Part shown: piece by piece, positions 1 through 64,000 of the stretch
How positions within the stretch are numbered: the first letter of the stretch is position 1
Layout: each line of letters begins with the position of its first letter
Assembly: GCA_018228645.1 (NCBI GenBank)
Contig: CP073693.1
Location: forward strand, 992,001-1,056,000
Direction: 5' to 3'
Length of the DNA: 64,000 bases
Source of the DNA: Clostridiaceae bacterium Marseille-Q4143
GTDB taxonomy: Bacteria > Bacillota > Clostridia > Lachnospirales > Lachnospiraceae
The notes under the pieces: model-generated
The model's input: the letters and a program-made list of their open reading frames with translations, nothing else
The model's database searches: none
What the model was told of the DNA's origin: nothing
Position numbers and translations under genes: made by a program

Positions 1-164
1 TTCGTGTTGCGGCTATTATGCTCTTTTTTTCTGTTTTCGTCAATCTTTTTCACGTATTCAATAATATTTTCTGTATTTTTAAAATTCCTTTTTAATTTTT
101 TCGATTTCTCTTTGAAAATCAGCAGAAACTTTTTTTAAATATTATGAACTTTTCCTATCCTCCC

Positions 165-193
165 TTGCATGCCCTACTTTAATACACTATAAT
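165..193 (+). promoter_or_regulatory. Promoter of the D,D-carboxypeptidase gene
   Basis: A TTGCAT -35 box (165-170), a 17-base spacer and a perfect TATAAT -10 box (188-193) lie 34 bases before the start codon of the carboxypeptidase gene. Bases 1-164 are AT-rich and show no gene. The match to a sigma-A type promoter is seen directly; activity is inferred. Confidence 0.7.
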
Positions 194-227
194 AGCAAAT
201 AATAACATTCTTTTTATGAGGTAAATC

Positions 228-1832
228 ATGCATTTTATAAATAGATTAAAACGATATCTTCTCGTATCAGTGCTTTGTGTTACCACCGTCTTTTCCATGC
301 CGGTGCAGGCAAAGACAAAATCTAAATCTAACGCACAAAAAGCCGCTGAGCAGGCGGCCGCTGCTGCCCTTCAGGCAGAAGTAGATGCCCGTTACAATAA
401 AGAAATTGATTCCAACTCCTGGGAAAACTGGCCGACAGGCCCCCAGGTCTATGCAGAATCTGCCATTGTCATGGAAGCTTCTACCGGTACCATCTTGTAT
501 GCAAAAGGCATTGACGAGCAGCATTATCCTGCCAGTATTACCAAGATTATGACCGTACTTCTTGCTCTGGAAAACTGCCAGATGGACGAGGAAGTTACAT
601 TCTCCCACAATGCCGTTTATTCTATTGATTACGGAAGCAGCAGTATTGCCCGCGATGAGGGAGAGGTACTGACTGTAGAGGAATGTCTCTACGCTATCAT
701 GCTGGAATCCGCCAATGAGTGCGCTAATGCCATCGCAGAGCATATCTCCGGTTCCACAGAAGAATTTGCGAATCTGATGAACCAGAAAGCTGCCGAACTG
801 GGCTGTACCAACACGCATTTTGCAAATCCCAGCGGACTTCCCAATGAAGAACACTATACCAGTGCCCACGATATGGCACTCATTACCAGTGAAGCCACAA
901 AACATGAGGAATTTCGAAAGATCAGCGGCACTTCGCGTTATGTCTTACGCGCTACCAACAAAAAATCTGACGAACTGTTGATGAATAACCATCATTATAT
1001 GATCTCCGGATACAAGACTTCCAAGTATCTGGATCCTACAGTATTTGCCGGCAAAACTGGTTATACCACTGCTGCACTAAATACACTGGTTACCTGTGCC
1101 ACCCGAAATGGTATGGACTTGGTCGTTGTCACTATGAAAAGCCAGGGAACTGCGGAAAAAGGAGTCCCCATTTACCCAGATACACAGAATCTGTTAAATT
1201 ATGCCACAGAAAATTTCCAGAAAGTAAATATCGCTGAAAATGAAACGAACTTTACGATTGGACAGAATCAGATGTTTGATGCCGGAACCTCCATTTTCGG
1301 AAATTCTGCACCAATGATTCAGATGGATACAGAAGGCTATGCCATACTTCCTGTCACAGCCTCCCTGTCAGATGCCACTCCAAGCCTGACCTTCAATGAC
1401 AACGGTGATGGGACGGATTCTGACATTATTGCCACTCTAAGTTACAGCTATGCGGGCCAGACCGTCGGTTCTACCAATCTCTATATGGCAGGCACCACCG
1501 ACACGCAGTTCCCGTTTTCCAACACAGAGAACGCATCTGATGACGCTGACGGTTCCGCCTCACAGAATCATATTTCGACCGCCCGGACTGCATCCGGTAT
1601 GCGGGTGATCAAAATTAACCTCCGGGTAATCGCATGGGCTGGCGGCACACTGGCAGCACTGATTATTGTCATCCTGCTGGGCCGTAAAATCATGAAAAAC
1701 TATTCCATCCGTTTTGATTTTATAACAAAACGGAGAAAGAGAGCAGACCGCAACTCTTTCTCCAGTAAAAACCGCAGACGTTATAAGAGCAGAAAACGCT
1801 GGAAAAGCAATTTCTTCAAAAAGTTCAAATAG
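228..1832 (+). CDS. dacF: D-alanyl-D-alanine carboxypeptidase (DacF-type PBP)
   Basis: Serine-type D-Ala-D-Ala carboxypeptidase that trims the pentapeptide of peptidoglycan outside the membrane. An N-terminal signal peptide (about residues 8-28, ending at a VQA-like site) is followed by an Ala-rich stretch and the penicillin-binding domain. All three active-site motifs are present: SITK at 103-106, SAN at 161-163 and KTG at 276-278. A beta-rich C-terminal domain follows, then a membrane helix (about 465-485) and a very basic tail rich in Arg and Lys, so it is anchored at the C terminus as in other family members. At 534 residues it is longer than typical DacF (about 390), mainly through the linker and basic tail. 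The start has its own promoter and a GAGG site close upstream. Sporulation or general wall role cannot be told apart from sequence. Confidence 0.93.
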   Translation: MHFINRLKRYLLVSVLCVTTVFSMPVQAKTKSKSNAQKAAEQAAAAALQAEVDARYNKEIDSNSWENWPTGPQVYAESAIVMEASTGTILYAKGIDEQHYPASITKIMTVLLALENCQMDEEVTFSHNAVYSIDYGSSSIARDEGEVLTVEECLYAIMLESANECANAIAEHISGSTEEFANLMNQKAAELGCTNTHFANPSGLPNEEHYTSAHDMALITSEATKHEEFRKISGTSRYVLRATNKKSDELLMNNHHYMISGYKTSKYLDPTVFAGKTGYTTAALNTLVTCATRNGMDLVVVTMKSQGTAEKGVPIYPDTQNLLNYATENFQKVNIAENETNFTIGQNQMFDAGTSIFGNSAPMIQMDTEGYAILPVTASLSDATPSLTFNDNGDGTDSDIIATLSYSYAGQTVGSTNLYMAGTTDTQFPFSNTENASDDADGSASQNHISTARTASGMRVIKINLRVIAWAGGTLAALIIVILLGRKIMKNYSIRFDFITKRRKRADRNSFSSKNRRRYKSRKRWKSNFFKKFK

Positions 1833-1841
1833 GCAGAACCG

Positions 1842-2855
1842 TTATTCCTGTTCGCCTTCGTTCGCTTCCTGCATGTGAACCTCTTCTGATACCGCGCCGT
1901 CGGCATACCTTACACGAAGTACTGCCTGTGGCCAGTTGAGGTTCACGATTGCTTTTTTCTGACGTTCTTCTCCTGCCTTATGAATCTCATCCAGCAATTC
2001 CTTTAACACTTCTTTTGTCAGATATCCTCCCCTCCAGTGAAAATCCAAAGTTTTCCCCTTCTTCGCCGCCTGCAGGGAACGTTTATACACATCTTCCACC
2101 TTCGTGAACGACAATTTCTTCTCTTTGTAATAAAAATGACCTCCATCTGTGCAGGATGGTGCCGGTGCAATCAAAGGCTCATGATCCCTGAAAATATTTT
2201 TATCATCCAGATTAAAGTAATCATACCGGATCTCTTCGTCTCCCAGACTGTTATCAAAGGTCGCATCCAGATGATAATATGTCCCGCCGATCTTTACGAT
2301 ATTCCAGGTATGGCGATATTTGATCCCTTTCTCCGGGTTATTGCCACAAATGGCAATGACGTTCCAGACGCCCAGCGCATCCAGAAGCACCTTTACAGAT
2401 TTTGCAATTCCTTCACAGACACCGACCCCCTGTCCCAATGGTCCGATGATCTCATGAGAATAAGATTTTTTCAGCTTGTCATACCGGACATTCTGACAGA
2501 TAAAATCATGTACATATTTCTCTTTTTCCAGCTCGGACATAGATTTTGCCGGACGCACCAGCTTCTCCACACGGGATGCCATTGCTTTCTGATGTTCCCG
2601 GATTTTTGCCTTTTCAAACAAATACTCCGGCAGGAAAATCAAATTCCCGGAATTCTCATAATACCGATACTTAAATCCCGTTGCCCAGAAAATCTCCGGA
2701 TGATCAAGACGTAACTGAAAGAAGATATTATAAAGTGCCTCTCCGCTCACCCGCGGCATCTGCCACTCATCCGCCAGACTGATCAGACACTGCTGCATGG
2801 CGTGATACACCGCCTGGTGTTGTTTGTTCAACTTTGTATAATAGTAGGGTTCCAT
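1842..2855 (-). CDS. Transglutaminase-fold (papain-like) protein
   Basis: A 337-residue protein without an obvious signal peptide. It carries a transglutaminase-like core with the Cys-His-Asp triad: Cys147 in GVGVCEG, His182 in YRHTWN and Asp197 in YHLDATFD. In this family the fold is usually a cysteine protease or peptide-crosslinking enzyme; the substrate is unknown. The ends (1-100 and 240-337) match no domain I recognise. It converges on the dacF-like gene with a 9-base gap, so the two share a terminating region. The next 350 bases upstream of its start (2856-3206) hold no convincing gene. Confidence 0.8.
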   Translation of the reverse strand: MEPYYYTKLNKQHQAVYHAMQQCLISLADEWQMPRVSGEALYNIFFQLRLDHPEIFWATGFKYRYYENSGNLIFLPEYLFEKAKIREHQKAMASRVEKLVRPAKSMSELEKEKYVHDFICQNVRYDKLKKSYSHEIIGPLGQGVGVCEGIAKSVKVLLDALGVWNVIAICGNNPEKGIKYRHTWNIVKIGGTYYHLDATFDNSLGDEEIRYDYFNLDDKNIFRDHEPLIAPAPSCTDGGHFYYKEKKLSFTKVEDVYKRSLQAAKKGKTLDFHWRGGYLTKEVLKELLDEIHKAGEERQKKAIVNLNWPQAVLRVRYADGAVSEEVHMQEANEGEQE

Positions 2856-3206
2856 TTATCATATTTCCTTTACGTTTTTTCAGTATGCTTGCGGATCGCT
2901 GGGCATATACTTTGGCTTTCTGTTGCTCTACCCAAAACTTCTCTTGTCACACCCGTTTTTCTCCCTTTTTACAGGCAATCGGGCAGATAAACATGAACTT
3001 TCTTCATACATCAAACAATTCTTTTTTTTATGGGTGTCACTGTTTATCAAATTTCTATATAGCCAAAACGTTTCATGATCTACCGGATATTGCACTTAAA
3101 GAGTCGCAGAACTTGTCTTTTCGGACTCTATTTTTAGGAATTTTCTCATATGCCCAATTTCTAGATGTTCAAGATTTTAATAGCATCACTTTTTATGAAA
3201 TCCATT
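2856..3206. other. Intergenic stretch, no convincing gene
   Basis: AT-rich DNA between the transglutaminase-fold gene and the right end of the IS element. Open frames of up to about 130 codons exist on the plus strand, but they have no ribosome site and read as noncoding (many Phe, Ser and Cys, no domain). The part next to 3206 would act as the guide sequence of the adjacent omega RNA at the present insertion site. Confidence 0.5.
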
Positions 3207-3400
3207 GTGACATGCTCCCTCCACTTAGCTAACGCTTGAAGTGGGGGCTTCTCGTTCGATTGCCCTACTGGGCAAAGCATAGGCGAGCTATCCCCGTGTG
3301 TCCCACGGTTCTGTTATTATGACGGGACTATTTCGTATTTACACAGTCCCGAGCAAAATCTATGTTTTTTGAGAAAAATCAGGAAATTTTTCTTTTCATA
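3207..3400 (-). ncRNA. Probable TnpB omega RNA (right-end RNA)
   Basis: The 170 bases after the tnpB stop are unusually structured on the minus strand: a TTGCCC/GGGCAA hairpin, a GGACT/AGTCC stem and a terminal CCACTT/AAGTGG hairpin just before the element end. TnpB proteins of the IS605 and IS607 families use such a right-end RNA, whose 3' tail beyond the element serves as guide. By that rule the present guide would start at 3206 and read leftwards. Structure is seen; function is inferred from the family. The 5' boundary is not known and may reach into tnpB. Confidence 0.55.
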
Positions 3401-4497
3401 TCAAGTTCAACTCCTGATATTCTCAAGCCCTCCCTACAAATATTGATAGCTGCATTCTCATCACGGTTCATCTGATTTCCACAGGCGCAGCTATACGTAC
3501 GATCTTCCAGTTTCAGCTCTTTTTTGAGTTTTCCGCAGCAGCTGCAGATTTTTGAACTGGGATACCACTTATCGATACGAACCAGTTTTTTACCGGCACG
3601 TTCTAATTTGTAAAAAAGAAAATCAGTAAACATTCCCCAGCCATTATCATGAATACTCTTTCCAAACCTTGAATCCTCGTTCATTTCTTTCATATTCAAA
3701 GATTCTATGCATACAAGATCGTAAAAATTGGTTATCTTTCTGGATTCCTTGTGCAGATAATCTTTCCGCTGACGTGCGATATGAGCATGGAGTCTGGCTA
3801 TTTTCCTTTTCTGTTTCATGTAGCGGTTGCTTCCTTTTTCGCAATGACTCAGCCTGCGCTGCTCCCTTGCAAGTTTTCCCTGGGATTTTCGGAAAAAGTG
3901 AGGATAACCAGCATGAGTTCCATTGGAATCTACATACAATTCACTCATGGAAAAATCAAGTCCGATTACGTTTTTTACTGGTGCGATTTCATGTTCCAGA
4001 TCTTCTGCCGCATATAGTAATGATGCATAATACTTGTCATCAGCTTCTTGGATGACGGTGACCCCCTTCAATGTATAACGATCATCGATACTCCGATGCT
4101 GTTTTATGCGGATCCAACCTGCTTTCGGAAGTTTTAGTTTACCATTCTGCAAAGTAATATTTCCATTTACACAGTTTGTCGTATAACTTCTTACCGGATT
4201 CTTTTTTGACTTGAACTTCGGGAAACCAACGGAAGAATCTCGAAAGAAGTTCTTGTAGGCCGTCTGCAGATGGAGCTGTGCATTGCACAATGCCAGGCTG
4301 TCTACCTCTTTCAGCCACGGAAACTCTGCCTTATACTTTGCAGGAGTAACCTTTAATACTTTTCCGGTTTTCTCATAATATTCTTTCTTCTCTGCCAGCA
4401 TCCGGTTATACACAAAACGAACACAGCCAAATGTCTTTGCAAATAGTTCTTTTTGAGGTTTATTCGGGTAAATCCGAAAACGGTACACGATGTTCAC
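3379..4497 (-). CDS. tnpB: TnpB, RNA-guided nuclease of IS605
   Basis: A 372-residue TnpB, near the usual family length. The N-terminal helix-turn-helix-like segment (RFRIYPNKPQKE) is followed by the split RuvC domain with Asp181 (GLDFSMS), Glu265 (VCIESLN) and Asp346 (MNRDENAA), so all three catalytic acids are present. A four-Cys zinc ribbon (Cys318/321 with Cys337/339 region) sits between the last two RuvC segments. TnpB proteins are RNA-guided DNA nucleases that protect the element's donor site. The start is GTG at 4497, with GGAG nine bases upstream; it overlaps the end of tnpA, so the two are translationally linked. Confidence 0.92.
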   Translation of the reverse strand: MNIVYRFRIYPNKPQKELFAKTFGCVRFVYNRMLAEKKEYYEKTGKVLKVTPAKYKAEFPWLKEVDSLALCNAQLHLQTAYKNFFRDSSVGFPKFKSKKNPVRSYTTNCVNGNITLQNGKLKLPKAGWIRIKQHRSIDDRYTLKGVTVIQEADDKYYASLLYAAEDLEHEIAPVKNVIGLDFSMSELYVDSNGTHAGYPHFFRKSQGKLAREQRRLSHCEKGSNRYMKQKRKIARLHAHIARQRKDYLHKESRKITNFYDLVCIESLNMKEMNEDSRFGKSIHDNGWGMFTDFLFYKLERAGKKLVRIDKWYPSSKICSCCGKLKKELKLEDRTYSCACGNQMNRDENAAINICREGLRISGVELDMKRKIS

Positions 4498-4900
4498 TCT
4501 TATTTTCTCCCTGCGTTTCTATGTACTGGCGGATAACCTCAATGGGTGTACCACCAGCACTTAACAGGCAAAAACTCTGGCTCCAGAACATTTCTTTCCA
4601 AAGCTTCTGCAGAATCTCCGGATACTCTTTTTTTATCAATCGACTGCTTGCACTTTTATACGCATTGATAAATTTACTGAGTTCCGATTTTGGATGGGCC
4701 CGGAACATGATATGAACATGATCCCGATCATGATTCCATTCCTCTAATGTAATGTGATACTTCGGAGCGATATATTCAAAAATCTCCCGGGCACGATCAG
4801 AAACAGGATCTGTCAATACCTTTTTTCGGTATTTTATGACCAGAATCAAATGATAATAGAGCAAAAACACTGAATGTGCATTATTATCTAATTTTCTCAT
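4460..4900 (-). CDS. tnpA: TnpA, IS200/IS605 Y1 transposase
   Basis: A 146-residue HUH transposase that nicks and joins single-stranded element ends. The metal-binding His-Val-His motif is at 61-63 (DHVHIMF) and the catalytic tyrosine is Tyr126 (IRQYIETQ), both in the usual positions for a dimeric Y1 enzyme. It is slightly extended at the C terminus, where it overlaps tnpB by 38 bases. Upstream on the minus strand a TAGACA / 17 bases / TATGAT promoter can be seen. No frame damage is visible. Confidence 0.92.
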   Translation of the reverse strand: MRKLDNNAHSVFLLYYHLILVIKYRKKVLTDPVSDRAREIFEYIAPKYHITLEEWNHDRDHVHIMFRAHPKSELSKFINAYKSASSRLIKKEYPEILQKLWKEMFWSQSFCLLSAGGTPIEVIRQYIETQGENKSEHRVPFSDLPE

Positions 4901-5071
4901 AAAATCAGCTTTTCATTTTATTTTCGACTGATTATATCATAGCATAAGAACATTTGTTTGTCTATACATTGCAGAACGTTTGTTCTTTTTTCTTGTCTTC
5001 ATTTATGCGCACAGATATGTACAGTTCTAATATGCCAGATATTGCATGATTTTCCCTGAAGGCAATTCATC

Positions 5072-5734
5072 TCACCACCTAAAGAGAATGGGAAAATTCT
5101 TGCAAAGTGTTGTTAAAATCCGTCCTGCCAGTCTCGCCGCCGGTGCAGACAAAATCAGATCAAGCGCCAGTATTCCCATTCCGGCCAGCATACAGAGATG
5201 ATTAATCCAGCCTCGAGAGGAACATATTCCCATACAGTATCCCTTTTTCCAGGGCCAGAATAATTTCACAGATCTCCGGTTCAGAAGATCCAGTGCCAGA
5301 TGAGATAAAAATCCCACTGCAAAATAAGGTGCAGCATCTGGATAAATCACATCCACACATCCCGTAAGCATAACTGCTCCAAGAAAAGAATGCATAAATG
5401 ACCGATGCGGTGTATCCCGGCCATAGAGACAGATCACAAGGAATCCAAGCACTCCTGTCAGAAGTCTTGCGATGCTGCTGTCCCTCATGAGACGATTGTA
5501 GATACCCACATGGAATTTATAATCCAGAATAATAACTACAGCAGAAACTGCCATCACTGCTGCCATAATCTTATCTGCTTCCTGATGTGCCTGCGAGGTG
5601 CCTGAGTCTACATCACTTATCATACTTCCAATTGCCGCTGCTCCGGCACCTGCGACCAGTGAGGACATAGACTGCGGATGAAGAACTGCCAGACTCACAG
5701 CAGTTCCCACAAAAAAATGTGTTCTTCCCAGCAT
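5072..5734 (-). CDS. Membrane-bound metal-dependent hydrolase (YdjM/DUF457 family)
   Basis: A 220-residue integral membrane protein of the YdjM/DUF457 type. The opening MLGRTHFFVG supplies the family's early His, ISDVD near residue 40 supplies acids, and a later HRSFMHSF segment supplies further His residues that are thought to bind metal. About five hydrophobic segments follow. The start is the ATG at 5734 with AGGAGG upstream rather than the longer frame opening at 5767, because the longer form would run back into the DegV gene. It lies 5 bases after the DegV stop and is probably translated with it. The physiological substrate of this family is not established. Confidence 0.78.
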   Translation of the reverse strand: MLGRTHFFVGTAVSLAVLHPQSMSSLVAGAGAAAIGSMISDVDSGTSQAHQEADKIMAAVMAVSAVVIILDYKFHVGIYNRLMRDSSIARLLTGVLGFLVICLYGRDTPHRSFMHSFLGAVMLTGCVDVIYPDAAPYFAVGFLSHLALDLLNRRSVKLFWPWKKGYCMGICSSRGWINHLCMLAGMGILALDLILSAPAARLAGRILTTLCKNFPILFRW

Positions 5735-5739
5735 CCTTC

Positions 5740-6618
5740 TTATATCCTCCTGGGTTTGCAGGAACAACCGATTCCAAGGCCTCCCGGTCCAATATGACAG
5801 CTGACACCTAGCGACAGTTCATCACATACCACATCCATACCCGGAAATGCTTCCTGAATCTCCTTTACCCATTCATCGGAAGCTTCTTTGGAAGCGCTGC
5901 TGGCAGCCAGAAGATACACTTCACCTTTTTCAACTTCCTCTTTAAAGTTGGTAGCAAATTCATTTTTCATGGCATCAATCATCTCTTTTTTTGCACGATG
6001 GAATCCATGACATTTCTTATATGTTTCCAGTATTCCGGTACTGAACTTCAAAACTGGCCGGATATTCATAAGGCTTCCCAGAGCTGCACTGGTCTTACTG
6101 ATTCTGCCACCGCGTTTTAAGAATTCCAACGTTTCCACACCGATGTAAATCATGCTTCTCTCTCTGGCTGCTTCCAGCATTTCCTTAATCTGCCCGGCGG
6201 AATAACCTTCTTCGATCAGTTCCAGCGCATCCAGTACTGTTCTCTTCTGGGTAGAGGAAACACGTCCATTATCTACCACAAATACCTTTCCCGCATAAGG
6301 TTCTTCCTGTGCAAGCATCATGGCTGTTCCGCATGCTCCGCTCAGGGCGCTGCTCAGCGGAATATATACGATTTCCTCAAACTGCTCAAGCGCCTGATCC
6401 CAAAGCTTACACACTGCATCCGGTGTTGGCTGGGAAGTGCTGACTTTTGCGCCTCCTCTTACTTTCTCAAAGAATTCATCTCTCGTAATCGTAACATCCT
6501 CATAATAACATTTATCATCCAAATAAAACGGCATGGGCAAGAGCAGTACCCCAAGTTTTGCCGCTTCAGCCGGCTTGATACTACTGTGGCTGTCTGTCAC
6601 AACACCAGTTCTTTTCAT
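5740..6618 (-). CDS. DegV family fatty-acid-binding protein
   Basis: A 292-residue DegV protein. The opening GVVTDSHSSIKPAEA and the SQPTPDA segment (loop that contacts the fatty acid carboxylate) are typical, as is the second domain with GRISKTSAALGSLMNIRPVL. DegV/FakB proteins are soluble, bind one fatty acid and in Firmicutes can present it to the kinase FakA for phosphorylation; no fakA is in this window, so the partner would be encoded elsewhere. First gene of a two-gene unit with the membrane hydrolase. A GGAGG ribosome site precedes the ATG. Confidence 0.9.
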   Translation of the reverse strand: MKRTGVVTDSHSSIKPAEAAKLGVLLLPMPFYLDDKCYYEDVTITRDEFFEKVRGGAKVSTSQPTPDAVCKLWDQALEQFEEIVYIPLSSALSGACGTAMMLAQEEPYAGKVFVVDNGRVSSTQKRTVLDALELIEEGYSAGQIKEMLEAARERSMIYIGVETLEFLKRGGRISKTSAALGSLMNIRPVLKFSTGILETYKKCHGFHRAKKEMIDAMKNEFATNFKEEVEKGEVYLLAASSASKEASDEWVKEIQEAFPGMDVVCDELSLGVSCHIGPGGLGIGCSCKPRRI

Positions 6619-6762
6619 TTGTTATCCTCCCGTATATTCCATTTCGTTTTATATTAATTGTTAAATAAATAATTATAATCCTCTACTATAAACTGCTTTT
6701 AAATTATAACAGAAAAAGATACATGAAGCCCGATGCTTTCCAAACGCAAACCCTGGGTCTTC

Positions 6763-6800
6763 AAAAAACAAGCCCGAAATAATTCCCGGGCTTGTTTTTT
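6763..6800. terminator. Bidirectional terminator between MATE and DegV genes
   Basis: A 14-bp perfect stem, AAAAAACAAGCCCG (6763-6776) pairing with 6787-6800, with A tracts on one side and T tracts on the other. On the minus strand it follows the MATE stop codon by 6 bases and so ends that transcript. Confidence 0.85.
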
Positions 6801-6806
6801 ATATAA

Positions 6807-8156
6807 CTATTTGGAATTCCTCATTCTCGCCGTGATCCAGTAAAACGCCATTACAAAAACAATTCCCTTAACAACAGATGTCGCAGTCAACGCCCACCAG
6901 ATACCCAGCAATCCTAATGCCGTACCGGACAGAAGTATTGCCAACGGAATTCTTGCACTGGTCAGTGTAATGCTGATGACACTGCAAAGATGGGTCTTTC
7001 CAAGTCCTGACAGCGCACCTACCGTCATCAGCTCCACGCTCATAAAGGCCTCGCTGTATCCGATAATGATCATATATCCCACCGCAGTAGCAATTGCCGT
7101 TGGTTCATGAAAGAAGACACCGGAAATCTGTTCCGGAAAGCAGACAAACAACAAGGTAATGAACAGTCCCCATACACCTACTGTTATCAAAGATGCACGA
7201 TAGCCCTTCTTTACGCGATCCATCTTGCCCGCACCATAGTTCTGGCCAATAAATGCATTTAATGCCGCACCGAATCCGTCCGCCGTATTCCAGGAAACAG
7301 ACTCGATCTGTCCACCCACTCGCTGAGTAGCAATGGCTTCCGCACCAAATCCGGAGACCATCCGCGTCAGCACCATGGAAATCATGCAATACGCCATGCC
7401 CTGCAGCGCCGTGGGAATTCCAATCTTACAGATTCCACGCACGTACTTCGGTGGGATTTTTTCAAACAGCTGAATTCCTTTTAAAACATTTTCTTTTTTC
7501 GTTACGAGAATCCTCATGACCAGGATACTCATAACAATGAACTGCGCTGTCACAGTTGCGATGGCTGCGCCCGTTACGCCCAGCTTAGGAAAGGGTCCCG
7601 GTCCTAAAATGAGTACCGGATCCAGAATCATATTGGCTGCAAGGCCAACAAGATTCGCTGCAAAAGGCGTTTTAGAATCTCCCTGCGCCGTATAGAGTCC
7701 TGTCAGTGTCAATGACAAAAAAGAAAACACAATCAGTCCGCAGGCAATCTTTGTATAAGAAAAAGCTGCCGCCAACGCCTCTGCATCCTCCAGCTTGAAA
7801 AATCCTATCAGTGGTTTGAGCAATATAAGAACAACTGCAGCAAACAAAATACCGAGCAATGCCGACATCTGCACCGCTGCCTGAGCATATCCATGTGCTT
7901 CTTCCTGTTCTCCACGGCCAATATGCTGGGCCACCTGAACTTGTCCACCCATACGGGCCAGCGACACCAACCCCTGAGACAGCCAGGTAAACATGCCTCC
8001 CACGCCAACACCCGCCACTGCCTTCGCACCGAGAAGTCCTATCCACGCCATGTCCGTAATATTATATAGAGTTCCCAGAAATGACGATGCCATAATCGGT
8101 ATTGCCAGTTTTGTCAGTGTCTTTAAAATCGGTCCCTTGGTTAAATTTCCTTCCAC
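6807..8156 (-). CDS. MATE family efflux transporter
   Basis: A 449-residue protein with about twelve hydrophobic segments and the two-lobe repeat of the MATE family. The N terminus MEGNLTKGPILKTLTKLAIPIMAS is typical of the DinF/NorM-like branch common in Clostridia. These proteins export organic cations and drugs in exchange for Na+ or H+. The substrate cannot be read from the sequence. It is transcribed alone and ends at the hairpin 6763-6800. Confidence 0.92.
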   Translation of the reverse strand: MEGNLTKGPILKTLTKLAIPIMASSFLGTLYNITDMAWIGLLGAKAVAGVGVGGMFTWLSQGLVSLARMGGQVQVAQHIGRGEQEEAHGYAQAAVQMSALLGILFAAVVLILLKPLIGFFKLEDAEALAAAFSYTKIACGLIVFSFLSLTLTGLYTAQGDSKTPFAANLVGLAANMILDPVLILGPGPFPKLGVTGAAIATVTAQFIVMSILVMRILVTKKENVLKGIQLFEKIPPKYVRGICKIGIPTALQGMAYCMISMVLTRMVSGFGAEAIATQRVGGQIESVSWNTADGFGAALNAFIGQNYGAGKMDRVKKGYRASLITVGVWGLFITLLFVCFPEQISGVFFHEPTAIATAVGYMIIIGYSEAFMSVELMTVGALSGLGKTHLCSVISITLTSARIPLAILLSGTALGLLGIWWALTATSVVKGIVFVMAFYWITARMRNSK

Positions 8157-8320
8157 TCTTTTGTTTCCTCATCTTGTATTTTCTTCTATATTTAGTATAC
8201 AAATTTTAGAGGAAAAAACAACCAAAGCATAAAATTTATGGAATTATATTGGTGCGATATACATTTTCCATCTGGCATGATACTATCGATACATTATTCT
8301 AAATGATTTACGGAGGATAT

Positions 8321-8514
8321 ATGAAGAAAGTTATTTTTTTAGGAATTCTGGCATGACGCTTTGCAGTATGCCCTTCTGGCTGGTGATCTGTTTCCTTGCA
8401 CTGTCTTCACACGGTCTCCCTTCCTGCGGACAGACTGTCCAGTATCACCGGCTTTGCCGGAATCGCACTCATCGTGGCCGGCATGGTAATCAACAGTTTC
8501 GCAGCTTTCAGTTG
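8321..8514 (+). pseudogene. Remnant of a small-molecule (DMT-type) transporter gene
   Basis: A GGAGG ribosome site precedes ATG 8321, which opens MKKVIFLGILA and stops after 11 codons. Further down, one frame encodes LPADRLSSITGFAGIALIVAGMV-type sequence, which resembles the last membrane helix of EamA/EmrE-like drug/metabolite transporters, and ends at the TGA just before 8515. The two parts lie in different frames and the roughly 250-residue middle is missing. I read this as an internally deleted and frameshifted gene. The family assignment rests on two short segments only. Confidence 0.4.
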
Positions 8515-8569
8515 AATAAAAAGCAGCCGTTCAGCATGATTGGCGCATGCTGAACGGCTGCTTTTTATT
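8515..8569. terminator. Strong bidirectional terminator after pflA
   Basis: A perfect 24-bp stem (8515-8538 with 8546-8569) and a 7-base loop, flanked by A and T runs. On the minus strand it follows pflA and ends the tartrate/PFL operon. Confidence 0.9.
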
Positions 8570-8591
8570 TATTCATTGGCAGTAAATTGGC

Positions 8592-9317
8592 TTATTTGAT
8601 TCTTAAAATCTCTTCTGCACGTCTTACTTCTTCTTCCGTAGGCGGCAGAACATTTTTTAAGGAGTAGGGAATTCCAAGAGCTTCCCATTTGTGAACTCCC
8701 ATCGTATGATAGGGAAGGATCTCCACACGTTCCACACTTTTCAGTTCCCTTATAAAATCATACAATGCTTCCAGACTTTCTCTGGAATCTGTCAGTCCCG
8801 GAACCAGCACATGACGGATCCACATAGGTTTTTTATGTGCTGACAAATATCTGGCAAATTCCAGAATATTCCGGTTATCCTGTCCAGTTAAGGCTTTATG
8901 TCGTTCCGGATCCATTTCTTTCATATCCAGGATGAAGAGGTCTGTGACATCCATTAATTTCTGAAAGGATTCCAGATAATCCGGTTCCATACAAAACGGG
9001 CCTCCGCTGGTATCAAGAGCAGTATGAATGTCATACTTTTGGGCGATGGAGAAGAGGTCTGTGACAAATTCCATCTGAAGCATGGCTTCGCCACCACTGA
9101 CAGTGATACCACCTTTATTTTTCCAGTAGGGTTTGAAACGGTACAGCTTCTGAAATAAACCTTCTGCCTCCCATTCCTCACCGCCTTCTTTTGTCCAGGT
9201 ATCCGGATTATGACAGTACCGGCAGCGCAGGTTACAGCCTTTCAGAAAGACTACACTGCGCACGCCCGGTCCATCCACCAGTCCAAAGCTTTCAATTGAA
9301 TGCACTCTTCCTGTCAT
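8592..9317 (-). CDS. pflA: Pyruvate formate-lyase activating enzyme
   Basis: A 241-residue radical SAM enzyme of the usual PflA length. The iron-sulfur motif is Cys28, Cys32 and Cys35 (GCNLRCRYCHNPDTW), followed by the GGE-like segment VSGGEAML that binds SAM. It generates the glycyl radical on PflB under anaerobic conditions. Its ATG overlaps the pflB stop codon by one base, so translation is coupled. Last gene of the operon starting at 14480. Confidence 0.95.
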   Translation of the reverse strand: MTGRVHSIESFGLVDGPGVRSVVFLKGCNLRCRYCHNPDTWTKEGGEEWEAEGLFQKLYRFKPYWKNKGGITVSGGEAMLQMEFVTDLFSIAQKYDIHTALDTSGGPFCMEPDYLESFQKLMDVTDLFILDMKEMDPERHKALTGQDNRNILEFARYLSAHKKPMWIRHVLVPGLTDSRESLEALYDFIRELKSVERVEILPYHTMGVHKWEALGIPYSLKNVLPPTEEEVRRAEEILRIK

Positions 9318-11593
9318 TACAGTGTCTTATGGCAGGTACGTGCGATAACATCCAGCTGCTGTTTCTTTGTCAGAGAAATGAATTTTACCGCATAACCGGA
9401 TACACGGATGGTAAAGTTCTGATACTCTTCCTTCTCCGGATGCTCCATGGCATCAATCAGTTTCTCTGTACCGAATACGTTTACATTCAGATGATGAGCA
9501 TCCTGCTCAAAGTATCCGTCCAGAATCTGAACCAGATTTTCCACTCTCTCGTTCTCACTGTGTCCCAGTGCATCCGGATTGATGGTCTGGGTATTGGAAA
9601 TACCGTCCAGTGCCCAGTGATACGGCAGTTTTGCAACAGAGTTCAGGGATGCCAGAAGGCCATTCTGCTCTGCTCCATAGGAAGGTGATGCTCCCGGAGC
9701 GAAGGAAGTAAATGCTTTACGTCCGTCCGGTGTTGCACCGGTAGCCTCTCCGTATACCACATTGGAGGTGATGGTAAGAATAGAGGTACTCGGTTTGGAA
9801 TCACGATAAGTATGACGACGGCGGATCTTGTCAAAGAAGGTTCTTAATAACCAGGTTGCCAACTCGTCTGCTCTCGGATCATCATTACCGTAACGCGGGA
9901 AGTCTCCCTCTATTTCAAAATCTTTGGTAATGCCTTCTTCATCGCGAATGATCTTTACTTTTGCATATTTGATCGCACTTAAGGAATCTACCACATGGGA
10001 GAATCCAGCAATACCGGTTGCGAAAGAACGCTCACAGTCATTATTGATGAGCGCCATCTCAGCAGCCTCATAATAATATTTATCATGCATGTAATGGATC
10101 AGATTCAGTACATTCACATAAATGTCAGCCAGCCAGTCCATCCACCAGTCAAATTTCTCGATTACTTCGTCGTAATCTGCATATTCGGAGGTGATACGCT
10201 CCATCTTCGGTCCGCACTGGATTCTGTGTTTTTCATCAAAACCGCCGTTGAATGCATAGAGCAGAGTCTTCGCAAGGTTTGCACGTGCTCCGAACAGCTG
10301 AATCTCCTGTCCAGTTTTCGTTGCAGATACACAGCAGCAGATGGAATAGTCATCGCCCCACTCCGGTTTCATAACTTCATCGTTCTCATACTGGATAGAG
10401 CTGGTGTCAACAGAAATCTTTGCTGCGTATTTCTTAAAGCTGTTCGGAAGGCTCGGGCTGTACAGTACTGTCAGGTTCGGCTCCGGGCTCGGTCCCATAT
10501 TCTCCAGAGTATGAAGGAAACGGTAATCGTTCTTGGTTACCATATGTCTTCCATCCAGACTGGTTCCACCAACTTCCAGAGTAACCCAGGTCGGGTCACC
10601 GGAGAAGAGCTGATTATACTCCGGAATACGGGCAAATTTTACCATGCGGAACTTCATGGTCATATGGTCAATGAGCTCCTGTGCCTCTGCCTCAGTTAAA
10701 GTACCGTTCTCAAGGTCTCTCTGAATATAAATATCAAGGAAAGTGGAGATACGTCCTACGGACATGGCTGCACCGTTCTGGGTTTTTACTGCTGCCAGAT
10801 ATCCAAAATACAGCCACTGTACTGCTTCTTTTGCATTTTTTGCCGGTCTGGAAATATCATAACCGTAGATCTTCGCCATCTCTTTCATCTCGTTCAGAGC
10901 TTTCAGCTGCTGGCTGATCTCTTCTCTCATGCGGATGACATCATCATACATATTTCCGCAGCCCGCACGGTAATGAGCCACTTTCTTGGCTTCGATCAGA
11001 CGGTCAATTCCATAGAGGGCTACACGGCGATAATCGCCGACGATACGTCCCCGTCCGTAAGTATCCGGCAGACCGGTTACTACATGGGTCTTTCTTGCCA
11101 GACGCATTTCCGGGGTATAAGCTCCGAATACCGCATCATTATGGGTCGTCACATACGTCGTGAAGATCTTTTTCAGTTCCGGGTTAATCTCATAACCATA
11201 GGTCTCTGCTGCCTTGGTAGCCATTTTGATACCGCCATAGGGCATAAATGCTCTCTTTAATGGCTTATCTGTCTGCAGTCCTACGATCTGCTCCAGGTCT
11301 TTCATCTCTTCGTTAATGTAACCCGGGCCATACGCGGTCAGACCGGAGACAACTTCTGTCTCGCATTCCAGTACGCCGCCTTTTTCCCGTTCCATCTTCT
11401 GAAGCTTCTGCACTTCATTCCATAATTTCGTGGTAGACTCGGTCGGTTCTGCTAAAAAGGACTCGTCTCCGTCATAGGGGGTGTAGTTTTTCTGGATGAA
11501 ATCACGTACATTGATCTCTTCCTGCCACATTTCGCCACGGAAACCGTCCCAGGCTCCCTGACTGTCAAATTTTCCCGGTTTTGTCATCGGCAT
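9317..11593 (-). CDS. pflB: Formate C-acetyltransferase (pyruvate formate-lyase)
   Basis: A 758-residue glycyl-radical enzyme that splits pyruvate with CoA into acetyl-CoA and formate in the cytoplasm. The active-site cysteines are in [10 protein letters not shown] near residue 419, and the radical glycine is Gly733 in RVSGYAV near the C terminus. Length and motifs match true PFL rather than the diol-dehydratase or choline-lyase relatives. It starts 27 bases after ttdB on the same strand with a GGAGG site, so it is probably cotranscribed with the tartrate genes. Oxaloacetate from tartrate can be decarboxylated to pyruvate, the substrate of this enzyme. Confidence 0.96.
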
Positions 11594-11620
11594 CGTCGGT
11601 GTTCCTCCATATTATCAGAA

Positions 11621-12253
11621 TTATTTAATAAATTTTACTTCCGGATAGATTGCTTTCTTTGCTTCTTCTTTTCTCTCATTGAAAGCTACTTTGTTCTCCT
11701 CGAACAGGTTACGTCCCTGTGCATCGATAGATACGATCAGCGGACCAAATTCTTTGACTTCGTTGCACCATAAAGTCTCCGGCATACCAAGCTCATCCCA
11801 GTGATGCTCTTTGATCTTTACTACCTCTGTAGCTGCAACGACTGCACAGCCTGCCGGGAATACACAGTGGATTGCGCCAAACTCTTTGCAGGCACGCTCG
11901 GTGTTCGGACCCATTCCGCCTTTTCCGACGATGACTCTGACACCGGTCAGTTTGGTAAACTCATATTCAAATTTCTCCATACGCATGGAAGTGGTCGGTC
12001 CTACGGAAACCATTTCATAATCATCCTCAGTTCCCTCGATCTTACGAACGATCGGGCCTGCATGGAAAATAGCTTTGTCTTTGATATCATACGGAAGCTC
12101 TCTTCCGTACTCTACCAGACGACGGTGTGCCACGTCACGGCAGGTCATCAGATCGCCGTCCAGCCATACGATGTCACCGATTTTAATATCTTTCAGATCC
12201 TCTGCGCTTACCGGTGTAACGAGAACTTTTTTATCTCCTCTAATTTCAATCAT
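11621..12253 (-). CDS. ttdB: L(+)-tartrate dehydratase beta subunit
   Basis: A 210-residue small subunit of an iron-sulfur class I hydro-lyase. The segments [32 protein letters not shown] and [11 protein letters not shown] follow those of E. coli TtdB closely by memory; KGGMGPNTE and FPAGCAV are also kept. Together with the alpha subunit it dehydrates L-tartrate to oxaloacetate. The two-subunit class I fumarases are the alternative, and the family cannot be separated with certainty without alignment, but the length and flanking transporter/LysR arrangement favour tartrate. It starts 15 bases after ttdA. Confidence 0.8.
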
Positions 12254-12268
12254 GATTTTTACCTCCGC

Positions 12269-13174
12269 TTATGCATTGAATTTCCAGGTGGAATGAGTAT
12301 CACAGGTTACAGACAGATCTGCATTTACAACCAGATGTCCGCGACGATGAGACCAGCATCCTACGTTTACGGCAACACCGATAGTAGACGGATGACGTGC
12401 GGTATTCTCAATATTTACGCCCATAACGGAATATTTTCCGCCCATACCCTGCGGTCCAAGGCCAATTTTGTTGATTCCGTCTTCCAGAAGTTTCTCCATC
12501 TTTGCTGCATTTGCATTGTCATTGTGAGATCCGATCGGACGCATCAATGCTTTCTTGGAATTGAGTGCTGCAGTCTCTACGGAGGTACCAACACCTACAC
12601 CTACCAGCAGCGGAGGACAAGCATTCAGTCCATAAGTAGTCATCTGATCCAGTACAAAATCAGTGATTCCTTCATATCCTGCACCCGGCATCAGAACCAT
12701 GGCTTTTCCCGGAAGCGTACATCCACCGCCTGCCATATATGCATAGATCTCACATTTGTCACTGTTCGGTACGATATCCCACCATACGGTCGGAGTTCCT
12801 TTACCAACATTTTTCTTAGTATTGTACTCATCAAAAGTTTCTACAGAGTTGTGTCTTAACGGAGTTGCGAAAGTAGCCTGTACAACAGCCTCTTTCAGAA
12901 GTCCTTCCAGCTCGTTGATGTACGGGAAGTTGGTTCCGCATTTCAGCCAGAACTGAAGAACACCGGTATCCTGGCAGCTCGGTCTGTTGAGTTCTACAGC
13001 CAGACCCTGGTTTTTGGTCATGGTCTCATAGAGAACCTTCGGAAGTGCAGCAGTTTCCTGAGAGCCAAGCTCCTCCAGTTTCTTTACTACATCATCCGGT
13101 AATTTTTTTCCGATATGGCCTACGAAATCAGCTACCATATCTGTTAACTGTTTTACTCCATTTTCCTTAGTCAT
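12269..13174 (-). CDS. ttdA: L(+)-tartrate dehydratase alpha subunit
   Basis: A 301-residue catalytic subunit, the same length class as E. coli TtdA (about 303). Family segments include NRPSCQDTG (cluster cysteine), ATPLRHNSVETFDE, YMAGGGCTLPGK (cluster cysteine), NACPPLLVGVGVGTSVETAA (cluster cysteine) and RHPSTIGVAVNVGCWSHRRG. The three spaced cysteines would hold the [4Fe-4S] cluster that removes water from tartrate. A two-subunit fumarase is the alternative. It is preceded by an AGGAGG site and lies 40 bases after the transporter gene. Confidence 0.82.
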   Translation of the reverse strand: MTKENGVKQLTDMVADFVGHIGKKLPDDVVKKLEELGSQETAALPKVLYETMTKNQGLAVELNRPSCQDTGVLQFWLKCGTNFPYINELEGLLKEAVVQATFATPLRHNSVETFDEYNTKKNVGKGTPTVWWDIVPNSDKCEIYAYMAGGGCTLPGKAMVLMPGAGYEGITDFVLDQMTTYGLNACPPLLVGVGVGTSVETAALNSKKALMRPIGSHNDNANAAKMEKLLEDGINKIGLGPQGMGGKYSVMGVNIENTARHPSTIGVAVNVGCWSHRRGHLVVNADLSVTCDTHSTWKFNA

Positions 13175-13214
13175 TTTTATTACCTCCTGGTATTTATGAA
13201 TTAAATTAACGTGC

Positions 13215-14480
13215 TTACGGATAGAACGGGAACAGGATCGGCAAGAGAACCATGCAGACTACAAAGGATACCAGAATCAGTGGTAATCCGGATTTTACAT
13301 AGTCATTGAATTTATATCCGCCAAGTCCTACTACCATAGTGTTCGCCGGCATGCCGATCGGAGTCGCATATGCACAGGAACCTGCAATAACGGTTGCGAT
13401 AACAACTGCTCGCGGATCCGCTCCCAGACTGTTTGCCAGTGATACAGCAATCGGTACCATCAGAGCCGTCGTTGCTGTGTTGGACATGAAGTTAGTCAGT
13501 GCACAGGTTACAATGAAGATTACCAACAGCAGAATAAGCGGATTCGGATTTGCACCCAGAAGGCCTACAATCTTGTCTGCAACCAGGACACCTGCTCCTG
13601 TCGTATCCAGTGCTTTTGCCAGAGCAAGAGAACCACCGAACAGAAGAACCACTTTCAAGTCAATGGACTTCAATGCTTCTTTTTCAGAGATAACTCCGGT
13701 TAACACCAGTATGATTGCTCCAATGCAGGCTGATACCTGAATACTGATACCGATCTCTTTTTCAAAGATCATTGCTAAAATTACAAGAATCAATACAATC
13801 AGAGATACTTCCTGTTTCCACTTCGGTACATTACTGAAATCTTTCTGATCTCCTACTTCCTCTGTCACTGCATTCTTTCCATCCGGAAGGAAACGGTATC
13901 CGATGAAAGCAAAGTAAAGAATTCCAAGGATCAGCATCGGAACTCCTACCGGAGCATACATAAAGAAGCTGGTGGACAATCCCATCTCCTGAAGTGCATT
14001 CACACCCATGAGATTTCCCGGTGCGCCAATAATGGAAAGATTTCCACCAAGTGCTGCTGCAAATACCAGCGGCATCAGAAGGCGGCTTCTGGAATAACCA
14101 GACTCATCTGCGATTCCACAAACAACCGGAATCAATACTGCTGCCGTACCGGTATTGGATAAAAATCCAGACATGACACCTACGATCACCATAATCGCAA
14201 CAATTAACATTTTTTCTGTTTTGGCAAATTTAGTAACCAGTCCTCCGATTTTATTTGCCATTCCTGTTTCAAACAGTGCCTGTCCTACGACAAACATGCC
14301 AACACAGAGAATCACGTTGCTGTTTACATACTGTGCGAAAGTCGTCTGTGAATCAAGTACTCCGGTCAGTGTCAGACCAATGGCACAAATAGATGCGGTC
14401 AGACCCAGCGGAATTTTCTCGAGAATAAAGCTGATAACTGCAAATGCAAGAAACAGCAGAGTAATAGTTGTTTGAGACAT
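13215..14480 (-). CDS. SLC13/DASS-type carboxylate transporter
   Basis: A 421-residue membrane protein with about eleven hydrophobic segments. It carries the paired Ser-Asn-Thr motifs of divalent-anion/Na+ symporters, SNTGTAAVLIP and SNTATTALMVP, one in each half, which bind sodium and the substrate carboxylates. Being first in the operon with tartrate dehydratase, it most likely imports tartrate or exchanges it for a C4-dicarboxylate; this is inferred from position. It is not a close copy of E. coli TtdT, so I give no symbol. Confidence 0.85.
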   Translation of the reverse strand: MSQTTITLLFLAFAVISFILEKIPLGLTASICAIGLTLTGVLDSQTTFAQYVNSNVILCVGMFVVGQALFETGMANKIGGLVTKFAKTEKMLIVAIMVIVGVMSGFLSNTGTAAVLIPVVCGIADESGYSRSRLLMPLVFAAALGGNLSIIGAPGNLMGVNALQEMGLSTSFFMYAPVGVPMLILGILYFAFIGYRFLPDGKNAVTEEVGDQKDFSNVPKWKQEVSLIVLILVILAMIFEKEIGISIQVSACIGAIILVLTGVISEKEALKSIDLKVVLLFGGSLALAKALDTTGAGVLVADKIVGLLGANPNPLILLLVIFIVTCALTNFMSNTATTALMVPIAVSLANSLGADPRAVVIATVIAGSCAYATPIGMPANTMVVGLGGYKFNDYVKSGLPLILVSFVVCMVLLPILFPFYP

Positions 14481-14728
14481 TTATAATCCCCTTTCCCTCT
14501 GTAAAAAATAAATATACCTCTCTGAAAAGCGTCGGCCTACACATTTCATTTGTTAAGTTCATTATAATTTCCATTATTCATAAAAACAAATTGTTAGATT
14601 ATATGACCGTATAAAAAATTTTTATGAAGTCAAATTTGAAATACCCGTTTTATACATTTTTACTAGGATAATGAAAAAAAATATGTTATTTTATTAATAG
14701 GAAATAGCAGAAAGGAAGGACAGATACC
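14481..14728. promoter_or_regulatory. Divergent control region of the tartrate operon and its LysR gene
   Basis: The 248-base gap between the divergent transporter and LysR genes. On the minus strand a TATAAT -10 box lies at 14598-14603 without a good -35 box, as expected for an activator-dependent promoter. A palindrome of the form ATAAAAAATTTTTAT lies close by (about 14611-14625). LysR-type regulators usually bind AT-rich dyads in such gaps. The exact operator is not identified. Confidence 0.45.
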
Positions 14729-15622
14729 ATGACTTTGAATCAGCTGCGTTATTTCTGCACTGCAAGCCGCTGTCACAGTATCACAAAAGCCGCCGAAGAG
14801 CTCTACGTAACCCAGCCGACGGTCTCCACAGCCATTCGTGATCTGGAGATAGAATTTGGAATCAGTCTCTTTTATAGAAAAGGAAATCAGTTAATTCTGA
14901 CCGGCGAAGGTGAAACCCTTTATGAGAAAGCCAATTACATTCTGCAGTACTGTACAGAACTCCAGTCGGACTGTTTTGGATTATCCCGCAACAAACCTCC
15001 TATCCGAATCGGCATTCCTCCCATGCTCAGTACAGTATTCTTTCCTGAACTTCTGACTGCATTTCAGAAGGAATACCCGGATGTGCCGGTCATGCTGGAA
15101 GAATACGCTTCCGTTCGTGCCTGTAATCTCGTCCAGAACGACAGTCTGGATCTGGCACTGGTCAATATGGAGCAGTATAACATCGATAAATTCCATCATG
15201 CCCTGTTAGCAAATGACCAGGTAGTATTCTGTGTCAGCAAAGAACATCCTTTAGTCCGAAAAGAAGAAGCCACGATTCAGGATATGGCACAGCTACCCCT
15301 GATTTTCTTCAACGGAGACTCCGTCCAGAACCAGCTCCTGAAAATCCGGTTTGAACTGGAAGGTTTTACACCTCATGTTCTGATGCACAACAGTCAGATT
15401 TATACCACTCTGCAGTTTCTGAAAAATAGCAACTGCGGATGTTTTCTCTATTCCAGCATGACAGACAAATTTCCGGATATCGTGCAGCTTCCATTAAAAC
15501 CGCCGCTCTTTATTAAAATCGGTATGATTTGGAAAAAAGGAAAATATATCAGTAATGATATGCAGACTTTTTTGAATTTCACAAGAAAATATTATAAAGA
15601 TCACCCGTTGATTAAGGAATAA
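14729..15622 (+). CDS. LysR-type transcriptional regulator
   Basis: A 297-residue LysR protein. The N-terminal winged helix (LNQLRYFCTASRCHSITKAAEELYVTQPTVSTAIRDLE) is followed by the two-lobed substrate-binding domain from about residue 90. It is divergent from the transporter-ttdAB-pflBA operon, the same geometry as ttdR in E. coli, so it probably activates that operon in response to tartrate or a related acid. A terminator follows directly. Confidence 0.9.
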   Translation: MTLNQLRYFCTASRCHSITKAAEELYVTQPTVSTAIRDLEIEFGISLFYRKGNQLILTGEGETLYEKANYILQYCTELQSDCFGLSRNKPPIRIGIPPMLSTVFFPELLTAFQKEYPDVPVMLEEYASVRACNLVQNDSLDLALVNMEQYNIDKFHHALLANDQVVFCVSKEHPLVRKEEATIQDMAQLPLIFFNGDSVQNQLLKIRFELEGFTPHVLMHNSQIYTTLQFLKNSNCGCFLYSSMTDKFPDIVQLPLKPPLFIKIGMIWKKGKYISNDMQTFLNFTRKYYKDHPLIKE

Positions 15623-15660
15623 AAAAACCAGTCTCACACCCATGGAAAGACTGGTTTTTA
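15623..15660. terminator. Bidirectional terminator after the LysR gene
   Basis: A hairpin with arms AAAACCAGTCT and AGACTGGTTTT, flanked by A and T runs. It serves the LysR gene on the plus strand and the convergent small gene on the minus strand. Confidence 0.8.
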
Positions 15661-15667
15661 GTGCGCA

Positions 15668-15883
15668 TTATTCTATTTTTTCTAATTTATTATTTACACC
15701 AAAGCAAACTTTATCACCTTCATTGATGTTACGTTCATAGAGCATGGCATCTTCTACTTTTACAATCACTTCTTCTCTTGAAGAATTTGTAAGAGTCACT
15801 ATTGCCATGACTGGCATGTCTTCAAATCGTTCTTCACAACCGAAATCTAAATCTTCATCAATCCGTTTTACCGTATATATCAT
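15668..15883 (-). CDS. Small conserved-looking protein of unknown function
   Basis: A 71-residue acidic protein starting MIYTVKRIDED. I chose the ATG at 15883 over the one at 15904, because AAAGGTG lies about ten bases before the former while the latter has no ribosome site. The second half (VTLTNSSREEVIVKVEDAMLYERNINEGDKVCF) looks like a small beta-barrel of OB or SH3 type. It loosely recalls small CooT-like metal-binding proteins, but I do not recognise it and assign no function. Confidence 0.6.
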   Translation of the reverse strand: MIYTVKRIDEDLDFGCEERFEDMPVMAIVTLTNSSREEVIVKVEDAMLYERNINEGDKVCFGVNNKLEKIE

Positions 15884-16054
15884 CAAAAAATTACACCTTT
15901 CCATCTTTTGAAGAGGAGAATATCTATAGCTGAATTTATATTACCATAGAATGGTTTGTTGCTAAAGAGGTCTGTTTCATTATTATTTTACAGAATCATG
16001 ATTGCATATTTTACTTATCATCTTTATTATTTAAAAGGAAAGGAAAGAAAGGAA

Positions 16055-16897
16055 ATGACAAATAGTAGAAGATTTTCAAAATGTGTTGTGTCGCTCCTTC
16101 TGTTTCTGTTGTTTGAAGCAGTAGCAATCACACTATGGCTCACAAAAGGCAACCTGTTCTATCTGCTGAATTTCAGCTACATCGGAGTCTGCCTTGGGAT
16201 AGGAACAGCGCTCTTTACCGCCGGGAAACGATATGCCCGCCATTTCGTACAACTGGCAGTAGGAAACTATATGCTGCTGTATCTCGGCGTCATCTCTCGC
16301 GAGAATATGCAGATCGAAGGGTTCTGGTACTACCTGTTCCTCGGCGTATTTGAGGCGGCAACGATCCACTATGCAGTTGCAAAAATCTTTGGACCGCTGC
16401 TATTCGGGCGCGGCTGGTGCGGCTACGCCTGCTGGACGGCGATGTTGCTGGATTTTCTGCCTTATAAAAAGCCTCAGAAACCGCGGAAAGAAAAGCTGGG
16501 CGTTCTGCGCTATATAATGTTTACTCTGTCTCTGGCATTGGTGTCCGGGCTATTTTTGATGAAGACCGCACATCTGGAAAAAATCATGTTCTGGCTATTT
16601 CTCGCTGGAAATGTGTTTTACTACATCGCTGGCATCGTGTTGGCATTCGCCTTCAAGGATAATCGCGCGTTCTGCAAGTATCTCTGCCCCATCACGGTGT
16701 TCCTCAAGCCCATGAGCTATTTCTCCCTGCTGCGGGTCCATTGTGACGAGAGTAAATGTGTCCACTGTGGCAAATGTCTGCGGGTCTGTCCCATGAACGT
16801 GGAGATCAACAAGGAAACCCGCAAACGAAAAAATGGAACGGAGTGCATCCTCTGCTACGAATGTACACTGGTCTGCCCAACAAAAGCACTGCATTAA
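16055..16897 (+). CDS. NapH/MauN-like 4Fe-4S membrane protein
   Basis: A 280-residue polyferredoxin-type membrane protein. Several membrane helices carry the paired motifs GRGWCGYACW and CKYLCPI, each with a CX3C pattern as in NapH/NosR-like proteins. The C terminus holds two ferredoxin clusters (CVHCGKCLRVCPMN and CILCYECTLVCPTKAL). Such proteins pass electrons across or along the membrane to reductases or cofactor maturation systems. I chose ATG 16055 because a GAAAGGAA site directly precedes it; an earlier in-frame start (15956) has none. The neighbouring NifX-like gene fits an iron-sulfur or metal-cofactor context, but the redox partner is unknown. Confidence 0.82.
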   Translation: MTNSRRFSKCVVSLLLFLLFEAVAITLWLTKGNLFYLLNFSYIGVCLGIGTALFTAGKRYARHFVQLAVGNYMLLYLGVISRENMQIEGFWYYLFLGVFEAATIHYAVAKIFGPLLFGRGWCGYACWTAMLLDFLPYKKPQKPRKEKLGVLRYIMFTLSLALVSGLFLMKTAHLEKIMFWLFLAGNVFYYIAGIVLAFAFKDNRAFCKYLCPITVFLKPMSYFSLLRVHCDESKCVHCGKCLRVCPMNVEINKETRKRKNGTECILCYECTLVCPTKALH

Positions 16898-16941
16898 AAA
16901 ATAATAGTATGTAAATAAAATCGGGGTTTGGGAGAATAAAA

Positions 16942-17169
16942 ATGAGTGATATGATAAAATTTATAAACACTCAGAATCCGAGAATTGACCGTTTCCAGGC
17001 ACAAACAACTCAAATCGACTTAAAATTCCAGGCTATTCGCATTCAACAAGAAATACTTCATTCCCATGATGACAAAACCTTCATCATTTCTCCGAGGCTT
17101 CTTACTGCCATTTGCTTAATGGTATTTTATGGTGACAGTACATCACCAACAACACATTTAATCAAATAA
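16942..17169 (+). CDS. Doubtful small ORF
   Basis: A 75-codon frame after the Fe-S membrane gene with a GGGAG site before its ATG. The protein (MSDMIKFINTQNPRIDRFQAQ...) shows no domain and its C terminus looks noncoding. It might be a small real gene or a chance frame. Confidence 0.3.
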   Translation: MSDMIKFINTQNPRIDRFQAQTTQIDLKFQAIRIQQEILHSHDDKTFIISPRLLTAICLMVFYGDSTSPTTHLIK

Positions 17170-17173
17170 TACA

Positions 17174-17221
17174 AAAGGATGTATCACGATAATTCTTCCA
17201 TTACCTTGACACATCCTTTCG
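17174..17221 (-). terminator. Terminator of the DUF134/NifX gene
   Basis: Arms AAAGGATGT and ACATCCTTT enclose a loop of about 28 bases and are followed on the minus strand by a short T run. It lies just after the stop codon of the DUF134 gene. Confidence 0.55.
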
Positions 17222-17243
17222 TGCTAGCATAATTATATCCTTC

Positions 17244-18017
17244 CTAATGACAGCTGTGACTTCCACATCCATGCTCACCACATGTATGTTCTTCCCCATG
17301 GTTGTGCTCATGATGAGAACACTTCACATCCGGATTATAATCAAGTGTATCATTGATAAAAGCTTCTACTGCTTTATCTGCATCTCCTGAAACTCCTCCA
17401 AAAAGCTTAATGCCTGCTGCCGCTAACGCAGTCTGGGCGCCTCCTCCGATTCCTCCACAGATCAAAACATCGGCATTTAATGCATTAAGAACTCCTGCCA
17501 ATGCACCATGTCCGCTTCCATTCGTATCTACTACTTCTGAATGTACCACTTTTCCTTCCTCTACATCGTAGATCTTAAATGTCTCTGTGTGTCCAAAGTG
17601 CTGGAAAATCTGTCCATCTTCATATGTTACTGCTATTCTCATGATACCTTCTCCTTTTTCCACTGCATATTTTTGATAAAGTTCCTGCTCGTAACAGCCT
17701 CCAAGGCTGCAGTTACTGCTCTGACCATCACAGATTCTGAAATCCCCGCCCTCGATTCTGAGCGGATGTCCATCTATGAGTGCATCTGCTATTTTCTTCC
17801 TGGCAATCTCGTAAATCCGTTGAACCGTTGTTCTTGCGATCTGCATAGATACTGCGCACTGCTCCTGGCTATAACCGTTCTTGTCCATAAGACGAATTGT
17901 CTCGTACTCATCTACCGTCAGAACAATGGGTGTTTTTTTCTCAGTATCATCTGCCGGAAAGAATTCTAAAACATTCGGGAAATGGCAGACTTTCCTGCAT
18001 TTTACTGGTCTCGGCAT
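17244..18017 (-). CDS. DUF134 regulator fused to NifX/NifB-type metal-cofactor domain
   Basis: A 257-residue two-domain protein. Residues 1-95 are a DUF134 (sigma-70 region 4-like helix-turn-helix) domain with MPRPVKCRKVCHFPNVLEFFP and YETIRLMDKNGYSQEQCAVSM. Residues 125-230 form a dinitrogenase iron-molybdenum cofactor (NifX/NafY-like) domain with IAVTYEDGQIFQHFGHTETFKIYD and the GGIGGGAQTAL segment. The C terminus is rich in His and Cys (HHEHNHGEEHTCGEHGCGSHSCH), suited to metal binding. The family is often linked to iron-sulfur or corrinoid metabolism; nitrogen fixation is not implied. A promoter with a long inverted repeat lies just upstream, suggesting autoregulation. Confidence 0.85.
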   Translation of the reverse strand: MPRPVKCRKVCHFPNVLEFFPADDTEKKTPIVLTVDEYETIRLMDKNGYSQEQCAVSMQIARTTVQRIYEIARKKIADALIDGHPLRIEGGDFRICDGQSSNCSLGGCYEQELYQKYAVEKGEGIMRIAVTYEDGQIFQHFGHTETFKIYDVEEGKVVHSEVVDTNGSGHGALAGVLNALNADVLICGGIGGGAQTALAAAGIKLFGGVSGDADKAVEAFINDTLDYNPDVKCSHHEHNHGEEHTCGEHGCGSHSCH

Positions 18018-18044
18018 AAACTGCTCCTTTTTCGCTTTTCTTAT

Positions 18045-18098
18045 ATATTAGCTCCATAAAAGGCATATGTCAATAACTTTTTTTGACATATGCCTTTT
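18045..18098 (-). promoter_or_regulatory. Promoter with 16-bp inverted-repeat operator for the DUF134/NifX gene
   Basis: On the minus strand a TTGACA -35 box (18068-18073), 17 bases and a TAATAT -10 box (18045-18050). The -35 box is the inner end of a perfect 16-bp inverted repeat (18058-18073 with 18083-18098, spacing 9 bases). A repressor or the DUF134 protein itself could bind there. The repeat could also act as a terminator for the upstream minus-strand gene. Confidence 0.65.
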
Positions 18099-18333
18099 AC
18101 AAATCAGCTACTGTTCCTGCAGTGTATGTCCATCCACACGGAACACGGAATATCCAGAATAGTTTGATGGCTTCACGCAAGGATGATGCTCCGGCACCAA
18201 CTAAATATGTCTGAAATACCATATTCCCAAACATTGTAAGGAAAAATATCAAAAAGCCATATCGGAACCATTTTGAACTTATCCATCGCGGGGTTGGTTT
18301 ATTTCTTGAGCATTTTAAATCTCCACCAATCAA
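18097..18333 (-). CDS. Small membrane protein, possibly frameshifted at its start
   Basis: A 78-codon frame with one clear membrane segment (about residues 25-45) and a second weaker one; it ends at the inverted repeat. In this frame it must start at a TTG with a poor ribosome site. In the next frame GGTGGAG precedes an ATG that reads MLKK and stops; one extra A would give MLKRNKPTPRW and continue into the membrane protein. I therefore suspect a one-base deletion in an A run, in nature or in the assembly. I do not recognise the family. Confidence 0.5.
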   Translation of the reverse strand: MIGGDLKCSRNKPTPRWISSKWFRYGFLIFFLTMFGNMVFQTYLVGAGASSLREAIKLFWIFRVPCGWTYTAGTVADL

Positions 18334-18470
18334 TATCCTTTTGCTTCAAATGAAAACTGCTCCTGAACTTCGAGGCTTCGAGATGTTCAAAGAGCTGTTT
18401 ATACTATAGCCCATATTCTTTCCTCCGTTCTTTGTATTTCAGATCGTCATCTGGTTTTGGACAACAAAAA

Positions 18471-18512
18471 AGCGCCATACTCATCACCGGTACGGCAATG
18501 AGCTGACGCTAT
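18471..18512 (-). terminator. Terminator-like hairpin
   Basis: On the minus strand AGCG-TCA-CTCAT pairs with ATGAG-TGG-CGCT around a short loop and is followed by a run of six T. It could end a transcript coming from the right, now separated from its gene by the prophage. Confidence 0.6.
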
Positions 18513-18630
18513 ATTTTGAATCCATATTCTTTTGCAAAAGAAAAACAAATGAGAGATTGTTGTTGTGTTTTATGTCTCATTTGTCTATGATAATATTATC
18601 ACACCGTAAAACAGAAAAAAAGATTTTTAT

Positions 18631-18680
18631 GGTTAGTGCTTGGTTAGTTTTTGGTTATGGATGGTCAGTTTTGGGTTAGG
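18631..18680 (+). repeat. Five GGTTAG-like direct repeats with 11-bp period
   Basis: GGTTAGT at 18631 and 18642, GGTTATG at 18653, GGTCAGT at 18663 and GGTTAGG at 18674: spacing 11, 11, 10 and 11 bases. Repeats on one DNA face are typical binding sites of OmpR-type response regulators or SARP-like activators. They sit about 80 bases before the interrupted GyrI-like gene. Confidence 0.6.
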
Positions 18681-18758
18681 ATGAACTCCATTAAGCAATT
18701 TTGAAGCCAACATTAAAATATGATAGTAAGTAGACAAATCGGAATTTTGGAGGTTATT

Positions 18759-18791
18759 ATGGCTTTTGATTTTAAAAAAGAGTATAAATAA
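18759..18791 (+). pseudogene. 5' end of a GyrI-like domain gene cut by the prophage
   Basis: A GGAGG ribosome site five bases before ATG 18759 opens the reading frame MAFDFKKEYK followed by a stop. This decapeptide is the standard N terminus of Clostridia GyrI-like small-molecule-binding proteins (about 200 residues, often annotated as transcription regulators). The frame ends where prophage DNA begins, so I read it as the attL-side fragment of an interrupted gene. The 3' part should lie at attR, beyond the window. The match is from memory of the family. Confidence 0.65.
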
Positions 18792-18815
18792 TATTTCTAA
18801 GGTTGTAAGCAAAGT
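18780..18815. other. Probable attL of the prophage
   Basis: The junction between the truncated GyrI-like gene and the first phage sequence (integrase terminator). Large serine recombinases exchange at a 2-base core, which cannot be fixed without attR or the empty site. The boundary is placed by loss of the host reading frame after codon 10. Confidence 0.5.
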
Positions 18816-18843
18816 AAGCCGCCCCGCAAAGGGACGGCTTTTG
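18816..18843 (-). terminator. Integrase terminator
   Basis: AAGCCG-CCC pairs with GGG-A-CGGCTT around a small loop, with one bulged base, followed by T on either strand. It begins 3 bases after the integrase stop codon (minus strand). Confidence 0.75.
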
Positions 18844-18845
18844 TA

Positions 18846-20429
18846 TTATTCGATTTTGGGTGGTAGCTTCGGATAAAGCACCAGCTCGAAATTATCAAAT
18901 GGGCCATTTCGCCCGGAGCGTTCATTCTTTGTGTACTCGACCTTTTCAAGAACCTCTTTCAGCATTTCATTTTTGGCTTGAGCAGAGGGGAGAACGGGGT
19001 ACACTTCGAGGAGCTTTTCGACCTTTGGTATGACATTAAGGCGACTGGCGGCACGTTCCTTATCCGCCTGCACTTCGGCGGTAAGGGTAGAAATATCTTC
19101 CTTTGCAGCAGCGATACGCTCAGTGAGAGAGCGGGAGCGCACGAGGAAAGTGTCGGTATCGTAAACACCCTGTTCCAAAAGGTCGTGAGTGCGGTCGAGC
19201 TGTTTATGCAGAGTTTCAAGTTCAGTCACAGTTTTGCGCAGAGCCTTTTGCTTGAGGTCGAGGAGAGCTTGCTCGTCCGCCGGGAGTTTATCAGACCATT
19301 CGAGACGATAACCCTCCAACCATGAGGAGAGAGCCTGCAGTAACCGTTCTTCGACGTATTCATACTTCGAGCCTACATTGTCGCATATACGGTTGTGGCA
19401 GATAAGAATATCAAGGCGGCCTCTCCGCAGGACGATACTGCGGCCACATTTCCCGCAGACCAGAATACCGGCCAGAGGATTTACCACGGAATTTCGTTTC
19501 GGAACCGGTGGCGGGCCGGAGTGCTTGAACAGGTCTTGAGCTTTTTGGAAAACAGCTTCGTCAACTATCGCAGGGTGCAGACCATTAACGTATATCACCT
19601 CATCGGCAGGAGCCTTGTACCGTTCAACCTCAATGGAGTTGTTAACAATCCTTTTTTTGGATTTGTTCACACCCCAGCGGACTTTGCCGATATATGCAGG
19701 ATTTTGTAAAATGCACTGCACAGTCCTGTCGTTCCAGTATTGAGCGGAGGAGGGCGGAGCCACACCTAGACTGTCGAGCCGCTTCGAGATAGTGTATGTT
19801 CCGAGCCGACGGACTTCTCCGTTATCATCCTCCTCGCCAGAGGTATAGAGTTTAAAAATAAAGCGGACGATGTCGGCCTGTTCTTCAATAGGGCGGAGCG
19901 TCCAGCCCTTATCGCTCTTAATGCGGACACGCTCATACCCGTAAGGCGCAAGCCCGGATACCCATTTGCCCTCTTTTGCAGAGGCGTTTCGACCACGGAC
20001 CAAGCGGCGCTTTATGGTTTTATATTCACGCCGGGACATGAACAGGCCGAACTCGAAATATTCTTCGTCAAATTCGTTTCCCGGGTCATACACTTTCAAC
20101 GGCGTAATGATTTTAGTGCCAGAGTATTTGAAAGCCTGCGCCATAACGCCTTGGTCGATTGTATCACCACGGGCAAGACGCTCGACCTCAACGACAAGAA
20201 CACCCTCCCACTTTCCGTCCTCGACCTCTTGCAGGAGCTTTTGAACGACGGGACGGGCAGCTATTGTTTCGCCGGAGACGATTTCACGGTAGATTTGCGT
20301 GATATTATAATGCCCTCGTTTGGCAACTTCGAGCAGGAGCTTTTCATGCCGGGCCAGAGTTTCACCCTCGCCGTGAGCCTCCGCCTCGATGTCGGCACGG
20401 GATTTACGCAGGTAAAGGCAGTATGCCAA
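18846..20429 (-). CDS. Large serine recombinase (phage integrase)
   Basis: A 527-residue large serine recombinase that would catalyse attP x attB integration. The catalytic serine is in YLRKSRAD (Ser10), followed by resolvase-domain segments (VSGETIAARP, VVEVERLARGD). Then come the recombinase domain with PYGYERV, the zinc ribbon (LVCGKCGRSI ... CHNRIC) and a long coiled coil near the C terminus. I chose the TTG at 20429 because a perfect AGGAGG lies eight bases upstream; the longer frame from 20465 starts within a region with no ribosome site. It sits at the left phage end next to attL, as usual. Confidence 0.93.
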   Translation of the reverse strand: MAYCLYLRKSRADIEAEAHGEGETLARHEKLLLEVAKRGHYNITQIYREIVSGETIAARPVVQKLLQEVEDGKWEGVLVVEVERLARGDTIDQGVMAQAFKYSGTKIITPLKVYDPGNEFDEEYFEFGLFMSRREYKTIKRRLVRGRNASAKEGKWVSGLAPYGYERVRIKSDKGWTLRPIEEQADIVRFIFKLYTSGEEDDNGEVRRLGTYTISKRLDSLGVAPPSSAQYWNDRTVQCILQNPAYIGKVRWGVNKSKKRIVNNSIEVERYKAPADEVIYVNGLHPAIVDEAVFQKAQDLFKHSGPPPVPKRNSVVNPLAGILVCGKCGRSIVLRRGRLDILICHNRICDNVGSKYEYVEERLLQALSSWLEGYRLEWSDKLPADEQALLDLKQKALRKTVTELETLHKQLDRTHDLLEQGVYDTDTFLVRSRSLTERIAAAKEDISTLTAEVQADKERAASRLNVIPKVEKLLEVYPVLPSAQAKNEMLKEVLEKVEYTKNERSGRNGPFDNFELVLYPKLPPKIE

Positions 20430-20490
20430 AATAAACACCTCCTCGGTAAAAGAAAAGCCCCTCACACGGAGGGGCGGAAGTCAACAACAA

Positions 20491-21096
20491 TCACATTGCC
20501 GTCTTGCCGGAGAATACGCCTGTTACGCCGTTCTTGACGTTAAAAGCGATTTCCATATCGGCTTGCATGAGCCGGTCAAGCAGAGAGGCAATCTCGTTTT
20601 TGAGCTGCGACTGCAAGGCCATGAGGTCAGACAGCACAACGGGGTCTGTAACCGCACCGCCAGTAGCTTCAATCTTCTTTTGGATTTCAGAGCGGAGCGA
20701 CTGCAAGGTACGCAGCAGTTCCTCGTAAATGGCGATACGCTCCGGGCGAGCGCACTGCATATCCCGGTTGAGGAGCCGGTAGAAATCATCAAAACATTTT
20801 GAGACAGCCGGACGCAGTTCAGCAGGCAGGCTGTTGAAGTGCTTCTGGAAGTTTACGGTATCGTTGTAAAACACGTCCTCGCTATGGTTGGGACGGTCTG
20901 TATATCCAAGCAGGTAGTCGGTGGAAACGCCGAAATACTTCGCCAGCAGGCAGACGGTATCGAGGTCTGGTTGTTTACCCTCGGTTTCGTATCCAGAGAC
21001 GGTGGAACGCTTTTTGTAAATGATTTTTGCTATATCCTCTTGCGTGAGATTGCGCTCTTTGCGCAGGGATATGAGGCGGTTTGCGAATTTTGCCAT
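20491..21096 (-). CDS. CI-like XRE family repressor
   Basis: A 201-residue protein with an N-terminal helix-turn-helix (FANRLISLRKERNLTQEDIAKIIYKKRSTVSGYETEGKQPDLDTVCLLAKYFGVSTDYLLGY) and a helical C-terminal region. It lacks the Ser-Lys peptidase domain of LexA-type repressors, so RecA-triggered self-cleavage is unlikely and induction must work in another way. It is divergent from the Cro-like gene across TTGCCCC operators and lies upstream of the integrase on the same strand. A GGAGGTG site precedes its ATG. Confidence 0.85.
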   Translation of the reverse strand: MAKFANRLISLRKERNLTQEDIAKIIYKKRSTVSGYETEGKQPDLDTVCLLAKYFGVSTDYLLGYTDRPNHSEDVFYNDTVNFQKHFNSLPAELRPAVSKCFDDFYRLLNRDMQCARPERIAIYEELLRTLQSLRSEIQKKIEATGGAVTDPVVLSDLMALQSQLKNEIASLLDRLMQADMEIAFNVKNGVTGVFSGKTAM

Positions 21097-21118
21097 AGTA
21101 ATGCACCTCCAAAGTTTG

Positions 21119-21263
21119 ATTATAACGGGTTTGCCCCATTTTGTGTAGTAATTGCCCCGAAAATCGGCAAAATATAAAAAATAACCGAATATTTCTGGGA
21201 AAATGGTTGACTTTGCCCCAAACAGGAACTATACTATAATCACAGCAACCCAAACGGGGGCAA
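21119..21263. promoter_or_regulatory. Phage immunity control region with divergent promoters and operators
   Basis: Rightward promoter: TTGACT (21207-21212), 17 bases, TATACT (21230-21235). Leftward promoter: TATAAT -10 on the minus strand (21119-21124) with a weak -35. TTGCCCC occurs at 21131, 21152 and 21213, and its complement GGGGCAA at 21257. The third copy lies directly after the -35 box of the rightward promoter. These are probably the operators of the CI-like and Cro-like proteins. Confidence 0.7.
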
Positions 21264-21286
21264 AATGATTGAGAAAGGAGCAGGAA

Positions 21287-21499
21287 ATGAGAGCAAAGCT
21301 GAAAGCGTTGCGGGAAGCCAACGGCTACACCCAACAGACATTAAGTGACGCTATCGGAATGAGCCGTAGCCACTATTCACAGGTCGAGAGCGGAGACAAA
21401 CAACCGTCGCTGAAACTGGCACTCCGCATTAAGCGAGCTTTGAACTACTACGGTGACGACATTTTCGATAACACAATGCCGCCAGTAAGAAAGCGATAA
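21287..21499 (+). CDS. Cro-like XRE family protein
   Basis: A 70-residue helix-turn-helix protein (MRAKLKALREANGYTQQTLSDAIGMSRSHYSQVESGDKQPSLKLALRIKRAL). The ATG at 21287 has AAAGGAG upstream; the frame is open from a TTG at 21269, but that would place the ribosome site inside the gene. First gene rightwards from the immunity region, so most likely the lytic-side regulator. Confidence 0.8.
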   Translation: MRAKLKALREANGYTQQTLSDAIGMSRSHYSQVESGDKQPSLKLALRIKRALNYYGDDIFDNTMPPVRKR

Positions 21500-21514
21500 A
21501 TTTTTTTACCCACG

Positions 21515-21532
21515 AATGACCCAGAATGGGAC
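21515..21532 (+). repeat. 18-base motif shared with the late control region (copy 1)
   Basis: AATGACCCAGAATGGGAC, an imperfect GACCC/GGGAC dyad. It matches 16 of 18 bases with 38416-38433. Both copies lie between genes and upstream of plus-strand transcription units, suggesting a common regulator. Confidence 0.5.
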
Positions 21533-21628
21533 ATTTGAGACATAGATAGAGCAAATATATGACGCTATAAGCGTCGAACCCCTTGTTTCAATCTATGAAA
21601 ATTTTACACCGGGAGGAGGAGAAAATAA

Positions 21629-22123
21629 ATGGCGAGGCAGGCAACAAAAGCCTGTGGCAACAGGTACTACGAGGCACGAATGAGGGCAGCAATGTACAAC
21701 GAGAAGTTCTTGACACGAGCCGGGGCAGTAGAAAGCCTACCGGGAGTGACAGAGGACAGCCTCAAGAAATACGAGCTTGACATCAACCGGCCACCGAACA
21801 TCGTTGTAGCCCTCATGGCAGACGCTTACAACGAGCCGGAGCTGAGAGCGTGGTACTGCTCGAATGAGTGTCCGCTCGGTAGGGATTGCAGAGAGATACC
21901 CGAAATGCCAGCAGAAAGAGCATTGATAAGGCTGCAGAACTCAGTTTATGAAATGCAGGAGGTTACACGGCAGATTGGAAAGCTCATGGAGGACGGGAAA
22001 CTCTCGGAGGAAGAAAAACTGGCAGTTCCGGGCATTAGAGAGCAGTTGTTAGAGTTTCGGCGCAGAGCTGATGAAACCCTTGCGGTTCTCGAAAAGGCCG
22101 TGAAACAGGGAATATTTACATAG
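21629..22123 (+). CDS. Phage XRE-type regulator with C-terminal coiled coil
   Basis: A 164-residue protein. Residues 1-60 resemble the divergent XRE-like proteins common in Clostridia prophages (ACGNRYYEARMRAAMYNEKFLTRAGAVESLPGVTEDSLKKYELDINRPPNIVVALMADAYNEPEL). A short Cys-bearing segment (WYCSNECPLGRDC) follows, then a helical, probably coiled-coil half. A GGGAGGAGG site precedes the ATG. The role is not known; position suggests early control. Confidence 0.65.
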   Translation: MARQATKACGNRYYEARMRAAMYNEKFLTRAGAVESLPGVTEDSLKKYELDINRPPNIVVALMADAYNEPELRAWYCSNECPLGRDCREIPEMPAERALIRLQNSVYEMQEVTRQIGKLMEDGKLSEEEKLAVPGIREQLLEFRRRADETLAVLEKAVKQGIFT

Positions 22124-22140
22124 CCGAAAGGAGGTGCGGA

Positions 22141-22344
22141 ATGGTTGAGGCAAACATCGTCAGAGACTTTACCATAGGCAACACCCGGATAAAGATTGCT
22201 GACGATTATTGCAGAACAGCCGGGGAAGCCGAGCAGATATTGAGAGACATAGCGGTACAGGCTCAACGGCAGTTAATAGCAGCAGCTTCAATCAAGCGTT
22301 ATGGACAAGAGGAAAATGCGAACAGTGCCGCCAATGGTGGTTAG
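22141..22344 (+). CDS. Small phage protein of unknown function
   Basis: A 67-residue protein with an AAAGGAGGTG site before its ATG. It has a beta-strand-rich start (IVRDFTIGNTRIKIADDYC) and a helical second half. It overlaps the next gene by 44 bases. I do not recognise it. Confidence 0.6.
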   Translation: MVEANIVRDFTIGNTRIKIADDYCRTAGEAEQILRDIAVQAQRQLIAAASIKRYGQEENANSAANGG

Positions 22345-22903
22345 CATAGCAGCCGGAGTTGTGTTCTTTACCGCCGGAGTGTACGCAATCAAAGGCAGTG
22401 CCACAATGCAGTTGCAGGAGACAGAACATCGGACAATCGTATCGACGCAGGAGGAAGCTCCGACGGTGGAAATTAGCCAGAGCGAACTCACCTACACGCA
22501 GTCACCGGCCCTTACATACCAGAGCTTAGTCAAGAGCCGGGACTGGGACGCAGACGAAAGCCAGATGTTAATGCAGATTGCAATGGCCGAGGCAGAGGGA
22601 GAGGACACGGAGGGAAAAGCACTGGTAATGTGCGTAGTGCTTAACCGTGTATGGAGTGAGGGCTTCCCGAACAGTATCGAGGAGGTAATCTTCCAGCCGA
22701 AACAGTTCAGCCCGGTATGCGAGGGCGGCAGGTACTACACGACAGAGGCGGACGCAGATTGTAGAGCGGCGTTGGAAATGGTTATGAACGGCTGGGACGA
22801 GAGCGAGGGTGCGCTGTACTTTGAGAGCTGCGAAAACAGCAGTTGGCACAGCCAGAACCTTGAGCTGTTATTCCAGCACGGCGGACACAGATTTTACAGG
22901 TAG
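22301..22903 (+). CDS. SleB/CwlJ-type cell wall hydrolase
   Basis: A 200-residue protein with an N-terminal membrane anchor (about residues 10-30), a Ser/Thr-rich linker and a Hydrolase_2 (SleB) domain from about residue 90: LMQIAMAEAEGEDTEGKALVMCVVLNRVWSEG, IEEVIFQPKQFSPV, and WHSQNLELLFQHGGHRFY. The family's glutamate is in AEAEGE. SleB-like enzymes cleave peptidoglycan as lytic transglycosylases. The gene lies in the early region, not with the late genes, so it may serve host wall remodelling or lysogen traits rather than lysis. No good ribosome site precedes ATG 22301; the ATG at 22316 is an alternative. Confidence 0.78.
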   Translation: MDKRKMRTVPPMVVSIAAGVVFFTAGVYAIKGSATMQLQETEHRTIVSTQEEAPTVEISQSELTYTQSPALTYQSLVKSRDWDADESQMLMQIAMAEAEGEDTEGKALVMCVVLNRVWSEGFPNSIEEVIFQPKQFSPVCEGGRYYTTEADADCRAALEMVMNGWDESEGALYFESCENSSWHSQNLELLFQHGGHRFYR

Positions 22904-22916
22904 GAGGCGCAGGACA

Positions 22917-23180
22917 ATGACAAGAGCGCAGGCGAGACGCAAGAAAAGACGCAAGGCGAAAATGCAGAGAGCATTAGGCTGGACGCTGATATTCGCATTT
23001 GAATTTATCGTGTCGGCAGCACCGGCAGCGATTACGGCAGCAATTTTAATTCCGATTGCAAATGCCAGCAGACGTTATCCCGGAATGGGCGGAGAGTGGA
23101 TTGCGATTATGTTCGTTTTCTGCTTCGTGTTCAAGACGGTGCATGAGCGCATTTGTGACTGGATTTTCGAGGAGGAATAA
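22917..23180 (+). CDS. Small phage membrane protein
   Basis: An 87-residue protein with a very basic start (TRAQARRKKRRKAKMQR) followed by two hydrophobic helices and a short acidic end. The ATG at 22917 has TAGGAGG upstream. Following the SleB-like gene, it could be a holin-like or anchor protein; this is only suggested by position and topology. Confidence 0.6.
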   Translation: MTRAQARRKKRRKAKMQRALGWTLIFAFEFIVSAAPAAITAAILIPIANASRRYPGMGGEWIAIMFVFCFVFKTVHERICDWIFEEE

Positions 23181-23186
23181 ACAGGA

Positions 23187-23363
23187 ATGGCATATTACAA
23201 CACTTGCCCGGATTGTGGAAGCAATCTCGACCCCGGAGAGACCTGCGAGTGCAGGACACGACAGCAGTTCCAGACAGGAGGGACAGAAGATGTCAGAGGC
23301 AGATTTGAAACAGGAAGCAGAGCAGAGGCTCGGCACGGAGATAGAGAGCTCAGAGTGGGATAA
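23187..23363 (+). CDS. Small zinc-ribbon protein
   Basis: A 58-codon gene with GAGGAGG upstream. The start MAYYNTCPDCGSNLDPGETCEC holds two Cys pairs in a zinc-ribbon pattern, as in many small phage proteins. The 3' half overlaps the next gene in another frame, so only the first 30 residues look constrained. Confidence 0.55.
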   Translation: MAYYNTCPDCGSNLDPGETCECRTRQQFQTGGTEDVRGRFETGSRAEARHGDRELRVG

Positions 23364-23568
23364 AGCAAAGGGCTACGCAGAACGCAAGCTCAAAGGCATT
23401 ATCGAGAGATTTGGAGACGAGGGAGGAATAAGACGGGAGCCATGGTATTTAGCCCAGCTCATAGCTGAAACGGTTCAGCAGAATAGATTCTCTCGGTTCA
23501 CGATTGAACTCATGGAGCTTAACCGATACGCAGATATGGAGATAAAAAAAGGACAGCCCGTGTCATAA
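23290..23568 (+). CDS. Small acidic phage protein
   Basis: A 92-residue, mainly helical, charged protein (MSEADLKQEAEQRLGTEIES...). AGGAGGG lies eleven bases before its ATG, and it overlaps the zinc-ribbon gene by 74 bases. I do not recognise a domain. Confidence 0.6.
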   Translation: MSEADLKQEAEQRLGTEIESSEWDKAKGYAERKLKGIIERFGDEGGIRREPWYLAQLIAETVQQNRFSRFTIELMELNRYADMEIKKGQPVS

Positions 23569-23638
23569 ACACGAACCGTCCACTACGCTGTATCTCCATT
23601 GTAGCACGAAATTTTTCGGATTACAAGGAGGAATATTT

Positions 23639-24661
23639 ATGGACAACAAAAACACATTACAGATTACGGCTCAGTACCCGGCAGAGAGGTACAACCTGCT
23701 GGTGCCTATGCAGACCGTAGCGGAGATTGCGGAAATCCACAAGCCGGTAATGAATGCCGTGCAGATTTCCACGAACCCGGCTGACAAAGAGATTTACGAG
23801 CAGGAAAAAGCCTCAGAAGCATGGACTGGCAGAGACGGAAAGCGTCACCCGGCAAAACCCGCTGGCTGGGCCTTAACCAAAAAGGGCCTCAATAAGCTCA
23901 TGCGAGCAGCGGGCATTAAGATTTTGGGAACACGCCCGATTATCCCGTCCACCTGCCAGAAGTGCGCAGAGGTCAATAGGAATATTGGTCGCCCAGTAAA
24001 CTGCGGAGCTTGCGGCAACAAAGATGTGAAGTTTGAGGCAAGGATTTCCGTACCGCAGCTTACCGGGGAAAACATTGAGATTGTGGCGCACAAGGAAATT
24101 ATCGTGCAGGACGTAACTGACGGAATGACGGAAAACCAGAGAAAAGAGTTCTTGAAGTTCCGCAATGAAATGTGCGAGACCAAAGCAATCAACAGAGCCT
24201 TGAGAGCCGCAATGCACATCAAGGGAACATACTCACTGGAAGAACTGAAAAAGCCGTTTGTTGTTGCTTACCTCGTGCCGAACCTTGATAACGAGGCAGT
24301 AAAGGCAGAGGCGGTCAGACATTTCTTTACATCGGCGCAGGAACTTTACGGCGGCCACACCAGCGACGCACGAAAGGCAATCTTTGTCGAGGACGATGTA
24401 GAGGAGGGCATGGAGTACGAAACACCGAGCAAGCCTATCGAGCAGGCGGAGAACACGGCGTACAGAGAAGCCCCGGCGGAGCCGCCAAGAGCCACGCAGG
24501 AACGCCAGCAGGCGGCAGCAGAGGCGGCCCCGGACTTTGACCCGAATGTGTGCGTTGAGTGCGGAGTAAAGGTCAGCAACGGCGTTGTGAGATACAGCCA
24601 GCAGCAGTACGGAAGAACCCTCTGCATGGCTTGTCAGAGAAAACAGGGAGGTAATCAGTAA
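23639..24661 (+). CDS. Probable single-strand annealing/recombination protein with zinc ribbon
   Basis: A 340-residue protein in front of the SbcD-SbcC gene. The central segment RKEFLKFRNEMCETKAINRALRAAMHIKGTYSLEEL resembles the 'ETKA-RALR' signature of Rad52/Sak-like and ERF-like annealing proteins. Two cysteine clusters are visible: CQKCAEVN...CGACGN near residue 105-125 and CVECGV...CMACQRKQ at the C terminus, the latter a zinc ribbon after a low-complexity linker. As partner of the adjacent exonuclease complex it would anneal single strands during phage recombination. The annealing assignment is an inference from one motif and context. An AAGGAGG site precedes ATG. Confidence 0.5.
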   Translation: MDNKNTLQITAQYPAERYNLLVPMQTVAEIAEIHKPVMNAVQISTNPADKEIYEQEKASEAWTGRDGKRHPAKPAGWALTKKGLNKLMRAAGIKILGTRPIIPSTCQKCAEVNRNIGRPVNCGACGNKDVKFEARISVPQLTGENIEIVAHKEIIVQDVTDGMTENQRKEFLKFRNEMCETKAINRALRAAMHIKGTYSLEELKKPFVVAYLVPNLDNEAVKAEAVRHFFTSAQELYGGHTSDARKAIFVEDDVEEGMEYETPSKPIEQAENTAYREAPAEPPRATQERQQAAAEAAPDFDPNVCVECGVKVSNGVVRYSQQQYGRTLCMACQRKQGGNQ

Positions 24662-27600
24662 TGACAATCAGAATTTTACATACAGGCGATTTACATATCG
24701 GGAATTTCCCCGGCCCGGAGGAAAACGGGGAAAATGTGAGATTTAAGGACATCTGCAAGTGCCTTGACGCACTGGTAGAGGGCGCAAAGGAACAGAAGCC
24801 GGACATTGCGGTAATCGCAGGCGACATCTTTCATCAGGCCAGAGTTTGGAGCGACAGAGGATTGAAAGAGCAGCAGACGGCGGTACGCTTCCTGCGTGAG
24901 CTGGAAAGAATTTGCCCGGTAGTGGTTATGAGAGGAACCCCGAACCACGACAGTGAGGAGCAGTTCAAGACGCTTGACAGCACCTTTTACGGCGACGACA
25001 GCGTACACATCATCACGGAGCCGGACGTAGGCACATACCACAGCTACGACGGCAAGGCAGTACAGATTGCGTGCCTGCCGGGATTTGACAGAGGCTTTTA
25101 CAGAGCAAAGCACCCCGGCCTCTCAAAAGAGGAGGAAAACGAGGCATTTACACAGTCAATCGCAGATTTGATTGTTGGCCTCAAGGCGCAGTGCGAAGCA
25201 GGCAGCCCGACGGTGCTGGTATCGCACTACACCATTACCGGGTGCAACATGGAGAGCGGGCAGACAGCATTCTTTAGCCAGTTTGAGCCGGTGGTTTACC
25301 CGGACACGCTGCAGGCGGCAGACTTTGACCTCGTATGCTTCGGACACATTCACAGACCGCAGCAGCTCGACGGGTGCAAGAATACATTCTACTGCGGAGC
25401 GATTTCGGCCCTCAACTTTAACGACGAGGGACAGGAGAGGGGCTACTGGCTGCACGATGTAGAGGACGACGGAACGGTACACTCCACATTCAAGCAGCTT
25501 CCGACAAGACAGTACAAAACAATCCGCCTCAAGGATGAGGACGTAGCGGAGATTATCAACGCAGACAGGGCAGAGGATAAGTTCCCGTTCCCGGTGCCGG
25601 ACGTAAAGGGAGACATCGTGAGAGTGCTTTACGACTGCACGGACGAGCATAACAAGGCATTCAACCATACGGTGTATGAGGCAGCACTCTACAACGTGGG
25701 CGGAGCCTTTTGGGTACAGGAGATTACACCGCAGAAAATCAGTATCACGGTGGATAAAAAGAGCATGGACGCAGACGGAACCCCGGAAAGCAACCTTGCG
25801 GAATACCTTGCGGAGAAAGAGTTCACGCCGGAACGTCTTGGAGAGGTTATCGAGCTGGCAAGACCGATTATCGCAGAAGCAACGGAGAAAGCCACGACAG
25901 AGAGACATACAGGGCTGTTTGTCCCGGTTGAGATTGAGGTCAAGAACTACCGCAACTACCGTGAGGAAACATTCTCGTTTGAGGATATTCGTTTCTGTAC
26001 CATTAACGGCAGCAACGGCGTAGGAAAGAGCAGCTTATTCATGGACGCAATGGCGGACGCTCTTTTCGAGGAGACCAGAGAGGGCGAACTCACCGGCTGG
26101 ATTTGCAATGACCCGGACGCACGAAGCGGCGCAATCAAATTCACATTCAAACTGGGCGAGAGCCTTTACAGAGTAACCAGAACCCGTCAGAAATCCGGCA
26201 AGGCAACGCTAAATATTTCGGAATTTGTTGAGGACGAATGGGTAGACCGCTCTAAGGAGAAGTTCAAAGACACCCAGCAGGAAATTATCAACATTATTGG
26301 CATGGATAGCCTCACGCTGAAAGCCTGCGCCCTTATCATGCAAGACCAGTACGGCCTCTTTTTACAGGCGGACAAAGAAGCCCGCATGAATATCCTCGGA
26401 AATATTCTCGGTCTTGGCATTTACGCCGGAATGGAGGAGCTGGCAGCGGACAAAGCGACGGAGACCAACAGACAGATAAGACAGTTGCAGGACAAGACGG
26501 ACGTTATCTTGTCGGGGCTGCCGGACAGAGCAGAGCTTGAGGCGCAGATTGCAGCGGAGGAAGAAACCAAAGCGACCTACGAGCAGACGGCAGCGGTAAA
26601 GGCAACGGAGATTGACGGTCTCAAGGTGAAGCTCAACACGCAGTTAGAGGCAGCGGGGCGTGTTATTAAGCTCAACGGTAAGATTACCACCCTCGGAACG
26701 CAGAAAGCCACCAAAGAGGCAGCAAAGACCTCACAGGTAGGCATTGTAACAGCGGCGGACACTATTCTTGCCAAAGAGGAGGAAATCACGGCAGGAGTGG
26801 CAGCCTACAACGGACTGCTGGAAAAGGAAAAAGAGCTGATTAAGGGCAAGGCTACATACGACAACCTCACGCAGAGAAAGAAGCAGCTCGAATCCGCCAT
26901 TGACCTTGCGGAAAAATCGGCAAAGGAACTGTCGCAGAAAAAGGCAGCGATTACGCTCGTGAAGATTGGGCCGCTTGAGGCAGCCATTTCCCGTGCGGCG
27001 GAGCTGGAAGAAAAGCACCAGCAGTACGAAAGCACCGCTGGAAAGATTGCGGAACTGGAAAAGGGATTGCCGGAGTACACAGAGCAGAGACAGGCGGTAC
27101 TCGACGCAGAGGCGGAGCTGGAAAGACTGGAAGCGGACTATGAGAAAGCAAAAGAGAAGCTGTCATACCGCATTACGACCCTCAAAGGCAAAGTTGAGCT
27201 TCTGGATAACAGCGGTTGCCCGGACGTAGAAAAGGCGAGCTGTAAGTTCCTTGCGGACGCACTGGAAGCCAAGAAAGTATTGCCGGAGGCAGAGACGGCA
27301 CTCACTTCCCTTGAGACAGAGTACGCAGCTAACCGTCAGAGCCTTTCAGATACGCTCAGACAGGCAGAAGCCGTGTTCAGCGATAAATTGCACCTCCCGG
27401 AGGAAATCGAGGCTCTTAGAGGCGATTTGAGAGTGCTTGAGGCAGCAGAGAAAGAGTACAGCGGCCTTGAGACGCAGAGAAACGAGCTGAAACTCATGCA
27501 GGAACGCTCCGAGGAGCTGGCAAAGGCGCAGGCGAGCGCAGAGGAGACAGCCACAAAGGGAAAAGCCGAACTGGAAAAGGTGACAGCAGAGCTTGAGGCG

Positions 27601-28524
27601 GTAGAAGCGGCCAACAGCGAATATGAGAAGTTACAGCAGGATATTTTGACAGCCAGAACATGGCTGGATAAGGAGAAGCAGCTCCCGGTAGCGAGACAGC
27701 AGAAAGAGGCGGCCAGCCTGCGAGTTCTTGAATTGAGTGGAGAGATTGAAGAACTCGAAAAAGAACTCGAAGAAACCCGTACAGAGCTTGCAGAGGAGCA
27801 GAGCAAGACCGTAGGCACGGCAGAGCTGCAGGCGCAGGTAGAAGCAGCAGAGGCGAAAATCAAGGCTATGCAGGACGCAGCGCAGGCGGCCACTCTGAAA
27901 CTCGGAGGTTTGAAGAAACAGGCGGAGGAGCTGACAGAGAAATTGAAACAGGCGGCAGAACTGCAGAACCGTGTAAACGTACTCGGAGGCAAGGCAGCCG
28001 GATATGAGGAATTGAAAAAGGCGTTCTCGCAGGACGGCATTCCTCACAACATTATCCGCAGCATTATCCCGGTATTTGAGGCCACGGCAACGAATATCCT
28101 CGGCCAGATGTCACAGGGCCGCATGAGCGTTGAGTTCGTGACTGAAAAGGTTTTGAAATCCAACAGCAAGAAAGAGGTAACAACCCTCGACATCATCATC
28201 AATGACGTAGACACCGGGCGACTTCCTTACATGAGCAGAAGCGGAGGCGAGAGGGTAAAAGCAGCATTGTCCGTTATCCTCGCTCTTTCGGAGATTAAGA
28301 GCAGCAAGGCAGGCGTACAGCTTGGGTTCCTGTTCATCGACGAGCCGCCATTCCTCGACGCTCCGGGCGTACAGGCATATTGCGACGCACTGGAAGCAAT
28401 TCAGAACAGATACAGCAATCTCAAGGTCATGGCAATCACCCATGACCCGGCTATGAAGTCGAGATTTCCGCAGAGCGTCGATGTAGTAAAGACGGCAGAG
28501 GGCAGCAAAGTAATTTATGAGTAG
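24661..28524 (+). CDS. SbcD-SbcC (Mre11-Rad50-like) single-chain nuclease-ATPase
   Basis: A 1287-residue fusion of two proteins normally encoded separately. Residues 1-340 are a calcineurin-like nuclease with all metal motifs: HTGDLHIG (Asp10, His12), AGDIFH, PNHD, VSHYT and CFGHIH. Residues from about 430 are an SMC-type ATPase: Walker A GSNGVGKSS near 450, a coiled coil (about 560-1110), the signature SRSGGERV near 1190 and Walker B FLFIDEPP near 1223. Mid-coil, where Rad50 carries CXXC, it has GCPDVEKASC near residue 852, a CX7C variant. Mre11-Rad50 complexes process DNA ends and hairpins. The start overlaps the previous stop by one base, so it is coupled to the annealing-type protein. Confidence 0.9.
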   Translation: MTIRILHTGDLHIGNFPGPEENGENVRFKDICKCLDALVEGAKEQKPDIAVIAGDIFHQARVWSDRGLKEQQTAVRFLRELERICPVVVMRGTPNHDSEEQFKTLDSTFYGDDSVHIITEPDVGTYHSYDGKAVQIACLPGFDRGFYRAKHPGLSKEEENEAFTQSIADLIVGLKAQCEAGSPTVLVSHYTITGCNMESGQTAFFSQFEPVVYPDTLQAADFDLVCFGHIHRPQQLDGCKNTFYCGAISALNFNDEGQERGYWLHDVEDDGTVHSTFKQLPTRQYKTIRLKDEDVAEIINADRAEDKFPFPVPDVKGDIVRVLYDCTDEHNKAFNHTVYEAALYNVGGAFWVQEITPQKISITVDKKSMDADGTPESNLAEYLAEKEFTPERLGEVIELARPIIAEATEKATTERHTGLFVPVEIEVKNYRNYREETFSFEDIRFCTINGSNGVGKSSLFMDAMADALFEETREGELTGWICNDPDARSGAIKFTFKLGESLYRVTRTRQKSGKATLNISEFVEDEWVDRSKEKFKDTQQEIINIIGMDSLTLKACALIMQDQYGLFLQADKEARMNILGNILGLGIYAGMEELAADKATETNRQIRQLQDKTDVILSGLPDRAELEAQIAAEEETKATYEQTAAVKATEIDGLKVKLNTQLEAAGRVIKLNGKITTLGTQKATKEAAKTSQVGIVTAADTILAKEEEITAGVAAYNGLLEKEKELIKGKATYDNLTQRKKQLESAIDLAEKSAKELSQKKAAITLVKIGPLEAAISRAAELEEKHQQYESTAGKIAELEKGLPEYTEQRQAVLDAEAELERLEADYEKAKEKLSYRITTLKGKVELLDNSGCPDVEKASCKFLADALEAKKVLPEAETALTSLETEYAANRQSLSDTLRQAEAVFSDKLHLPEEIEALRGDLRVLEAAEKEYSGLETQRNELKLMQERSEELAKAQASAEETATKGKAELEKVTAELEAVEAANSEYEKLQQDILTARTWLDKEKQLPVARQQKEAASLRVLELSGEIEELEKELEETRTELAEEQSKTVGTAELQAQVEAAEAKIKAMQDAAQAATLKLGGLKKQAEELTEKLKQAAELQNRVNVLGGKAAGYEELKKAFSQDGIPHNIIRSIIPVFEATATNILGQMSQGRMSVEFVTEKVLKSNSKKEVTTLDIIINDVDTGRLPYMSRSGGERVKAALSVILALSEIKSSKAGVQLGFLFIDEPPFLDAPGVQAYCDALEAIQNRYSNLKVMAITHDPAMKSRFPQSVDVVKTAEGSKVIYE

Positions 28525-28533
28525 AAAACAGCA

Positions 28534-28559
28534 TTTCCGGGGAGTTTTCTCCCCGGAAA
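28534..28559 (+). other. Perfect 11-bp hairpin between SbcD-SbcC and initiator genes
   Basis: TTTCCGGGGAG and its complement enclose a TTTT loop. No T run follows on either strand, so it is not a standard terminator. It might protect or process the transcript, or be a protein site. Confidence 0.6.
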
Positions 28560-28582
28560 AACCCGAAAAGGAGGTGTAATCG

Positions 28583-29425
28583 TTGGGACGACCACGAAAA
28601 CAGACGGTAGACTACTTTCCGCATTTTGTAGGAGCCGACAGCAAGACCAAATTCATATTGGAGAATAAGTGGGGGAACGACGGCTATGCTTTTTGGTTCA
28701 AGTTATTAGAGCTTCTTGGCCGCAGCGACGGCCATTGTTACGACTGTTCGGTGAGCGCAAACAAGATGTACCTCGTTTCGCTGGCAAGGGTAAGCGAGGA
28801 GACGGCGGACGACATTTTAGAGACGCTTGCGGAGCTTGGAAAGATTGACAAGGAATTATGGGACACACACAAGCTCATTTGGTGTCAGAGACTTGTTGAC
28901 AACCTGCAGCAGGTTTACGCAAAGAGAACAGTACAGATACCATGCAAGCCGTTCACGGAACCGGCAGAGCCGACACCTGCACCAGCAGAGCTGCCTCAGA
29001 AGAAAGAGGAGCCAGAGCCGGAGGCAGAGGAAAAGCCGAAAAAGAGAGGCAGACCCACAAAGCGAAAGTCCATTCTCAAGGTAAAGCAGCAGGAGTTGTT
29101 TGAAAAATTCTATGCGGCATACCCGAAAAAACAGGACAGAGCCTCGGCAGAAAAGGCATGGGCGAAGATTGAGCCGGAGCCGGACGAGGCCATGACAGAG
29201 AAAATTATACAGGCGGTTGAGCTGTCAAAGAAATATGATAACCGTTTCAGAGAGAGACAGTACACGCCATTACCGGCCTCGTGGCTGAATGCTAAAGGCT
29301 ATTTGAACGAATTTGCACAGGAGGGAGGAAACGGCTATGGAGCTTACCAGAATAGGAGAAGCAGCGGGCCAGCGACAGACCCCGGAGGATTTACGCCGTC
29401 GGGAGGATTCAAAGGCAGTGAGTAA
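28583..29425 (+). CDS. Phage replication initiator (DUF4373/Lin1244-type N terminus)
   Basis: A 280-residue protein. Residues 1-110 form the DUF4373-like winged-helix domain (DYFPHFVGADSKTKFILENKWGNDGYAFWFKLLELLGRSDGHCYDCS). Then come a Pro/Glu-rich linker, an AT-hook-like basic segment (KKRGRPTKRK) and a C-terminal domain (FEKFYAAYPKKQDRASAEKAWAKI) common in phage DnaD/replication proteins. It probably binds the phage origin and recruits the next protein. The TTG start has AGGAGG eight bases upstream; there is no earlier in-frame ATG. Confidence 0.75.
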   Translation: MGRPRKQTVDYFPHFVGADSKTKFILENKWGNDGYAFWFKLLELLGRSDGHCYDCSVSANKMYLVSLARVSEETADDILETLAELGKIDKELWDTHKLIWCQRLVDNLQQVYAKRTVQIPCKPFTEPAEPTPAPAELPQKKEEPEPEAEEKPKKRGRPTKRKSILKVKQQELFEKFYAAYPKKQDRASAEKAWAKIEPEPDEAMTEKIIQAVELSKKYDNRFRERQYTPLPASWLNAKGYLNEFAQEGGNGYGAYQNRRSSGPATDPGGFTPSGGFKGSE

Positions 29426-30281
29426 CATGGTTACGCCGCAGGAAGCGAAAGAGAGAGGCATTCAGTGGCGTGTAGCACCGCCGGAGCCGCAGGTATGCCA
29501 GTTTTGCGGCCAGCCGATACAGCCGCAGGGCATTGTGTTGCAGAACATGGTTTTCCTTTGGAGACCGAATGTGCGCTGCACCTGCGAAAAGGCGGTTGCC
29601 TACTGGCAGGAATATGACCGCAAACAGGCGGAGGAGAAAGCCCGAAAAGAGGACGAGGAACGCAGGAGGGCCATGCAGAACAGGATTGACCGCCTGCTTG
29701 GAAACAGCGGTATTAAGAAGCGTTTCCAGCAGAGAACATTCCCGAACTTCCGAACCGACACACCGGGTCGCCAGAAAAATTACAGAGTTGCCAAAGAGTA
29801 TGCGGACAACTTCGCATACCACAAGGCAAAGGGTGACGGCCTCTACATAGAGGGAACCAACGGAACCGGCAAGACACATCTTGCGGCGGCGATTGCCTTA
29901 CAGCTTATCGGAGAGGGAATACCAGTAATATGCAAGACATCGAGCGACCTGCTTCTGGACGTGAAAAAGGCGTTTGACAACGAGGGAGTGACAGAGGCGC
30001 AGGTGTTGGACGCATACAAAAAGGTGGACTTGCTTATCATTGACGACCTCGGAAAAGAGCAGTGCAGCGATTGGAGTATGAGTACCCTCTACTCCATTCT
30101 GAATGACCGCTACGAGGACATGAAGCCGACAATTGTAACGACCAATTACAACACCGACAGTCTTATAAACGCCCTTACCCCAAAGGGATTTGATAACACA
30201 AAAATTGTGGCGATTATCAGCCGCTTGCGAGAAACCAGCACCGTAATGACTATGGCTTGGGAAGATTGCAGGGGCAAGTAA
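29337..30281 (+). CDS. DnaC-like helicase loader ATPase
   Basis: A 314-residue AAA+ protein. A four-Cys zinc segment (CQFCGQP...CTCEKA) lies near the N terminus, then a coiled region, then the ATPase with Walker A GTNGTGKTH near residue 173, Walker B LLIIDDLG near 231 and a sensor region (PTIVTTNYN). It belongs to the DnaC/DnaI-like loaders that place the replicative helicase. The ATG at 29337 has GGGAGG upstream and overlaps the initiator gene by 89 bases. No phage helicase is in this window, so the host DnaB is the likely client. Confidence 0.88.
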   Translation: MELTRIGEAAGQRQTPEDLRRREDSKAVSNMVTPQEAKERGIQWRVAPPEPQVCQFCGQPIQPQGIVLQNMVFLWRPNVRCTCEKAVAYWQEYDRKQAEEKARKEDEERRRAMQNRIDRLLGNSGIKKRFQQRTFPNFRTDTPGRQKNYRVAKEYADNFAYHKAKGDGLYIEGTNGTGKTHLAAAIALQLIGEGIPVICKTSSDLLLDVKKAFDNEGVTEAQVLDAYKKVDLLIIDDLGKEQCSDWSMSTLYSILNDRYEDMKPTIVTTNYNTDSLINALTPKGFDNTKIVAIISRLRETSTVMTMAWEDCRGK

Positions 30282-30290
30282 GGAGGACAC

Positions 30291-30482
30291 ATGGACGACG
30301 GCATATTTACGATACAGGTTCGCAAATGCAAGAGGTGTGGACGGCTGCTTACGAGTAAAGAGGCCGTCGAGCGTGGATATGGCTGCCAGTGCGCAAAGAA
30401 CGCCCGGAAAGAGGAGGAAGCGCAGAAACCGATACCGGGGCAGCGGAACATATTCGATTATTTGCAGGACGAGGAGGAATAA
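30291..30482 (+). CDS. Small zinc-finger protein (DUF6011-like)
   Basis: A 63-residue protein with CKRCGRLLTSKEAVERGYGCQCA, the pattern of DUF6011-type phage zinc fingers, and a short tail (NIFDYLQDEEE). AGGAGG precedes ATG. It lies between the helicase loader and an unknown gene. The function of the family is not known. Confidence 0.7.
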   Translation: MDDGIFTIQVRKCKRCGRLLTSKEAVERGYGCQCAKNARKEEEAQKPIPGQRNIFDYLQDEEE

Positions 30483-30484
30483 GC

Positions 30485-30826
30485 GTGGCAAGAGAAAATG
30501 AAAAAGAGAACCGGGAGGAACTATTCCGGCTCATGCAGGAGAACCCGGAGCTTCCAATAGTTCCTATGGTGGACTACGAAATTGTGGCAGACGATAGCGG
30601 ACGCTGGCTTGGCTCTTGGGGTAGCAGCTATATCGGAGAATATCTCATTGGAGAGGAACAGGTACATTTCCGTGAGGACGACGACCCCTCGGAGGTTGAC
30701 AAAGTTTTATCAGAGAGATACGGCGACGACTATTACACGGACATGACGGACGAACAGGAGGCAGAGGCATACGCAGGCTTACCGTGGATAAAGGCAATCA
30801 TCGTAAACATTGATTTGCCGGAATAG
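30485..30826 (+). CDS. Acidic phage protein of unknown function
   Basis: A 113-residue acidic protein from a GTG at 30485 with GAGGAGG upstream. The frame opens earlier (30389), but that part overlaps the zinc-finger gene. No domain is recognised. Confidence 0.6.
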   Translation: MARENEKENREELFRLMQENPELPIVPMVDYEIVADDSGRWLGSWGSSYIGEYLIGEEQVHFREDDDPSEVDKVLSERYGDDYYTDMTDEQEAEAYAGLPWIKAIIVNIDLPE

Positions 30827-30837
30827 GAGGAGCGAGC

Positions 30838-31083
30838 ATGGGATATTTGAAAGAAGTACACGGAATGACACTACTCGGCAAAACGCCGGAGGGGACTTGC
30901 CCGGAATGTGCGGTAAAGCATAGCCCGGAGCAGCCACACAATCGGGACAGTCTTGCGTATCAGTACAAATTTTATGACAAGCACGGACGCTGGCCGACAT
31001 GGGCCGACGCTATGGCACATTGCCCGGAGGAGGTTAAGAAAGTCTGGACGCAGGCGTTGAGAGAGCGAGGTGTAGAAGTGTGA
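30838..31083 (+). CDS. Small phage protein with Cys pair
   Basis: An 81-residue protein with CPECAVKH early on and a basic end (WTQALRERGVEV). TAGGAGG precedes ATG. Its stop overlaps the next start by four bases. I do not recognise it. Confidence 0.6.
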   Translation: MGYLKEVHGMTLLGKTPEGTCPECAVKHSPEQPHNRDSLAYQYKFYDKHGRWPTWADAMAHCPEEVKKVWTQALRERGVEV

Positions 31084-31403
31084 AAAAGCTGAAAAAGAAG
31101 TACATTGACGTTCTTGAAAAAATGGATTGGTCGGTAAGCAGTTATACCGATGACGGCAGGGTGGAAATCGAGACCTATTCACCGGCTGGCGAGGATTTTC
31201 TTATGTGCGTGGAGGTAGAAAACTTTCCGAGAGCTGTAGCAGAATACGCAGCCGGATTTGATATTGACGAACATATAGAAATGTGGATTGAGGCAAAGAG
31301 AAGCGGAACCAACGGCGTACCGTCAGCCCGTGAGCTTGTGCATGACGCAGAGGCTATTGACAAAATGCTTGATGAACTTGCGGACGCATTGGCAGCAGCA
31401 TAA
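31080..31403 (+). CDS. Phage protein of unknown function
   Basis: A 107-residue protein from a GTG that overlaps the previous stop. The N-terminal half looks like an alpha/beta fold (IDVLEKMDWSVSSYTDDGRVEIETYSPAGEDF) and the end is helical. It is similar to small proteins frequent in Clostridia phages, with no known role. Confidence 0.6.
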   Translation: MKKLKKKYIDVLEKMDWSVSSYTDDGRVEIETYSPAGEDFLMCVEVENFPRAVAEYAAGFDIDEHIEMWIEAKRSGTNGVPSARELVHDAEAIDKMLDELADALAAA

Positions 31404-31428
31404 AAACCAAAAATAGGAGGAAAACACA

Positions 31429-32565
31429 ATGGCAGAAATGAAAATCAGACACACGGAAACCGCAGGAGATTACAGCTCTGAGACAGTATTTGAGGGAAAA
31501 GACCTTGAATTTATCCACGAGGATTTACTCAAGACTTTGTTCGGGGCAAAGAACGTAACACCGGCCCCGGAGGGAAAGAAAGAGGTTAAGCTCGCAGCGG
31601 TTGAGACCAAGCAGCCGGGCGTAGAGGGGAACGTCGTAGCGATTTACGACAACGCCGGTATTCCCTCATTCATGTATAAATTCACCCGTGTAAGCAATAA
31701 GGAGCTGTTCGGAGGCAGCGACAGGCCTCACCCGGCATTTGTTATCGGCGGGGAGGTTTACGACGAAATTTATATTTCAGTCTACCCGAACTGCGAAATT
31801 AACGGGAAGCCGTACAGCCTGCCATATCAGAAGCCGTGGACGAACCTTACCAACGATGAAGCGTCAGAGGCTTGTTTCGGCAAGGGAGAGGGCTGGCACC
31901 TTATGACTGCAGCAGAATGGGGACTGATTGCAAATATCAGCCTCAAGAACGGAACCCTCCCGCACGGAAACACCAACGACGGCCAGCACCACGCAAACGC
32001 AACCGAAAAGGGCGTGAAGTACGACGGAGGCAACGGAAGAACCCTTACCGGCAGCGGCCCGGCTACATGGACGCACAACCACACCCTGGAGGGCGTACAC
32101 GATTTATGCGGAAACGTATGGGAAATGCTTAGAGGACTGCGTATCAAAGACGGCGTACTGTATGCAGCAAAGGACAATGACGCAGCACTCAACATCGACC
32201 TCACGCAGGAGGGAGACGACTGGCACAGAATTAAGGACGATTCCGGCAACATTGTAAAGGTATCGGTAGACGGCAGTATCAAGATTACCACATACCAGGC
32301 CATTGAGCAGGACTACACCGGGGACTGCTGGGAGGACGTAGACATCGACTGCGAGAGCGAACAGCTCAAGGAGCTTGCATTGTTCGCCGGGGAGCCGAAA
32401 GCGTACCTCTACATCGACAGCACCGACGGAGAATATTTCCCTCTTCGTGGTGGCTACTGGGGCATCGGTGCGTTTGCGGGTCTGTTCCACGCGCTCTTGA
32501 GCAACCCTCGCTCCCTTTCCTCCTGGGGCATCGGCTTCCGCTCCGCTTATTTCAAGAAACACTGA
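31429..32565 (+). CDS. C-type-lectin/FGE-fold protein with DGR-type variable region
   Basis: A 378-residue protein. After about 90 unknown residues a formylglycine-generating-enzyme-like (C-type lectin) domain begins: FVIGGEVYDEIYISVYPN, WHLMTAAEWGLIANI, GNVWEMLRGLRI. It ends in PLRGGYWGIGAFAG...SNPRSLSSWGIGFRSAYF, the layout of target proteins of diversity-generating retroelements: RGG-W start, repeated variable residues and GFRSAY end. The enzyme cysteines of true FGE are not evident, so it is probably a ligand-binding display protein. It lies among replication genes, not tail genes, and no reverse transcriptase is in the window. GGAGG precedes ATG. Confidence 0.8.
   Translation: MAEMKIRHTETAGDYSSETVFEGKDLEFIHEDLLKTLFGAKNVTPAPEGKKEVKLAAVETKQPGVEGNVVAIYDNAGIPSFMYKFTRVSNKELFGGSDRPHPAFVIGGEVYDEIYISVYPNCEINGKPYSLPYQKPWTNLTNDEASEACFGKGEGWHLMTAAEWGLIANISLKNGTLPHGNTNDGQHHANATEKGVKYDGGNGRTLTGSGPATWTHNHTLEGVHDLCGNVWEMLRGLRIKDGVLYAAKDNDAALNIDLTQEGDDWHRIKDDSGNIVKVSVDGSIKITTYQAIEQDYTGDCWEDVDIDCESEQLKELALFAGEPKAYLYIDSTDGEYFPLRGGYWGIGAFAGLFHALLSNPRSLSSWGIGFRSAYFKKH
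32443..32550 (+). repeat. Putative DGR variable repeat (VR)
   Basis: The last 36 or so codons of the lectin-fold gene. Codons at 32455, 32461, 32464, 32473, 32488, 32494, 32500, 32503, 32515, 32518, 32527 and 32530 are all of the NNY type (TAC, GGC, ATC, TTT, CAC, CTC, AGC, AAC, CTT, TCC, GGC, ATC), as expected if each came from an AAY codon of a template by adenine mutagenesis. Bases 32458-32547 contain only six adenines in 90, in a phage otherwise rich in A and G. Confidence 0.7.
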
Positions 32566-32589
32566 TAACTGCTTACTGAGCAACTGACA

Positions 32590-32609
32590 GGGGCGGCGAT
32601 AGTCGCCCC
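32590..32609 (+). other. Hairpin downstream of the variable region
   Basis: GGGGCG (32590-32595) and CGCCCC (32604-32609) form a stem with an 8-base loop, 24 bases after the stop codon. DGR variable regions of Bordetella phage type have a GC-rich hairpin just downstream that aids homing. No T run follows, so a terminator role is less likely. Confidence 0.55.
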
Positions 32610-32631
32610 ATGCAGAAAGGAGGCGGAGGAA

Positions 32632-33519
32632 ACGGCCAAACGAGGAGACATTTACTATATCAGAGGGACAGAGACGACAGGCAGCGAGCAGGGCGGAAAC
32701 AGACCGGCAGTAATCGTGAGCAACAATACCGGGAACCGCCATGCGCCGGTAGTAGAAGTCGTTTACCTCACAACAAAGAGAAAGACCACCATTCCGACGC
32801 ACGTTTACATAAATTCAGCCCGGAGGCCGTCAATAGCCCTTTGCGAGCAGATTGTAACGGTATGCAAAAGCAGGCTCAAGGAGCATATCGGGAGCGTAAC
32901 CGTGGCGGAAATGAGAAAAATTGACCGGGCTTTACAGACAAGCCTCGGAATACAGAAAACAGGAGGAGAGAATATGCAGGTAACAATCAAAACCCCACTC
33001 GGGGAAATGAGCTTCAATATGACGCAGGATAAGGCTAACGACCTTATGAAGAAAGCACTGGACTACGCAACCGGGCAGGAGGAGAAAGAAGAAACACCCG
33101 TCAGACCCGCCAGCGTACCGCAGGAGCCGCCGAAAGTTATCAAGCCAAAGGACAAGCCATGCAGCAGAGTAGAAAGTCTTTTCGGGGATTTCAGAGGCGC
33201 AAGCGTAGCACAGGAAGAAAAGGAAGAACCGGCGGAGCCGGAGGAGTACAGAGGATTTTTGCTTATCAAGTGCCAGCATTGCGGAAAAGTCAAGGGATTT
33301 TGCAGCAAAACCCCGATGTCAAAGTACACCTGCGAGTGTGGAAAGATTACGCCTTTGCATGACCTTAAAATGGCTCACTTACATTGCAAATGCGGAAGCT
33401 ACTGGAAGTACAAGACCAATATCACCGACGAAACATTTGACTACAACTGCTTGAACTGCGGAAACCCGGTAAGTATGCAGTTGAATAACCGCAGAAACAC
33501 ATACGTCACAATCGAGTAA
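32632..33519 (+). CDS. MazF/PemK-like protein, apparent ACG start, no stop before zinc-ribbon protein
   Basis: The frame from 32632 encodes a MazF-fold protein: AKRGDIYYIRG, GGNRPAVIVSNN (catalytic-type Arg), VVYLTTKRK (catalytic-type Thr), PTHVYI, CEQIVTVCKSRL and a helical end ALQTSLGIQ. No ATG, GTG or TTG lies in frame between the stop at 32566 and a GTG at 32716, which is already past the conserved start. AAAGGAGG (32616-32623) is placed eight bases before an ACG that stands exactly where ATG is expected. The frame then runs on without stop into the next gene (32974). MazF proteins cut RNA at short sites; no antitoxin is seen beside it. Either it starts weakly at ACG or it is silenced by start-codon loss. 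Confidence 0.65.
   Translation, partial: TAKRGDIYYIRGTETTGSEQGGNRPAVIVSNNTGNRHAPVVEVVYLTTKRKTTIPTHVYINSARRPSIALCEQIVTVCKSRLKEHIGSVTVAEMRKIDRALQTSLGIQKTGGENMQVTIKTPLGEMSFNMTQDKANDLMKKALDYATGQEEKEETPVRPASVPQEPPKVIKPKDKPCSRVESLFGDFRGASVAQEEKEEPAEPEEYRGFLLIKCQHCGKVKGFCSKTPMSKYTCECGKITPLHDLKMAHLHCKCGSYWKYKTNITDETFDYNCLNCGNPVSMQLNNRRNTYVTIE
32974..33519 (+). CDS. Zinc-ribbon phage protein (in frame with MazF-like ORF)
   Basis: AGGAGG seven bases before ATG 32974 shows an independent start of a 181-residue protein (MQVTIKTPLGEMSFNMTQDKANDLM...). After a charged, Pro-rich linker the C-terminal part has four CXXC-type groups: IKCQHCGKVKGFC, YTCECGKIT, LHCKCGSYW and YNCLNCGNP, a double zinc ribbon. 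Readthrough from the upstream MazF-like frame would give a 295-residue fusion. The role is unknown; zinc ribbons of this kind bind nucleic acids or proteins. Confidence 0.65.
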   Translation: MQVTIKTPLGEMSFNMTQDKANDLMKKALDYATGQEEKEETPVRPASVPQEPPKVIKPKDKPCSRVESLFGDFRGASVAQEEKEEPAEPEEYRGFLLIKCQHCGKVKGFCSKTPMSKYTCECGKITPLHDLKMAHLHCKCGSYWKYKTNITDETFDYNCLNCGNPVSMQLNNRRNTYVTIE

Positions 33520-33532
33520 GGAGGGCAGTGGA

Positions 33533-34213
33533 ATGGTATTCAGAAAGATTTGCAACGACACCAGCACCATGAGCGCAACCGAGCTGGCCCATAATTTTGT
33601 TTTCGTGAAGAACAGGGAGGCATGGTACAGGGATTTTGACAGAGAAATTTCCGTCAGAGACCTTATGAGAGAGATTTGTGCGAAACACGCAGCACCGGCG
33701 GACATAGACGAGCTTACCGACGAGGAGCTGGACGAAATTCTCTACGATAACCTGCAATTTGGCACAGACGACCTTGAGGGCGTGTTCGCATTGCTTTATA
33801 TGGCACTTTACGGAATGGCAGATGTGAGGGCGTGGCTGGAAAGATACGAGACCACGGGCCTGCCTACCACAAACCGCCCGGAGGTATTGCAGGAGTGCGT
33901 AGACACCTACGGAGCGGAGGCACAAGTAGATATGGCGGTAGAGGAAATGAGCGAGCTGACAAAGGCGTTGCTCAAGTACCGCCGCAAAGCAGCACAGGGC
34001 AGCAAAGACCTCGAAGCAGCGAGAGCGAACATTCTTGAGGAGGTAGCGGACGTTATCATCATGCTTACCCAGCTTATTATGATTTACGGAGGCAGAGACC
34101 TTGTGCAGGAGACCATAGAGAACAAAGTAGACCGACAGATAAAGAGGCTTGCAAATACCGAGGGAGAAAACGGCTCAGAAGCAGCGCAGGAGGTATTGCA
34201 GCCAGCGACATAA
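33533..34213 (+). CDS. MazG-like nucleotide pyrophosphohydrolase with extra N-terminal domain
   Basis: A 226-residue protein. The C-terminal half has the MazG/all-alpha NTP pyrophosphatase helices: QVDMAVEEMSELTKALLKYRRK (EEXXEL near residue 136) and ILEEVADVIIMLTQL (EEXAD near 168). These acids bind Mg and split nucleoside triphosphates to monophosphates. Residues 1-115 form an acidic helical domain I do not recognise. Phage MazG proteins may lower ppGpp-type alarmones or clean up nucleotides. AAGGAGG precedes the ATG. Confidence 0.78.
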   Translation: MVFRKICNDTSTMSATELAHNFVFVKNREAWYRDFDREISVRDLMREICAKHAAPADIDELTDEELDEILYDNLQFGTDDLEGVFALLYMALYGMADVRAWLERYETTGLPTTNRPEVLQECVDTYGAEAQVDMAVEEMSELTKALLKYRRKAAQGSKDLEAARANILEEVADVIIMLTQLIMIYGGRDLVQETIENKVDRQIKRLANTEGENGSEAAQEVLQPAT

Positions 34214-34225
34214 GGGAGGTGCAGC

Positions 34226-34459
34226 ATGGTAGCGATTTATATTTTGGCAGGTATCGGAGGACTTTGCTCGCTTGGGTTTGTTGGAATGGTTCTTTTATTC
34301 ATTTTTTCATCAGCACCAGACCCGGAGGAAGAAAAAGAGGAAAAGGAAAAGACGTACACCTGTGCGCTGACGAACTGCAACTGCATTTATGTTGGCGGGC
34401 AGGGAAGCTGTGACACTTGCCCGGTCAGAGAGGAGGCGGAGAAGATTGGCAACCGATAG
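34226..34459 (+). CDS. Small membrane protein with Cys-rich end
   Basis: A 77-residue protein with one N-terminal membrane helix, a Glu/Lys-rich linker and a cytoplasmic or exposed end with five Cys (CALTNCNC...CDTCPV). GGGAGGTG precedes ATG. No family recognised. Confidence 0.6.
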   Translation: MVAIYILAGIGGLCSLGFVGMVLLFIFSSAPDPEEEKEEKEKTYTCALTNCNCIYVGGQGSCDTCPVREEAEKIGNR

Positions 34460-34460
34460 A

Positions 34461-34670
34461 ATGGATAAAAATGCGGAGGGTTACGCCGACCCTACCGCCG
34501 GAGGAGCATGGAACAACATTAGAGAAAAGGAACGCCGGAGAGAAGCAGCCCGCATGGCTGTAATCAGCAACCTTATCCCGATTTTGAAGCAGACAGCAGA
34601 GTTAGCCGGGTTCGAGGTTGTGGGGCGTATCACCCTCAAGGACAAAGCAACCGGGAAAGAGTACAGATAG
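34461..34670 (+). CDS. Small phage protein
   Basis: A 69-residue basic protein starting one base after the previous stop. The end (LIPILKQTAELAGFEVVGRITLKDKATGKEYR) is alpha/beta in character and recurs in Clostridia phages. The start is uncertain: no ribosome site, probably coupled to the preceding gene. Confidence 0.55.
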   Translation: MDKNAEGYADPTAGGAWNNIREKERRREAARMAVISNLIPILKQTAELAGFEVVGRITLKDKATGKEYR

Positions 34671-34680
34671 GAGGGCCGGA

Positions 34681-35154
34681 GTGAAAAGAGGAGAGATAAC
34701 AAAAGCCCTTTCGGAAATGACAGAGAAGCTCATAAACCCATACAACGACCCTCGAATATATTGGGCGAGAGAGGTTACATTCGATTATTCGAGCAGCCAC
34801 GCCATACGGGTTGACTACATGAAGTTCAAGCCGGTAAACAACACGGTTGGAGGGATTGAAAAGGGAGACTTCTACTGTTACGAGGTAAAGTCCTCGGTTG
34901 AGGATTTCCATTCAAAGAACGGTCACAACTTCATAGGCGATTTCAATTATTACATTATGCCGGAGGAAGTTTATGCGACGGTCAGTTTGGAAATTCCATA
35001 CGCAGTAGGAGTGTATTGCCCGGACGGTTCGGAGCTTCGCTCTGTAAGAAAGGCGAAAAGAAAAGACCGAGAGCGGCCAGTATCAGAAATGCTTTTGATG
35101 ATGTTCCGCTCTGCAGCACGGGATAGGGGGCGAGGGCTGCAACATGAAGTGTAA
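34681..35154 (+). CDS. MmcB-like PD-(D/E)XK nuclease-fold protein
   Basis: A 157-residue protein from a GTG with AGGAGG upstream. The segment IRVDYMKF...[13 protein letters not shown] has the spaced D...EXK of the PD-(D/E)XK fold, and [17 protein letters not shown] matches the MmcB-like DNA-repair/nuclease family by pattern. It fits the recombination gene set around it. Cleavage activity is inferred. Confidence 0.65.
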
Positions 35155-35470
35155 ATTTTGTGGAGCGGAGGTAGTCGTCGGAAAAGCCTGCGATTATTGC
35201 GGCTCTGTCGCAGAATATTCATATTACGGCCAGCAGCCACCAAGTGGCCCGGACAACCAGAAACAGCCAGAAAGAGCGAAAAGACAACTGATAGACGGTA
35301 AATACACGGTTCAAAAGGGCGACAGTTTATTTGCCATATCGAGAGAATTTTACGGGAGCGGCTGGGACTATTACAAAATTGTAAGGGCAAATCGAATAAA
35401 GAACCCGGATTTAATATTTCCGGGACAGGTACTGAAAATACCAGCTCAGAACAGGAGGAGCAGAACATGA
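35144..35470 (+). CDS. Zinc ribbon-LysM protein
   Basis: A 108-residue protein. An N-terminal four-Cys ribbon ([18 protein letters not shown]) is joined to a C-terminal LysM ([46 protein letters not shown]). No signal peptide is present. The LysM is similar to that of the tail protein at 58278. LysM usually binds peptidoglycan or chitin-like sugars, or lies in the tail hub, so a fusion to a cytosolic-type zinc ribbon in the DNA-metabolism block is odd. It overlaps the previous gene by 11 bases. Confidence 0.75.
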
Positions 35471-35790
35471 ATGTAGTAATTTTAACCGGGAGGCTCACGG
35501 CTGATATTGAGCTGAGATATACGCAACAGGGAACGCCATGCACGAATTTCAACCTCGCAGTAGACAGAGCCAGCAAGGACGACACGGCGGACTTCCCGAC
35601 TATCGTTGCATGGGATAAGACGGCATTGTTTCTCAACGAGTATATGAGAAAAGGCAGCAAGATTGTTGTCCGAGGAGAAATCAGAACCAGAAACTACAAC
35701 GACAACGACGGAAAGAGCCGAAAGATAACGGAAGTTGTCGCAGACCGAGTAGAATTTGCAGACAGCAAAACTCAAGGGCCGTTTGCGTAA
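35467..35790 (+). CDS. ssb: Single-stranded DNA-binding protein
   Basis: A 107-residue SSB with an OB fold: [34 protein letters not shown] and [30 protein letters not shown]. The usual acidic C-terminal tail is absent; the protein ends SKTQGPFA, so it lacks the typical hook for host repair proteins. Start codon overlaps the previous stop (ATGA). Confidence 0.9.
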
Positions 35791-35799
35791 GGAGACAGC

Positions 35800-36156
35800 A
35801 TGGATATATTAGACGTTTGTATAACCGGGATTGTTTCAGAACAGGAACTCAAGCGGGTTGTGCGTGTGACAATCGACACGGACTGCTGGGGACAGAAAGC
35901 CAGAGTAACCGGCGCATTTTTCAAGAATGACTGGGAGAAGTTCAAGCAGCGTAAGAGCTACCCGGAAACCAAAATAATTTGCGAGGAGAGCATACCGTAT
36001 TTCGAGGGACTTAGCGACGATGAATTTCACACCATGAAGTACGGAACCAAACTCAGCGAATTTTCCGACACGGAGATAGCGGAGGAATTTAACCGACGAC
36101 TGGATAGCCCATTTCATAAAATCAAATTGAAAGGGCAGGCGTACATCGGAAAGTAG
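35800..36156 (+). CDS. Phage protein of unknown function
   Basis: A 118-residue protein after ssb with GGAG before ATG. The N-terminal half looks beta-rich (DVCITGIVSEQELKRVVRVTIDTDCWG). No domain is recognised. Confidence 0.6.
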   Translation: MDILDVCITGIVSEQELKRVVRVTIDTDCWGQKARVTGAFFKNDWEKFKQRKSYPETKIICEESIPYFEGLSDDEFHTMKYGTKLSEFSDTEIAEEFNRRLDSPFHKIKLKGQAYIGK

Positions 36157-36167
36157 GGAGGAAAGAC

Positions 36168-36542
36168 ATGGTATCAGTAAAGGATTTCAAACCGGGCCAG
36201 ACAGCCTACATCTTAACCAGAAAGAGAGGCAGAACGCAGGAGCATTTTGTTTCACAGTGCATTGTTGTATCGGTTGGCAGAAAGTATGTAAAGACAGCGA
36301 AACAGGAAAGTGACAGTATCACATCGGATTTTTACAATTTGAGAGGCGACGACGATTACCTCAGTGAGACCGACTATTACAACACCGGGCGCAGATTGTT
36401 TCCAACACAGCAGGCAGCTATCGAGGATATTGAAAAAGATATGCTGAAAGACTGGATTTCAAAAGCAACCCAGCATTCAAGTATGGAAAAGTACACGGTA
36501 CAGCAGCTCAGAGAGGTTAAGAAGATTTTGGAGGCAAAATAA
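36168..36542 (+). CDS. Phage protein with SH3-like start
   Basis: A 124-residue protein with GGGAGG before ATG. The start (MVSVKDFKPGQTAYILTRKRGRTQEHFVSQCIVVSVGRKYVKTA) resembles small beta-barrels often found in phages; the second half is helical. No function known. Confidence 0.6.
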   Translation: MVSVKDFKPGQTAYILTRKRGRTQEHFVSQCIVVSVGRKYVKTAKQESDSITSDFYNLRGDDDYLSETDYYNTGRRLFPTQQAAIEDIEKDMLKDWISKATQHSSMEKYTVQQLREVKKILEAK

Positions 36543-36543
36543 A

Positions 36544-36783
36544 ATGGATTGGAAGAGAAACGAGGCTCGTATATCGAGCTGCAAACTCCATTCATTCGAC
36601 TACAAGGGAGCGATTGAGCGGGAGAGAGAAATACAGGAGAAATTCGGCGTGATTGTTCCAATGCTGCCTATGGCGATTAGATGTCGTTGTAAGAATTGCG
36701 GCGGAACAATGTCACTGATGTACGCAATGCCGTACATGGAGGCGTTAAAACACGTTAAGGAGCAGGAGGAGAAACATGAGTAA
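36544..36783 (+). CDS. Small phage protein with Cys pair pattern
   Basis: A 79-residue protein starting two bases after the previous stop. CRCKNCGG suggests a partial zinc site. It overlaps the next gene by eight bases. Not recognised. Confidence 0.55.
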   Translation: MDWKRNEARISSCKLHSFDYKGAIEREREIQEKFGVIVPMLPMAIRCRCKNCGGTMSLMYAMPYMEALKHVKEQEEKHE

Positions 36784-37072
36784 AAAGAGAAACAGAACAG
36801 CAGAGGAAAAGGCAATCCACGAGGAAGCGGTACGCCTTAGAAAAATGACCGACAGGCAGCTCGTAGAGGAGTTTCATAGAGCGGCGGAGCCGGAGGTAAG
36901 CCTCTCGTCCTCTCACGAGGCGCAGGACGAGCCGGAAACAGCAGACCCTAACGAGAATACATCGGCAATAGAAAAGCTGCTCTCTGCGCTTTCAGACGGT
37001 GAGTGCAAGGGTATTAAGGGAGCGACAGCCTACAAGATTACGCAGTTTGCGACGGAAAAGGGGCTGATTTAA
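36776..37072 (+). CDS. Charged phage protein of unknown function
   Basis: A 98-residue protein, basic at the start and acidic in the middle, with a helical C terminus (ALSDGECKGIKGATAYKITQFATEKGLI). GGAGGAG precedes ATG. It overlaps recU by one base. Confidence 0.55.
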   Translation: MSKKRNRTAEEKAIHEEAVRLRKMTDRQLVEEFHRAAEPEVSLSSSHEAQDEPETADPNENTSAIEKLLSALSDGECKGIKGATAYKITQFATEKGLI

Positions 37073-37578
37073 TGGACGATAGACACTACAAAGCGGTTAT
37101 GACCGGAAGGAGAAGCAGGGTGGCCGGGGAATATTGGGAGAATATGCTGGAAGCAGCTTGCAGGCACTACCGCCTCCATGAACAAGCAGAAATCACAAAG
37201 ACCCCAGAGCCGATGAAGCCATTAGGCAGACCAAACAGCAGAGGCCAGTTCCTCGCCTGCTACACCAAACAGGCGCAGCCAGATTACAAAGGAACCCTCA
37301 AGGGCGGAAAAGCTATCGTATTCGAGGCCAAGCACACGGACGGCGACAGAATGCAGCGCAGCGTGATAAGCGAGGAGCAGGAAAAGCAGCTCAACCGACA
37401 TGAGAAACTGGGAGCGGAGTGCTTCGTTATGGTTTCCTTTGGGTTTGAGCAGTATTTCAAGATACCGTGGGCGGTTTTTAGAGACATGAAAGACCACTAC
37501 GGCAGGAAGTACATAACGCCGGAGGACGTACAGGAGTACAAAATCCGCTATGTGGGCGGTGTGCTTCAATTTTTGTAA
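37072..37578 (+). CDS. recU: RecU-like Holliday junction resolvase
   Basis: A 168-residue protein of the RecU PD-(D/E)XK family: RVAGEYWENMLEAACRHYR, AEITKTPEPMKPL, PDYKGTLKGGKAIVFEAKHTDGDR (the D...EAK catalytic core) and ISEEQEKQLNRHEKLGAECFVMVSF. It would resolve phage recombination or replication junctions before packaging. The start overlaps the previous stop by one base. Confidence 0.88.
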   Translation: MDDRHYKAVMTGRRSRVAGEYWENMLEAACRHYRLHEQAEITKTPEPMKPLGRPNSRGQFLACYTKQAQPDYKGTLKGGKAIVFEAKHTDGDRMQRSVISEEQEKQLNRHEKLGAECFVMVSFGFEQYFKIPWAVFRDMKDHYGRKYITPEDVQEYKIRYVGGVLQFL

Positions 37579-37629
37579 CAGAAAACAGGGAGGCGAACTC
37601 CCGGAGAAAATAAAAGGAGGGAGCTATCC

Positions 37630-38283
37630 ATGAAGAAGAAAACAGAGATACAGGCACTCATTGAAGCCGCTGTAATGGCGACAACAGAAGCCTGCATGAA
37701 AGGCATTGACGAGAAGCTGCAGGCAGCGGTAAACCTCGGAGTGACAATCGGGGCCGCCGCCGGAGCAGAGGTCGGAGCAGCAGCGGCGGTAAAGGCCGTG
37801 GAGAGAGAAAAGCAGAAATTCAGAAAGCAGCAGTACGATTATAAGTACCACAACACGAAACTGCTGTTGAGAAATTACCGCCGTCTCAATGAGTATTACA
37901 AAAACGCCGTATTCAGTACCGACGGCGCAGAGGAAGCGGACGAGAATTTTGAGGAAATCATGCAGAACATGGGCCGCCCGGCAGACAAGGAGATATTCGT
38001 AGAGAGTATTCAGAAGAATTATATCGCCACCAGAATTATTATGACCCATGTAAATAAAATGCTGGAATGTTACAAGATTATGTGCGAGCGTTCCAGCAGG
38101 GCCGACGACGCAAGACACTGGCGAGTGTTGGAGAGCCTTTATATCGCAGAGGACTACACCACAGCGGAGGAGATTGCGAAGCAGGAGCAAATCGACAGGA
38201 GAACCGTGTACCGTGATGTGGATATTTGCGCAGCGGATATGACAGCCCTTTTATTCGGAATTGGCGGTATAGACCGCTTTTGA
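37630..38283 (+). CDS. ArpU/RinA-type late gene regulator (putative)
   Basis: A 217-residue helical protein. The C-terminal part (ARHWRVLESLYIAEDYTTAEEIAKQEQIDRRTVYRDVDICAADMTALLFG) is a sigma-region-4-like helix-turn-helix as in ArpU/RinA/LmaC phage activators. The N-terminal half is Ala- and Glu-rich. It lies 25 bases before the late promoter, the usual place for this regulator. GGAGGG precedes ATG. Confidence 0.7.
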   Translation: MKKKTEIQALIEAAVMATTEACMKGIDEKLQAAVNLGVTIGAAAGAEVGAAAAVKAVEREKQKFRKQQYDYKYHNTKLLLRNYRRLNEYYKNAVFSTDGAEEADENFEEIMQNMGRPADKEIFVESIQKNYIATRIIMTHVNKMLECYKIMCERSSRADDARHWRVLESLYIAEDYTTAEEIAKQEQIDRRTVYRDVDICAADMTALLFGIGGIDRF

Positions 38284-38307
38284 GAGGTGAATGTCACAAA
38301 GCTGTCA

Positions 38308-38337
38308 TTGACGCTCCATAACGAAATATGCTATCAT
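38308..38337 (+). promoter_or_regulatory. Late-region promoter
   Basis: TTGACG (38308-38313), an 18-base spacer and TATCAT (38332-38337), immediately after the ArpU-like gene and before the packaging genes. The -35 box is good and the -10 box fair, so it may need the activator. Confidence 0.65.
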
Positions 38338-38364
38338 TATCGAGTTAAAGTACGAACAAATATA

Positions 38365-38408
38365 AATGCGCAGTTTGGCGGAGTTATCCACAGGCTGTGC
38401 ATTTTTTT
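38365..38408 (+). terminator. Leader terminator/attenuator before the packaging genes
   Basis: AATGCGCAG (38365-38373) pairs with CTGTGCATT (38395-38403) with one G-T pair, followed by seven T. It lies between the late promoter and the first ParB-like gene. The loop contains one arm of a second possible hairpin (38384-38392 with 38408-38416), so the two structures exclude each other. Confidence 0.5.
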
Positions 38409-38416
38409 GTGGATAA
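38384..38416. promoter_or_regulatory. Pair of inverted perfect DnaA-box sequences
   Basis: TTATCCACA at 38384-38392 and its complement TGTGGATAA at 38408-38416, 15 bases apart. Both equal the DnaA box consensus. They may bind host DnaA, or form an antiterminator hairpin in RNA. Confidence 0.55.
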
Positions 38417-38433
38417 ATGACCCAAAACGGGAC
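38416..38433 (+). repeat. 18-base motif shared with the early region (copy 2)
   Basis: AATGACCCAAAACGGGAC, 16 of 18 bases identical to 21515-21532. It lies directly after the DnaA-box pair and before the ribosome site of the first ParB-like gene. Confidence 0.5.
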
Positions 38434-38449
38434 GGAAAGGAGTGAGAGC

Positions 38450-39040
38450 GTGAATATAAGGACGCTAAAAGCAACAGAATTAAAGGCAGCAGCGTACAAT
38501 CCGAGAAAGGATTTACAGCCGGAGGACGCAGAGTACCAGAAGCTCCGCCGTTCCATTGAGGAGTTCGGCTATGTAGAGCCTATTATCTGGAATGAAAGAA
38601 CAGGAACCGTCGTCGGAGGCCACCAGAGGCTCAAAGTTCTGCTCGAACAGGGAGTAGAGGAAATCGAGTGCGTAGTGGTAGACCTCGAAGAAAAGGACGA
38701 GAAAATCCTCAATGTGCTGCTCAACAAGGTAAAGGGACGCTGGGACATTGGAAAGCTGACAGACCTTTTGCAGGAGCTTGAGGAAACCGGGGACTTAGAG
38801 CTGACTGGCTATGAGGACTGGGAGCTGCAGGGGCTACTCATGCAGTACGACCACATTAAAGACCTCATGGAGGAAGATTTTTCAGACTACGGGGACGACA
38901 AGGAGCGCAGTACCTTTGTTATGACGTTCAGCCTCCCGGCAGGCGCAAGGGAAACCGTAGAAAACTATGTCAAGAACACCGCCAATGCGAAAGAGGAGCT
39001 TGCAACGGCGATTATCAACAAGGTAAAGGAGGGTGCGTAA
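38450..39040 (+). CDS. ParB-like protein 1
   Basis: A 196-residue protein from a GTG with AAAGGAG upstream. Residues 1-90 are a ParB N-terminal (ParB/Srx) domain: YNPRKDL, LRRSIEEFGYVEPIIWNERTGTVVGGHQRLKVLLEQG. The GGHQR box corresponds to the nucleotide-binding GERR-like box. The C-terminal part is acidic and helical. In the family this fold binds CTP or ATP, and phage copies often stand beside DNA-modifying enzymes or terminase. No ParA is nearby, so plasmid-type partition is unlikely. Confidence 0.85.
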   Translation: MNIRTLKATELKAAAYNPRKDLQPEDAEYQKLRRSIEEFGYVEPIIWNERTGTVVGGHQRLKVLLEQGVEEIECVVVDLEEKDEKILNVLLNKVKGRWDIGKLTDLLQELEETGDLELTGYEDWELQGLLMQYDHIKDLMEEDFSDYGDDKERSTFVMTFSLPAGARETVENYVKNTANAKEELATAIINKVKEGA

Positions 39041-39609
39041 TGCAGATTGTAAGAAAAAAGATTTCCGACATGGAAAGAGCGACGTACAACCCTCGTATCG
39101 ACCTTATCCCCGGAGACATGGAGTACGAGAACCTGCGCAGGAGTGTTAAGACCTACGGCATGATTATCCCGGTAATCTGGAATGAGAGGACGAACCGGGT
39201 AGTAGGCGGCCACCAGCGATTGACCGTGCTTGAGAATGAGGGAGAAACAGAGGTAGACGTATCTGTGGTTGACCTCGACGAGACGCAGGAACGCCAGCTC
39301 AACGTCGCACTGAACAAAGTAGAGGGCGGCTGGGACAATGAGAAACTGGCGGAGCTGCTTACAGAGCTGGGAGAGGAAGCGACCCTCACGGGATTTACGC
39401 AGCAGGAAATTGACAGCCTCACAAATGACATTGACGGTCTTATCGACGGAGATACCGTGGACGAGGAGCTGAAAAGCATTGAGGAGCTGTTTAACATCAG
39501 CCTCACATTCGACAAGGCAGACCAAGCAGACCTCAAAGCCTATGTGAAAGACTTCGGCAAAGAGGCACTTGTGGAGCTGATTATTCAGAAAGCAAAGGGG
39601 GAAATTTAG
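39040..39609 (+). CDS. ParB-like protein 2 (paralogue of the preceding gene)
   Basis: A 189-residue ParB/Srx-domain protein, clearly related to its neighbour: YNPRIDLIPGDMEYENLRRSVKTYGMIIPVIWNERTNRVVGGHQRLTVLENEG, and shared later segments (NVALNKVEGGWDNEKL versus NVLLNKVKGRWDIGKL). The C-terminal ends also match, with a thin alpha/beta domain (LTFDKADQADLKAYVKDFGKEALVELIIQKAKGE). A tandem duplication is the simplest origin; the pair could form a heterodimer. The start overlaps the previous stop by one base. Confidence 0.85.
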   Translation: MQIVRKKISDMERATYNPRIDLIPGDMEYENLRRSVKTYGMIIPVIWNERTNRVVGGHQRLTVLENEGETEVDVSVVDLDETQERQLNVALNKVEGGWDNEKLAELLTELGEEATLTGFTQQEIDSLTNDIDGLIDGDTVDEELKSIEELFNISLTFDKADQADLKAYVKDFGKEALVELIIQKAKGEI

Positions 39610-39610
39610 C

Positions 39611-40630
39611 ATGGGTTGTAAATGCGGAACACAGGTTATTTTATGCAATCTCCCGGTACGCTTCGACACCTACAAAGGGTGCAGCCACGGGTGTAAATAC
39701 TGCTTCGTGCAGAAAAAGGCGAATATCGCCAAAATCCAGAGGGACGAGACCGTAGAGGCCCTGCGCTCTTTTATTGAGGGCAAGAGAGGTCGAGAGACGG
39801 CATGGTGCGACTGGAATATTCCTATCCATTGGGGCGGAATGAGCGACCCATTCCAGCCGATTGAAAAGAACATCAGAGCCAGCTACGAGTGTTTGAAACT
39901 GCTGGCAGAGACGCAGTACCCATTCGTCGTGAGTACAAAGGGCAGGCTCGCAGCGGAGCCGGAATACCTTGACCTGCTGGCGAAATGCAACTGCGTGGTG
40001 CAGGTTTCTATGGTATGCAGCAAATACGACCAACTGGAACCCGGAACGCCGCCGTATGAGGAGCGTTTGAAAATGGTCGAGACCCTTGCCGGACGGGTGC
40101 AGAGGGTTATTGTCAGAATACAGCCGTATATGCCGGAAGTTTTCAGAGACGTTATGAAGAACATTCCGAGACTGGCAGCCGCAGGCGTTTACGGCATTGT
40201 CGTTGAGGGCATGAAGTTCTACAAGGGCAAGAAAGGCATGGTGAAAATCGGCGGAGACAACTGTTACCCGTTGAGCGTCCTTAGACCGCAGTTCGAGAGC
40301 ATTCGAGCAGAGGCGCACCGACACGGGTTGAAGTTTTACGCCGGAGAGAACCGCCTAAGAGCAATGGGCGACAGTATGTGTTGTTGCGGCATTGACGGCC
40401 TTGAGGGATTTAAGGGCAACGACTACAACCTCTGTATGCTTCTGAACGGGAAGAACCCGGAGCCAACCGAGACCATGAAGCAAATCGGGACAGGTGGGTG
40501 CTTCCAGAGCCTTAACCAGATTGCCGGTATCAACAAGAAAATCAATAGCCAGTCTTTCTACGGCCTCATGCAGGAGGAACTTGGAAACAAGACGGACTAT
40601 TATAAACGGCTCTTTGGCTTAGAAGAATAG
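39611..40630 (+). CDS. Radical SAM protein of unknown reaction (phage-encoded)
   Basis: A 339-residue radical SAM protein. The cluster motif is Cys24-Cys28-Cys31 (GCSHGCKYC), in the CX3CX2C spacing of the SPL/Rv2578c-like group. Also conserved-looking are GGMSDPFQPIE, VSTKGRL and VQVSMVCSKYDQLEPGTPPYEERLKM, the layout of DNA-repair-like and DUF5131-like radical SAM proteins. Further Cys near the N terminus (CKCG) and at DSMCCCGIDG could hold a second cluster. It starts two bases after the second ParB-like gene and precedes the terminase. A nucleic-acid substrate is suggested only by context. Confidence 0.8.
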   Translation: MGCKCGTQVILCNLPVRFDTYKGCSHGCKYCFVQKKANIAKIQRDETVEALRSFIEGKRGRETAWCDWNIPIHWGGMSDPFQPIEKNIRASYECLKLLAETQYPFVVSTKGRLAAEPEYLDLLAKCNCVVQVSMVCSKYDQLEPGTPPYEERLKMVETLAGRVQRVIVRIQPYMPEVFRDVMKNIPRLAAAGVYGIVVEGMKFYKGKKGMVKIGGDNCYPLSVLRPQFESIRAEAHRHGLKFYAGENRLRAMGDSMCCCGIDGLEGFKGNDYNLCMLLNGKNPEPTETMKQIGTGGCFQSLNQIAGINKKINSQSFYGLMQEELGNKTDYYKRLFGLEE

Positions 40631-40655
40631 GCTGCCAGTAAAGGAGAGGAGGACA

Positions 40656-41153
40656 ATGCCAAAATGGACTGATAAGCCGTGGGAACGTCAAAAGGGCGAA
40701 AGCGAAAAGGCATTTGAGGCATTCGTTACTTACCGGGATATGGGAGAAAAGCGGACGCTGACAGCCGTTGCGGAAAAGTTGCAAAAAAGTGGTACTTTAA
40801 TTCGACGTTGGAAAAACACATGGGACTGGGCGGAGCGTGTCCGAGCCTATGACAATGAGCTGGAAAAAGAGGCTCACACCAAAGCCGTAAAAGACCGCAA
40901 AGCAATGGTAGACCGCCATATCGGGATAGCAATGCAACTCCAAAAGAAAGCCCTTGAAGCGTTGGGACACTTATCAGCCGAGGAAATGTCCGCCAAAGAC
41001 ATTAAGGAATTTATCAAAATGGCAACAGACCTCGAAAGGCTCAACAGAACATTGGAGGAGGACAGCACACAGGAGAGCAGCAACTCCGACACGCTTGCTG
41101 ACAGTATTATAGCGGCATACAAGAAGCGAAAGGAGGCGGAGGACGATGCTTGA
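40656..41153 (+). CDS. Terminase small subunit
   Basis: A 165-residue protein with a helix-turn-helix-like start (YRDMGEKRTLTAVAEKLQKSGTLIRRWKNTWDWAERVRAYDN), the pattern of phage small terminases that recognise the packaging site. The rest is helical and suited to ring assembly. It overlaps the large subunit gene by eight bases. AGGAGG precedes ATG. Confidence 0.88.
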   Translation: MPKWTDKPWERQKGESEKAFEAFVTYRDMGEKRTLTAVAEKLQKSGTLIRRWKNTWDWAERVRAYDNELEKEAHTKAVKDRKAMVDRHIGIAMQLQKKALEALGHLSAEEMSAKDIKEFIKMATDLERLNRTLEEDSTQESSNSDTLADSIIAAYKKRKEAEDDA

Positions 41154-42552
41154 CAGCGAGGCTATTTTGTATTATGCCGACCACCCGGTAGAGTTTGTCG
41201 AGGACGTTATCGGGGCGAAACCCGACGCACAACAAGCAAAGATACTCCGCAGCGTTGGAAAGAACCAGCTCACAACCGTAAGAAGCGGCCACGGCGTAGG
41301 AAAAAGTACGGTTGAAGCGTGGGTGGTTATTTGGTTTATGGTTACGAGGCCATTCCCGAAGATACCATGCACAGCACCGACGCAGCACCAGTTATTCGAT
41401 ATTCTTTGGGCGGAGGTCAGCAAGTGGTTGAGGCACAACAAAGCCCTATCCAATGAGCTGATATGGACAAAGGAAAAGGTCTACATGAGAGGCTACCCGG
41501 AGGAATGGTTCGCAGTAGCCCGAACAGCCAGCAAGCCGGACGCTCTGCAAGGATTTCATGCAGACGACGTTCTGTATATCATAGACGAGGCCAGCGGCGT
41601 AGACGACAGTATATTTGAGCCGGTACTCGGTGCGTTGTCAACACCGGGCGCAAGGCTTTTGATGTGTGGGAACCCGACGCAGTTGTCGGGCTTCTTTTAT
41701 GAGAGCCACACAAAGAACAGAGCGAGCTATGCGGCGTTCCACATCGACGGACGAAACAGCAGCAGAGTATCGCAGGATTTTGTTCAGACAATCATCAATA
41801 TGTACGGGGAGGACAGCGACGTATTCCGAGTGCGAGTGGCCGGAGAGTTCCCATTGCAGGAGGACGACATTTATATTCCACTTTCACTCGTAGAAAATTC
41901 CATTATGACGGAGTTTTCTCCCCGAAAACACCCGGATTTGGTTCATATCGGGTGCGACGTTGCCCGTTTCGGAGACGATAAGACAGTAATCGGCTACAAG
42001 GTCGATGAAAAAGTCACGTTCTACAAGAAACGGCAGGGACAGGACACCATGAAAACGGCGGACGACATCGTTATGCTTGGGGAGGAGCTGGTGCAGCGAT
42101 ACAAGCTGACAGACCCTATCCCGGTGAAGATAGACGACGGCGGCGTTGGTGGTGGCGTGGTAGACCGCTTGCGCCAGATAAAGAGGCACAACCCGGAGCG
42201 GTTCTGGTGGCTTGAGGTTTACCCGGTCAAGTTCGGCCAGAGGATAAAGCACAAGTATTTCCATGACAGCACCACATTTATGATGTCCGTCGTAAAGAAG
42301 CTGTTGCAGTCCTATGACGACGACGGCAGCAGGAAGCCGGTAGAACTGATATTGCCGGACGACAACGACCTCGTAGCGCAGCTTTCTGGCAGGAAGTATG
42401 AGCTGACAGAGGCCAGCAAGATAAAAATTGAGAGTAAGGACGCAGTTAAAAAGCGAGGGCAGCCAAGCCCGGACGAGGCCGACTGCGTTCTTCTTTTATG
42501 TTTACCAGTGAAGCCACCAAAAAAGAACAGGGAGGTGAGAAAACATGGCTAA
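41146..42552 (+). CDS. Terminase large subunit
   Basis: A 468-residue packaging motor and headful/site nuclease. Walker A is RSGHGVGKST (residues 46-55), Walker B VLYIIDEASG lies near 143-150, and the coupling-type segment LMCGNP follows. The RNase H-like nuclease half has the acids in HIGCDVARFGDDKT near residue 270 and IDDGGVGGGVVDRL. Length and motif spacing are normal. It overlaps both neighbours by eight bases. Confidence 0.95.
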   Translation: MLDSEAILYYADHPVEFVEDVIGAKPDAQQAKILRSVGKNQLTTVRSGHGVGKSTVEAWVVIWFMVTRPFPKIPCTAPTQHQLFDILWAEVSKWLRHNKALSNELIWTKEKVYMRGYPEEWFAVARTASKPDALQGFHADDVLYIIDEASGVDDSIFEPVLGALSTPGARLLMCGNPTQLSGFFYESHTKNRASYAAFHIDGRNSSRVSQDFVQTIINMYGEDSDVFRVRVAGEFPLQEDDIYIPLSLVENSIMTEFSPRKHPDLVHIGCDVARFGDDKTVIGYKVDEKVTFYKKRQGQDTMKTADDIVMLGEELVQRYKLTDPIPVKIDDGGVGGGVVDRLRQIKRHNPERFWWLEVYPVKFGQRIKHKYFHDSTTFMMSVVKKLLQSYDDDGSRKPVELILPDDNDLVAQLSGRKYELTEASKIKIESKDAVKKRGQPSPDEADCVLLLCLPVKPPKKNREVRKHG

Positions 42553-44125
42553 GAGCAAACAGAGAATGGAGGCCCGCATTATCAAAGAGCATAAGCAGCA
42601 GGCCCCGGTCACAAAGGCGGACGTATCAGTACAGGTTACGCCGGAGGACGCATTCAACGCCGGGGACTGGATAATGCCGATGAATGACCGCATAGGGCTG
42701 AGAACCCTTGTGAAGCACAGCACCATTCTCCCTCAGTGTATCAGAGCGTACAAGAACAATATCGCCGGTTTCGGTATCGGCGTGAGATATGTTGACGACA
42801 TAGAGGAAACCCCGGAAATGGCGGCAGAGTACAGCAGGGCGGAGGAGATTATCGAGCTGCTGAATATTGAGCAGGACACCAAAGAGGTGTTCGAGGACAT
42901 CATCGAGGCGAGGGAGACCTACGGAGCCGCCTACATTGAGGTTATCCGGGACGTTGCCGGGGACGTGGTTCAGATTGAGTTCATTAAAGACACGCCCTCT
43001 GTTTACAAGACAAAGCCTCTTGAGCCGTACATTGGCTCGATGTACTACCACCACGGGAAAGAGCTTGAGCGTAAGAAACGCTTTTGCAAATACAAGCAGG
43101 AAGTCGGAGGTAAAACGGTCTACTTCAAGGAATTTGGCGACCCTCGAATTATGGATAGGAGAGACGGTAAGTACCTTGAGGAGGGAGAAACCCTCGACCT
43201 GCAATATCAGGCCAACGAGATTATGGAGTTTACCATTGGCACGGAACCATACGGCGAGGTACGCTGGATAGGCCAGACGCTCGGCGTAGACGGCAGCAGG
43301 AAAGCAGAAAACCTCAATAACAACTACTTCGAGAACGGCAGGCATACGCCTCTTATGATTATGATTAAGGGCGGAACACTGACGGACGAGAGTTTTGACA
43401 AGCTGCAGCAGTACATGAACGACATCAAGGGAGAGGCCGGTCAACACGCCTTTATTATCCTTGAGACGGAGAGCAGCGACGGGCGAACAGATTTCGACCA
43501 GCAGGAAAAGCCGGAAATCGAAGTGAAAGACCTTGCGAACATCTTACAGAAAGACGAGCTTTTCCAAGATTACCTCGATAACAACCGCCGCAAGGTGCAG
43601 TCCTCTTTCCAGTTGCCAGACCTTTATGTTGGCTATACGACGGACTTCAACAGAGCGACAGCACAGACGGCGCAGGAGGTCACAGAGGAGCAGGTGTTCC
43701 AGCCGGAGCGTAAGAGCCTCGCATGGGCGATTAACAACCGCCTGCTGAACGGGTATAAGTTCCAGTACGTTGAGGCTTATTTCCTTGAGCCGGACATCAG
43801 CAACCCGGACGACCTCTACAAACTGCTTACCGTCGGCAACAACGCCGGAGGTCTTACCCCGAACCTTGCAAAGAGAATTATTTACAAGGCACTGGGAGAG
43901 GACAGCGAGGACTACCCGGAGAACCCGGACGAGGCAGCATGGGGCGACATTCCGTTGTCTTATAACAAGTCGCAGAGCAGCGGCATGGGATTTGACCTCG
44001 GACAGCTTACCATGAGCCTGCAAAAGCAGATTGAGAAAGCAGCCGGGAACCACGACGACACTGTTGTTGCCGTGATGAAAGAGGTTAAGAGCCTTTTGAA
44101 GCAAATGGATAAGGAGGCGAGCTGA
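42545..44125 (+). CDS. Phage portal protein (XkdE/Mu gp29-like position)
   Basis: A 526-residue protein following terminase. It has the portal-type segments WIMPMNDRIGLRTLVKHSTILPQCIRAYKNNIAGFGI and QLPDLYVGYTTDFNRATAQTAQEVTEEQVFQPERK (crown and stem region), and ends in an acidic coiled segment. It would form the dodecameric ring through which DNA enters the head. Assignment is by position and these patterns. Confidence 0.9.
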   Translation: MAKSKQRMEARIIKEHKQQAPVTKADVSVQVTPEDAFNAGDWIMPMNDRIGLRTLVKHSTILPQCIRAYKNNIAGFGIGVRYVDDIEETPEMAAEYSRAEEIIELLNIEQDTKEVFEDIIEARETYGAAYIEVIRDVAGDVVQIEFIKDTPSVYKTKPLEPYIGSMYYHHGKELERKKRFCKYKQEVGGKTVYFKEFGDPRIMDRRDGKYLEEGETLDLQYQANEIMEFTIGTEPYGEVRWIGQTLGVDGSRKAENLNNNYFENGRHTPLMIMIKGGTLTDESFDKLQQYMNDIKGEAGQHAFIILETESSDGRTDFDQQEKPEIEVKDLANILQKDELFQDYLDNNRRKVQSSFQLPDLYVGYTTDFNRATAQTAQEVTEEQVFQPERKSLAWAINNRLLNGYKFQYVEAYFLEPDISNPDDLYKLLTVGNNAGGLTPNLAKRIIYKALGEDSEDYPENPDEAAWGDIPLSYNKSQSSGMGFDLGQLTMSLQKQIEKAAGNHDDTVVAVMKEVKSLLKQMDKEAS

Positions 44126-44126
44126 T

Positions 44127-45095
44127 ATGTGTTTGAAATGCGGCCCGCTGATTAAAGCCATTGACGCATATATCGAAAAGGCAGACGACGACCTCTCCGA
44201 CGCTCTCAAGGCGGAGGGCTATACCAAAGCGAAAAAGACCGTCAAGTACATTGAGGATATGGAGGACGGCGTTTCGGACGCACTTCTGGACGAGACAGAT
44301 TACATCGTCCGGGAGGCAGAAAAGGCGGTAGACCTCGAAGCCTTTGCAGCGGACATCTGGCCGAAAGTGAAGCTGAACGACGGAGTAAAGGCAAAACTCG
44401 TTGAGGTGTTCAAAGAGCAGTTCGACAAGTTCATGCCGGAATTTGTTGAGGCGTACATCAAGCAGACGGACAGAGGATTGAAGCTGACGCAGGTATCGAA
44501 GCGCACGACAGCATGGATAGAGCGTTGGAGCAGCGACCTCGGAGAGATTATGAAGCTCAACAGCCATAAGGAAATTGAGACCATACTCAAAAAGGGGCTT
44601 GAGAACGGCGACAGCATTGCGACCTTTACCCGTGCCATTCTCGACAGTGGAATACGGGACGAGTATTACAAGGCTCGCAGGGTATCGGTCACGGAGGTTT
44701 TGAGGGCGCACAGCGTAGCACAGCAGGAAGCATTCATGCAGTCCCCGGCGGTTGAGGAGAAGATGTGGAAGCACACCGGGGAATACAGGAACGAACCCCG
44801 ACAGAACCATGTTGATATGGACGGCCAGAGGGTTCCTGTAAATGAGCCTTTCGAGCTGATAGGCGCAGACGGAGGCACATACGAGTGTATGTACCCTCGT
44901 GACCCGTCGTTACCGCCGGAGGAGAGTATCAACTGCCATTGCATTTGCCAGCCGGTAGTCAGTGAGGAAATCCTCGGTCTTTCCCTTGAGGAGCGACAGG
45001 CATTGCAGCAGGAAGCCATTGACGAAATGGACGACGACTGGGAGCGAGAGCTGGACGAGAGAAACAAGGCGAAAGCTGGGATAGAGGAGGAATAG
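44127..45095 (+). CDS. Head morphogenesis protein (Mu F / SPP1 gp7 family)
   Basis: A 322-residue protein with the family's C-terminal motif: WKHTGEYRNEPRQNHVDMDGQRVPVNEPF ... CMYPRDPSLPPEESINCHC. The N terminus MCLKCGP and the helical first half are usual for Clostridia copies. These minor head proteins bind the portal and enter the head in a few copies. It starts two bases after the portal stop. Confidence 0.9.
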   Translation: MCLKCGPLIKAIDAYIEKADDDLSDALKAEGYTKAKKTVKYIEDMEDGVSDALLDETDYIVREAEKAVDLEAFAADIWPKVKLNDGVKAKLVEVFKEQFDKFMPEFVEAYIKQTDRGLKLTQVSKRTTAWIERWSSDLGEIMKLNSHKEIETILKKGLENGDSIATFTRAILDSGIRDEYYKARRVSVTEVLRAHSVAQQEAFMQSPAVEEKMWKHTGEYRNEPRQNHVDMDGQRVPVNEPFELIGADGGTYECMYPRDPSLPPEESINCHCICQPVVSEEILGLSLEERQALQQEAIDEMDDDWERELDERNKAKAGIEEE

Positions 45096-45107
45096 CACTC
45101 TTGCTTT

Positions 45108-45229
45108 CTCAGACGGCGCAGGAGCTTTCAAAACGATACGGGCGGGGAAATTACCGTCTGAACAAATAACGGCGTTTCAGAGCCGTTCAGAGCTTTACAC
45201 GATAAGAGGCAGCGGTGACGCTGCTTTTT
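45108..45229 (+). ncRNA. Structured intergenic region with three hairpins, last one terminator-like
   Basis: Three successive stems: TCAGACGG with CCGTCTGA (about 45108-45156), AACGGC with GCCGTT (about 45167-45186), and a perfect GCAGCG-GTGA-CGCTGC followed by five T (45209-45229). The 170-base gap (45096-45265) is by far the largest in the head genes and has no start codon for the one long open frame. It may attenuate the downstream head and tail genes or yield a small RNA. Confidence 0.5.
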
Positions 45230-45265
45230 ATATTTTCAGAGCCTTTGAAAGGAGGTGAAAAGGGC

Positions 45266-46663
45266 ATGAAAAAGGGCTTAAAGAAAGCCTACGAAATCAC
45301 GGACGCTAAAATCAGTTTTGTTTCACTGGTAGACAAGGCAGCCAATAAGCGTCAGTTCCTTTTGAAGAAAGCGGACGACGGGAAAGCGTCGTTTACGACC
45401 TACGGCAGAATTATCAAGGCGGACGCTGAGAGCCACTATGTTACCGGCATTGTGTACGAACCTATGGAGGAGGACAGCCACGGCAACTACATGACCGAGG
45501 AGGAAATCACCAAAGCGGCGTACTGGTTTGCAAAGAACGGCGACAAGGTGGACTTGCAGCACAGTTTTGATGTTTTGGACGGAGCAACCGTCGTTGAGAA
45601 CTGGATTGCGAAAGCGGATTTTGAAATCGACGGCGAGACAATCCGAAAGGGAACATGGCTTATGACCGTTGAGGTAACGGACGAGAGCGTGTGGGAAGCC
45701 ATTGAAAAGGGCGACATCACAGGCTTTAGCATGGGCGGCGTTGGAAATTACAGTGAGGAGGACGTTGAGTTGGACGAAGTGACAAAGCAGGCAGCAGGCA
45801 GCTCGAAAAAAGGGCTGTTGAAACAGTTGGCGGCGGCATTGGGTGTCAATGTCGTGGAAAAGGGTGCTATGGCGGAGCTTTACGAGGAGCGCAGCAAGGG
45901 CAGTCTTTTTTGGAACGCCTTTAACTCCCTTGAGGAGATTTTATACAAGTATGACCCGATTACGGGACGCTGGCAGTATGAAGCGAACGAGGACAAGGTG
46001 CGTGAGTGCCTTGAGGATTTTGTTTCTATCATCACCAGCATTCTTACCGGGAAAGAAAGTATCACGAAAGCCATTGAAGCTGACCGCCCGGAGGGGATTG
46101 AAAAGGCCGGTAAGAAAATGAGCACCAAGAACAAGGATACCTTGTCGGGCATTTATGAAAGCCTCGGCACATTCCTTAAAGAGTTCGACGACCCGGAGGA
46201 GAACCCGGACGATGAAAAGAATAAATCCAAAGAGGACGAGACCGGGGCAGCGGACGACAAAACCAAAAAGAAAGACGAGGAGGACAAAGAAGTGACTAAA
46301 CAGGAAGTTGAAGCGATTGTTACAAAGTCCCTTGAGGCTGCTATCGCAAAGGCTATGGGCGCAGGCGAGGTGGACGACAAGGGCGAGGCCGCAGCACAGG
46401 CGCAGGCTGCAGGCGTTGAGAAGTCCGAGGAGCTTACCCCGGAGAGTATCGACGCAATGGTACAGGCAGCCGTAGAAAAGGCTCTCAAGCCGCAGGAGGA
46501 GCCTCATGTTACTACCGAGCAGGTGCAGAACATGATTACCAAAGCGGTTGAGAACGCTACCGCCTCTGTTCTGAAAAGCAGAGGACTTCCGAGCAATTTC
46601 AACGGTGACGGAAGCGTACAGAAGTCCGCAGGTGAGGAACATTACCTGCACGGCATTCTCTAA
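45266..46663 (+). CDS. XkdF-type putative prohead serine protease/scaffold
   Basis: A 465-residue protein. The first 190 residues match the XkdF family (KKAYEITDAKISFVSLVDKAANKRQFLLKKAD, DSHGNYMTEEEITKAAYWFAKNG, LQHSFDVLDGATVVENWIAKADFEI, WLMTVEVTDESVWEAIEKGDITGFSMGG), thought to be the prohead protease with His/Ser in the HSFD and FSMGG segments. The rest is Glu/Lys/Ala-rich coiled coil and ends like a scaffold, so protease and scaffold are joined. ATG 45266 has AAAGGAGGTG upstream, preferred over 45215. Confidence 0.85.
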   Translation: MKKGLKKAYEITDAKISFVSLVDKAANKRQFLLKKADDGKASFTTYGRIIKADAESHYVTGIVYEPMEEDSHGNYMTEEEITKAAYWFAKNGDKVDLQHSFDVLDGATVVENWIAKADFEIDGETIRKGTWLMTVEVTDESVWEAIEKGDITGFSMGGVGNYSEEDVELDEVTKQAAGSSKKGLLKQLAAALGVNVVEKGAMAELYEERSKGSLFWNAFNSLEEILYKYDPITGRWQYEANEDKVRECLEDFVSIITSILTGKESITKAIEADRPEGIEKAGKKMSTKNKDTLSGIYESLGTFLKEFDDPEENPDDEKNKSKEDETGAADDKTKKKDEEDKEVTKQEVEAIVTKSLEAAIAKAMGAGEVDDKGEAAAQAQAAGVEKSEELTPESIDAMVQAAVEKALKPQEEPHVTTEQVQNMITKAVENATASVLKSRGLPSNFNGDGSVQKSAGEEHYLHGIL

Positions 46664-46689
46664 TACAACACAAGGAGGAAAAACAGAAT

Positions 46690-47736
46690 ATGAACAGCAA
46701 CAGCACAATCATCAGAAAAGCGGCCATTTCCACTGGTTCGCTCACTTCCGGGCTGCTTAACCCGGAACAGGCCCGAAAGTTCATTCAGCAGACTTTCGAT
46801 GCTACCAACCTCGGCGGCCTTATCCGCCATGAGCAGCGTACTGCAAAGACTGGCGAAATCGACAAGATTGGTATTGCCAGCCGTATTGTCCGTAAAAAGA
46901 CAGAGAACGCAGACGACGGCTATCGTGCAGGCGTAAACACTTCCCAGATTGAATATGCGACTACCGCTATTCGTTTGCCGTGGGAAATCACTGAGGAGAG
47001 CCTGCGTGAGAACATCGAGGGCCAGAACCTCGAAAAGATTATCACCGACCTTATGACCGCACAGCTCGGTGTTGACCTTGAGGACTTGTACCTCAACGGC
47101 AACGAGGGTACCGGCACGGCAAAGGCGTTCTCCACTACGGAGACTTACAAGGCCGGTGACACTGTAACTTACAACGGCAGCGTCTATGAGTTCCAGAAAG
47201 CACACGCAGCAGGCGCATGGAATGACGGGGACGTAAGAGAAATCGGCGAGGCCGGTGATGTTGATTTCCTTAAAATCAACGACGGCTGGCTCAAGCAGAT
47301 TGGCAACGGCGGCCACGTTCTTGATGTTTCCACTCAGAGCGATATGAGCCTCGATATGTTCTACAAGGCACTTGGCTCCATTCCGAACAAGTACAACAAC
47401 GGCAAGCTCCGCTGGCTCATGTCTCCTAAGAGAGCGCAGGAGTGGGAGCTGTTCCTGCTTAACAAGGTTGTCAATGCAGGCGGCGCAGTGCCGGAGAGTG
47501 TTTACAACAGCCCGGCCCGTATTCCGACTGTTGAATGCCCGTCTCTTTCCGATGACCGCATTCTGCTTACCGACCCGAAGAACCTTATCGTCGTAAACAC
47601 TTACGATGTGAAGATTCGCAAGACCACAGAGGGCAAGGAAGCAATCATGCAGGATAAGCGTTTCTACGTTACCCATTTGGACTACGACCCGATTATCGAG
47701 GAGCTGGACGCTACTGCCATGATTAAGCTGAAATAA
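46690..47736 (+). CDS. Major capsid protein with a carbohydrate-binding-like insertion
   Basis: A 348-residue major capsid protein of the XkdG/YqbE position: ATNLGGLIRHEQRTAKTGEIDKIGIASRIV, WEITEESLRENIEGQNLEKIITDLMTAQLGVDLEDLYLNGNEG, and the P-domain-like end. Between about residues 147 and 190 a small segment, YKAGDTVTYNGSVYEF...HAAGAWNDGDVREI, has the pattern of CBM5/12-like modules (aromatic-GD-V-YNG-Y...W). Such modules occur on phage tails and bind chitin- or mucin-like glycans; here one would be displayed on the head. AGGAGG precedes ATG. Confidence 0.88.
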   Translation: MNSNSTIIRKAAISTGSLTSGLLNPEQARKFIQQTFDATNLGGLIRHEQRTAKTGEIDKIGIASRIVRKKTENADDGYRAGVNTSQIEYATTAIRLPWEITEESLRENIEGQNLEKIITDLMTAQLGVDLEDLYLNGNEGTGTAKAFSTTETYKAGDTVTYNGSVYEFQKAHAAGAWNDGDVREIGEAGDVDFLKINDGWLKQIGNGGHVLDVSTQSDMSLDMFYKALGSIPNKYNNGKLRWLMSPKRAQEWELFLLNKVVNAGGAVPESVYNSPARIPTVECPSLSDDRILLTDPKNLIVVNTYDVKIRKTTEGKEAIMQDKRFYVTHLDYDPIIEELDATAMIKLK

Positions 47737-47749
47737 GGAGGGCTGGCCT

Positions 47750-48145
47750 ATGTATCATTTGAGACTTATTAAAGCCCTCTCTTACAGCGGCCTCGTAAGC
47801 GCAACACAGAAGAACCCGGACACCTTTACGGAGGATAAGGCTATTGCGGACGACGCAGTAGCCTCCGGCTATTTCACACTGGTTGAGAGCGAGGCAGAGG
47901 AGGAGCAGCAGGAGGCCAAGTACCACCTCGATAAGGCGCAGCTCGACGAAATGAAGTTTGACGACCTCAAGAAACTGGCGGCTGACATGGGTATCGACAT
48001 TACCGGCATTAAGAAGAAAGCCGACCTTGTGGACGCTATCGCAGCCGTTGAAGTTGAACCGGGAGAGCCGGTGGACGATGAAAACGAGGTTGACTACGGC
48101 GAGGACGCAGGCAGCCCGACCATGATTGAGCTGCAGGAGCAGTAA
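47750..48145 (+). CDS. YqbF-like protein with HeH/SAP-type domain
   Basis: A 131-residue protein. The N terminus (MYHLRLIKALSYSGLVSATQKNPDTFTEDKAIADDAVASGYFTLVE) and a C-terminal LEM/HeH/SAP-like helix-extended-loop-helix (MKFDDLKKLAADMGIDITGIKKKADLVDAIAAVE) give the YqbF architecture of the Bacillus skin prophage. It is the usual gene after the capsid gene. The HeH motif suggests nucleic acid or protein binding. Confidence 0.75.
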   Translation: MYHLRLIKALSYSGLVSATQKNPDTFTEDKAIADDAVASGYFTLVESEAEEEQQEAKYHLDKAQLDEMKFDDLKKLAADMGIDITGIKKKADLVDAIAAVEVEPGEPVDDENEVDYGEDAGSPTMIELQEQ

Positions 48146-48159
48146 CAGGAGGTGCAGGC

Positions 48160-48543
48160 ATGGCAGACAGACCGTGGGTTACACCAGACGAGGTAAGGGA
48201 ATATTCCGAGATACCAGCGGTTCAGAAGCGCAGCGACGCAAGGCTCACGGTGGATATTGCGAGAGCGGAGCAGTATATCATCACATATACGCACAATTCA
48301 TTCAAGGACATGGAGGAAGTTCCGCAGGCGGTCAAGACGGCAGTTCTTATACTGGCGGAGGCTTACGCTCACAATGCCATTGTCGCAGCCAAAGAGGTAA
48401 AGTCGGAGACATTCGACGATTACAGCTACACCGCAGAGTCCACGCAGATAAGCGTAGAGGCGTTAGACCTCGCCGCCCTGCTGGACGACTTTGTTATCAC
48501 GGAGCCGAGAAACGGCGTAACACTTCGCATGAGGAAATTGTAG
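48160..48543 (+). CDS. Head-tail connector (YqbG/DUF3199-like)
   Basis: A 127-residue, mainly helical protein (WVTPDEVREYSEIPAVQKRSDARLTVDIARAEQYIITYTHNSF) in the gp6/YqbG connector slot. AGGAGG precedes ATG. It would bind below the portal ring. Confidence 0.8.
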   Translation: MADRPWVTPDEVREYSEIPAVQKRSDARLTVDIARAEQYIITYTHNSFKDMEEVPQAVKTAVLILAEAYAHNAIVAAKEVKSETFDDYSYTAESTQISVEALDLAALLDDFVITEPRNGVTLRMRKL

Positions 48544-48554
48544 GGAGGTGTTGA

Positions 48555-48920
48555 ATGAGTTTAGAGAACCTTTTGAACCACACCTGCAATATTTATCACG
48601 CAAGGGAGGAGCAGAAATCACCCGGTTACGGGTTGCCTGCCTCTCCCTCTTTTTATTACCCGGAGGAGCCGGACGTTGCGGAGCAGGAGTGCCACTTCGG
48701 AGTACGCTCACAGAGCGTCACTATCACGCAGACGCAGCCGGTAAACATCATGGACGCAAAGATAAAGCTCACACTTCCAATCGGGGCAGACATTCGCCTA
48801 AACGACAAGATTGTGGACTGCAAAACCGGGCTTGAGTACACGGCAGAGCAGCCCGTCGATGTAAGAGGACATCACCTATTCGCCTATATCAAGAAGATTG
48901 GGGAGGAGAAGATGTTATGA
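48555..48920 (+). CDS. Head closure protein (YqbH/DUF3599-like)
   Basis: A 121-residue beta-rich protein (LLNHTCNIYHAREEQKSPGYG ... VTITQTQPVNIMDAKIKLTLPIGADIRLNDKIVDCKTGLEYTAEQP) in the YqbH slot, the stopper or head-closure component. GGGAGGTG precedes ATG; it overlaps the next gene by four bases. Confidence 0.78.
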   Translation: MSLENLLNHTCNIYHAREEQKSPGYGLPASPSFYYPEEPDVAEQECHFGVRSQSVTITQTQPVNIMDAKIKLTLPIGADIRLNDKIVDCKTGLEYTAEQPVDVRGHHLFAYIKKIGEEKML

Positions 48921-49432
48921 GCAGGGTAGACATCGACATGACAGAGTTCAAAGAGTTTTTCGGGAAAATGGAGCAGTTTGCGAAAGGGCAATTCAAAGAG
49001 GAGCTTATCGAGTATGTAGATACGATAGGCTTTGATTTTTTGCGGGTTGTGCAGGACGAAATCGTGCGCCGCAAGGTAATCGACACAAGGTTGTTGCTCG
49101 CCAGCTTTGAAAAAGGCAGCGCAGGCAACATTTGGGAGATTGCCGACGGAGGGCTGACGCTGGAAGTCGGAACCAACGTGGAGTATGCGACATACGTTCA
49201 CGACGGACACTGGACGAACAGCAAGGGCGTAGCGCAGCGGTGGGTTCCCGGCTACTGGGAGGGAGACCGCTTCATATACGACCCGGCAGCAAAGACAGGT
49301 ATGTTGCTGAAACAGAAGTGGGTAAAAGGCAATCCATACTTTGACAGCGCAATCCGTATCTACAACAAAATTTTTCAAGCCAGCCTTGAGGTCAAGCTGG
49401 AAGAATGGCTCGACAAGTATCTTGGCGGCTGA
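48917..49432 (+). CDS. HK97 gp10-like neck protein
   Basis: A 171-residue protein with the gp10/YqbI pattern: FKEFFGKMEQFAKGQFKEELIEYVDTIGFDFLRVVQDEIVRRKVIDTRLLLASF, LEVGTNVEYATYVHDGHWTNSKG and a C-terminal helix. It probably joins head and tail. Start overlaps the previous stop. Confidence 0.82.
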   Translation: MSRVDIDMTEFKEFFGKMEQFAKGQFKEELIEYVDTIGFDFLRVVQDEIVRRKVIDTRLLLASFEKGSAGNIWEIADGGLTLEVGTNVEYATYVHDGHWTNSKGVAQRWVPGYWEGDRFIYDPAAKTGMLLKQKWVKGNPYFDSAIRIYNKIFQASLEVKLEEWLDKYLGG

Positions 49433-49446
49433 TAGGAGGCGGGAAA

Positions 49447-50007
49447 GTGCTTGAGCAGGAATTAGCAAGCATTATCAAATTCACGCTCGACAGAGCAGGA
49501 AACCCGTCGCCGTACTACTGGAACGTGCAGGAGAACTTCTGCGTACCAGCGACATATTTTCCTACGCCGGAGATTATGACAGGAGGAGAAACGCTACGGA
49601 CGTATTCTATGGACTACGCATGGTATATCATGTTTTTCCACCATACGGCGCAGGAGGCGTATGCTCTTGGGCTTTCAGTTCTTACGGCGATTAAGGGCAG
49701 CAGGAACCTCATACCGCTCATAACGGAAACGGGAGAGCCGACAGGAGGGAAACTGCGAATAGACGACCCCTCGCTCAAGATTTTGGACGACGGGGCCGCA
49801 CAACTTACGCTGAATTGGAGGAGCCGCAGGCCGTATGACATGACCGAGGCGACAAAAATGCAGACGTTTGAGGTGGAGGGCTGGAAGAACCCGGATATTT
49901 ACATCGAGAGAGTAATACCGGCGGCCTTTGCAGAGGCTATCACGCATTGCAAGACCATGTACCCGACACCGCCACAAAACGCCGGGACACTACCCGGCAA
50001 ACCATAA
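49447..50007 (+). CDS. Tail terminator/completion protein (YqbJ-like)
   Basis: A 186-residue protein from a GTG with TAGGAGG upstream; the frame opens earlier (49405) but within the previous gene. Segments PSPYYWNVQENFCVPATYFP and YAWYIMFFHHTAQEAYALGLSVLTAIKGSRNLIPLI are as in YqbJ-type proteins, which close the tail tube next to the neck. Confidence 0.7.
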   Translation: MLEQELASIIKFTLDRAGNPSPYYWNVQENFCVPATYFPTPEIMTGGETLRTYSMDYAWYIMFFHHTAQEAYALGLSVLTAIKGSRNLIPLITETGEPTGGKLRIDDPSLKILDDGAAQLTLNWRSRRPYDMTEATKMQTFEVEGWKNPDIYIERVIPAAFAEAITHCKTMYPTPPQNAGTLPGKP

Positions 50008-50019
50008 GGAGGAGCTTTT

Positions 50020-50241
50020 ATGGCACAGAAAGACACGACAGCCGGAGTAACCGAGGAGAAAACCACCGAAAAAGCGGTAGCTCCAAAGTTCCCGGTGGAG
50101 AAACTGGCTGCGCATTGCAGGCAGCTTTTTGGCGTTTCCTCTTGCACCTTTGCAGGGGCGACGCAGGGCATGACGGGAGAGTACACCGTCGAAGAAATGA
50201 AAGCGCACATCAAAAAATGGTGCGGACAGGAGGTTAAGTAA
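50020..50241 (+). CDS. Small phage protein before the sheath gene
   Basis: A 73-residue protein. After a Thr/Glu-rich start, a short domain (FPVEKLAAHCRQLFGVSSCTFAGATQGMTGEYTVEEMKAHIKKWCGQEV) recurs in this place in Clostridia PBSX-like phages. Its stop directly abuts the sheath start. Function not known. Confidence 0.7.
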   Translation: MAQKDTTAGVTEEKTTEKAVAPKFPVEKLAAHCRQLFGVSSCTFAGATQGMTGEYTVEEMKAHIKKWCGQEVK

Positions 50242-51579
50242 ATGGCAGGAGGAACATTCGACAAGCAGGTTGGTAAAGAGCGTCCGGGTACTTATATCAA
50301 CTTCCAGAGCGGCAAGCACGACACCGTAGGCGGCAGTGACCGTGGTATCGTCATTATCCCGCTCAAGAACCACAATTACGGCCCGAAAGGGGAGTTTATC
50401 ACCCTTACGGCAGCAGCCCCGGACGCTGCGTATGCGAAGCTGGGTTACAGCATTTACGACAGCGACGACAATCGCCAGATGTTGCTTATCCGTGAGGCAT
50501 TCAAGAAAGCAGCAACGGTCATTGTTTACCGTGTGAACGGCGGAACCGAAGCGAAAGTAACCGCTGCGCCGATTACTGCGAAAGCAAAATATCCCGGCAC
50601 AAGAGGCAATAAGTTCAGCTTTACCGTTTCCGAGAACCCGGTAGAGGGCTTTGACGTACAGGTAAACCTCGCAGGCAGCAAGGTAGCGGAGTACACCGGC
50701 CTCAAGACCGTAGAGGAACTTGTAGCGCAGGATTGCGAGTATATCACATTCAGCGGTACCGGCGCACTGGTTAAGAATGCCGGGGCGAACCTTACCGGCG
50801 GAACCGACGTAACCGTGCAGAACTCCGATGTAACGGCGTTCCTTGACGCAAGCGAGGGCGTGAAGTTCAACTGCATGGGCTTCCCGTTCACGGAAGCAGC
50901 TCTGCAGGCAGCAGCCAAGACCAAAATCAAGTACATTCGTGAGAACATCGGAAAGGGTGTTCAGATTGCTATGCCGAATACGACCTCTGGCGATTATGAG
51001 GGCGTTATCAATGTTACCAACGGCGTAACGGTTGACGGCGTTGACCTCACAGCGGAGGAGGCTTGCGCTTGGGTTGCAGCAGCGACGGCAGCAGCAAAGA
51101 ATACACAGAGCAACACCTACGTCGAGTACGACGGCGCAACCGCTGTCGTGGGTGCAAAAACTCACGAGGAAGCAGTAGCGGCTATCAAGAACGGCGAGTT
51201 TTTCTTCTCCGTAAGCGAGGAGAGCAAAGTCGTTGTTGAGTATGACATCAACAGCCTTGTGAGCTTCAAGGACGGCAAGGACAAGTCCTACCGTAAGAAC
51301 AGGGTTATCCGTGTATTTGATACTTTCGGAGAGGCTTTACAGCTCAACTTCCCTCCGAACAAATATGACAACGACCCGGACGGCTGGGACATCATGGAGG
51401 GCATTGGCCGCTCGCTCTTGAAGAAATTCAGAGACGCAGGAGCTATCAAGAACGTAGACCTCGACAACGACTTTCTTGTTGACAGAGAGCTTTCCGAGGG
51501 GGACGAGACCTACTTCAACGTCGGCCTCGAACCCGTTGACAGCTCCGAGAAAATCTACTTCACGGTCACTACACGATAA
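50242..51579 (+). CDS. Tail sheath protein (XkdK/YqbK)
   Basis: A 445-residue contractile tail sheath. The N terminus (RPGTYINFQSGKHDTVGGSDRGIVIIPLKNHNYGP) and C terminus (DTFGEALQLNFPPNKYDNDPDGWDIMEGIGRSLLKKFRDAGAIKN) follow the XkdK family; the strands at both ends knit sheath subunits together. Its presence shows a myovirus-type tail. Confidence 0.95.
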   Translation: MAGGTFDKQVGKERPGTYINFQSGKHDTVGGSDRGIVIIPLKNHNYGPKGEFITLTAAAPDAAYAKLGYSIYDSDDNRQMLLIREAFKKAATVIVYRVNGGTEAKVTAAPITAKAKYPGTRGNKFSFTVSENPVEGFDVQVNLAGSKVAEYTGLKTVEELVAQDCEYITFSGTGALVKNAGANLTGGTDVTVQNSDVTAFLDASEGVKFNCMGFPFTEAALQAAAKTKIKYIRENIGKGVQIAMPNTTSGDYEGVINVTNGVTVDGVDLTAEEACAWVAAATAAAKNTQSNTYVEYDGATAVVGAKTHEEAVAAIKNGEFFFSVSEESKVVVEYDINSLVSFKDGKDKSYRKNRVIRVFDTFGEALQLNFPPNKYDNDPDGWDIMEGIGRSLLKKFRDAGAIKNVDLDNDFLVDRELSEGDETYFNVGLEPVDSSEKIYFTVTTR

Positions 51580-51594
51580 GGAGGATAAGCGGAT

Positions 51595-52023
51595 ATGGAA
51601 TATAACAAAAATCCGATTTCCCTTAGAGAGGGAAAGGTATTCATTGACGGCGTAGAGTGCCTTGATAGTGTCAACTGCACTATCAAATTTACGCCGGACG
51701 TTTGGACAGGCAAGCAGTTGGGCGAGCGTTCCAACAGCAGCCGTTGGCTGGGCTTTGCCATTACCGGCACTATCACCCGCCGCCGCTCCAACAACTGGCT
51801 CAAGACCAAGATTAAGGAGTACGCAGCCAGCGGAGCAACCCCGGAGCTTACTATTCAGGGCATTATGAACGATGCCAACAGCGACTACTACGCAGCTCAC
51901 GGCTCCGATGTAACAACCGTTGTCGGCTGCGTACTTACCGGCGATTTGCCTCTTACTGCGCTTGACAGCGAGGGACAGGTCGTAGACGACGCTATCAACT
52001 TCAACGGCAAAGACCTTGTATAA
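51595..52023 (+). CDS. Tail tube protein (XkdM/YqbM)
   Basis: A 142-residue tube protein following the sheath gene. The segments NPISLREGKVFIDGVECLDSVNCTIKFTPDVWTGKQLGERSNSSRWLGFAITGTITRRRSNNWLKTKIKEY are typical of XkdM. It forms the inner tube through which DNA passes. AGGAGG precedes ATG. Confidence 0.92.
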   Translation: MEYNKNPISLREGKVFIDGVECLDSVNCTIKFTPDVWTGKQLGERSNSSRWLGFAITGTITRRRSNNWLKTKIKEYAASGATPELTIQGIMNDANSDYYAAHGSDVTTVVGCVLTGDLPLTALDSEGQVVDDAINFNGKDLV

Positions 52024-52048
52024 GGTCTAAAACCAGAACCAACAAAAC

Positions 52049-52082
52049 AGCCCCTCGACGGCCAGAAACCGGGAGGGGCTTT
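52049..52082 (+). terminator. Terminator after the tail tube gene
   Basis: AGCCCCTC and GAGGGGCT form a stem after the tube stop codon, followed by TTTATT. It probably lowers expression of the downstream chaperone and tape measure genes relative to sheath and tube, which are needed in many more copies. Confidence 0.75.
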
Positions 52083-52108
52083 ATTCATTGTAAAGGAGAA
52101 AATTCATC

Positions 52109-52576
52109 ATGGCTAAGAAAGATTTGAAATATTTTATGCGCAGCACTGAGGCAGAAGTCGTTACCGCTCCCGGCCCGGAGAGTTTCAAGGACGAGGACGG
52201 CAATGTTATCCAGTTTGAGATTAAGGTGCTTTCGCAGGAGGAAATCAACCGTATTAACGACAATTACCGCCGTCACAGCATGGCAACCGACAAGAAAGGC
52301 AATCCGCTCGTAAACGGTGGCGAGATTGTTTGGAAAACCGAGAGGGACAGCGCAAAGGCCAGCCGTCACATGATTGTCGAGGCATTGCAGTACCCAGACC
52401 TCAAAGACCCGGAGCTTATGAAGTATTACGGCTGCGTGGACGTAACCGATATGCCTCTCAAGGTATTCCCGAAGCCGGACGAGTACCAGCACGTTTCCCG
52501 TATCGTTATGCAGGCCCTCGGCCTTATGAGCAAGGTTACTGACGACGAGGAAGTTGAAGCAGCAAAAAACTCATAA
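52109..52576 (+). CDS. Tail assembly chaperone (XkdN/YqbN), short form
   Basis: A 155-residue protein in the slot of lambda gpG / XkdN: DLKYFMRSTEAEVVTAPGPESFKDEDGNVIQFEIKVLSQEEINRINDNYRRHS and MIVEALQYPDLKDPELMKYYGCVDVTDMPLKVFPKPDEYQHVSRIVMQALGL. These chaperones coat the tape measure protein during tail assembly. The gene ends eight codons after the region where a slippery A AAA AAC lies in phase. Confidence 0.9.
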   Translation: MAKKDLKYFMRSTEAEVVTAPGPESFKDEDGNVIQFEIKVLSQEEINRINDNYRRHSMATDKKGNPLVNGGEIVWKTERDSAKASRHMIVEALQYPDLKDPELMKYYGCVDVTDMPLKVFPKPDEYQHVSRIVMQALGLMSKVTDDEEVEAAKNS

Positions 52577-52737
52577 ACACTCCCGGCGGAGACGGATATT
52601 GGGCGAGTATCTTGTGGCAGCGGCATAACCTCCGCATGGAGGATTTTTATGCCATGCCACGGAGACTGCAGCTCTTGTATATTGCGTCCGAGCTTGAGGA
52701 GGACAGGAACCCTACGAGGCGAGATACGAAACAGTAA
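52109..52737 (+). CDS. Tail assembly chaperone, -1 frameshift (gpGT-type) long form
   Basis: The heptamer A AAA AAC at 52564-52570 is in the correct phase for -1 slippage (GCA AAA AAC in the short form). After the shift the frame stays open for 55 more codons: INTPGGDGYWASILWQRHN..MEDFYAMPRRLQLLYIASELEEDRNPTRRDTKQ, ending at TAA 52735-52737. This extension looks like gpT-type sequence and no separate start is available for it. Lambda-like and PBSX-like phages make such G-GT fusions at low rate. The product would be 209 residues. Confidence 0.8.
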
Positions 52738-52738
52738 T

Positions 52739-53749
52739 TTACTCGTCCCCGATGTCGAGCGTCCATATTCTTTTCAGCGGGATTTTTTGCTTTATATCAT
52801 CATCGAGAGAGGGATAGCAGGCGAGCAGTTCTTCGATAATTTCCTTTTTCGACCATAGGCGAACCTTGAAGAATTGCATAGCACGTTCACGCTCGACAGA
52901 GGAGCGGAAACCACTCCACGAAACCAAGAGACCGTATTCAGCACCGACATTCGCCATAGTGCCTATGAGCTGGTCTAAAACGATACGGTCAATAGCGTCA
53001 TTCGTGGATTTCACCTGTACGCAGATTTTCGGAGAGGAGAACCCAAGACTACCGGCAGAGGCAAGAATGTCAACGCCGTGGTCGGGGCCTTTTGGACTGA
53101 CGTAGGTAACGAAACCTTTTGCCCGGAGGATTGCAGCAACGATGTGAGCAAGGCCGTCACCCTTGAAATTCTGAATTATGAAATCGGAGATAGCGTCAAG
53201 AGATTCGGTCTCAATGTCCCGAAACGGGGAATTTTCCGGGGGGGGGGTAAAACTTTGTTCACTATTTGGGGCAGGACGGAACAGGGAAACAGCTTTCTTT
53301 ATTCGGGCCTCCTGCTTTATTTGGCAGGTGGTAATAGCAGCACCGAGCGAGTATTGAATATCCTGCTCGAAAACACTTTTCGGAACGTCAGAGAACCACT
53401 CGACAGAGCGGGAGTGACGGTAACAGTCCTCAACCTCTGTATCAAAGGCATATTCGCCCACGATTTTTCCGAAATGGAGTATTCCGGGCAGATTTTTACT
53501 CGGAGTGATAACCCAATCATCGACGGACATTCTACTGCTGAAAATGTGAGCTTGACTTGCGAAATTCAAGGCAGCCCGCTCTTTTAGGGTTGGGACTTTT
53601 TCGAGGAAATACTGCTGGATTGCAGCTCTCCCGGAAAAGGAATTTAGCGGTTTATCTATTTCTTCAAACGTGAAGTAGATTTTATTGTTTTCAAGGAACC
53701 GTGCTTCATGCTCCCCAAAGCGTCCGGCACGGCACAACCATATAGACAT
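52739..53749 (-). CDS. Mrr-type restriction endonuclease with EVE-like N-terminal domain
   Basis: A 336-residue enzyme antisense to the tail genes. Residues 1-145 (IWLCRAGRFGEHEARFLENNKIYFTFEE, DDWVITPSKNLPGILHFGKIVGEYAF, CYRHSRSVEW) resemble EVE/PUA-like base-reading domains. Residues 185-300 are an Mrr_cat PD-(D/E)XK nuclease: LAHIVAAILRAKGF, GPDHGVDILA (Asp227) and KICVQVKS (Gln245, Lys247). This suggests cutting of modified DNA, hence phage defence by the lysogen. A C10 tract in the linker (53238-53247) could switch it on and off. The start ATG 53749 has GGGAGG upstream; the GTG at 53755 is too close to it. It ends one base from the chaperone long form. Confidence 0.82.
   Translation of the reverse strand: MSIWLCRAGRFGEHEARFLENNKIYFTFEEIDKPLNSFSGRAAIQQYFLEKVPTLKERAALNFASQAHIFSSRMSVDDWVITPSKNLPGILHFGKIVGEYAFDTEVEDCYRHSRSVEWFSDVPKSVFEQDIQYSLGAAITTCQIKQEARIKKAVSLFRPAPNSEQSFTPPPENSPFRDIETESLDAISDFIIQNFKGDGLAHIVAAILRAKGFVTYVSPKGPDHGVDILASAGSLGFSSPKICVQVKSTNDAIDRIVLDQLIGTMANVGAEYGLLVSWSGFRSSVERERAMQFFKVRLWSKKEIIEELLACYPSLDDDIKQKIPLKRIWTLDIGDE
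53238..53247 (-). repeat. C10 homopolymer tract in the restriction gene
   Basis: Ten G on the plus strand, so ten C in the gene, encoding part of TPPPE near residue 170. One added C brings a TGA after nine codons; one lost C brings a TAA after about twenty codons. Either change removes the whole nuclease domain but leaves the reading domain. Confidence 0.85.
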
Positions 53750-53755
53750 AGGCAC

Positions 53756-53881
53756 AAACCTCCCATTTTTTCTTAAATATTACCACGGGAGGAAGCGAAA
53801 AAGGGTCAAGTACCCAAAAAGCGGCAAAAGAAATCAAAATATAAAATTTAGCCCCGAAACAGGACAGAGGAGGTGAGGATA
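53756..53881. promoter_or_regulatory. Gap with start signals for the restriction gene and the tape measure gene
   Basis: On the minus strand a TTGACC box and a TAATAT box are present but 21 bases apart, so the promoter is uncertain; the AT-rich stretch fits an independent promoter. On the plus strand GGAGGTGAGG precedes the tape measure start. Confidence 0.4.
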
Positions 53882-56800
53882 ATGCAAGAATTAAAAGCCA
53901 GATTTAGTCTGCTGGACGACATGAGCGCACAGATAGAGCGAATTGCAGAGGCCGGTATGGAAATGGTTGAGCAGTTCGAGGACGCAGGCAGCGCAGCGGG
54001 AGACGCTTTTAGCGGTATTGAGAGCGGCGTTGCAACAGCGGCAGGCTCAGTAGACGGCGTTGCAACCTCTATCGGTAATGTGCAGGAGGCGACAGACAGC
54101 GCAGCAGCCGCTATGGACGATTACGGGAACGCTGCAACCGGGGCGGCAGGACAGGCAGACGCACTGGCAAACTCAGCGGAAAGCGCAGCAGAGGCGGCGG
54201 AATCGTTCACGGACGCAGCGGACGGCTACGGTAATGCAGCAGAGCAGGCAGCCTCACAGACCGATTACTGGACGGAGGCAGTCGGAAACTACGATAAGAG
54301 CGCATTGGAGGCAGTTTACTCTACGGAGGAGCTGGTCGAAATGGGCTTCAAGTCGGCGGACGCACTGGAAGAACAGGAGCGAATGTTTGAACTCTGCGAC
54401 CAGTCAGCGAGCAACCTCAGTAAGAGCATGGAAGCCACCACGGACATACAGGCTGAGTTAAATACGGCTATGGAGCAGGCGGCGGACGTTATGACGAGCG
54501 TTGCCGACAGTGAGAATGTTTCGGCGGAGACGAAAGCGGAGCTGGCAAAGGCAGCAGAGGAAGCAGCAGAGGCCATGTCGGAGCTGAATGCAGCACAGCA
54601 GGAAGCAGAAACGGCTATGGCGGAGTATGACGCAGTTATGTCCTCAGGCACAACCGACCTCGGAGAACTGGAAAGCGCAGCGGAACGGGCCGGAATTGCA
54701 GCGGAAAACCTTGCGGCGGCGAATGGCAGGGCCAGCGACGCTACGGAGGAGCTTTCAAAGGCGACGGAAAAAGCGTCGGAGGAAGCACAGACCGCAGAGA
54801 AGTCCGGGACAGAGGCTATCACAGGCGTTGCAAACGCCCTCGCAGCAGCCGGAATTACGGCAACGGTAAAAGATATAGCCAACTCGGTTTACGACCTTGC
54901 AGAGGCTTTCAGCGACGCAGAGAGTACCGTTGTAAAGGCAACCGGCGCAAGCGGAGAAGCACTGGACGGTCTTACCACCAGTATGATGAACGCTTATGCA
55001 GCTTCTAAATCTGGTTCACTGGACGATACCGCCGGAGCTATCGGAGAAATCAACACCCGAATGGCACTGACGGGAGAGGAGCTGACAAAGGTTACAGGGC
55101 AGTTCCTTGATTATGCGGAGATTACCGGCACAAATGTTGTTGGCTCGGTTCAGAACGTCACCAAGATTATGAACAAATGGAACGTCGAAGCGACGGACGT
55201 TGAGAGCGTTCTGGATAAGCTGGCATACGCCGGACAGATTTCGGGTATTTCCGTAGACAGTTTGAGCAGCACCCTTATCACAGGTTCGGCCTCTTTACAG
55301 GAAATGGGCTTATCCCTTGATAATGCTATCAGCTTGCTTGCAAGTTTGGAACTTTACGGAATGAACAGCACGACAGTTATTACAGCCATGAGAACGGCGG
55401 TTAAGAACTTCTCGTCAGACGGCCTCGACGCTCAGACAGCATTGAGAGATACCATAACAGAGATTGCCAACATGGAGGACGCAGCAGACGCTACGGCACT
55501 TGCTATTGATACTTTCGGCAGCAGAGCCGGAGTTGACATGGCAAATGCTATCCGAAGCGGCGCAATCAGCGTGGAGACCTTAACAGGTACGCTCGATATT
55601 GCAAAGGGAACCTTGAGCAGCACGGCAGAGACAGCGCAGACCCTCGACCAGAAATGGGAGCAGGCGAACCGCAACATCAGTACGGCATTCACAACGACGT
55701 TGCAGCCGACACTCGATAAGGCTTCAAGCGGACTGGCGGACATTGCAAATTCCGTTGGAGACTTTCTGAATGAACACCCGGCAGTAACGAGGGCGATTTC
55801 AGCGGTGGGCGTAGGACTTGGAGCCGCAGCGATTGGCCTTGCGGGAGTTTCCGCAGCCACGGCAGCAGCGACAGTGGCTACAACAGCCTTTGGAGCAGCG
55901 CTCAGCGCAGCCATTTGGCCGATTACGGCAGTTGCAGCAGCGATAGCAGCAGTCACGGCGGCAGTACTTATCCTTAAAGGCAATTACGACGACGCATACG
56001 ACGAAACCATGTCAATGACAGCGGTAACGGCGCAGCAGACGGCAGAGCTGGAAAGTTTGCAGGCCCAGTACGAGGAGGCTTGCGCAACATACGGCGAAAC
56101 GTCGGCAGAGGCTTCGAGCCTCAAGTATCAGATTGATACACTTTCAGCCTCTCTTGAGGCCAACGGAAAGTCGGTGGAGCAGCTTGTTTCAGAGTGCGAT
56201 TCACTTATTGAGAAGCACAACTCACTCATGCAGGAAATCGACGACGGAACGCAGGCGGTAAAGGATAACGAGCTGGGGAACCTCGCTCTTATCACAAGAC
56301 TTACCGAACTGGCAGCCTCTACGGATAACACCGCCGGGAAGCAGCAGGAAATGGAGGCCATTATCAGCGGTCTTAACGACAGCATTGACGGGCTGAATGT
56401 TTCCTACTCCGATTTGATTGAGAACCAAGATTCGACGATTGCCTCTATCCGCAATATGGCGGAGGAGCAGGCCAAACAGCAGAAGCAGCAGGAGCAGTAC
56501 AACGAGTATGTGAAGCTGATACAGCAGGAGGCAGAGGAGCAGGCCAAGCTCGCAGAAGTTACCGACGAGGTAGCGGCAGCGCAGGAGAGAGCCAGCACCG
56601 CTCAACATGAGCTGAACGAATCGTGGAAGAAATCAAACGGCGATTATTCCGGCTGGAAGATGTTCTGGTCGTGGACGAGTGACGAGCAGGCAGCCAACGA
56701 CGCAGCGCAGGACGCTCTTGAGGAAGTCACCGGCAAACAGGAGGAGCTGCAGTCAGCTCTCGATGAAACCCAGAGCAAAATCAAGGCCATTGAGGACGAA

Positions 56801-58288
56801 TGGGGCGGCGTTAAGGAAGCGGCGGAGGCAGCGTCCGACGGTACAATCAGTTACCAAGAGGCCGTGTCAGACGCATACGAGGGAGTTCGCACTAAGGTTG
56901 AGGAATTATGCACCGCATACGATGAAGCCTATCAAGCGGCTCTTGAGAGCTTTCAAGGCCAGTTCGGATTGTTCGACGAGGCAAGCACAAAGTCGGACGA
57001 ATACCTCAATGCGACGGTTGCCAACGCTCAAAAGGCAATGGATAGCCAGCTTGCATATTGGGACACCTATCTTGCGAATGTAGAGACCCTTAAATCCGTT
57101 TCGGCGGAGGATTTGGGCGTTACGCAGGAAAACTACGAGGCGTTAATGGCCTATGCGCAGTCCGGCAGCGAGGAGGCCGCAGGACTGGCAGCCAGCATGG
57201 CGGACGCTATCAACAACGGCAACGCCGAGGCGGTTGCAGCTCTGGCAAATACCGTCGGAGAGGTGCAGGCAAAACAGGAGGAGGCTTCACAGGCAGTCGC
57301 AGACTGGCAGACAGATTTCACCTCCACCCTCGGAGATATTCAGCAGGAAATGTCAACGGCAATCGAGGGCATGAACCTGTCAGAGGAGGCGCAGGCCAGC
57401 GCAAAAGAGACCATTTCGGCATATATCGAGCAGATTAGTTCGAGTGCTGGGGAGGCTTCGGAGGCGGCCAAGAGCGTTGCGGAAGCCATTCAGACGGCTC
57501 TCAAGACAGAGAGTGAGGCAAAGGTCGAGGTAGATGTCGAGTACAAGCCGAACACGGAAAGTCTGGATAACCTTACGTTACCAGATAAGACGGCAGAGGC
57601 AGAATACGAGATTAACACCAGTCAAATTGACACTTACACCATGCCGGACACATCGGCGGAGGCAGAGTACAAGCTCAACTCCACGATTGTTGACAACTAT
57701 ACGCCGGAGGACAAAGAGGCGGACGCTATTTACGATGTCAATTCGCTTGCGGTTGACAACTGGCGACCACCAGACAAGACGGCGACGCTCACCTACAATA
57801 TTACGACCTCTGGAAGCGTACCGGGCCATGCAAACGGTACGACGAATGCAGAGAGCTTGTTCCTTGCGGGTGAGAACGGGCCAGAGCTTGTAGCGAGACC
57901 GGCGGCAGCATACGCAAACGGCACGACAGACAGTACAGACTACTTTATCGCAGGCGAGAACGGGCCGGAGCTTATCATCGGTGAGCAGGGCAGCACCGTA
58001 TTCCCGACGGAGGAGACGGACAGGCTGATAGGCGCACTGAACGACAGAGAGAAGCCATTGCAGGTAAGAGAGGCAGCGGGAAGCAGTTCCGGCAGAGAGA
58101 AAACGTCGGAAGATGTGAAACGTATTCTTCTTGAGATTGCAGGCAGCGGCGCAATCGAAGTCGGAGGCAGCGGCGGAGCCGATAAGGAGACCATTCTTGA
58201 GGTTCTGTACGACCATTTGAAGCCGGTTCTTATGAACATTATCCAGAGCGAAATTTACGAGGAGGGAGAGTTATCTTATGAGTACTAA
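53882..58288 (+). CDS. Tail tape measure protein
   Basis: A 1468-residue tape measure protein. The start (MQELKARFSLLDDMSAQIERIAEAG) is followed by a long Ala/Glu/Thr-rich coiled coil (to about 330), a phage-tail domain with two hydrophobic stretches (about 620-710, AAAIGLAGVSAATAAATVATTAFGAALSAAIWP) that may insert in the membrane, more coiled coil, four 21-residue repeats (1225-1308) and a C-terminal region with two GENGPELV/I segments typical of these proteins. Its length sets tail length. ATG 53882 has AGGAGG eight bases upstream; the GTG at 53873 overlaps that site. Confidence 0.94.
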   Translation: MQELKARFSLLDDMSAQIERIAEAGMEMVEQFEDAGSAAGDAFSGIESGVATAAGSVDGVATSIGNVQEATDSAAAAMDDYGNAATGAAGQADALANSAESAAEAAESFTDAADGYGNAAEQAASQTDYWTEAVGNYDKSALEAVYSTEELVEMGFKSADALEEQERMFELCDQSASNLSKSMEATTDIQAELNTAMEQAADVMTSVADSENVSAETKAELAKAAEEAAEAMSELNAAQQEAETAMAEYDAVMSSGTTDLGELESAAERAGIAAENLAAANGRASDATEELSKATEKASEEAQTAEKSGTEAITGVANALAAAGITATVKDIANSVYDLAEAFSDAESTVVKATGASGEALDGLTTSMMNAYAASKSGSLDDTAGAIGEINTRMALTGEELTKVTGQFLDYAEITGTNVVGSVQNVTKIMNKWNVEATDVESVLDKLAYAGQISGISVDSLSSTLITGSASLQEMGLSLDNAISLLASLELYGMNSTTVITAMRTAVKNFSSDGLDAQTALRDTITEIANMEDAADATALAIDTFGSRAGVDMANAIRSGAISVETLTGTLDIAKGTLSSTAETAQTLDQKWEQANRNISTAFTTTLQPTLDKASSGLADIANSVGDFLNEHPAVTRAISAVGVGLGAAAIGLAGVSAATAAATVATTAFGAALSAAIWPITAVAAAIAAVTAAVLILKGNYDDAYDETMSMTAVTAQQTAELESLQAQYEEACATYGETSAEASSLKYQIDTLSASLEANGKSVEQLVSECDSLIEKHNSLMQEIDDGTQAVKDNELGNLALITRLTELAASTDNTAGKQQEMEAIISGLNDSIDGLNVSYSDLIENQDSTIASIRNMAEEQAKQQKQQEQYNEYVKLIQQEAEEQAKLAEVTDEVAAAQERASTAQHELNESWKKSNGDYSGWKMFWSWTSDEQAANDAAQDALEEVTGKQEELQSALDETQSKIKAIEDEWGGVKEAAEAASDGTISYQEAVSDAYEGVRTKVEELCTAYDEAYQAALESFQGQFGLFDEASTKSDEYLNATVANAQKAMDSQLAYWDTYLANVETLKSVSAEDLGVTQENYEALMAYAQSGSEEAAGLAASMADAINNGNAEAVAALANTVGEVQAKQEEASQAVADWQTDFTSTLGDIQQEMSTAIEGMNLSEEAQASAKETISAYIEQISSSAGEASEAAKSVAEAIQTALKTESEAKVEVDVEYKPNTESLDNLTLPDKTAEAEYEINTSQIDTYTMPDTSAEAEYKLNSTIVDNYTPEDKEADAIYDVNSLAVDNWRPPDKTATLTYNITTSGSVPGHANGTTNAESLFLAGENGPELVARPAAAYANGTTDSTDYFIAGENGPELIIGEQGSTVFPTEETDRLIGALNDREKPLQVREAAGSSSGREKTSEDVKRILLEIAGSGAIEVGGSGGADKETILEVLYDHLKPVLMNIIQSEIYEEGELSYEY
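57554..57805 (+). repeat. Four 63-bp repeats in the tape measure gene
   Basis: Units at 57554, 57617, 57680 and 57743 encode 21 residues each on the pattern xxxIDxYTxPDKxAEAxYxIN. DNA copies have diverged, so they are old. The unit before 57554 (VEVDVEYKPN) looks like a partial fifth copy. Confidence 0.75.
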
Positions 58289-58937
58289 GTACCAGATGTG
58301 GTTGACATACAACGCAGAAAAAGAGAAGATTCAGCTCCCCGTCCTCCCGGAGAGCTTTGAGGTAAACAACGGCAGCAACAACGAAAGCATGAACATCACG
58401 GGGCTGGGTGAAATTGTTATCATGCAGAGCCGCCCGGCCCTGCAATTTAGCTGGTCTTGCTTTTTCCCGGCGACCAAGTTTCCGGGGCTGCAGGTCAGCA
58501 AGATTACAAAGCCCCTCACGTTGGTTCAGAAAATCAACACATGGAAAGCCAGTAAGAAGCCAGTACACCTTATCGTGACGGCCTGCGGCGTAGATGTTTA
58601 CGCCACAATCGAGGAGTTTATCTATTCAGAGGAGGGCGGAGACCCCGGAACGTACCAGTACAGCATAAAGCTGAAAGAGTACCGGGAGATTACCGTCCGA
58701 CAGGTCAAGGTAAACATTCCAAAGGCGACGGCAACCGTGAAGAAAGAGACACCGAGGGTCAACAACTCGGCGCAGCCAAAGACCTATACGGTAAAGAGCG
58801 GCGATTGTCTCTGGAACATTGCCAAGAAATTTTACGGCAACGGGGCGCAATACACCAAGATTTACAATGCAAACAAAGGGGTGATAGGAGGAAACCCGAA
58901 CCTCATTTACCCCGGACAGGTTTTGACAATACCGTAA
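58278..58937 (+). CDS. LysM tail protein (XkdP/YqbP)
   Basis: A 219-residue tail-hub-associated protein. The N-terminal 150 residues (YQMWLTYNAEKEKIQLPVLPESFEVNNGSNNESMNITGLGEIVI) form the XkdP domain and the C terminus is a LysM (KTYTVKSGDCLWNIAKKFYGNGAQYTKIYNANKGVIGGNPNLIYPGQVLTIP). It bridges tape measure and baseplate. It overlaps the tape measure end by 11 bases. Confidence 0.92.
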   Translation: MSTKYQMWLTYNAEKEKIQLPVLPESFEVNNGSNNESMNITGLGEIVIMQSRPALQFSWSCFFPATKFPGLQVSKITKPLTLVQKINTWKASKKPVHLIVTACGVDVYATIEEFIYSEEGGDPGTYQYSIKLKEYREITVRQVKVNIPKATATVKKETPRVNNSAQPKTYTVKSGDCLWNIAKKFYGNGAQYTKIYNANKGVIGGNPNLIYPGQVLTIP

Positions 58938-58949
58938 GGAGGCGAGGAT

Positions 58950-60173
58950 ATGGCACAAGGGGTTAGCCTTATTGTTGTTAAAGGAACACAGGGCTACGAT
59001 GTGACCGAACTCGTTGAGCAGATTAAGTGGAGAGGCAGAAAAGGAAGCAGCTCCCGAACCCTTACGGTAAGACTGATTGACGACGACGGTTACAAACACG
59101 CCCGCAGCGGGATTGATGTTGAGCAGGGGCAGCAGTGTCTATTCAACTACAACGGGAAAGAGCTTTTCCGTGGAATTATTATGAAACAGGTGCAGAACAG
59201 CAAGAAGCGGCTCACGTTCACGGCCTATGACAACGGGATTTACCTTGCGAATAACAAGGACACATTCACTTATGAGAATAAGACGGCCAGCGACGTGTTC
59301 AAGGATTGCTGCACGAGGTTCGGCCTGCCAATGGGAGAAGTTGCGAACTGCACTTATAAAATCCCGGAGCTTACCAAGAGTAAGACAACGGCGTTTGACG
59401 CTATCGCAGACGCTCTCAGCCTCGATTTCGACGCAACAGGCATAAGACACTATGTTGCCAGCGAAAAGGGCAAAATCAAGCTGCTCACGAGGCGAGAGAA
59501 TATCATGCAGTGGGTTATCGAGGTAGGCCAGAACCTTTCGACCTACACTTATACCCGCAGCATTGAGGACATCAAAACCCGCATAAAGCTGGTATCGAAA
59601 GAGGGGACGACCATTGCGGAGAGGAAGAACAGCTCCCTCGAAAGCAAGATAGGCGTATTCCAGAATATCGACCAGCCGGACGAAAGCCTCACAAAGGCGC
59701 AGATAAATGACCTTATCGACAGTATGCTCGATGAACAGAGTACGCCGGAGCGCACTCTCGACGTTGAGGCAGTCGGAATACCAGATGTTATATCGGGTAT
59801 CGGGGTTTATATCATCATCAAAGAATTAGGGCTGTCCCGGACGTTCTATGTGGACGAGGACACCCACATATTCGAGGACAACAAGCATACCATGACGCTG
59901 AAACTGAACTATGCAAACGACCTTTCCAAACCGGGAAAGGCCAGCGGAGCGCAGACCGGCGGAGGCGAGCATAAGGTAGGCGATATTGTTCAGTTTAACG
60001 GCGGATACCACTATGTAAGCAGCACGGCAGGAAGCCCGACGGGAAGCAAATGCGCAGCCGGTAAAGCAAAAATCACACTGGTTGCAAAGGGGGCAAAACA
60101 CCCGTGGCATTTGATACACCAAGACAGCAGCTCAAGGGTCTACGGCTGGGTTGACGACGGAACATTCAGTTAG
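58950..60173 (+). CDS. Baseplate hub protein (XkdQ/YqbQ)
   Basis: A 407-residue hub protein of the gpD/XkdQ type: VTELVEQIKWRGRKGSSSRTLTVRLIDDD, LFNYNGKELFRGIIMKQVQNSKKRLTFTAYDNGIYLANNKDTFTYENKTASDVFKD. The C-terminal 65 residues (HKVGDIVQFNGGYHYVSS...HPWHLIHQDSSSRVYGWVDDGTFS) form an SH3-like module seen in relatives and probably bind cell wall. AGGAGG precedes ATG. Confidence 0.9.
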   Translation: MAQGVSLIVVKGTQGYDVTELVEQIKWRGRKGSSSRTLTVRLIDDDGYKHARSGIDVEQGQQCLFNYNGKELFRGIIMKQVQNSKKRLTFTAYDNGIYLANNKDTFTYENKTASDVFKDCCTRFGLPMGEVANCTYKIPELTKSKTTAFDAIADALSLDFDATGIRHYVASEKGKIKLLTRRENIMQWVIEVGQNLSTYTYTRSIEDIKTRIKLVSKEGTTIAERKNSSLESKIGVFQNIDQPDESLTKAQINDLIDSMLDEQSTPERTLDVEAVGIPDVISGIGVYIIIKELGLSRTFYVDEDTHIFEDNKHTMTLKLNYANDLSKPGKASGAQTGGGEHKVGDIVQFNGGYHYVSSTAGSPTGSKCAAGKAKITLVAKGAKHPWHLIHQDSSSRVYGWVDDGTFS

Positions 60174-60184
60174 GAGGTGCGGAT

Positions 60185-60556
60185 ATGGAAGAAAGCGAAC
60201 AGACGAGCCTCAAAGGGCTTTTTCAAGGTATGTGCGGCGGTGATGTGCAGGTATTACAGGGCATTGTAAAGTCCGCAAGCCCTCTGAAAATTCAGATTGT
60301 CAACGATGAAAAGTTGGTTATCGGGCCGAACATCACCTATGTACCGAGGCACTTAACAAACTACACGACGACCTGCTCTCTTTCCAAGGGGGCAAGGGGA
60401 AGCGTGAACGGGCCTACATCAGACGGCAGCAGGCTCACGGATTTCAATTTCAGCGGCAGCATTACGGTATATAATGCGCTGCAAGCCGGGGAGACAGTAC
60501 ACATTCTGTCATTCAACCACGGCAAACAATACTATGTACTGGATAGGATAAGCTGA
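60185..60556 (+). CDS. DUF2577 baseplate protein (YqbR-like, gp45-type spike)
   Basis: A 123-residue beta-rich protein (LFQGMCGGDVQVLQGIVKSASPLKIQIVNDEKLVIGPNITYVPRHLTNYTTTCSL) in the DUF2577 slot of PBSX-like phages, with an OB-like strand order of spike-type proteins. GGAGGTG precedes ATG. Confidence 0.85.
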   Translation: MEESEQTSLKGLFQGMCGGDVQVLQGIVKSASPLKIQIVNDEKLVIGPNITYVPRHLTNYTTTCSLSKGARGSVNGPTSDGSRLTDFNFSGSITVYNALQAGETVHILSFNHGKQYYVLDRIS

Positions 60557-60557
60557 C

Positions 60558-60965
60558 ATGGACGAGGTTTTTATTCCTATCCCTATCGACGAGGTAACAG
60601 AGGCGGCGGAGCAGCCGTCATTGACATACCGCCTTGACCTCGACAACGGCAGAATTGTGGGGAAAGTGGACGAGCTGGAAGCGGTGAACCAAGCCATACG
60701 GAAAGCAATCATCACGCCCCGTTTCAAATGCCTTATCTACGACGACCAGTACGGTAGTGAAGTGGAGGAGGCGATTATCGCAAAGGACGCAAGCCCGGAA
60801 TACATCGAGGCAGTAACAGAGGGATTTATCAAAGACGCTCTTGCGCCGGACACCCGGATATTGGAGGTTTACGACTTTGAGTTTGAGTTCCGAGAGGATA
60901 AAGCCTATGTGTATTTTAAGGCGGACACGATTTACGGAAAAACAGAGATAGAGGAGGTGATTTAG
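60558..60965 (+). CDS. DUF2634 baseplate protein (XkdS, gp25-like)
   Basis: A 135-residue wedge protein: SLTYRLDLDNGRIVGKVDELEAVNQAIRKAIITPRFKCLIYDDQYGSEVEEAI. It corresponds to XkdS/gp25, which starts sheath assembly on the baseplate. It starts two bases after the previous stop. Confidence 0.9.
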   Translation: MDEVFIPIPIDEVTEAAEQPSLTYRLDLDNGRIVGKVDELEAVNQAIRKAIITPRFKCLIYDDQYGSEVEEAIIAKDASPEYIEAVTEGFIKDALAPDTRILEVYDFEFEFREDKAYVYFKADTIYGKTEIEEVI

Positions 60966-60966
60966 A

Positions 60967-62076
60967 GTGTTTGAAGATTACACATACGAGCTGCTTATGG
61001 AAGATGTTCTCAACAATGCCCCGGAGGGAATTGACACGAGACAGGGCAGTGTATTTTACGACGCAGTTTCCGGGCCGGTAATGAAAATCGCAAAGCTCTA
61101 CACCGACCTTGACCTCATTGTTGAAATGACGAGTGTTTCAACGGCGGTCGGGGACGCACTGGACGTAAAGGCCGGGGAGTACGGCGTTACGAGACTGGCG
61201 GCCACGAAAGCAAAGTACAGGGTAACATTCGAGGGAACGCAGCCGGAGTTGGGAGAGAGATTTTACAGCGACGGCAAGTATTTCGTTCTACGAGAGGACA
61301 CAGAGGCGAGCGTGTTCTACCTTGAGGCAGAGAACGCCGGAGAGGACGGCAACGAGATTTACAGCGGAACCCCGGCAGTCCCGGTCAACAGCGTTGAGGG
61401 GCTTGAGGCTGCGACGTTTGGGGAGATTTACGAGCGAGGCAGCGACAGCGAGGACGACGAAAGCCTCAGAAGCCGTGTGCAGGAGAAAATCGCAGGCCCG
61501 GCAGAGAACGGCAATAAGCAGCACTACAAGACATGGTGTGAGAGCCGGGAGGGTGTCGGCAGGGCGAGAATATTCCCGTTGTGGAACGGGCCGAACACGG
61601 TCAAGGGCGTTCTGATTGATACCACCGGGAAACCGTGCGGCAGCGCAAAGGTGGCGGAGGTTCAGCACTACATCGACCCGGCGACAATGGGCTACACGGC
61701 AGTTGTTGACGGGAAAACCTATGTTGTAGGCGACGGACTTGGAGAGGGTGTTGCGAACCTCGGAGCGCATTTCACAGCGGCAGCAGCCACACCTCTTACA
61801 GTTTCGGTTTCATTTGCGGCGGAGATTGCCAGCGGAGCGACGAAAGACGCAGTACAGCAGGAGGCCATGACAGCCATTGCGGAGTATTTCAAAGAGCTGG
61901 TATTAAAGACCACGGAAGCGTCGGACATTGTTGTGCGTGTTTCCAATATCGGAGCCATTTTGAGCAGCCTTACCACCCTGCTTGATTACAGCGATTTGAA
62001 GCTGAATGGCAGCGCACACAACATCGTTCCCGGAGAGGACGACGTACCTATCGTTGGGGAGGTGGTTATTGAATGA
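60967..62076 (+). CDS. Baseplate J-like protein (XkdT/YqbT)
   Basis: A 369-residue wedge protein of the gpJ/gp6 family: MLNNAPEGIDTRQGSVFYDAVSGPVMKIAKLYTDLDLIVEMTSV, AKYRVTFEGTQPELGERFYSDGKYFVL, SDSEDDESLRSRVQEKIAGPAENGNKQHYKTWCES. The GTG start follows the previous stop by one base, with GAGGAGGTG upstream. It forms the baseplate ring. Confidence 0.94.
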   Translation: MFEDYTYELLMEDVLNNAPEGIDTRQGSVFYDAVSGPVMKIAKLYTDLDLIVEMTSVSTAVGDALDVKAGEYGVTRLAATKAKYRVTFEGTQPELGERFYSDGKYFVLREDTEASVFYLEAENAGEDGNEIYSGTPAVPVNSVEGLEAATFGEIYERGSDSEDDESLRSRVQEKIAGPAENGNKQHYKTWCESREGVGRARIFPLWNGPNTVKGVLIDTTGKPCGSAKVAEVQHYIDPATMGYTAVVDGKTYVVGDGLGEGVANLGAHFTAAAATPLTVSVSFAAEIASGATKDAVQQEAMTAIAEYFKELVLKTTEASDIVVRVSNIGAILSSLTTLLDYSDLKLNGSAHNIVPGEDDVPIVGEVVIE

Positions 62077-62882
62077 GGTTCTATGAGAAGCAGTTCGAGA
62101 ACAACTTCGAGGAGCTGATAACCTACTATCCACGATTTTACCGGGACGTGTACGAAATGGTGGAAATCCTAAAGGCAAACGGCAGGGTATTTGACCGAAT
62201 GGAGGAGGACATCGAACAGACGTATCTCAACTGTTTTATCGAGTATGCCGACGAGGAGACTGTCAAAAAACTGGAAGATTTTCTTGATATAAGACTTAAC
62301 AAGAGCAGGACGCTTGAGGAGCGTAGGAGGCTCGTTAAGTCTTATTTTATTGGCTTCGGAAAAGTCTCCGCCACCATGCTCAAGGAAATGATACAGAGCT
62401 ACACTGGCGCAGAGGTTGAGTGCAAATTTGAACCATTCGACGAGGACGGAAACAATATTCTCTATATCAATTTCCAGAGAGGCAAGGAACCAACGCTCTA
62501 CATGAGCGATATTAACCTGCTCCTCTCTAAGAAAATACCAGCCCACATCAAGTGGAGGGCAGCGGTCACATACCATTTCCCGATTGGCATTGGACGACGC
62601 AGGACGCACTACCCGTATTCCTATGAGTTTTGCGGAACGAAGCCGGAACCGGTTCTGGTTGCTTCTGCACACGGCATTGAGACGGTCACAGCACCGGGAG
62701 CCACTAATGCAGTAATGACCTACAAGAACAGCAGCGAGGGCGGCATAACGCCGGAGGCAGGAACCGTACCAAATGTTTCAACCCTTGCACACAATGACGC
62801 AATTAACGCCGCAACAGAGGCCACAGCGACCTCCTGCGGCGTTGATTATATCCCGTGTGGGACTATTTACACATCACAGTAA
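62073..62882 (+). CDS. DUF2313 tail protein (XkdU/YqcA, gpI-like) with extended C terminus
   Basis: A 269-residue protein. Residues 1-190 match the DUF2313 pattern (YEKQFENNFEELITYYPRFYRDVYEMVEILKANGRVFDRMEEDIEQTYLNCFIEYADEETVKKLEDFLDI, IPAHIKWRAAVTYHFP). About 70 Thr/Ala/Val-rich residues follow that are not in the short family members and may contact a fibre. ATGA overlap with the baseplate J gene. Confidence 0.9.
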   Translation: MRFYEKQFENNFEELITYYPRFYRDVYEMVEILKANGRVFDRMEEDIEQTYLNCFIEYADEETVKKLEDFLDIRLNKSRTLEERRRLVKSYFIGFGKVSATMLKEMIQSYTGAEVECKFEPFDEDGNNILYINFQRGKEPTLYMSDINLLLSKKIPAHIKWRAAVTYHFPIGIGRRRTHYPYSYEFCGTKPEPVLVASAHGIETVTAPGATNAVMTYKNSSEGGITPEAGTVPNVSTLAHNDAINAATEATATSCGVDYIPCGTIYTSQ

Positions 62883-62894
62883 GGAGGCAGCGCA

Positions 62895-63206
62895 ATGGCA
62901 TTTTGGACAGACGTTTTCTTGAACAAAGTTCGACAGGACTGGCTCAAGAGGATTGTGAAAATCCAGTATTACGCCGGAGGGGTCTGGTATGACGCAATGA
63001 TTACCAATAAGACCATTGAGGGCGACACACTTAAAATCACAAGCCAGACGACAGACAGCAAAGCCCTTGTTGTAACCAGCGTAAGGCTGATTGACACGGG
63101 CGGAGACGTAGCCGGGCAGATTTCGGAGAGTATCACGAAACTTGAGACGCAGGGCGTTATCACCCTTTGGGAGTTTCCACTCTATGAGATTACCAGCACA
63201 CAGTAA
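62895..63206 (+). CDS. Phage structural protein of unknown role
   Basis: A 103-residue beta-rich protein (WLKRIVKIQYYAGGVWYDAMITNKTIEGDTLKITSQTTDSKALVVTSVRLIDTGGDVAGQI), common after the DUF2313 gene in Clostridia phages. AAGGAGG precedes ATG. It may be a baseplate-to-fibre adaptor; this is only positional. Confidence 0.65.
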   Translation: MAFWTDVFLNKVRQDWLKRIVKIQYYAGGVWYDAMITNKTIEGDTLKITSQTTDSKALVVTSVRLIDTGGDVAGQISESITKLETQGVITLWEFPLYEITSTQ

Positions 63207-63221
63207 GGAGGTGAAGAACAG

Positions 63222-63758
63222 ATGTATAGCAATTTACAGTGGCTCGACCATGCAGTAACACCAGACCGCACATTCAAAATGCAGAACAATGACGACGGAA
63301 CGGTGACACTCACACCGGCTGGCAAAGTTATCCAGCAGGGAACGAACATGAGTGCGGCCAACTTCAACAACATGGAAATGGGGCTGACCGACCATGACCT
63401 CGCCGTGAAGATTTTTATTATTGCCCTCAGACAGATTGAGAGCCGCACAACGGATAGCGAGGCAGACATCGACAAACTGGCAGCGGATATTCTGGCGGAG
63501 GTTACGCCGGAGGAACAGACCGTAACACTGACAAACGGGGCAAGATACCCGTTCAATGGCAGCAGTAAGAGCGTAAGCCTCAAGGCGAACCGTAAGACCA
63601 AAAACTACACGGTGGAATATGAGGTAAGCAGCTCCGACGGCAACGTGGGAGAGATTGTTGTAGGCAGCAAGGCCCTCAACGGCTTCTCTATGTCGTTTAC
63701 CGGCAGCGCAAAGACCGTAACCGTAAAACTGAAAATCAGAGGAGGAATTATCGCATGA
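63222..63758 (+). CDS. Phage tail-associated protein, possible fibre adaptor
   Basis: A 178-residue protein. The start (NLQWLDHAVTPDRTFKMQNNDDGTVTLTPAGKVIQQGTNMSAANFNNMEMGLTDHDLAVKIF) recurs in tail regions of Clostridia phages; a short coiled segment and a beta-sandwich-like C terminus (YTVEYEVSSSDGNVGEIVVGSKALNGFSMSFTGSAKTVTVKLKIRGG) follow. AAGGAGGTG precedes ATG. Confidence 0.65.
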   Translation: MYSNLQWLDHAVTPDRTFKMQNNDDGTVTLTPAGKVIQQGTNMSAANFNNMEMGLTDHDLAVKIFIIALRQIESRTTDSEADIDKLAADILAEVTPEEQTVTLTNGARYPFNGSSKSVSLKANRKTKNYTVEYEVSSSDGNVGEIVVGSKALNGFSMSFTGSAKTVTVKLKIRGGIIA

Positions 63759-64000
63759 AAGTAATTGAGATTAACGAGGGTGCAAAAATCCCTTATGAAG
63801 TGAACAAGACAAAGATTTGCTTCGACGACGACATCACAATCAACCTCGCAAAGAGACAGGAGGACTGGCCGGTACACATCGACATTCTCACCGACGGGGA
63901 CGGCGTTCTTGTAACCGGCGCAGAGAGCGGCAGCTACTATGTGGCGCAAATTGATATTCCGGCAAGGGAATACAAGGAGCCGGAGGCAACAGAGGAGACA
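63755..64000 (+). CDS. Partial phage protein running off the window
   Basis: Starts at an ATG overlapping the previous stop (ATGA) and stays open for 82 codons to the edge. The start (MKVIEINEGAKIPYEVNKTKICFDDDITINLAKRQEDWPVHIDILTDGDGVLV) is acidic and beta-rich. I do not recognise it; it probably belongs to the tail or fibre region. Confidence 0.6.
   Translation, partial: MKVIEINEGAKIPYEVNKTKICFDDDITINLAKRQEDWPVHIDILTDGDGVLVTGAESGSYYVAQIDIPAREYKEPEATEET

What the first reader, a model, noticed from the sequence alone, without database searches (positions are those of the whole stretch)
32443..32609. DGR-type variable region in an early-region lectin-fold protein, with no reverse transcriptase in the window
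Seen: the gene 31429-32565 ends in an RGG-W...GFRSAY segment. Twelve codons in 32455-32532 are all NNY and chemically diverse, and 32458-32547 has six A in 90 bases. A GC hairpin follows at 32590-32609. Known: DGRs copy a template repeat with mutated adenines into such C-type-lectin ends. Inferred: a template repeat carrying AAY codons at these places and an RT must lie elsewhere (right of the window or in the host). Most phage DGR targets are tail fibres; this one sits among replication genes next to MazF- and MazG-like genes, so what it diversifies is unclear.
Basis: partly seen in the sequence, partly recalled or inferred. Interest (0 to 1): 0.87.

Follow-up and report, generated by a model that had tools for sequence, protein, structure and literature searches.

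The report
Second, remote target of phage hypermutation cassette
This prophage early gene ends in a stretch that a reverse-transcriptase mutation cassette, encoded tens of kilobases away beside the tail genes in its nearest relative, appears to rewrite over and over, so the phage seems to diversify a second binding protein besides its tail tip.

Summary
The gene at 31429-32565 ends in a DGR variable repeat (VR). The window's own assembly is not held. In its nearest relative (G001, syntenic to the window's last base) a DGR cassette (tail-end target, Avd-like protein, TR, RT) begins about 0.14 kb past the homologous window end. The window VR differs from that TR at 18 of 100 sites, 16 of them TR adenines (p=2e-11). 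Twenty-two close alleles vary at the same codons. In 12 phages the remote VR matches its own TR except at adenines (142/283 A sites differ, 2/917 others), while other phages' TRs fit badly (median 24 non-A mismatches). A GRNA-loop hairpin follows, as at known DGR targets. The predicted fold is that of DGR protein TaqVP. Fourteen tail-cassette and 11 early-region targets fall on two sides of one fully supported branch: old paralogues served by one template. Remote second targets near counter-defence genes are published (Quimbyvirus; four gut prophages), and Lagaffe's two VRs too, so this is a new member of a known kind. What the early protein binds is unknown; I favour an early, non-virion binding protein in phage-host conflict, unproven.

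The parts
31429..32565 (+). early-region DGR target gene, 378 aa, FGE-type C-type-lectin fold
   Evidence: Pfam FGE-sulfatase E 4.8e-4, 20.3 bits, under the curated cut-off of 23.3; phrog_2889 E 2.5e-101; AF2 model mean pLDDT 87.5, best PDB match TaqVP 5vf4 E 1.9e-34, TM 0.77, 32% id
31429..31629 (+). N-terminal strand-strand-helix module and linker, not aligned to anything in the 14 tail-cassette paralogues
   Evidence: alignment A4; low confidence in the model (pLDDT about 34-60)
32443..32546 (+). variable repeat (VR), ending in the IMH-like GGCTTCCGCTCCGC
   Evidence: 18 differences in 100 nt from G001 TR, 16 at TR adenines, p 2.4e-11; allele variation
32547..32589 (+). VR-to-hairpin spacer with four phased CTG repeats (steps 7, 7, 8); the stop codon lies in it
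   Evidence: at least 3 CTG after 25 of 25 remote and 15 of 15 tail VRs, 0 of 16 TRs; 1.9% of random 42-nt stretches of the window
32590..32609 (+). hairpin, 8-pair stem with one G-T, loop GATA = GRNA, the DGR target-recognition type
   Evidence: consensus from PMC3240598 (passages)
32644..33519 (+). MazF/PemK-like neighbour with a longer C-terminal part; not part of the DGR mechanism
   Evidence: PF02452 E 2.5e-25; adjacency survey

Best explanation
The C-terminal 100 bp of this early gene is a remote variable repeat of a phage DGR. RNA of a template repeat (TR), next to an Avd-like gene and the RT beside the tail genes (in the nearest relative 33 kb away; expected at about 65.7-67.4 kb in window coordinates, just outside), is copied with errors at adenines, and the cDNA replaces the VR, positioned by the IMH and the downstream GRNA-loop hairpin. 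One TR serves two old paralogues: a tail-end target and this early one. Shown on relatives: TR and RT, A-only divergence, tracking of each phage's own TR, the paralogue split. Inferred: the same cassette in this genome, the homing steps (known from BPP-1), and the function. My functional commitment (about 0.45): an early-expressed, non-virion binding protein whose variable lectin face is selected in phage-host or phage-phage conflict (counter-defence or exclusion).
For: TR, Avd-like ORF and RT in G001 and synteny to the window's end. 16 of 18 differences from that TR at adenines. 13 codons carry 2610 of 5372 pairwise differences among 23 alleles; every site with 4 or more residues is a TR-A codon, counting 339. 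12 phages: 142/283 A sites differ and 2/917 others; other phages' TRs give median 24 non-A mismatches, minimum 13, n=128 after leaving out 2 close pairs. Nine of 14 bacterial-genome copies tested have a TR with at most 1 non-A mismatch in their genome. GRNA hairpins after most VRs, after none of 16 TRs. TaqVP fold. One branch, 100/100, parts 14 tail from 11 early targets. Function only: early module between DnaC-like loader and SSB; N/D-F-D N-terminus in 14 of 14 tail targets, 0 of 11 early.
Against: The window's own TR and RT are not seen. Two of 18 differences are non-A (32488, 32535; L001 also has C at the second). The window hairpin lies 43 nt after the IMH core, beyond the published 4-34. 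12 of 30 viral records searched, many of them fragments, have no RT, and 2 of 15 bacterial genomes searched (those of L092 and L104, both MAGs) have none. L009/L093 carries an intact early target beside an RT remnant and no TR; for L097 and L099 no TR fits and L099's VR is frameshifted. On function: no virion, expression or binding data; mixed neighbours; a weaker PHROG match is named tail protein (phrog_5302, E 2.7e-11); many weaker viral structure matches are named tail collar fiber; homologues in a Klebsiella and a Pseudomonas phage sit at tail ends.
Confidence: 0.93

Rival explanations
1. It is a second virion receptor- or mucus-binding protein, expressed from an unusual place; the DGR broadens adsorption through two tail proteins, as suggested for Lagaffe_CP in PMC11792537.
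For: Same fold and homologous to the tail-end targets; weak tail-protein matches; homologues at tail ends in a Klebsiella and a Pseudomonas phage; the published reading of Lagaffe.
Against: Early module near DnaC-like loader, MazF-like, MazG-like and SSB genes; lacks the N/D-F-D N-terminus of all 14 tail targets aligned; old split.
Confidence: 0.28
2. It acts in the lysogen, diversified so that the prophage alters the cell surface or excludes other phages.
For: A temperate phage (integrase and repressor-like genes); the gene lies downstream of the regulators.
Against: No signal peptide seen in the N-terminus (read by eye, no predictor run); a DNA-replication gene neighbourhood rather than a place next to the repressor.
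Confidence: 0.17
3. A relic: an old VR no longer rewritten, with NNY codons left over from past activity.
For: L009/L093 shows such a state.
Against: 23 close alleles differ at the A codons; the remote VR equals its own TR at non-A bases, save 2 of 917, in 12 phages.
Confidence: 0.05
4. Not a DGR: ordinary positive selection or assembly noise in a lectin-like tail.
For: None beyond the unseen own TR.
Against: Adenine specificity (p 2e-11) and TR tracking, hairpin.
Confidence: 0.01

Closest known systems
Faecalibacterium phage Lagaffe (NC_047911), gp26 + gp40
   Same: One TR/RT; tail-end target gp26 and early target gp40 between an IS30-type transposase and ERF/SSB genes; VR2 equals TR at all non-A sites of 100; two VRs already reported for Lagaffe_CP in PMC11792537 (passages).
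   Different: gp40 lacks the N-terminal module and has about 115 residues after the VR; the authors suggest both targets act in host range.
Quimbyvirus DGR (PMC8008677)
   Same: Two C-type-lectin targets, one structural, one distal among methyltransferases and a nuclease (passages).
   Different: Bacteroides phage; RT in three frames; second target on the opposite strand; homology to this protein not tested here.
Four gut prophage species with distal second VR (PMC12629997)
   Different: Target families not described in the passages read; not compared here.
nd4 and nd12 phages with tentaclin and second target (PMC10743442)
   Same: Gut phage DGRs with two C-type-lectin targets under one TR (passages).
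   Different: Both targets are called part of the DGR cassette in the passages read; one VR is near the 5' end of its gene.
TaqVP, Thermus aquaticus DGR variable protein (PDB 5vf4)
   Same: Whole fold, 32% identity, TM 0.77, E 1.9e-34; FGE-type C-type lectin (PMC6328139, passages).
   Different: Its genome context was not examined here; the window protein has a low-confidence N-terminal module, whose counterpart in TaqVP was not looked for.
Bordetella phage BPP-1 Mtd
   Same: Mechanism and GRNA-loop hairpin (PMC3240598, passages); FGE-type lectin end.
   Different: A trimeric tail protein; its record's 'variable region 2' in bbp36 is a plain tandem repeat unrelated to the TR.

Membership tests
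DGR (diversity-generating retroelement) | RT of the DGR group in the same element | tested here: inconclusive
   Absent from the window and own assembly not held; a general RT family (PF00078) matches in 18 of 30 relatives' records searched, 17 over the cut-off, and in the nearest relative just past the homologous end; assignment to the DGR group rests on the neighbouring TR, no RT tree was made
DGR (diversity-generating retroelement) | TR nearly identical to the VR, differing at TR adenines | tested here: met
   With the nearest relative's TR: 16 of 18 differences at A; in 12 phages with their own TR: 2 of 917 non-A sites differ. The window's own TR is unseen
DGR (diversity-generating retroelement) | VR at the 3' end of a C-type-lectin or Ig-like target gene | tested here: met
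DGR (diversity-generating retroelement) | IMH and GC hairpin with GRNA loop downstream of VR, not of TR | tested here: met
   GRNA loop after 19 of 25 remote VRs (window included), 12 of 15 tail VRs, 0 of 16 TRs; window distance 43 nt is above the published 4-34
DGR (diversity-generating retroelement) | Strain variation concentrated at TR-A codons | tested here: met
   22 alleles plus the window: 2610 of 5372 pairwise differences at 13 of 378 sites
DGR (diversity-generating retroelement) | Active mutagenic homing | not testable with these tools
   No reads or homing assay at hand
Phage DGR with distal non-structural second target (Quimbyvirus type) | Two targets, one at the tail genes, one distal | tested here: inconclusive
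   Both present in relatives; in this genome the first would lie outside the window
Phage DGR with distal non-structural second target (Quimbyvirus type) | Second target lies among defence or counter-defence genes | tested here: inconclusive
   86 neighbours within 2 genes: 5 ParB_N, 4 PemK, 3 N6_N4_Mtase, 2 C5 methylase, mixed rest; a far-gene control was listed but not run
Major tropism determinant (Mtd, virion receptor-binding protein) | Sits on the tail tip and decides adsorption | not testable with these tools
   No proteome; early gene place and missing N/D-F-D N-terminus speak against, tail-named weak matches for

The most novel reading that the evidence does not exclude
Clostridial gut phages have long kept two separate antibody-like proteins under one hypermutation template: one for the tail, one early-expressed and working inside the infected cell, so that the same cassette evolves both host recognition and an intracellular binder of rapidly changing host or rival-phage proteins.
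Probability: 0.4. Interest if true: 0.87.

Novelty: new member of a known kind. Interest (0 to 1): 0.55.

Why it matters
It adds this phage and a set of Lachnospiraceae, Oscillospiraceae and related prophages to the published cases of remote, non-tail DGR targets, and turns scattered reports into a testable pattern: two old paralogues, one template. PMC8144416 says that its survey of DGRs would not detect remote targets (passage), so such proteins may be under-counted. If the early protein works inside the cell, a DGR would be a phage's in-cell affinity-maturation system.

Tried and rejected
Template within the window: none. RT within the window: none. Trans-acting DGR from another contig for the dead-RT F. 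naviforme copy: no place in the 11 kb around that genome's other RT (L107) fits its VR with fewer than 29 non-A mismatches of 95. BPP-1 'variable region 2' as a precedent for an early target: it is a tandem repeat. CTG spacer as a guide pairing with cassette RNA: in 8 phages the longest complementary run is no longer than in shuffled spacers. MazF as obligate partner: a MazF-like gene lies within 10 kb (less where flanks are short) in 12 of 39 loci, 10 of these within 0.6 kb, but six of the ten look like one phage lineage by gene order, and the search model was seeded from these same loci, so the link is weak (the single-linkage cluster, 17 loci, overstated it by joining C-terminal parts). N-terminal module: no Pfam hit in 8 N-termini scanned, only weak PHROG hits, best E 0.0012. 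Promoter and terminator scan: counts within those of shuffled sequence, none of the terminators on the + strand.

Residue choice at AAY codons (19 phages for VR2, 17 for VR1): Tyr and Ser are above what independent base frequencies give, clearly in VR2 (40 against 26, 43 against 28), slightly in VR1 (38 against 32, 22 against 19); Cys is below in both (3 against 17, 3 against 13). Suggestive of protein-level selection, but neighbour effects of the mutation process are not excluded.

A close relative of the window's right end was sought in viral contigs: only the G001 contig came back.

Full report
WHAT IS THERE. The window holds the left part of a prophage: integrase 18846-20465(-), which also matches DNA invertases and so is serine-type by inference; repressor-like regulator 20491-21096(-); then rightward a regulator, an SbcD/SbcC fusion, replication initiator, DnaC-like loader (29313-30281), the finding's gene (31429-32565), a MazF-like gene, a MazG-like pyrophosphohydrolase, SSB, a Holliday junction resolvase, a ParB-like gene, terminase (41146), tail sheath (50242) and baseplate and tail genes up to the window's end. 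The left 18.7 kb has no match in the fetched pieces of the nearest phage record. So the gene is in the early/replication module, on the same strand.

OBSERVATION. All stated features are present.

TEMPLATE AND RT. The window's assembly is not held. G001, an 81,173-bp IMG/VR record (the contig of L013), matches from 18778 to 64000 in segments of 87-96% identity with three short gaps. It encodes an RT (PF00078 E 1e-24) in a cassette: 356-aa tail-end target, 129-aa ORF, TR, 471-aa RT. I call the 129-aa ORF Avd-like from its place and size; it was not searched. The records of Lagaffe and Dulem virus 37 name an Avd at that place. Carried over by synteny, the tail-end target would start about 139 nt past the window's end, the TR at about 65.7 kb and the RT at about 65.9-67.4 kb (arithmetic; inference).

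ADENINE SPECIFICITY. Window VR against that TR over 100 nt: 18 differences, 16 at the 23 TR adenines (hypergeometric p 2.4e-11). Of 932 homologous proteins the best 120 were listed; the 22 best (92-94% identical) plus the window were compared. The 13 codons predicted by the TR hold 2610 of 5372 pairwise differences although they are 13 of 378 sites; 45 of the other 365 sites vary at all; all sites with four or more residues are TR-A codons, counting 339, whose TR codon is ATT.

GENERALITY. Of 53 viral loci, 30 records were searched for an RT; 18 had one, 12 (many of them fragments) had none. Paired with the RT loci: in 11 the early VR fits the TR of its own contig with 0 (8 cases) or 1 (3 cases) non-A mismatch in 100 nt; in 6 the query gene was itself the cassette target; in 1 (L009) no TR was found. 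With Lagaffe added and the register set by the IMH, 12 phages: 142 of 283 A sites differ, 2 of 917 other sites. Against other phages' TRs the median is 24 non-A mismatches and the minimum 13 (128 comparisons; two close phage pairs left out, whose cross-comparisons give 0-2). So each remote VR tracks its own TR, as expected from recent, repeated writing. Dulem virus 37 is a poorer case: 4 non-A mismatches in 90. Of 17 bacterial genome loci (titles name Lachnospiraceae, Blautia, Eubacterium, Gemmiger, Oscillospiraceae, F. naviforme and unplaced Clostridia), 14 were tested: 9 have a TR with at most 1 non-A mismatch in the same genome; for L100 and L102 the scan was out of register past the IMH (7 and 6 mismatches), by eye 0 and 1 inside the VR; L093, L097 and L099 have none. 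For L103 and L100 the TR is on another contig. Two of 15 genomes, those of L092 and L104, show no RT at all. L096/L012 and L093/L009 look like the same phages, so the two sets overlap. Target-to-RT distances in contigs are about 6-16 kb (L007, L011, L012, L014, L020, Lagaffe) or 33-39 kb (L002, L013, L015, L016, L018, L038) (from coordinates).

CIS ELEMENTS. PMC3240598 (passages) gives the phage DGR hairpin as a 7-10 bp GC-rich stem with a GRNA loop, 4-34 bp after the VR. The window has an 8-pair stem (one G-T) with loop GATA, 43 nt after the IMH core, so somewhat farther. Twenty-six remote and 18 cassette loci were given; one remote (L103) and two cassette loci (L088, L118) gave no row because the IMH pattern missed. 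A GRNA loop follows 19 of 25 remote VRs, 12 of 15 tail VRs and 0 of 16 TRs. L009 and L014 have other loops; L020, Lagaffe gp40, L100 and L102 show no hairpin in reach. In the stricter scan (no mismatch), which the window's own hairpin fails, 0 of 20,000 random window places gave a stem of at least 7 with such a loop. Between VR and hairpin lie 3-5 CTG triplets: at least 3 after 25 of 25 remote and 15 of 15 tail VRs, at most 2 after 16 TRs; 1.9% of random 42-mers have 3 or more. In the 17 remote spacers measured (of 25) the steps are 7 or 8 nt in 41 of 45; three of the rest are 15, one 9. In Lagaffe gp40 and L020 this stretch is coding, so a DNA or RNA signal is likelier than a peptide. BalMu-1 has three such triplets, VHML two, BPP-1 no such series. 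I saw no mention of it in one literature search (listing only) or in the passages of PMC3240598 read.

PROTEIN. AF2 model: residues 70-378 mostly at pLDDT above 90; N-terminal 1-40 low-confidence strand-strand-helix; 40-66 below 50. The best PDB match, far ahead of the rest, is TaqVP. In A4 (25 proteins, my choice) all 14 tail-cassette targets begin with N/D-F-D (13 NFD, L087 DFD); none of the 11 early ones does (closest: KDFV in L038). Early ones have a variable N-terminus or, in Lagaffe and L020, a C-terminal extension. The tree without the VR puts the 14 and the 11 on two sides of one branch with 100/100 support: not recent duplicates. One early row (L038's) is a long branch. Whether the early group is a clade or a grade depends on the root, which is unknown.

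FUNCTION. Nothing here tests it. For a non-virion early role: gene place, different termini, old separate history. Against: tail-end homologues in a Klebsiella and a Pseudomonas phage, weak matches to tail-named families and models. Neighbours include methyltransferases, ParB-like and MazF-like genes, in line with, but weaker than, the counter-defence islands of PMC8008677 and PMC12629997. One prophage keeps the gene beside an RT remnant.

NOVELTY. Papers, passages only: PMC11792537 reports two VRs in Lagaffe_CP, Lelie and CP11 and suggests that Lagaffe's pair serves host range; PMC5883640 first described Lagaffe's DGR; PMC8008677 reports a structural and a distal defence-island target in Quimbyvirus; PMC12629997 reports four prophages with distal VRs near counter-defence genes; PMC10743442 describes phage DGRs with two targets; PMC8144416 says its survey would miss remote targets. 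Hence a new member of a known kind. What I did not find in the listings and the passages named: that the early and tail targets are two old paralogue groups under one template, or the CTG element. Subscription papers are mostly not in that library.

On re-reading the calls I corrected counts and labels (Avd-like name, distances, the partly circular RT control, genomes without RT, tail-named matches).

Noticed in passing
32547-32589, and after VRs in L079-L087, L089, L110-L123: Three to five CTG (mostly ACTG) triplets, stepped 7 or 8 nt where measured, lie between VR and hairpin in both tail and early targets, and not after TRs: a possible unreported DGR target signal.
   Followed up: partly
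32569-32716: The MazF-like frame has no ATG/GTG/TTG before 32716, inside the conserved N-terminal part, and L001 and L013 look alike there, although the frame is open; relatives such as L002 start with ATG.
   Followed up: no
L108:6111-7622 (F. naviforme prophage): No Avd ORF or TR lies between the tail target and an RT remnant of 130 aa; both target genes are open there: it looks like a naturally frozen DGR.
   Followed up: partly
L125:33229-33558 (BPP-1 record): The feature called 'variable region 2' is a 24-nt (8-codon) tandem repeat with no likeness to the TR.
   Followed up: yes
24661-28524: SbcD- and SbcC-like halves in one 1287-aa early protein.
   Followed up: no
52739-53755 (-): An ORF that looks restriction-endonuclease-like by eye on the opposite strand inside the tail module (not searched); Dulem virus 37 has an annotated PD-(D/E)XK gene against the grain near its terminase.
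   Followed up: no
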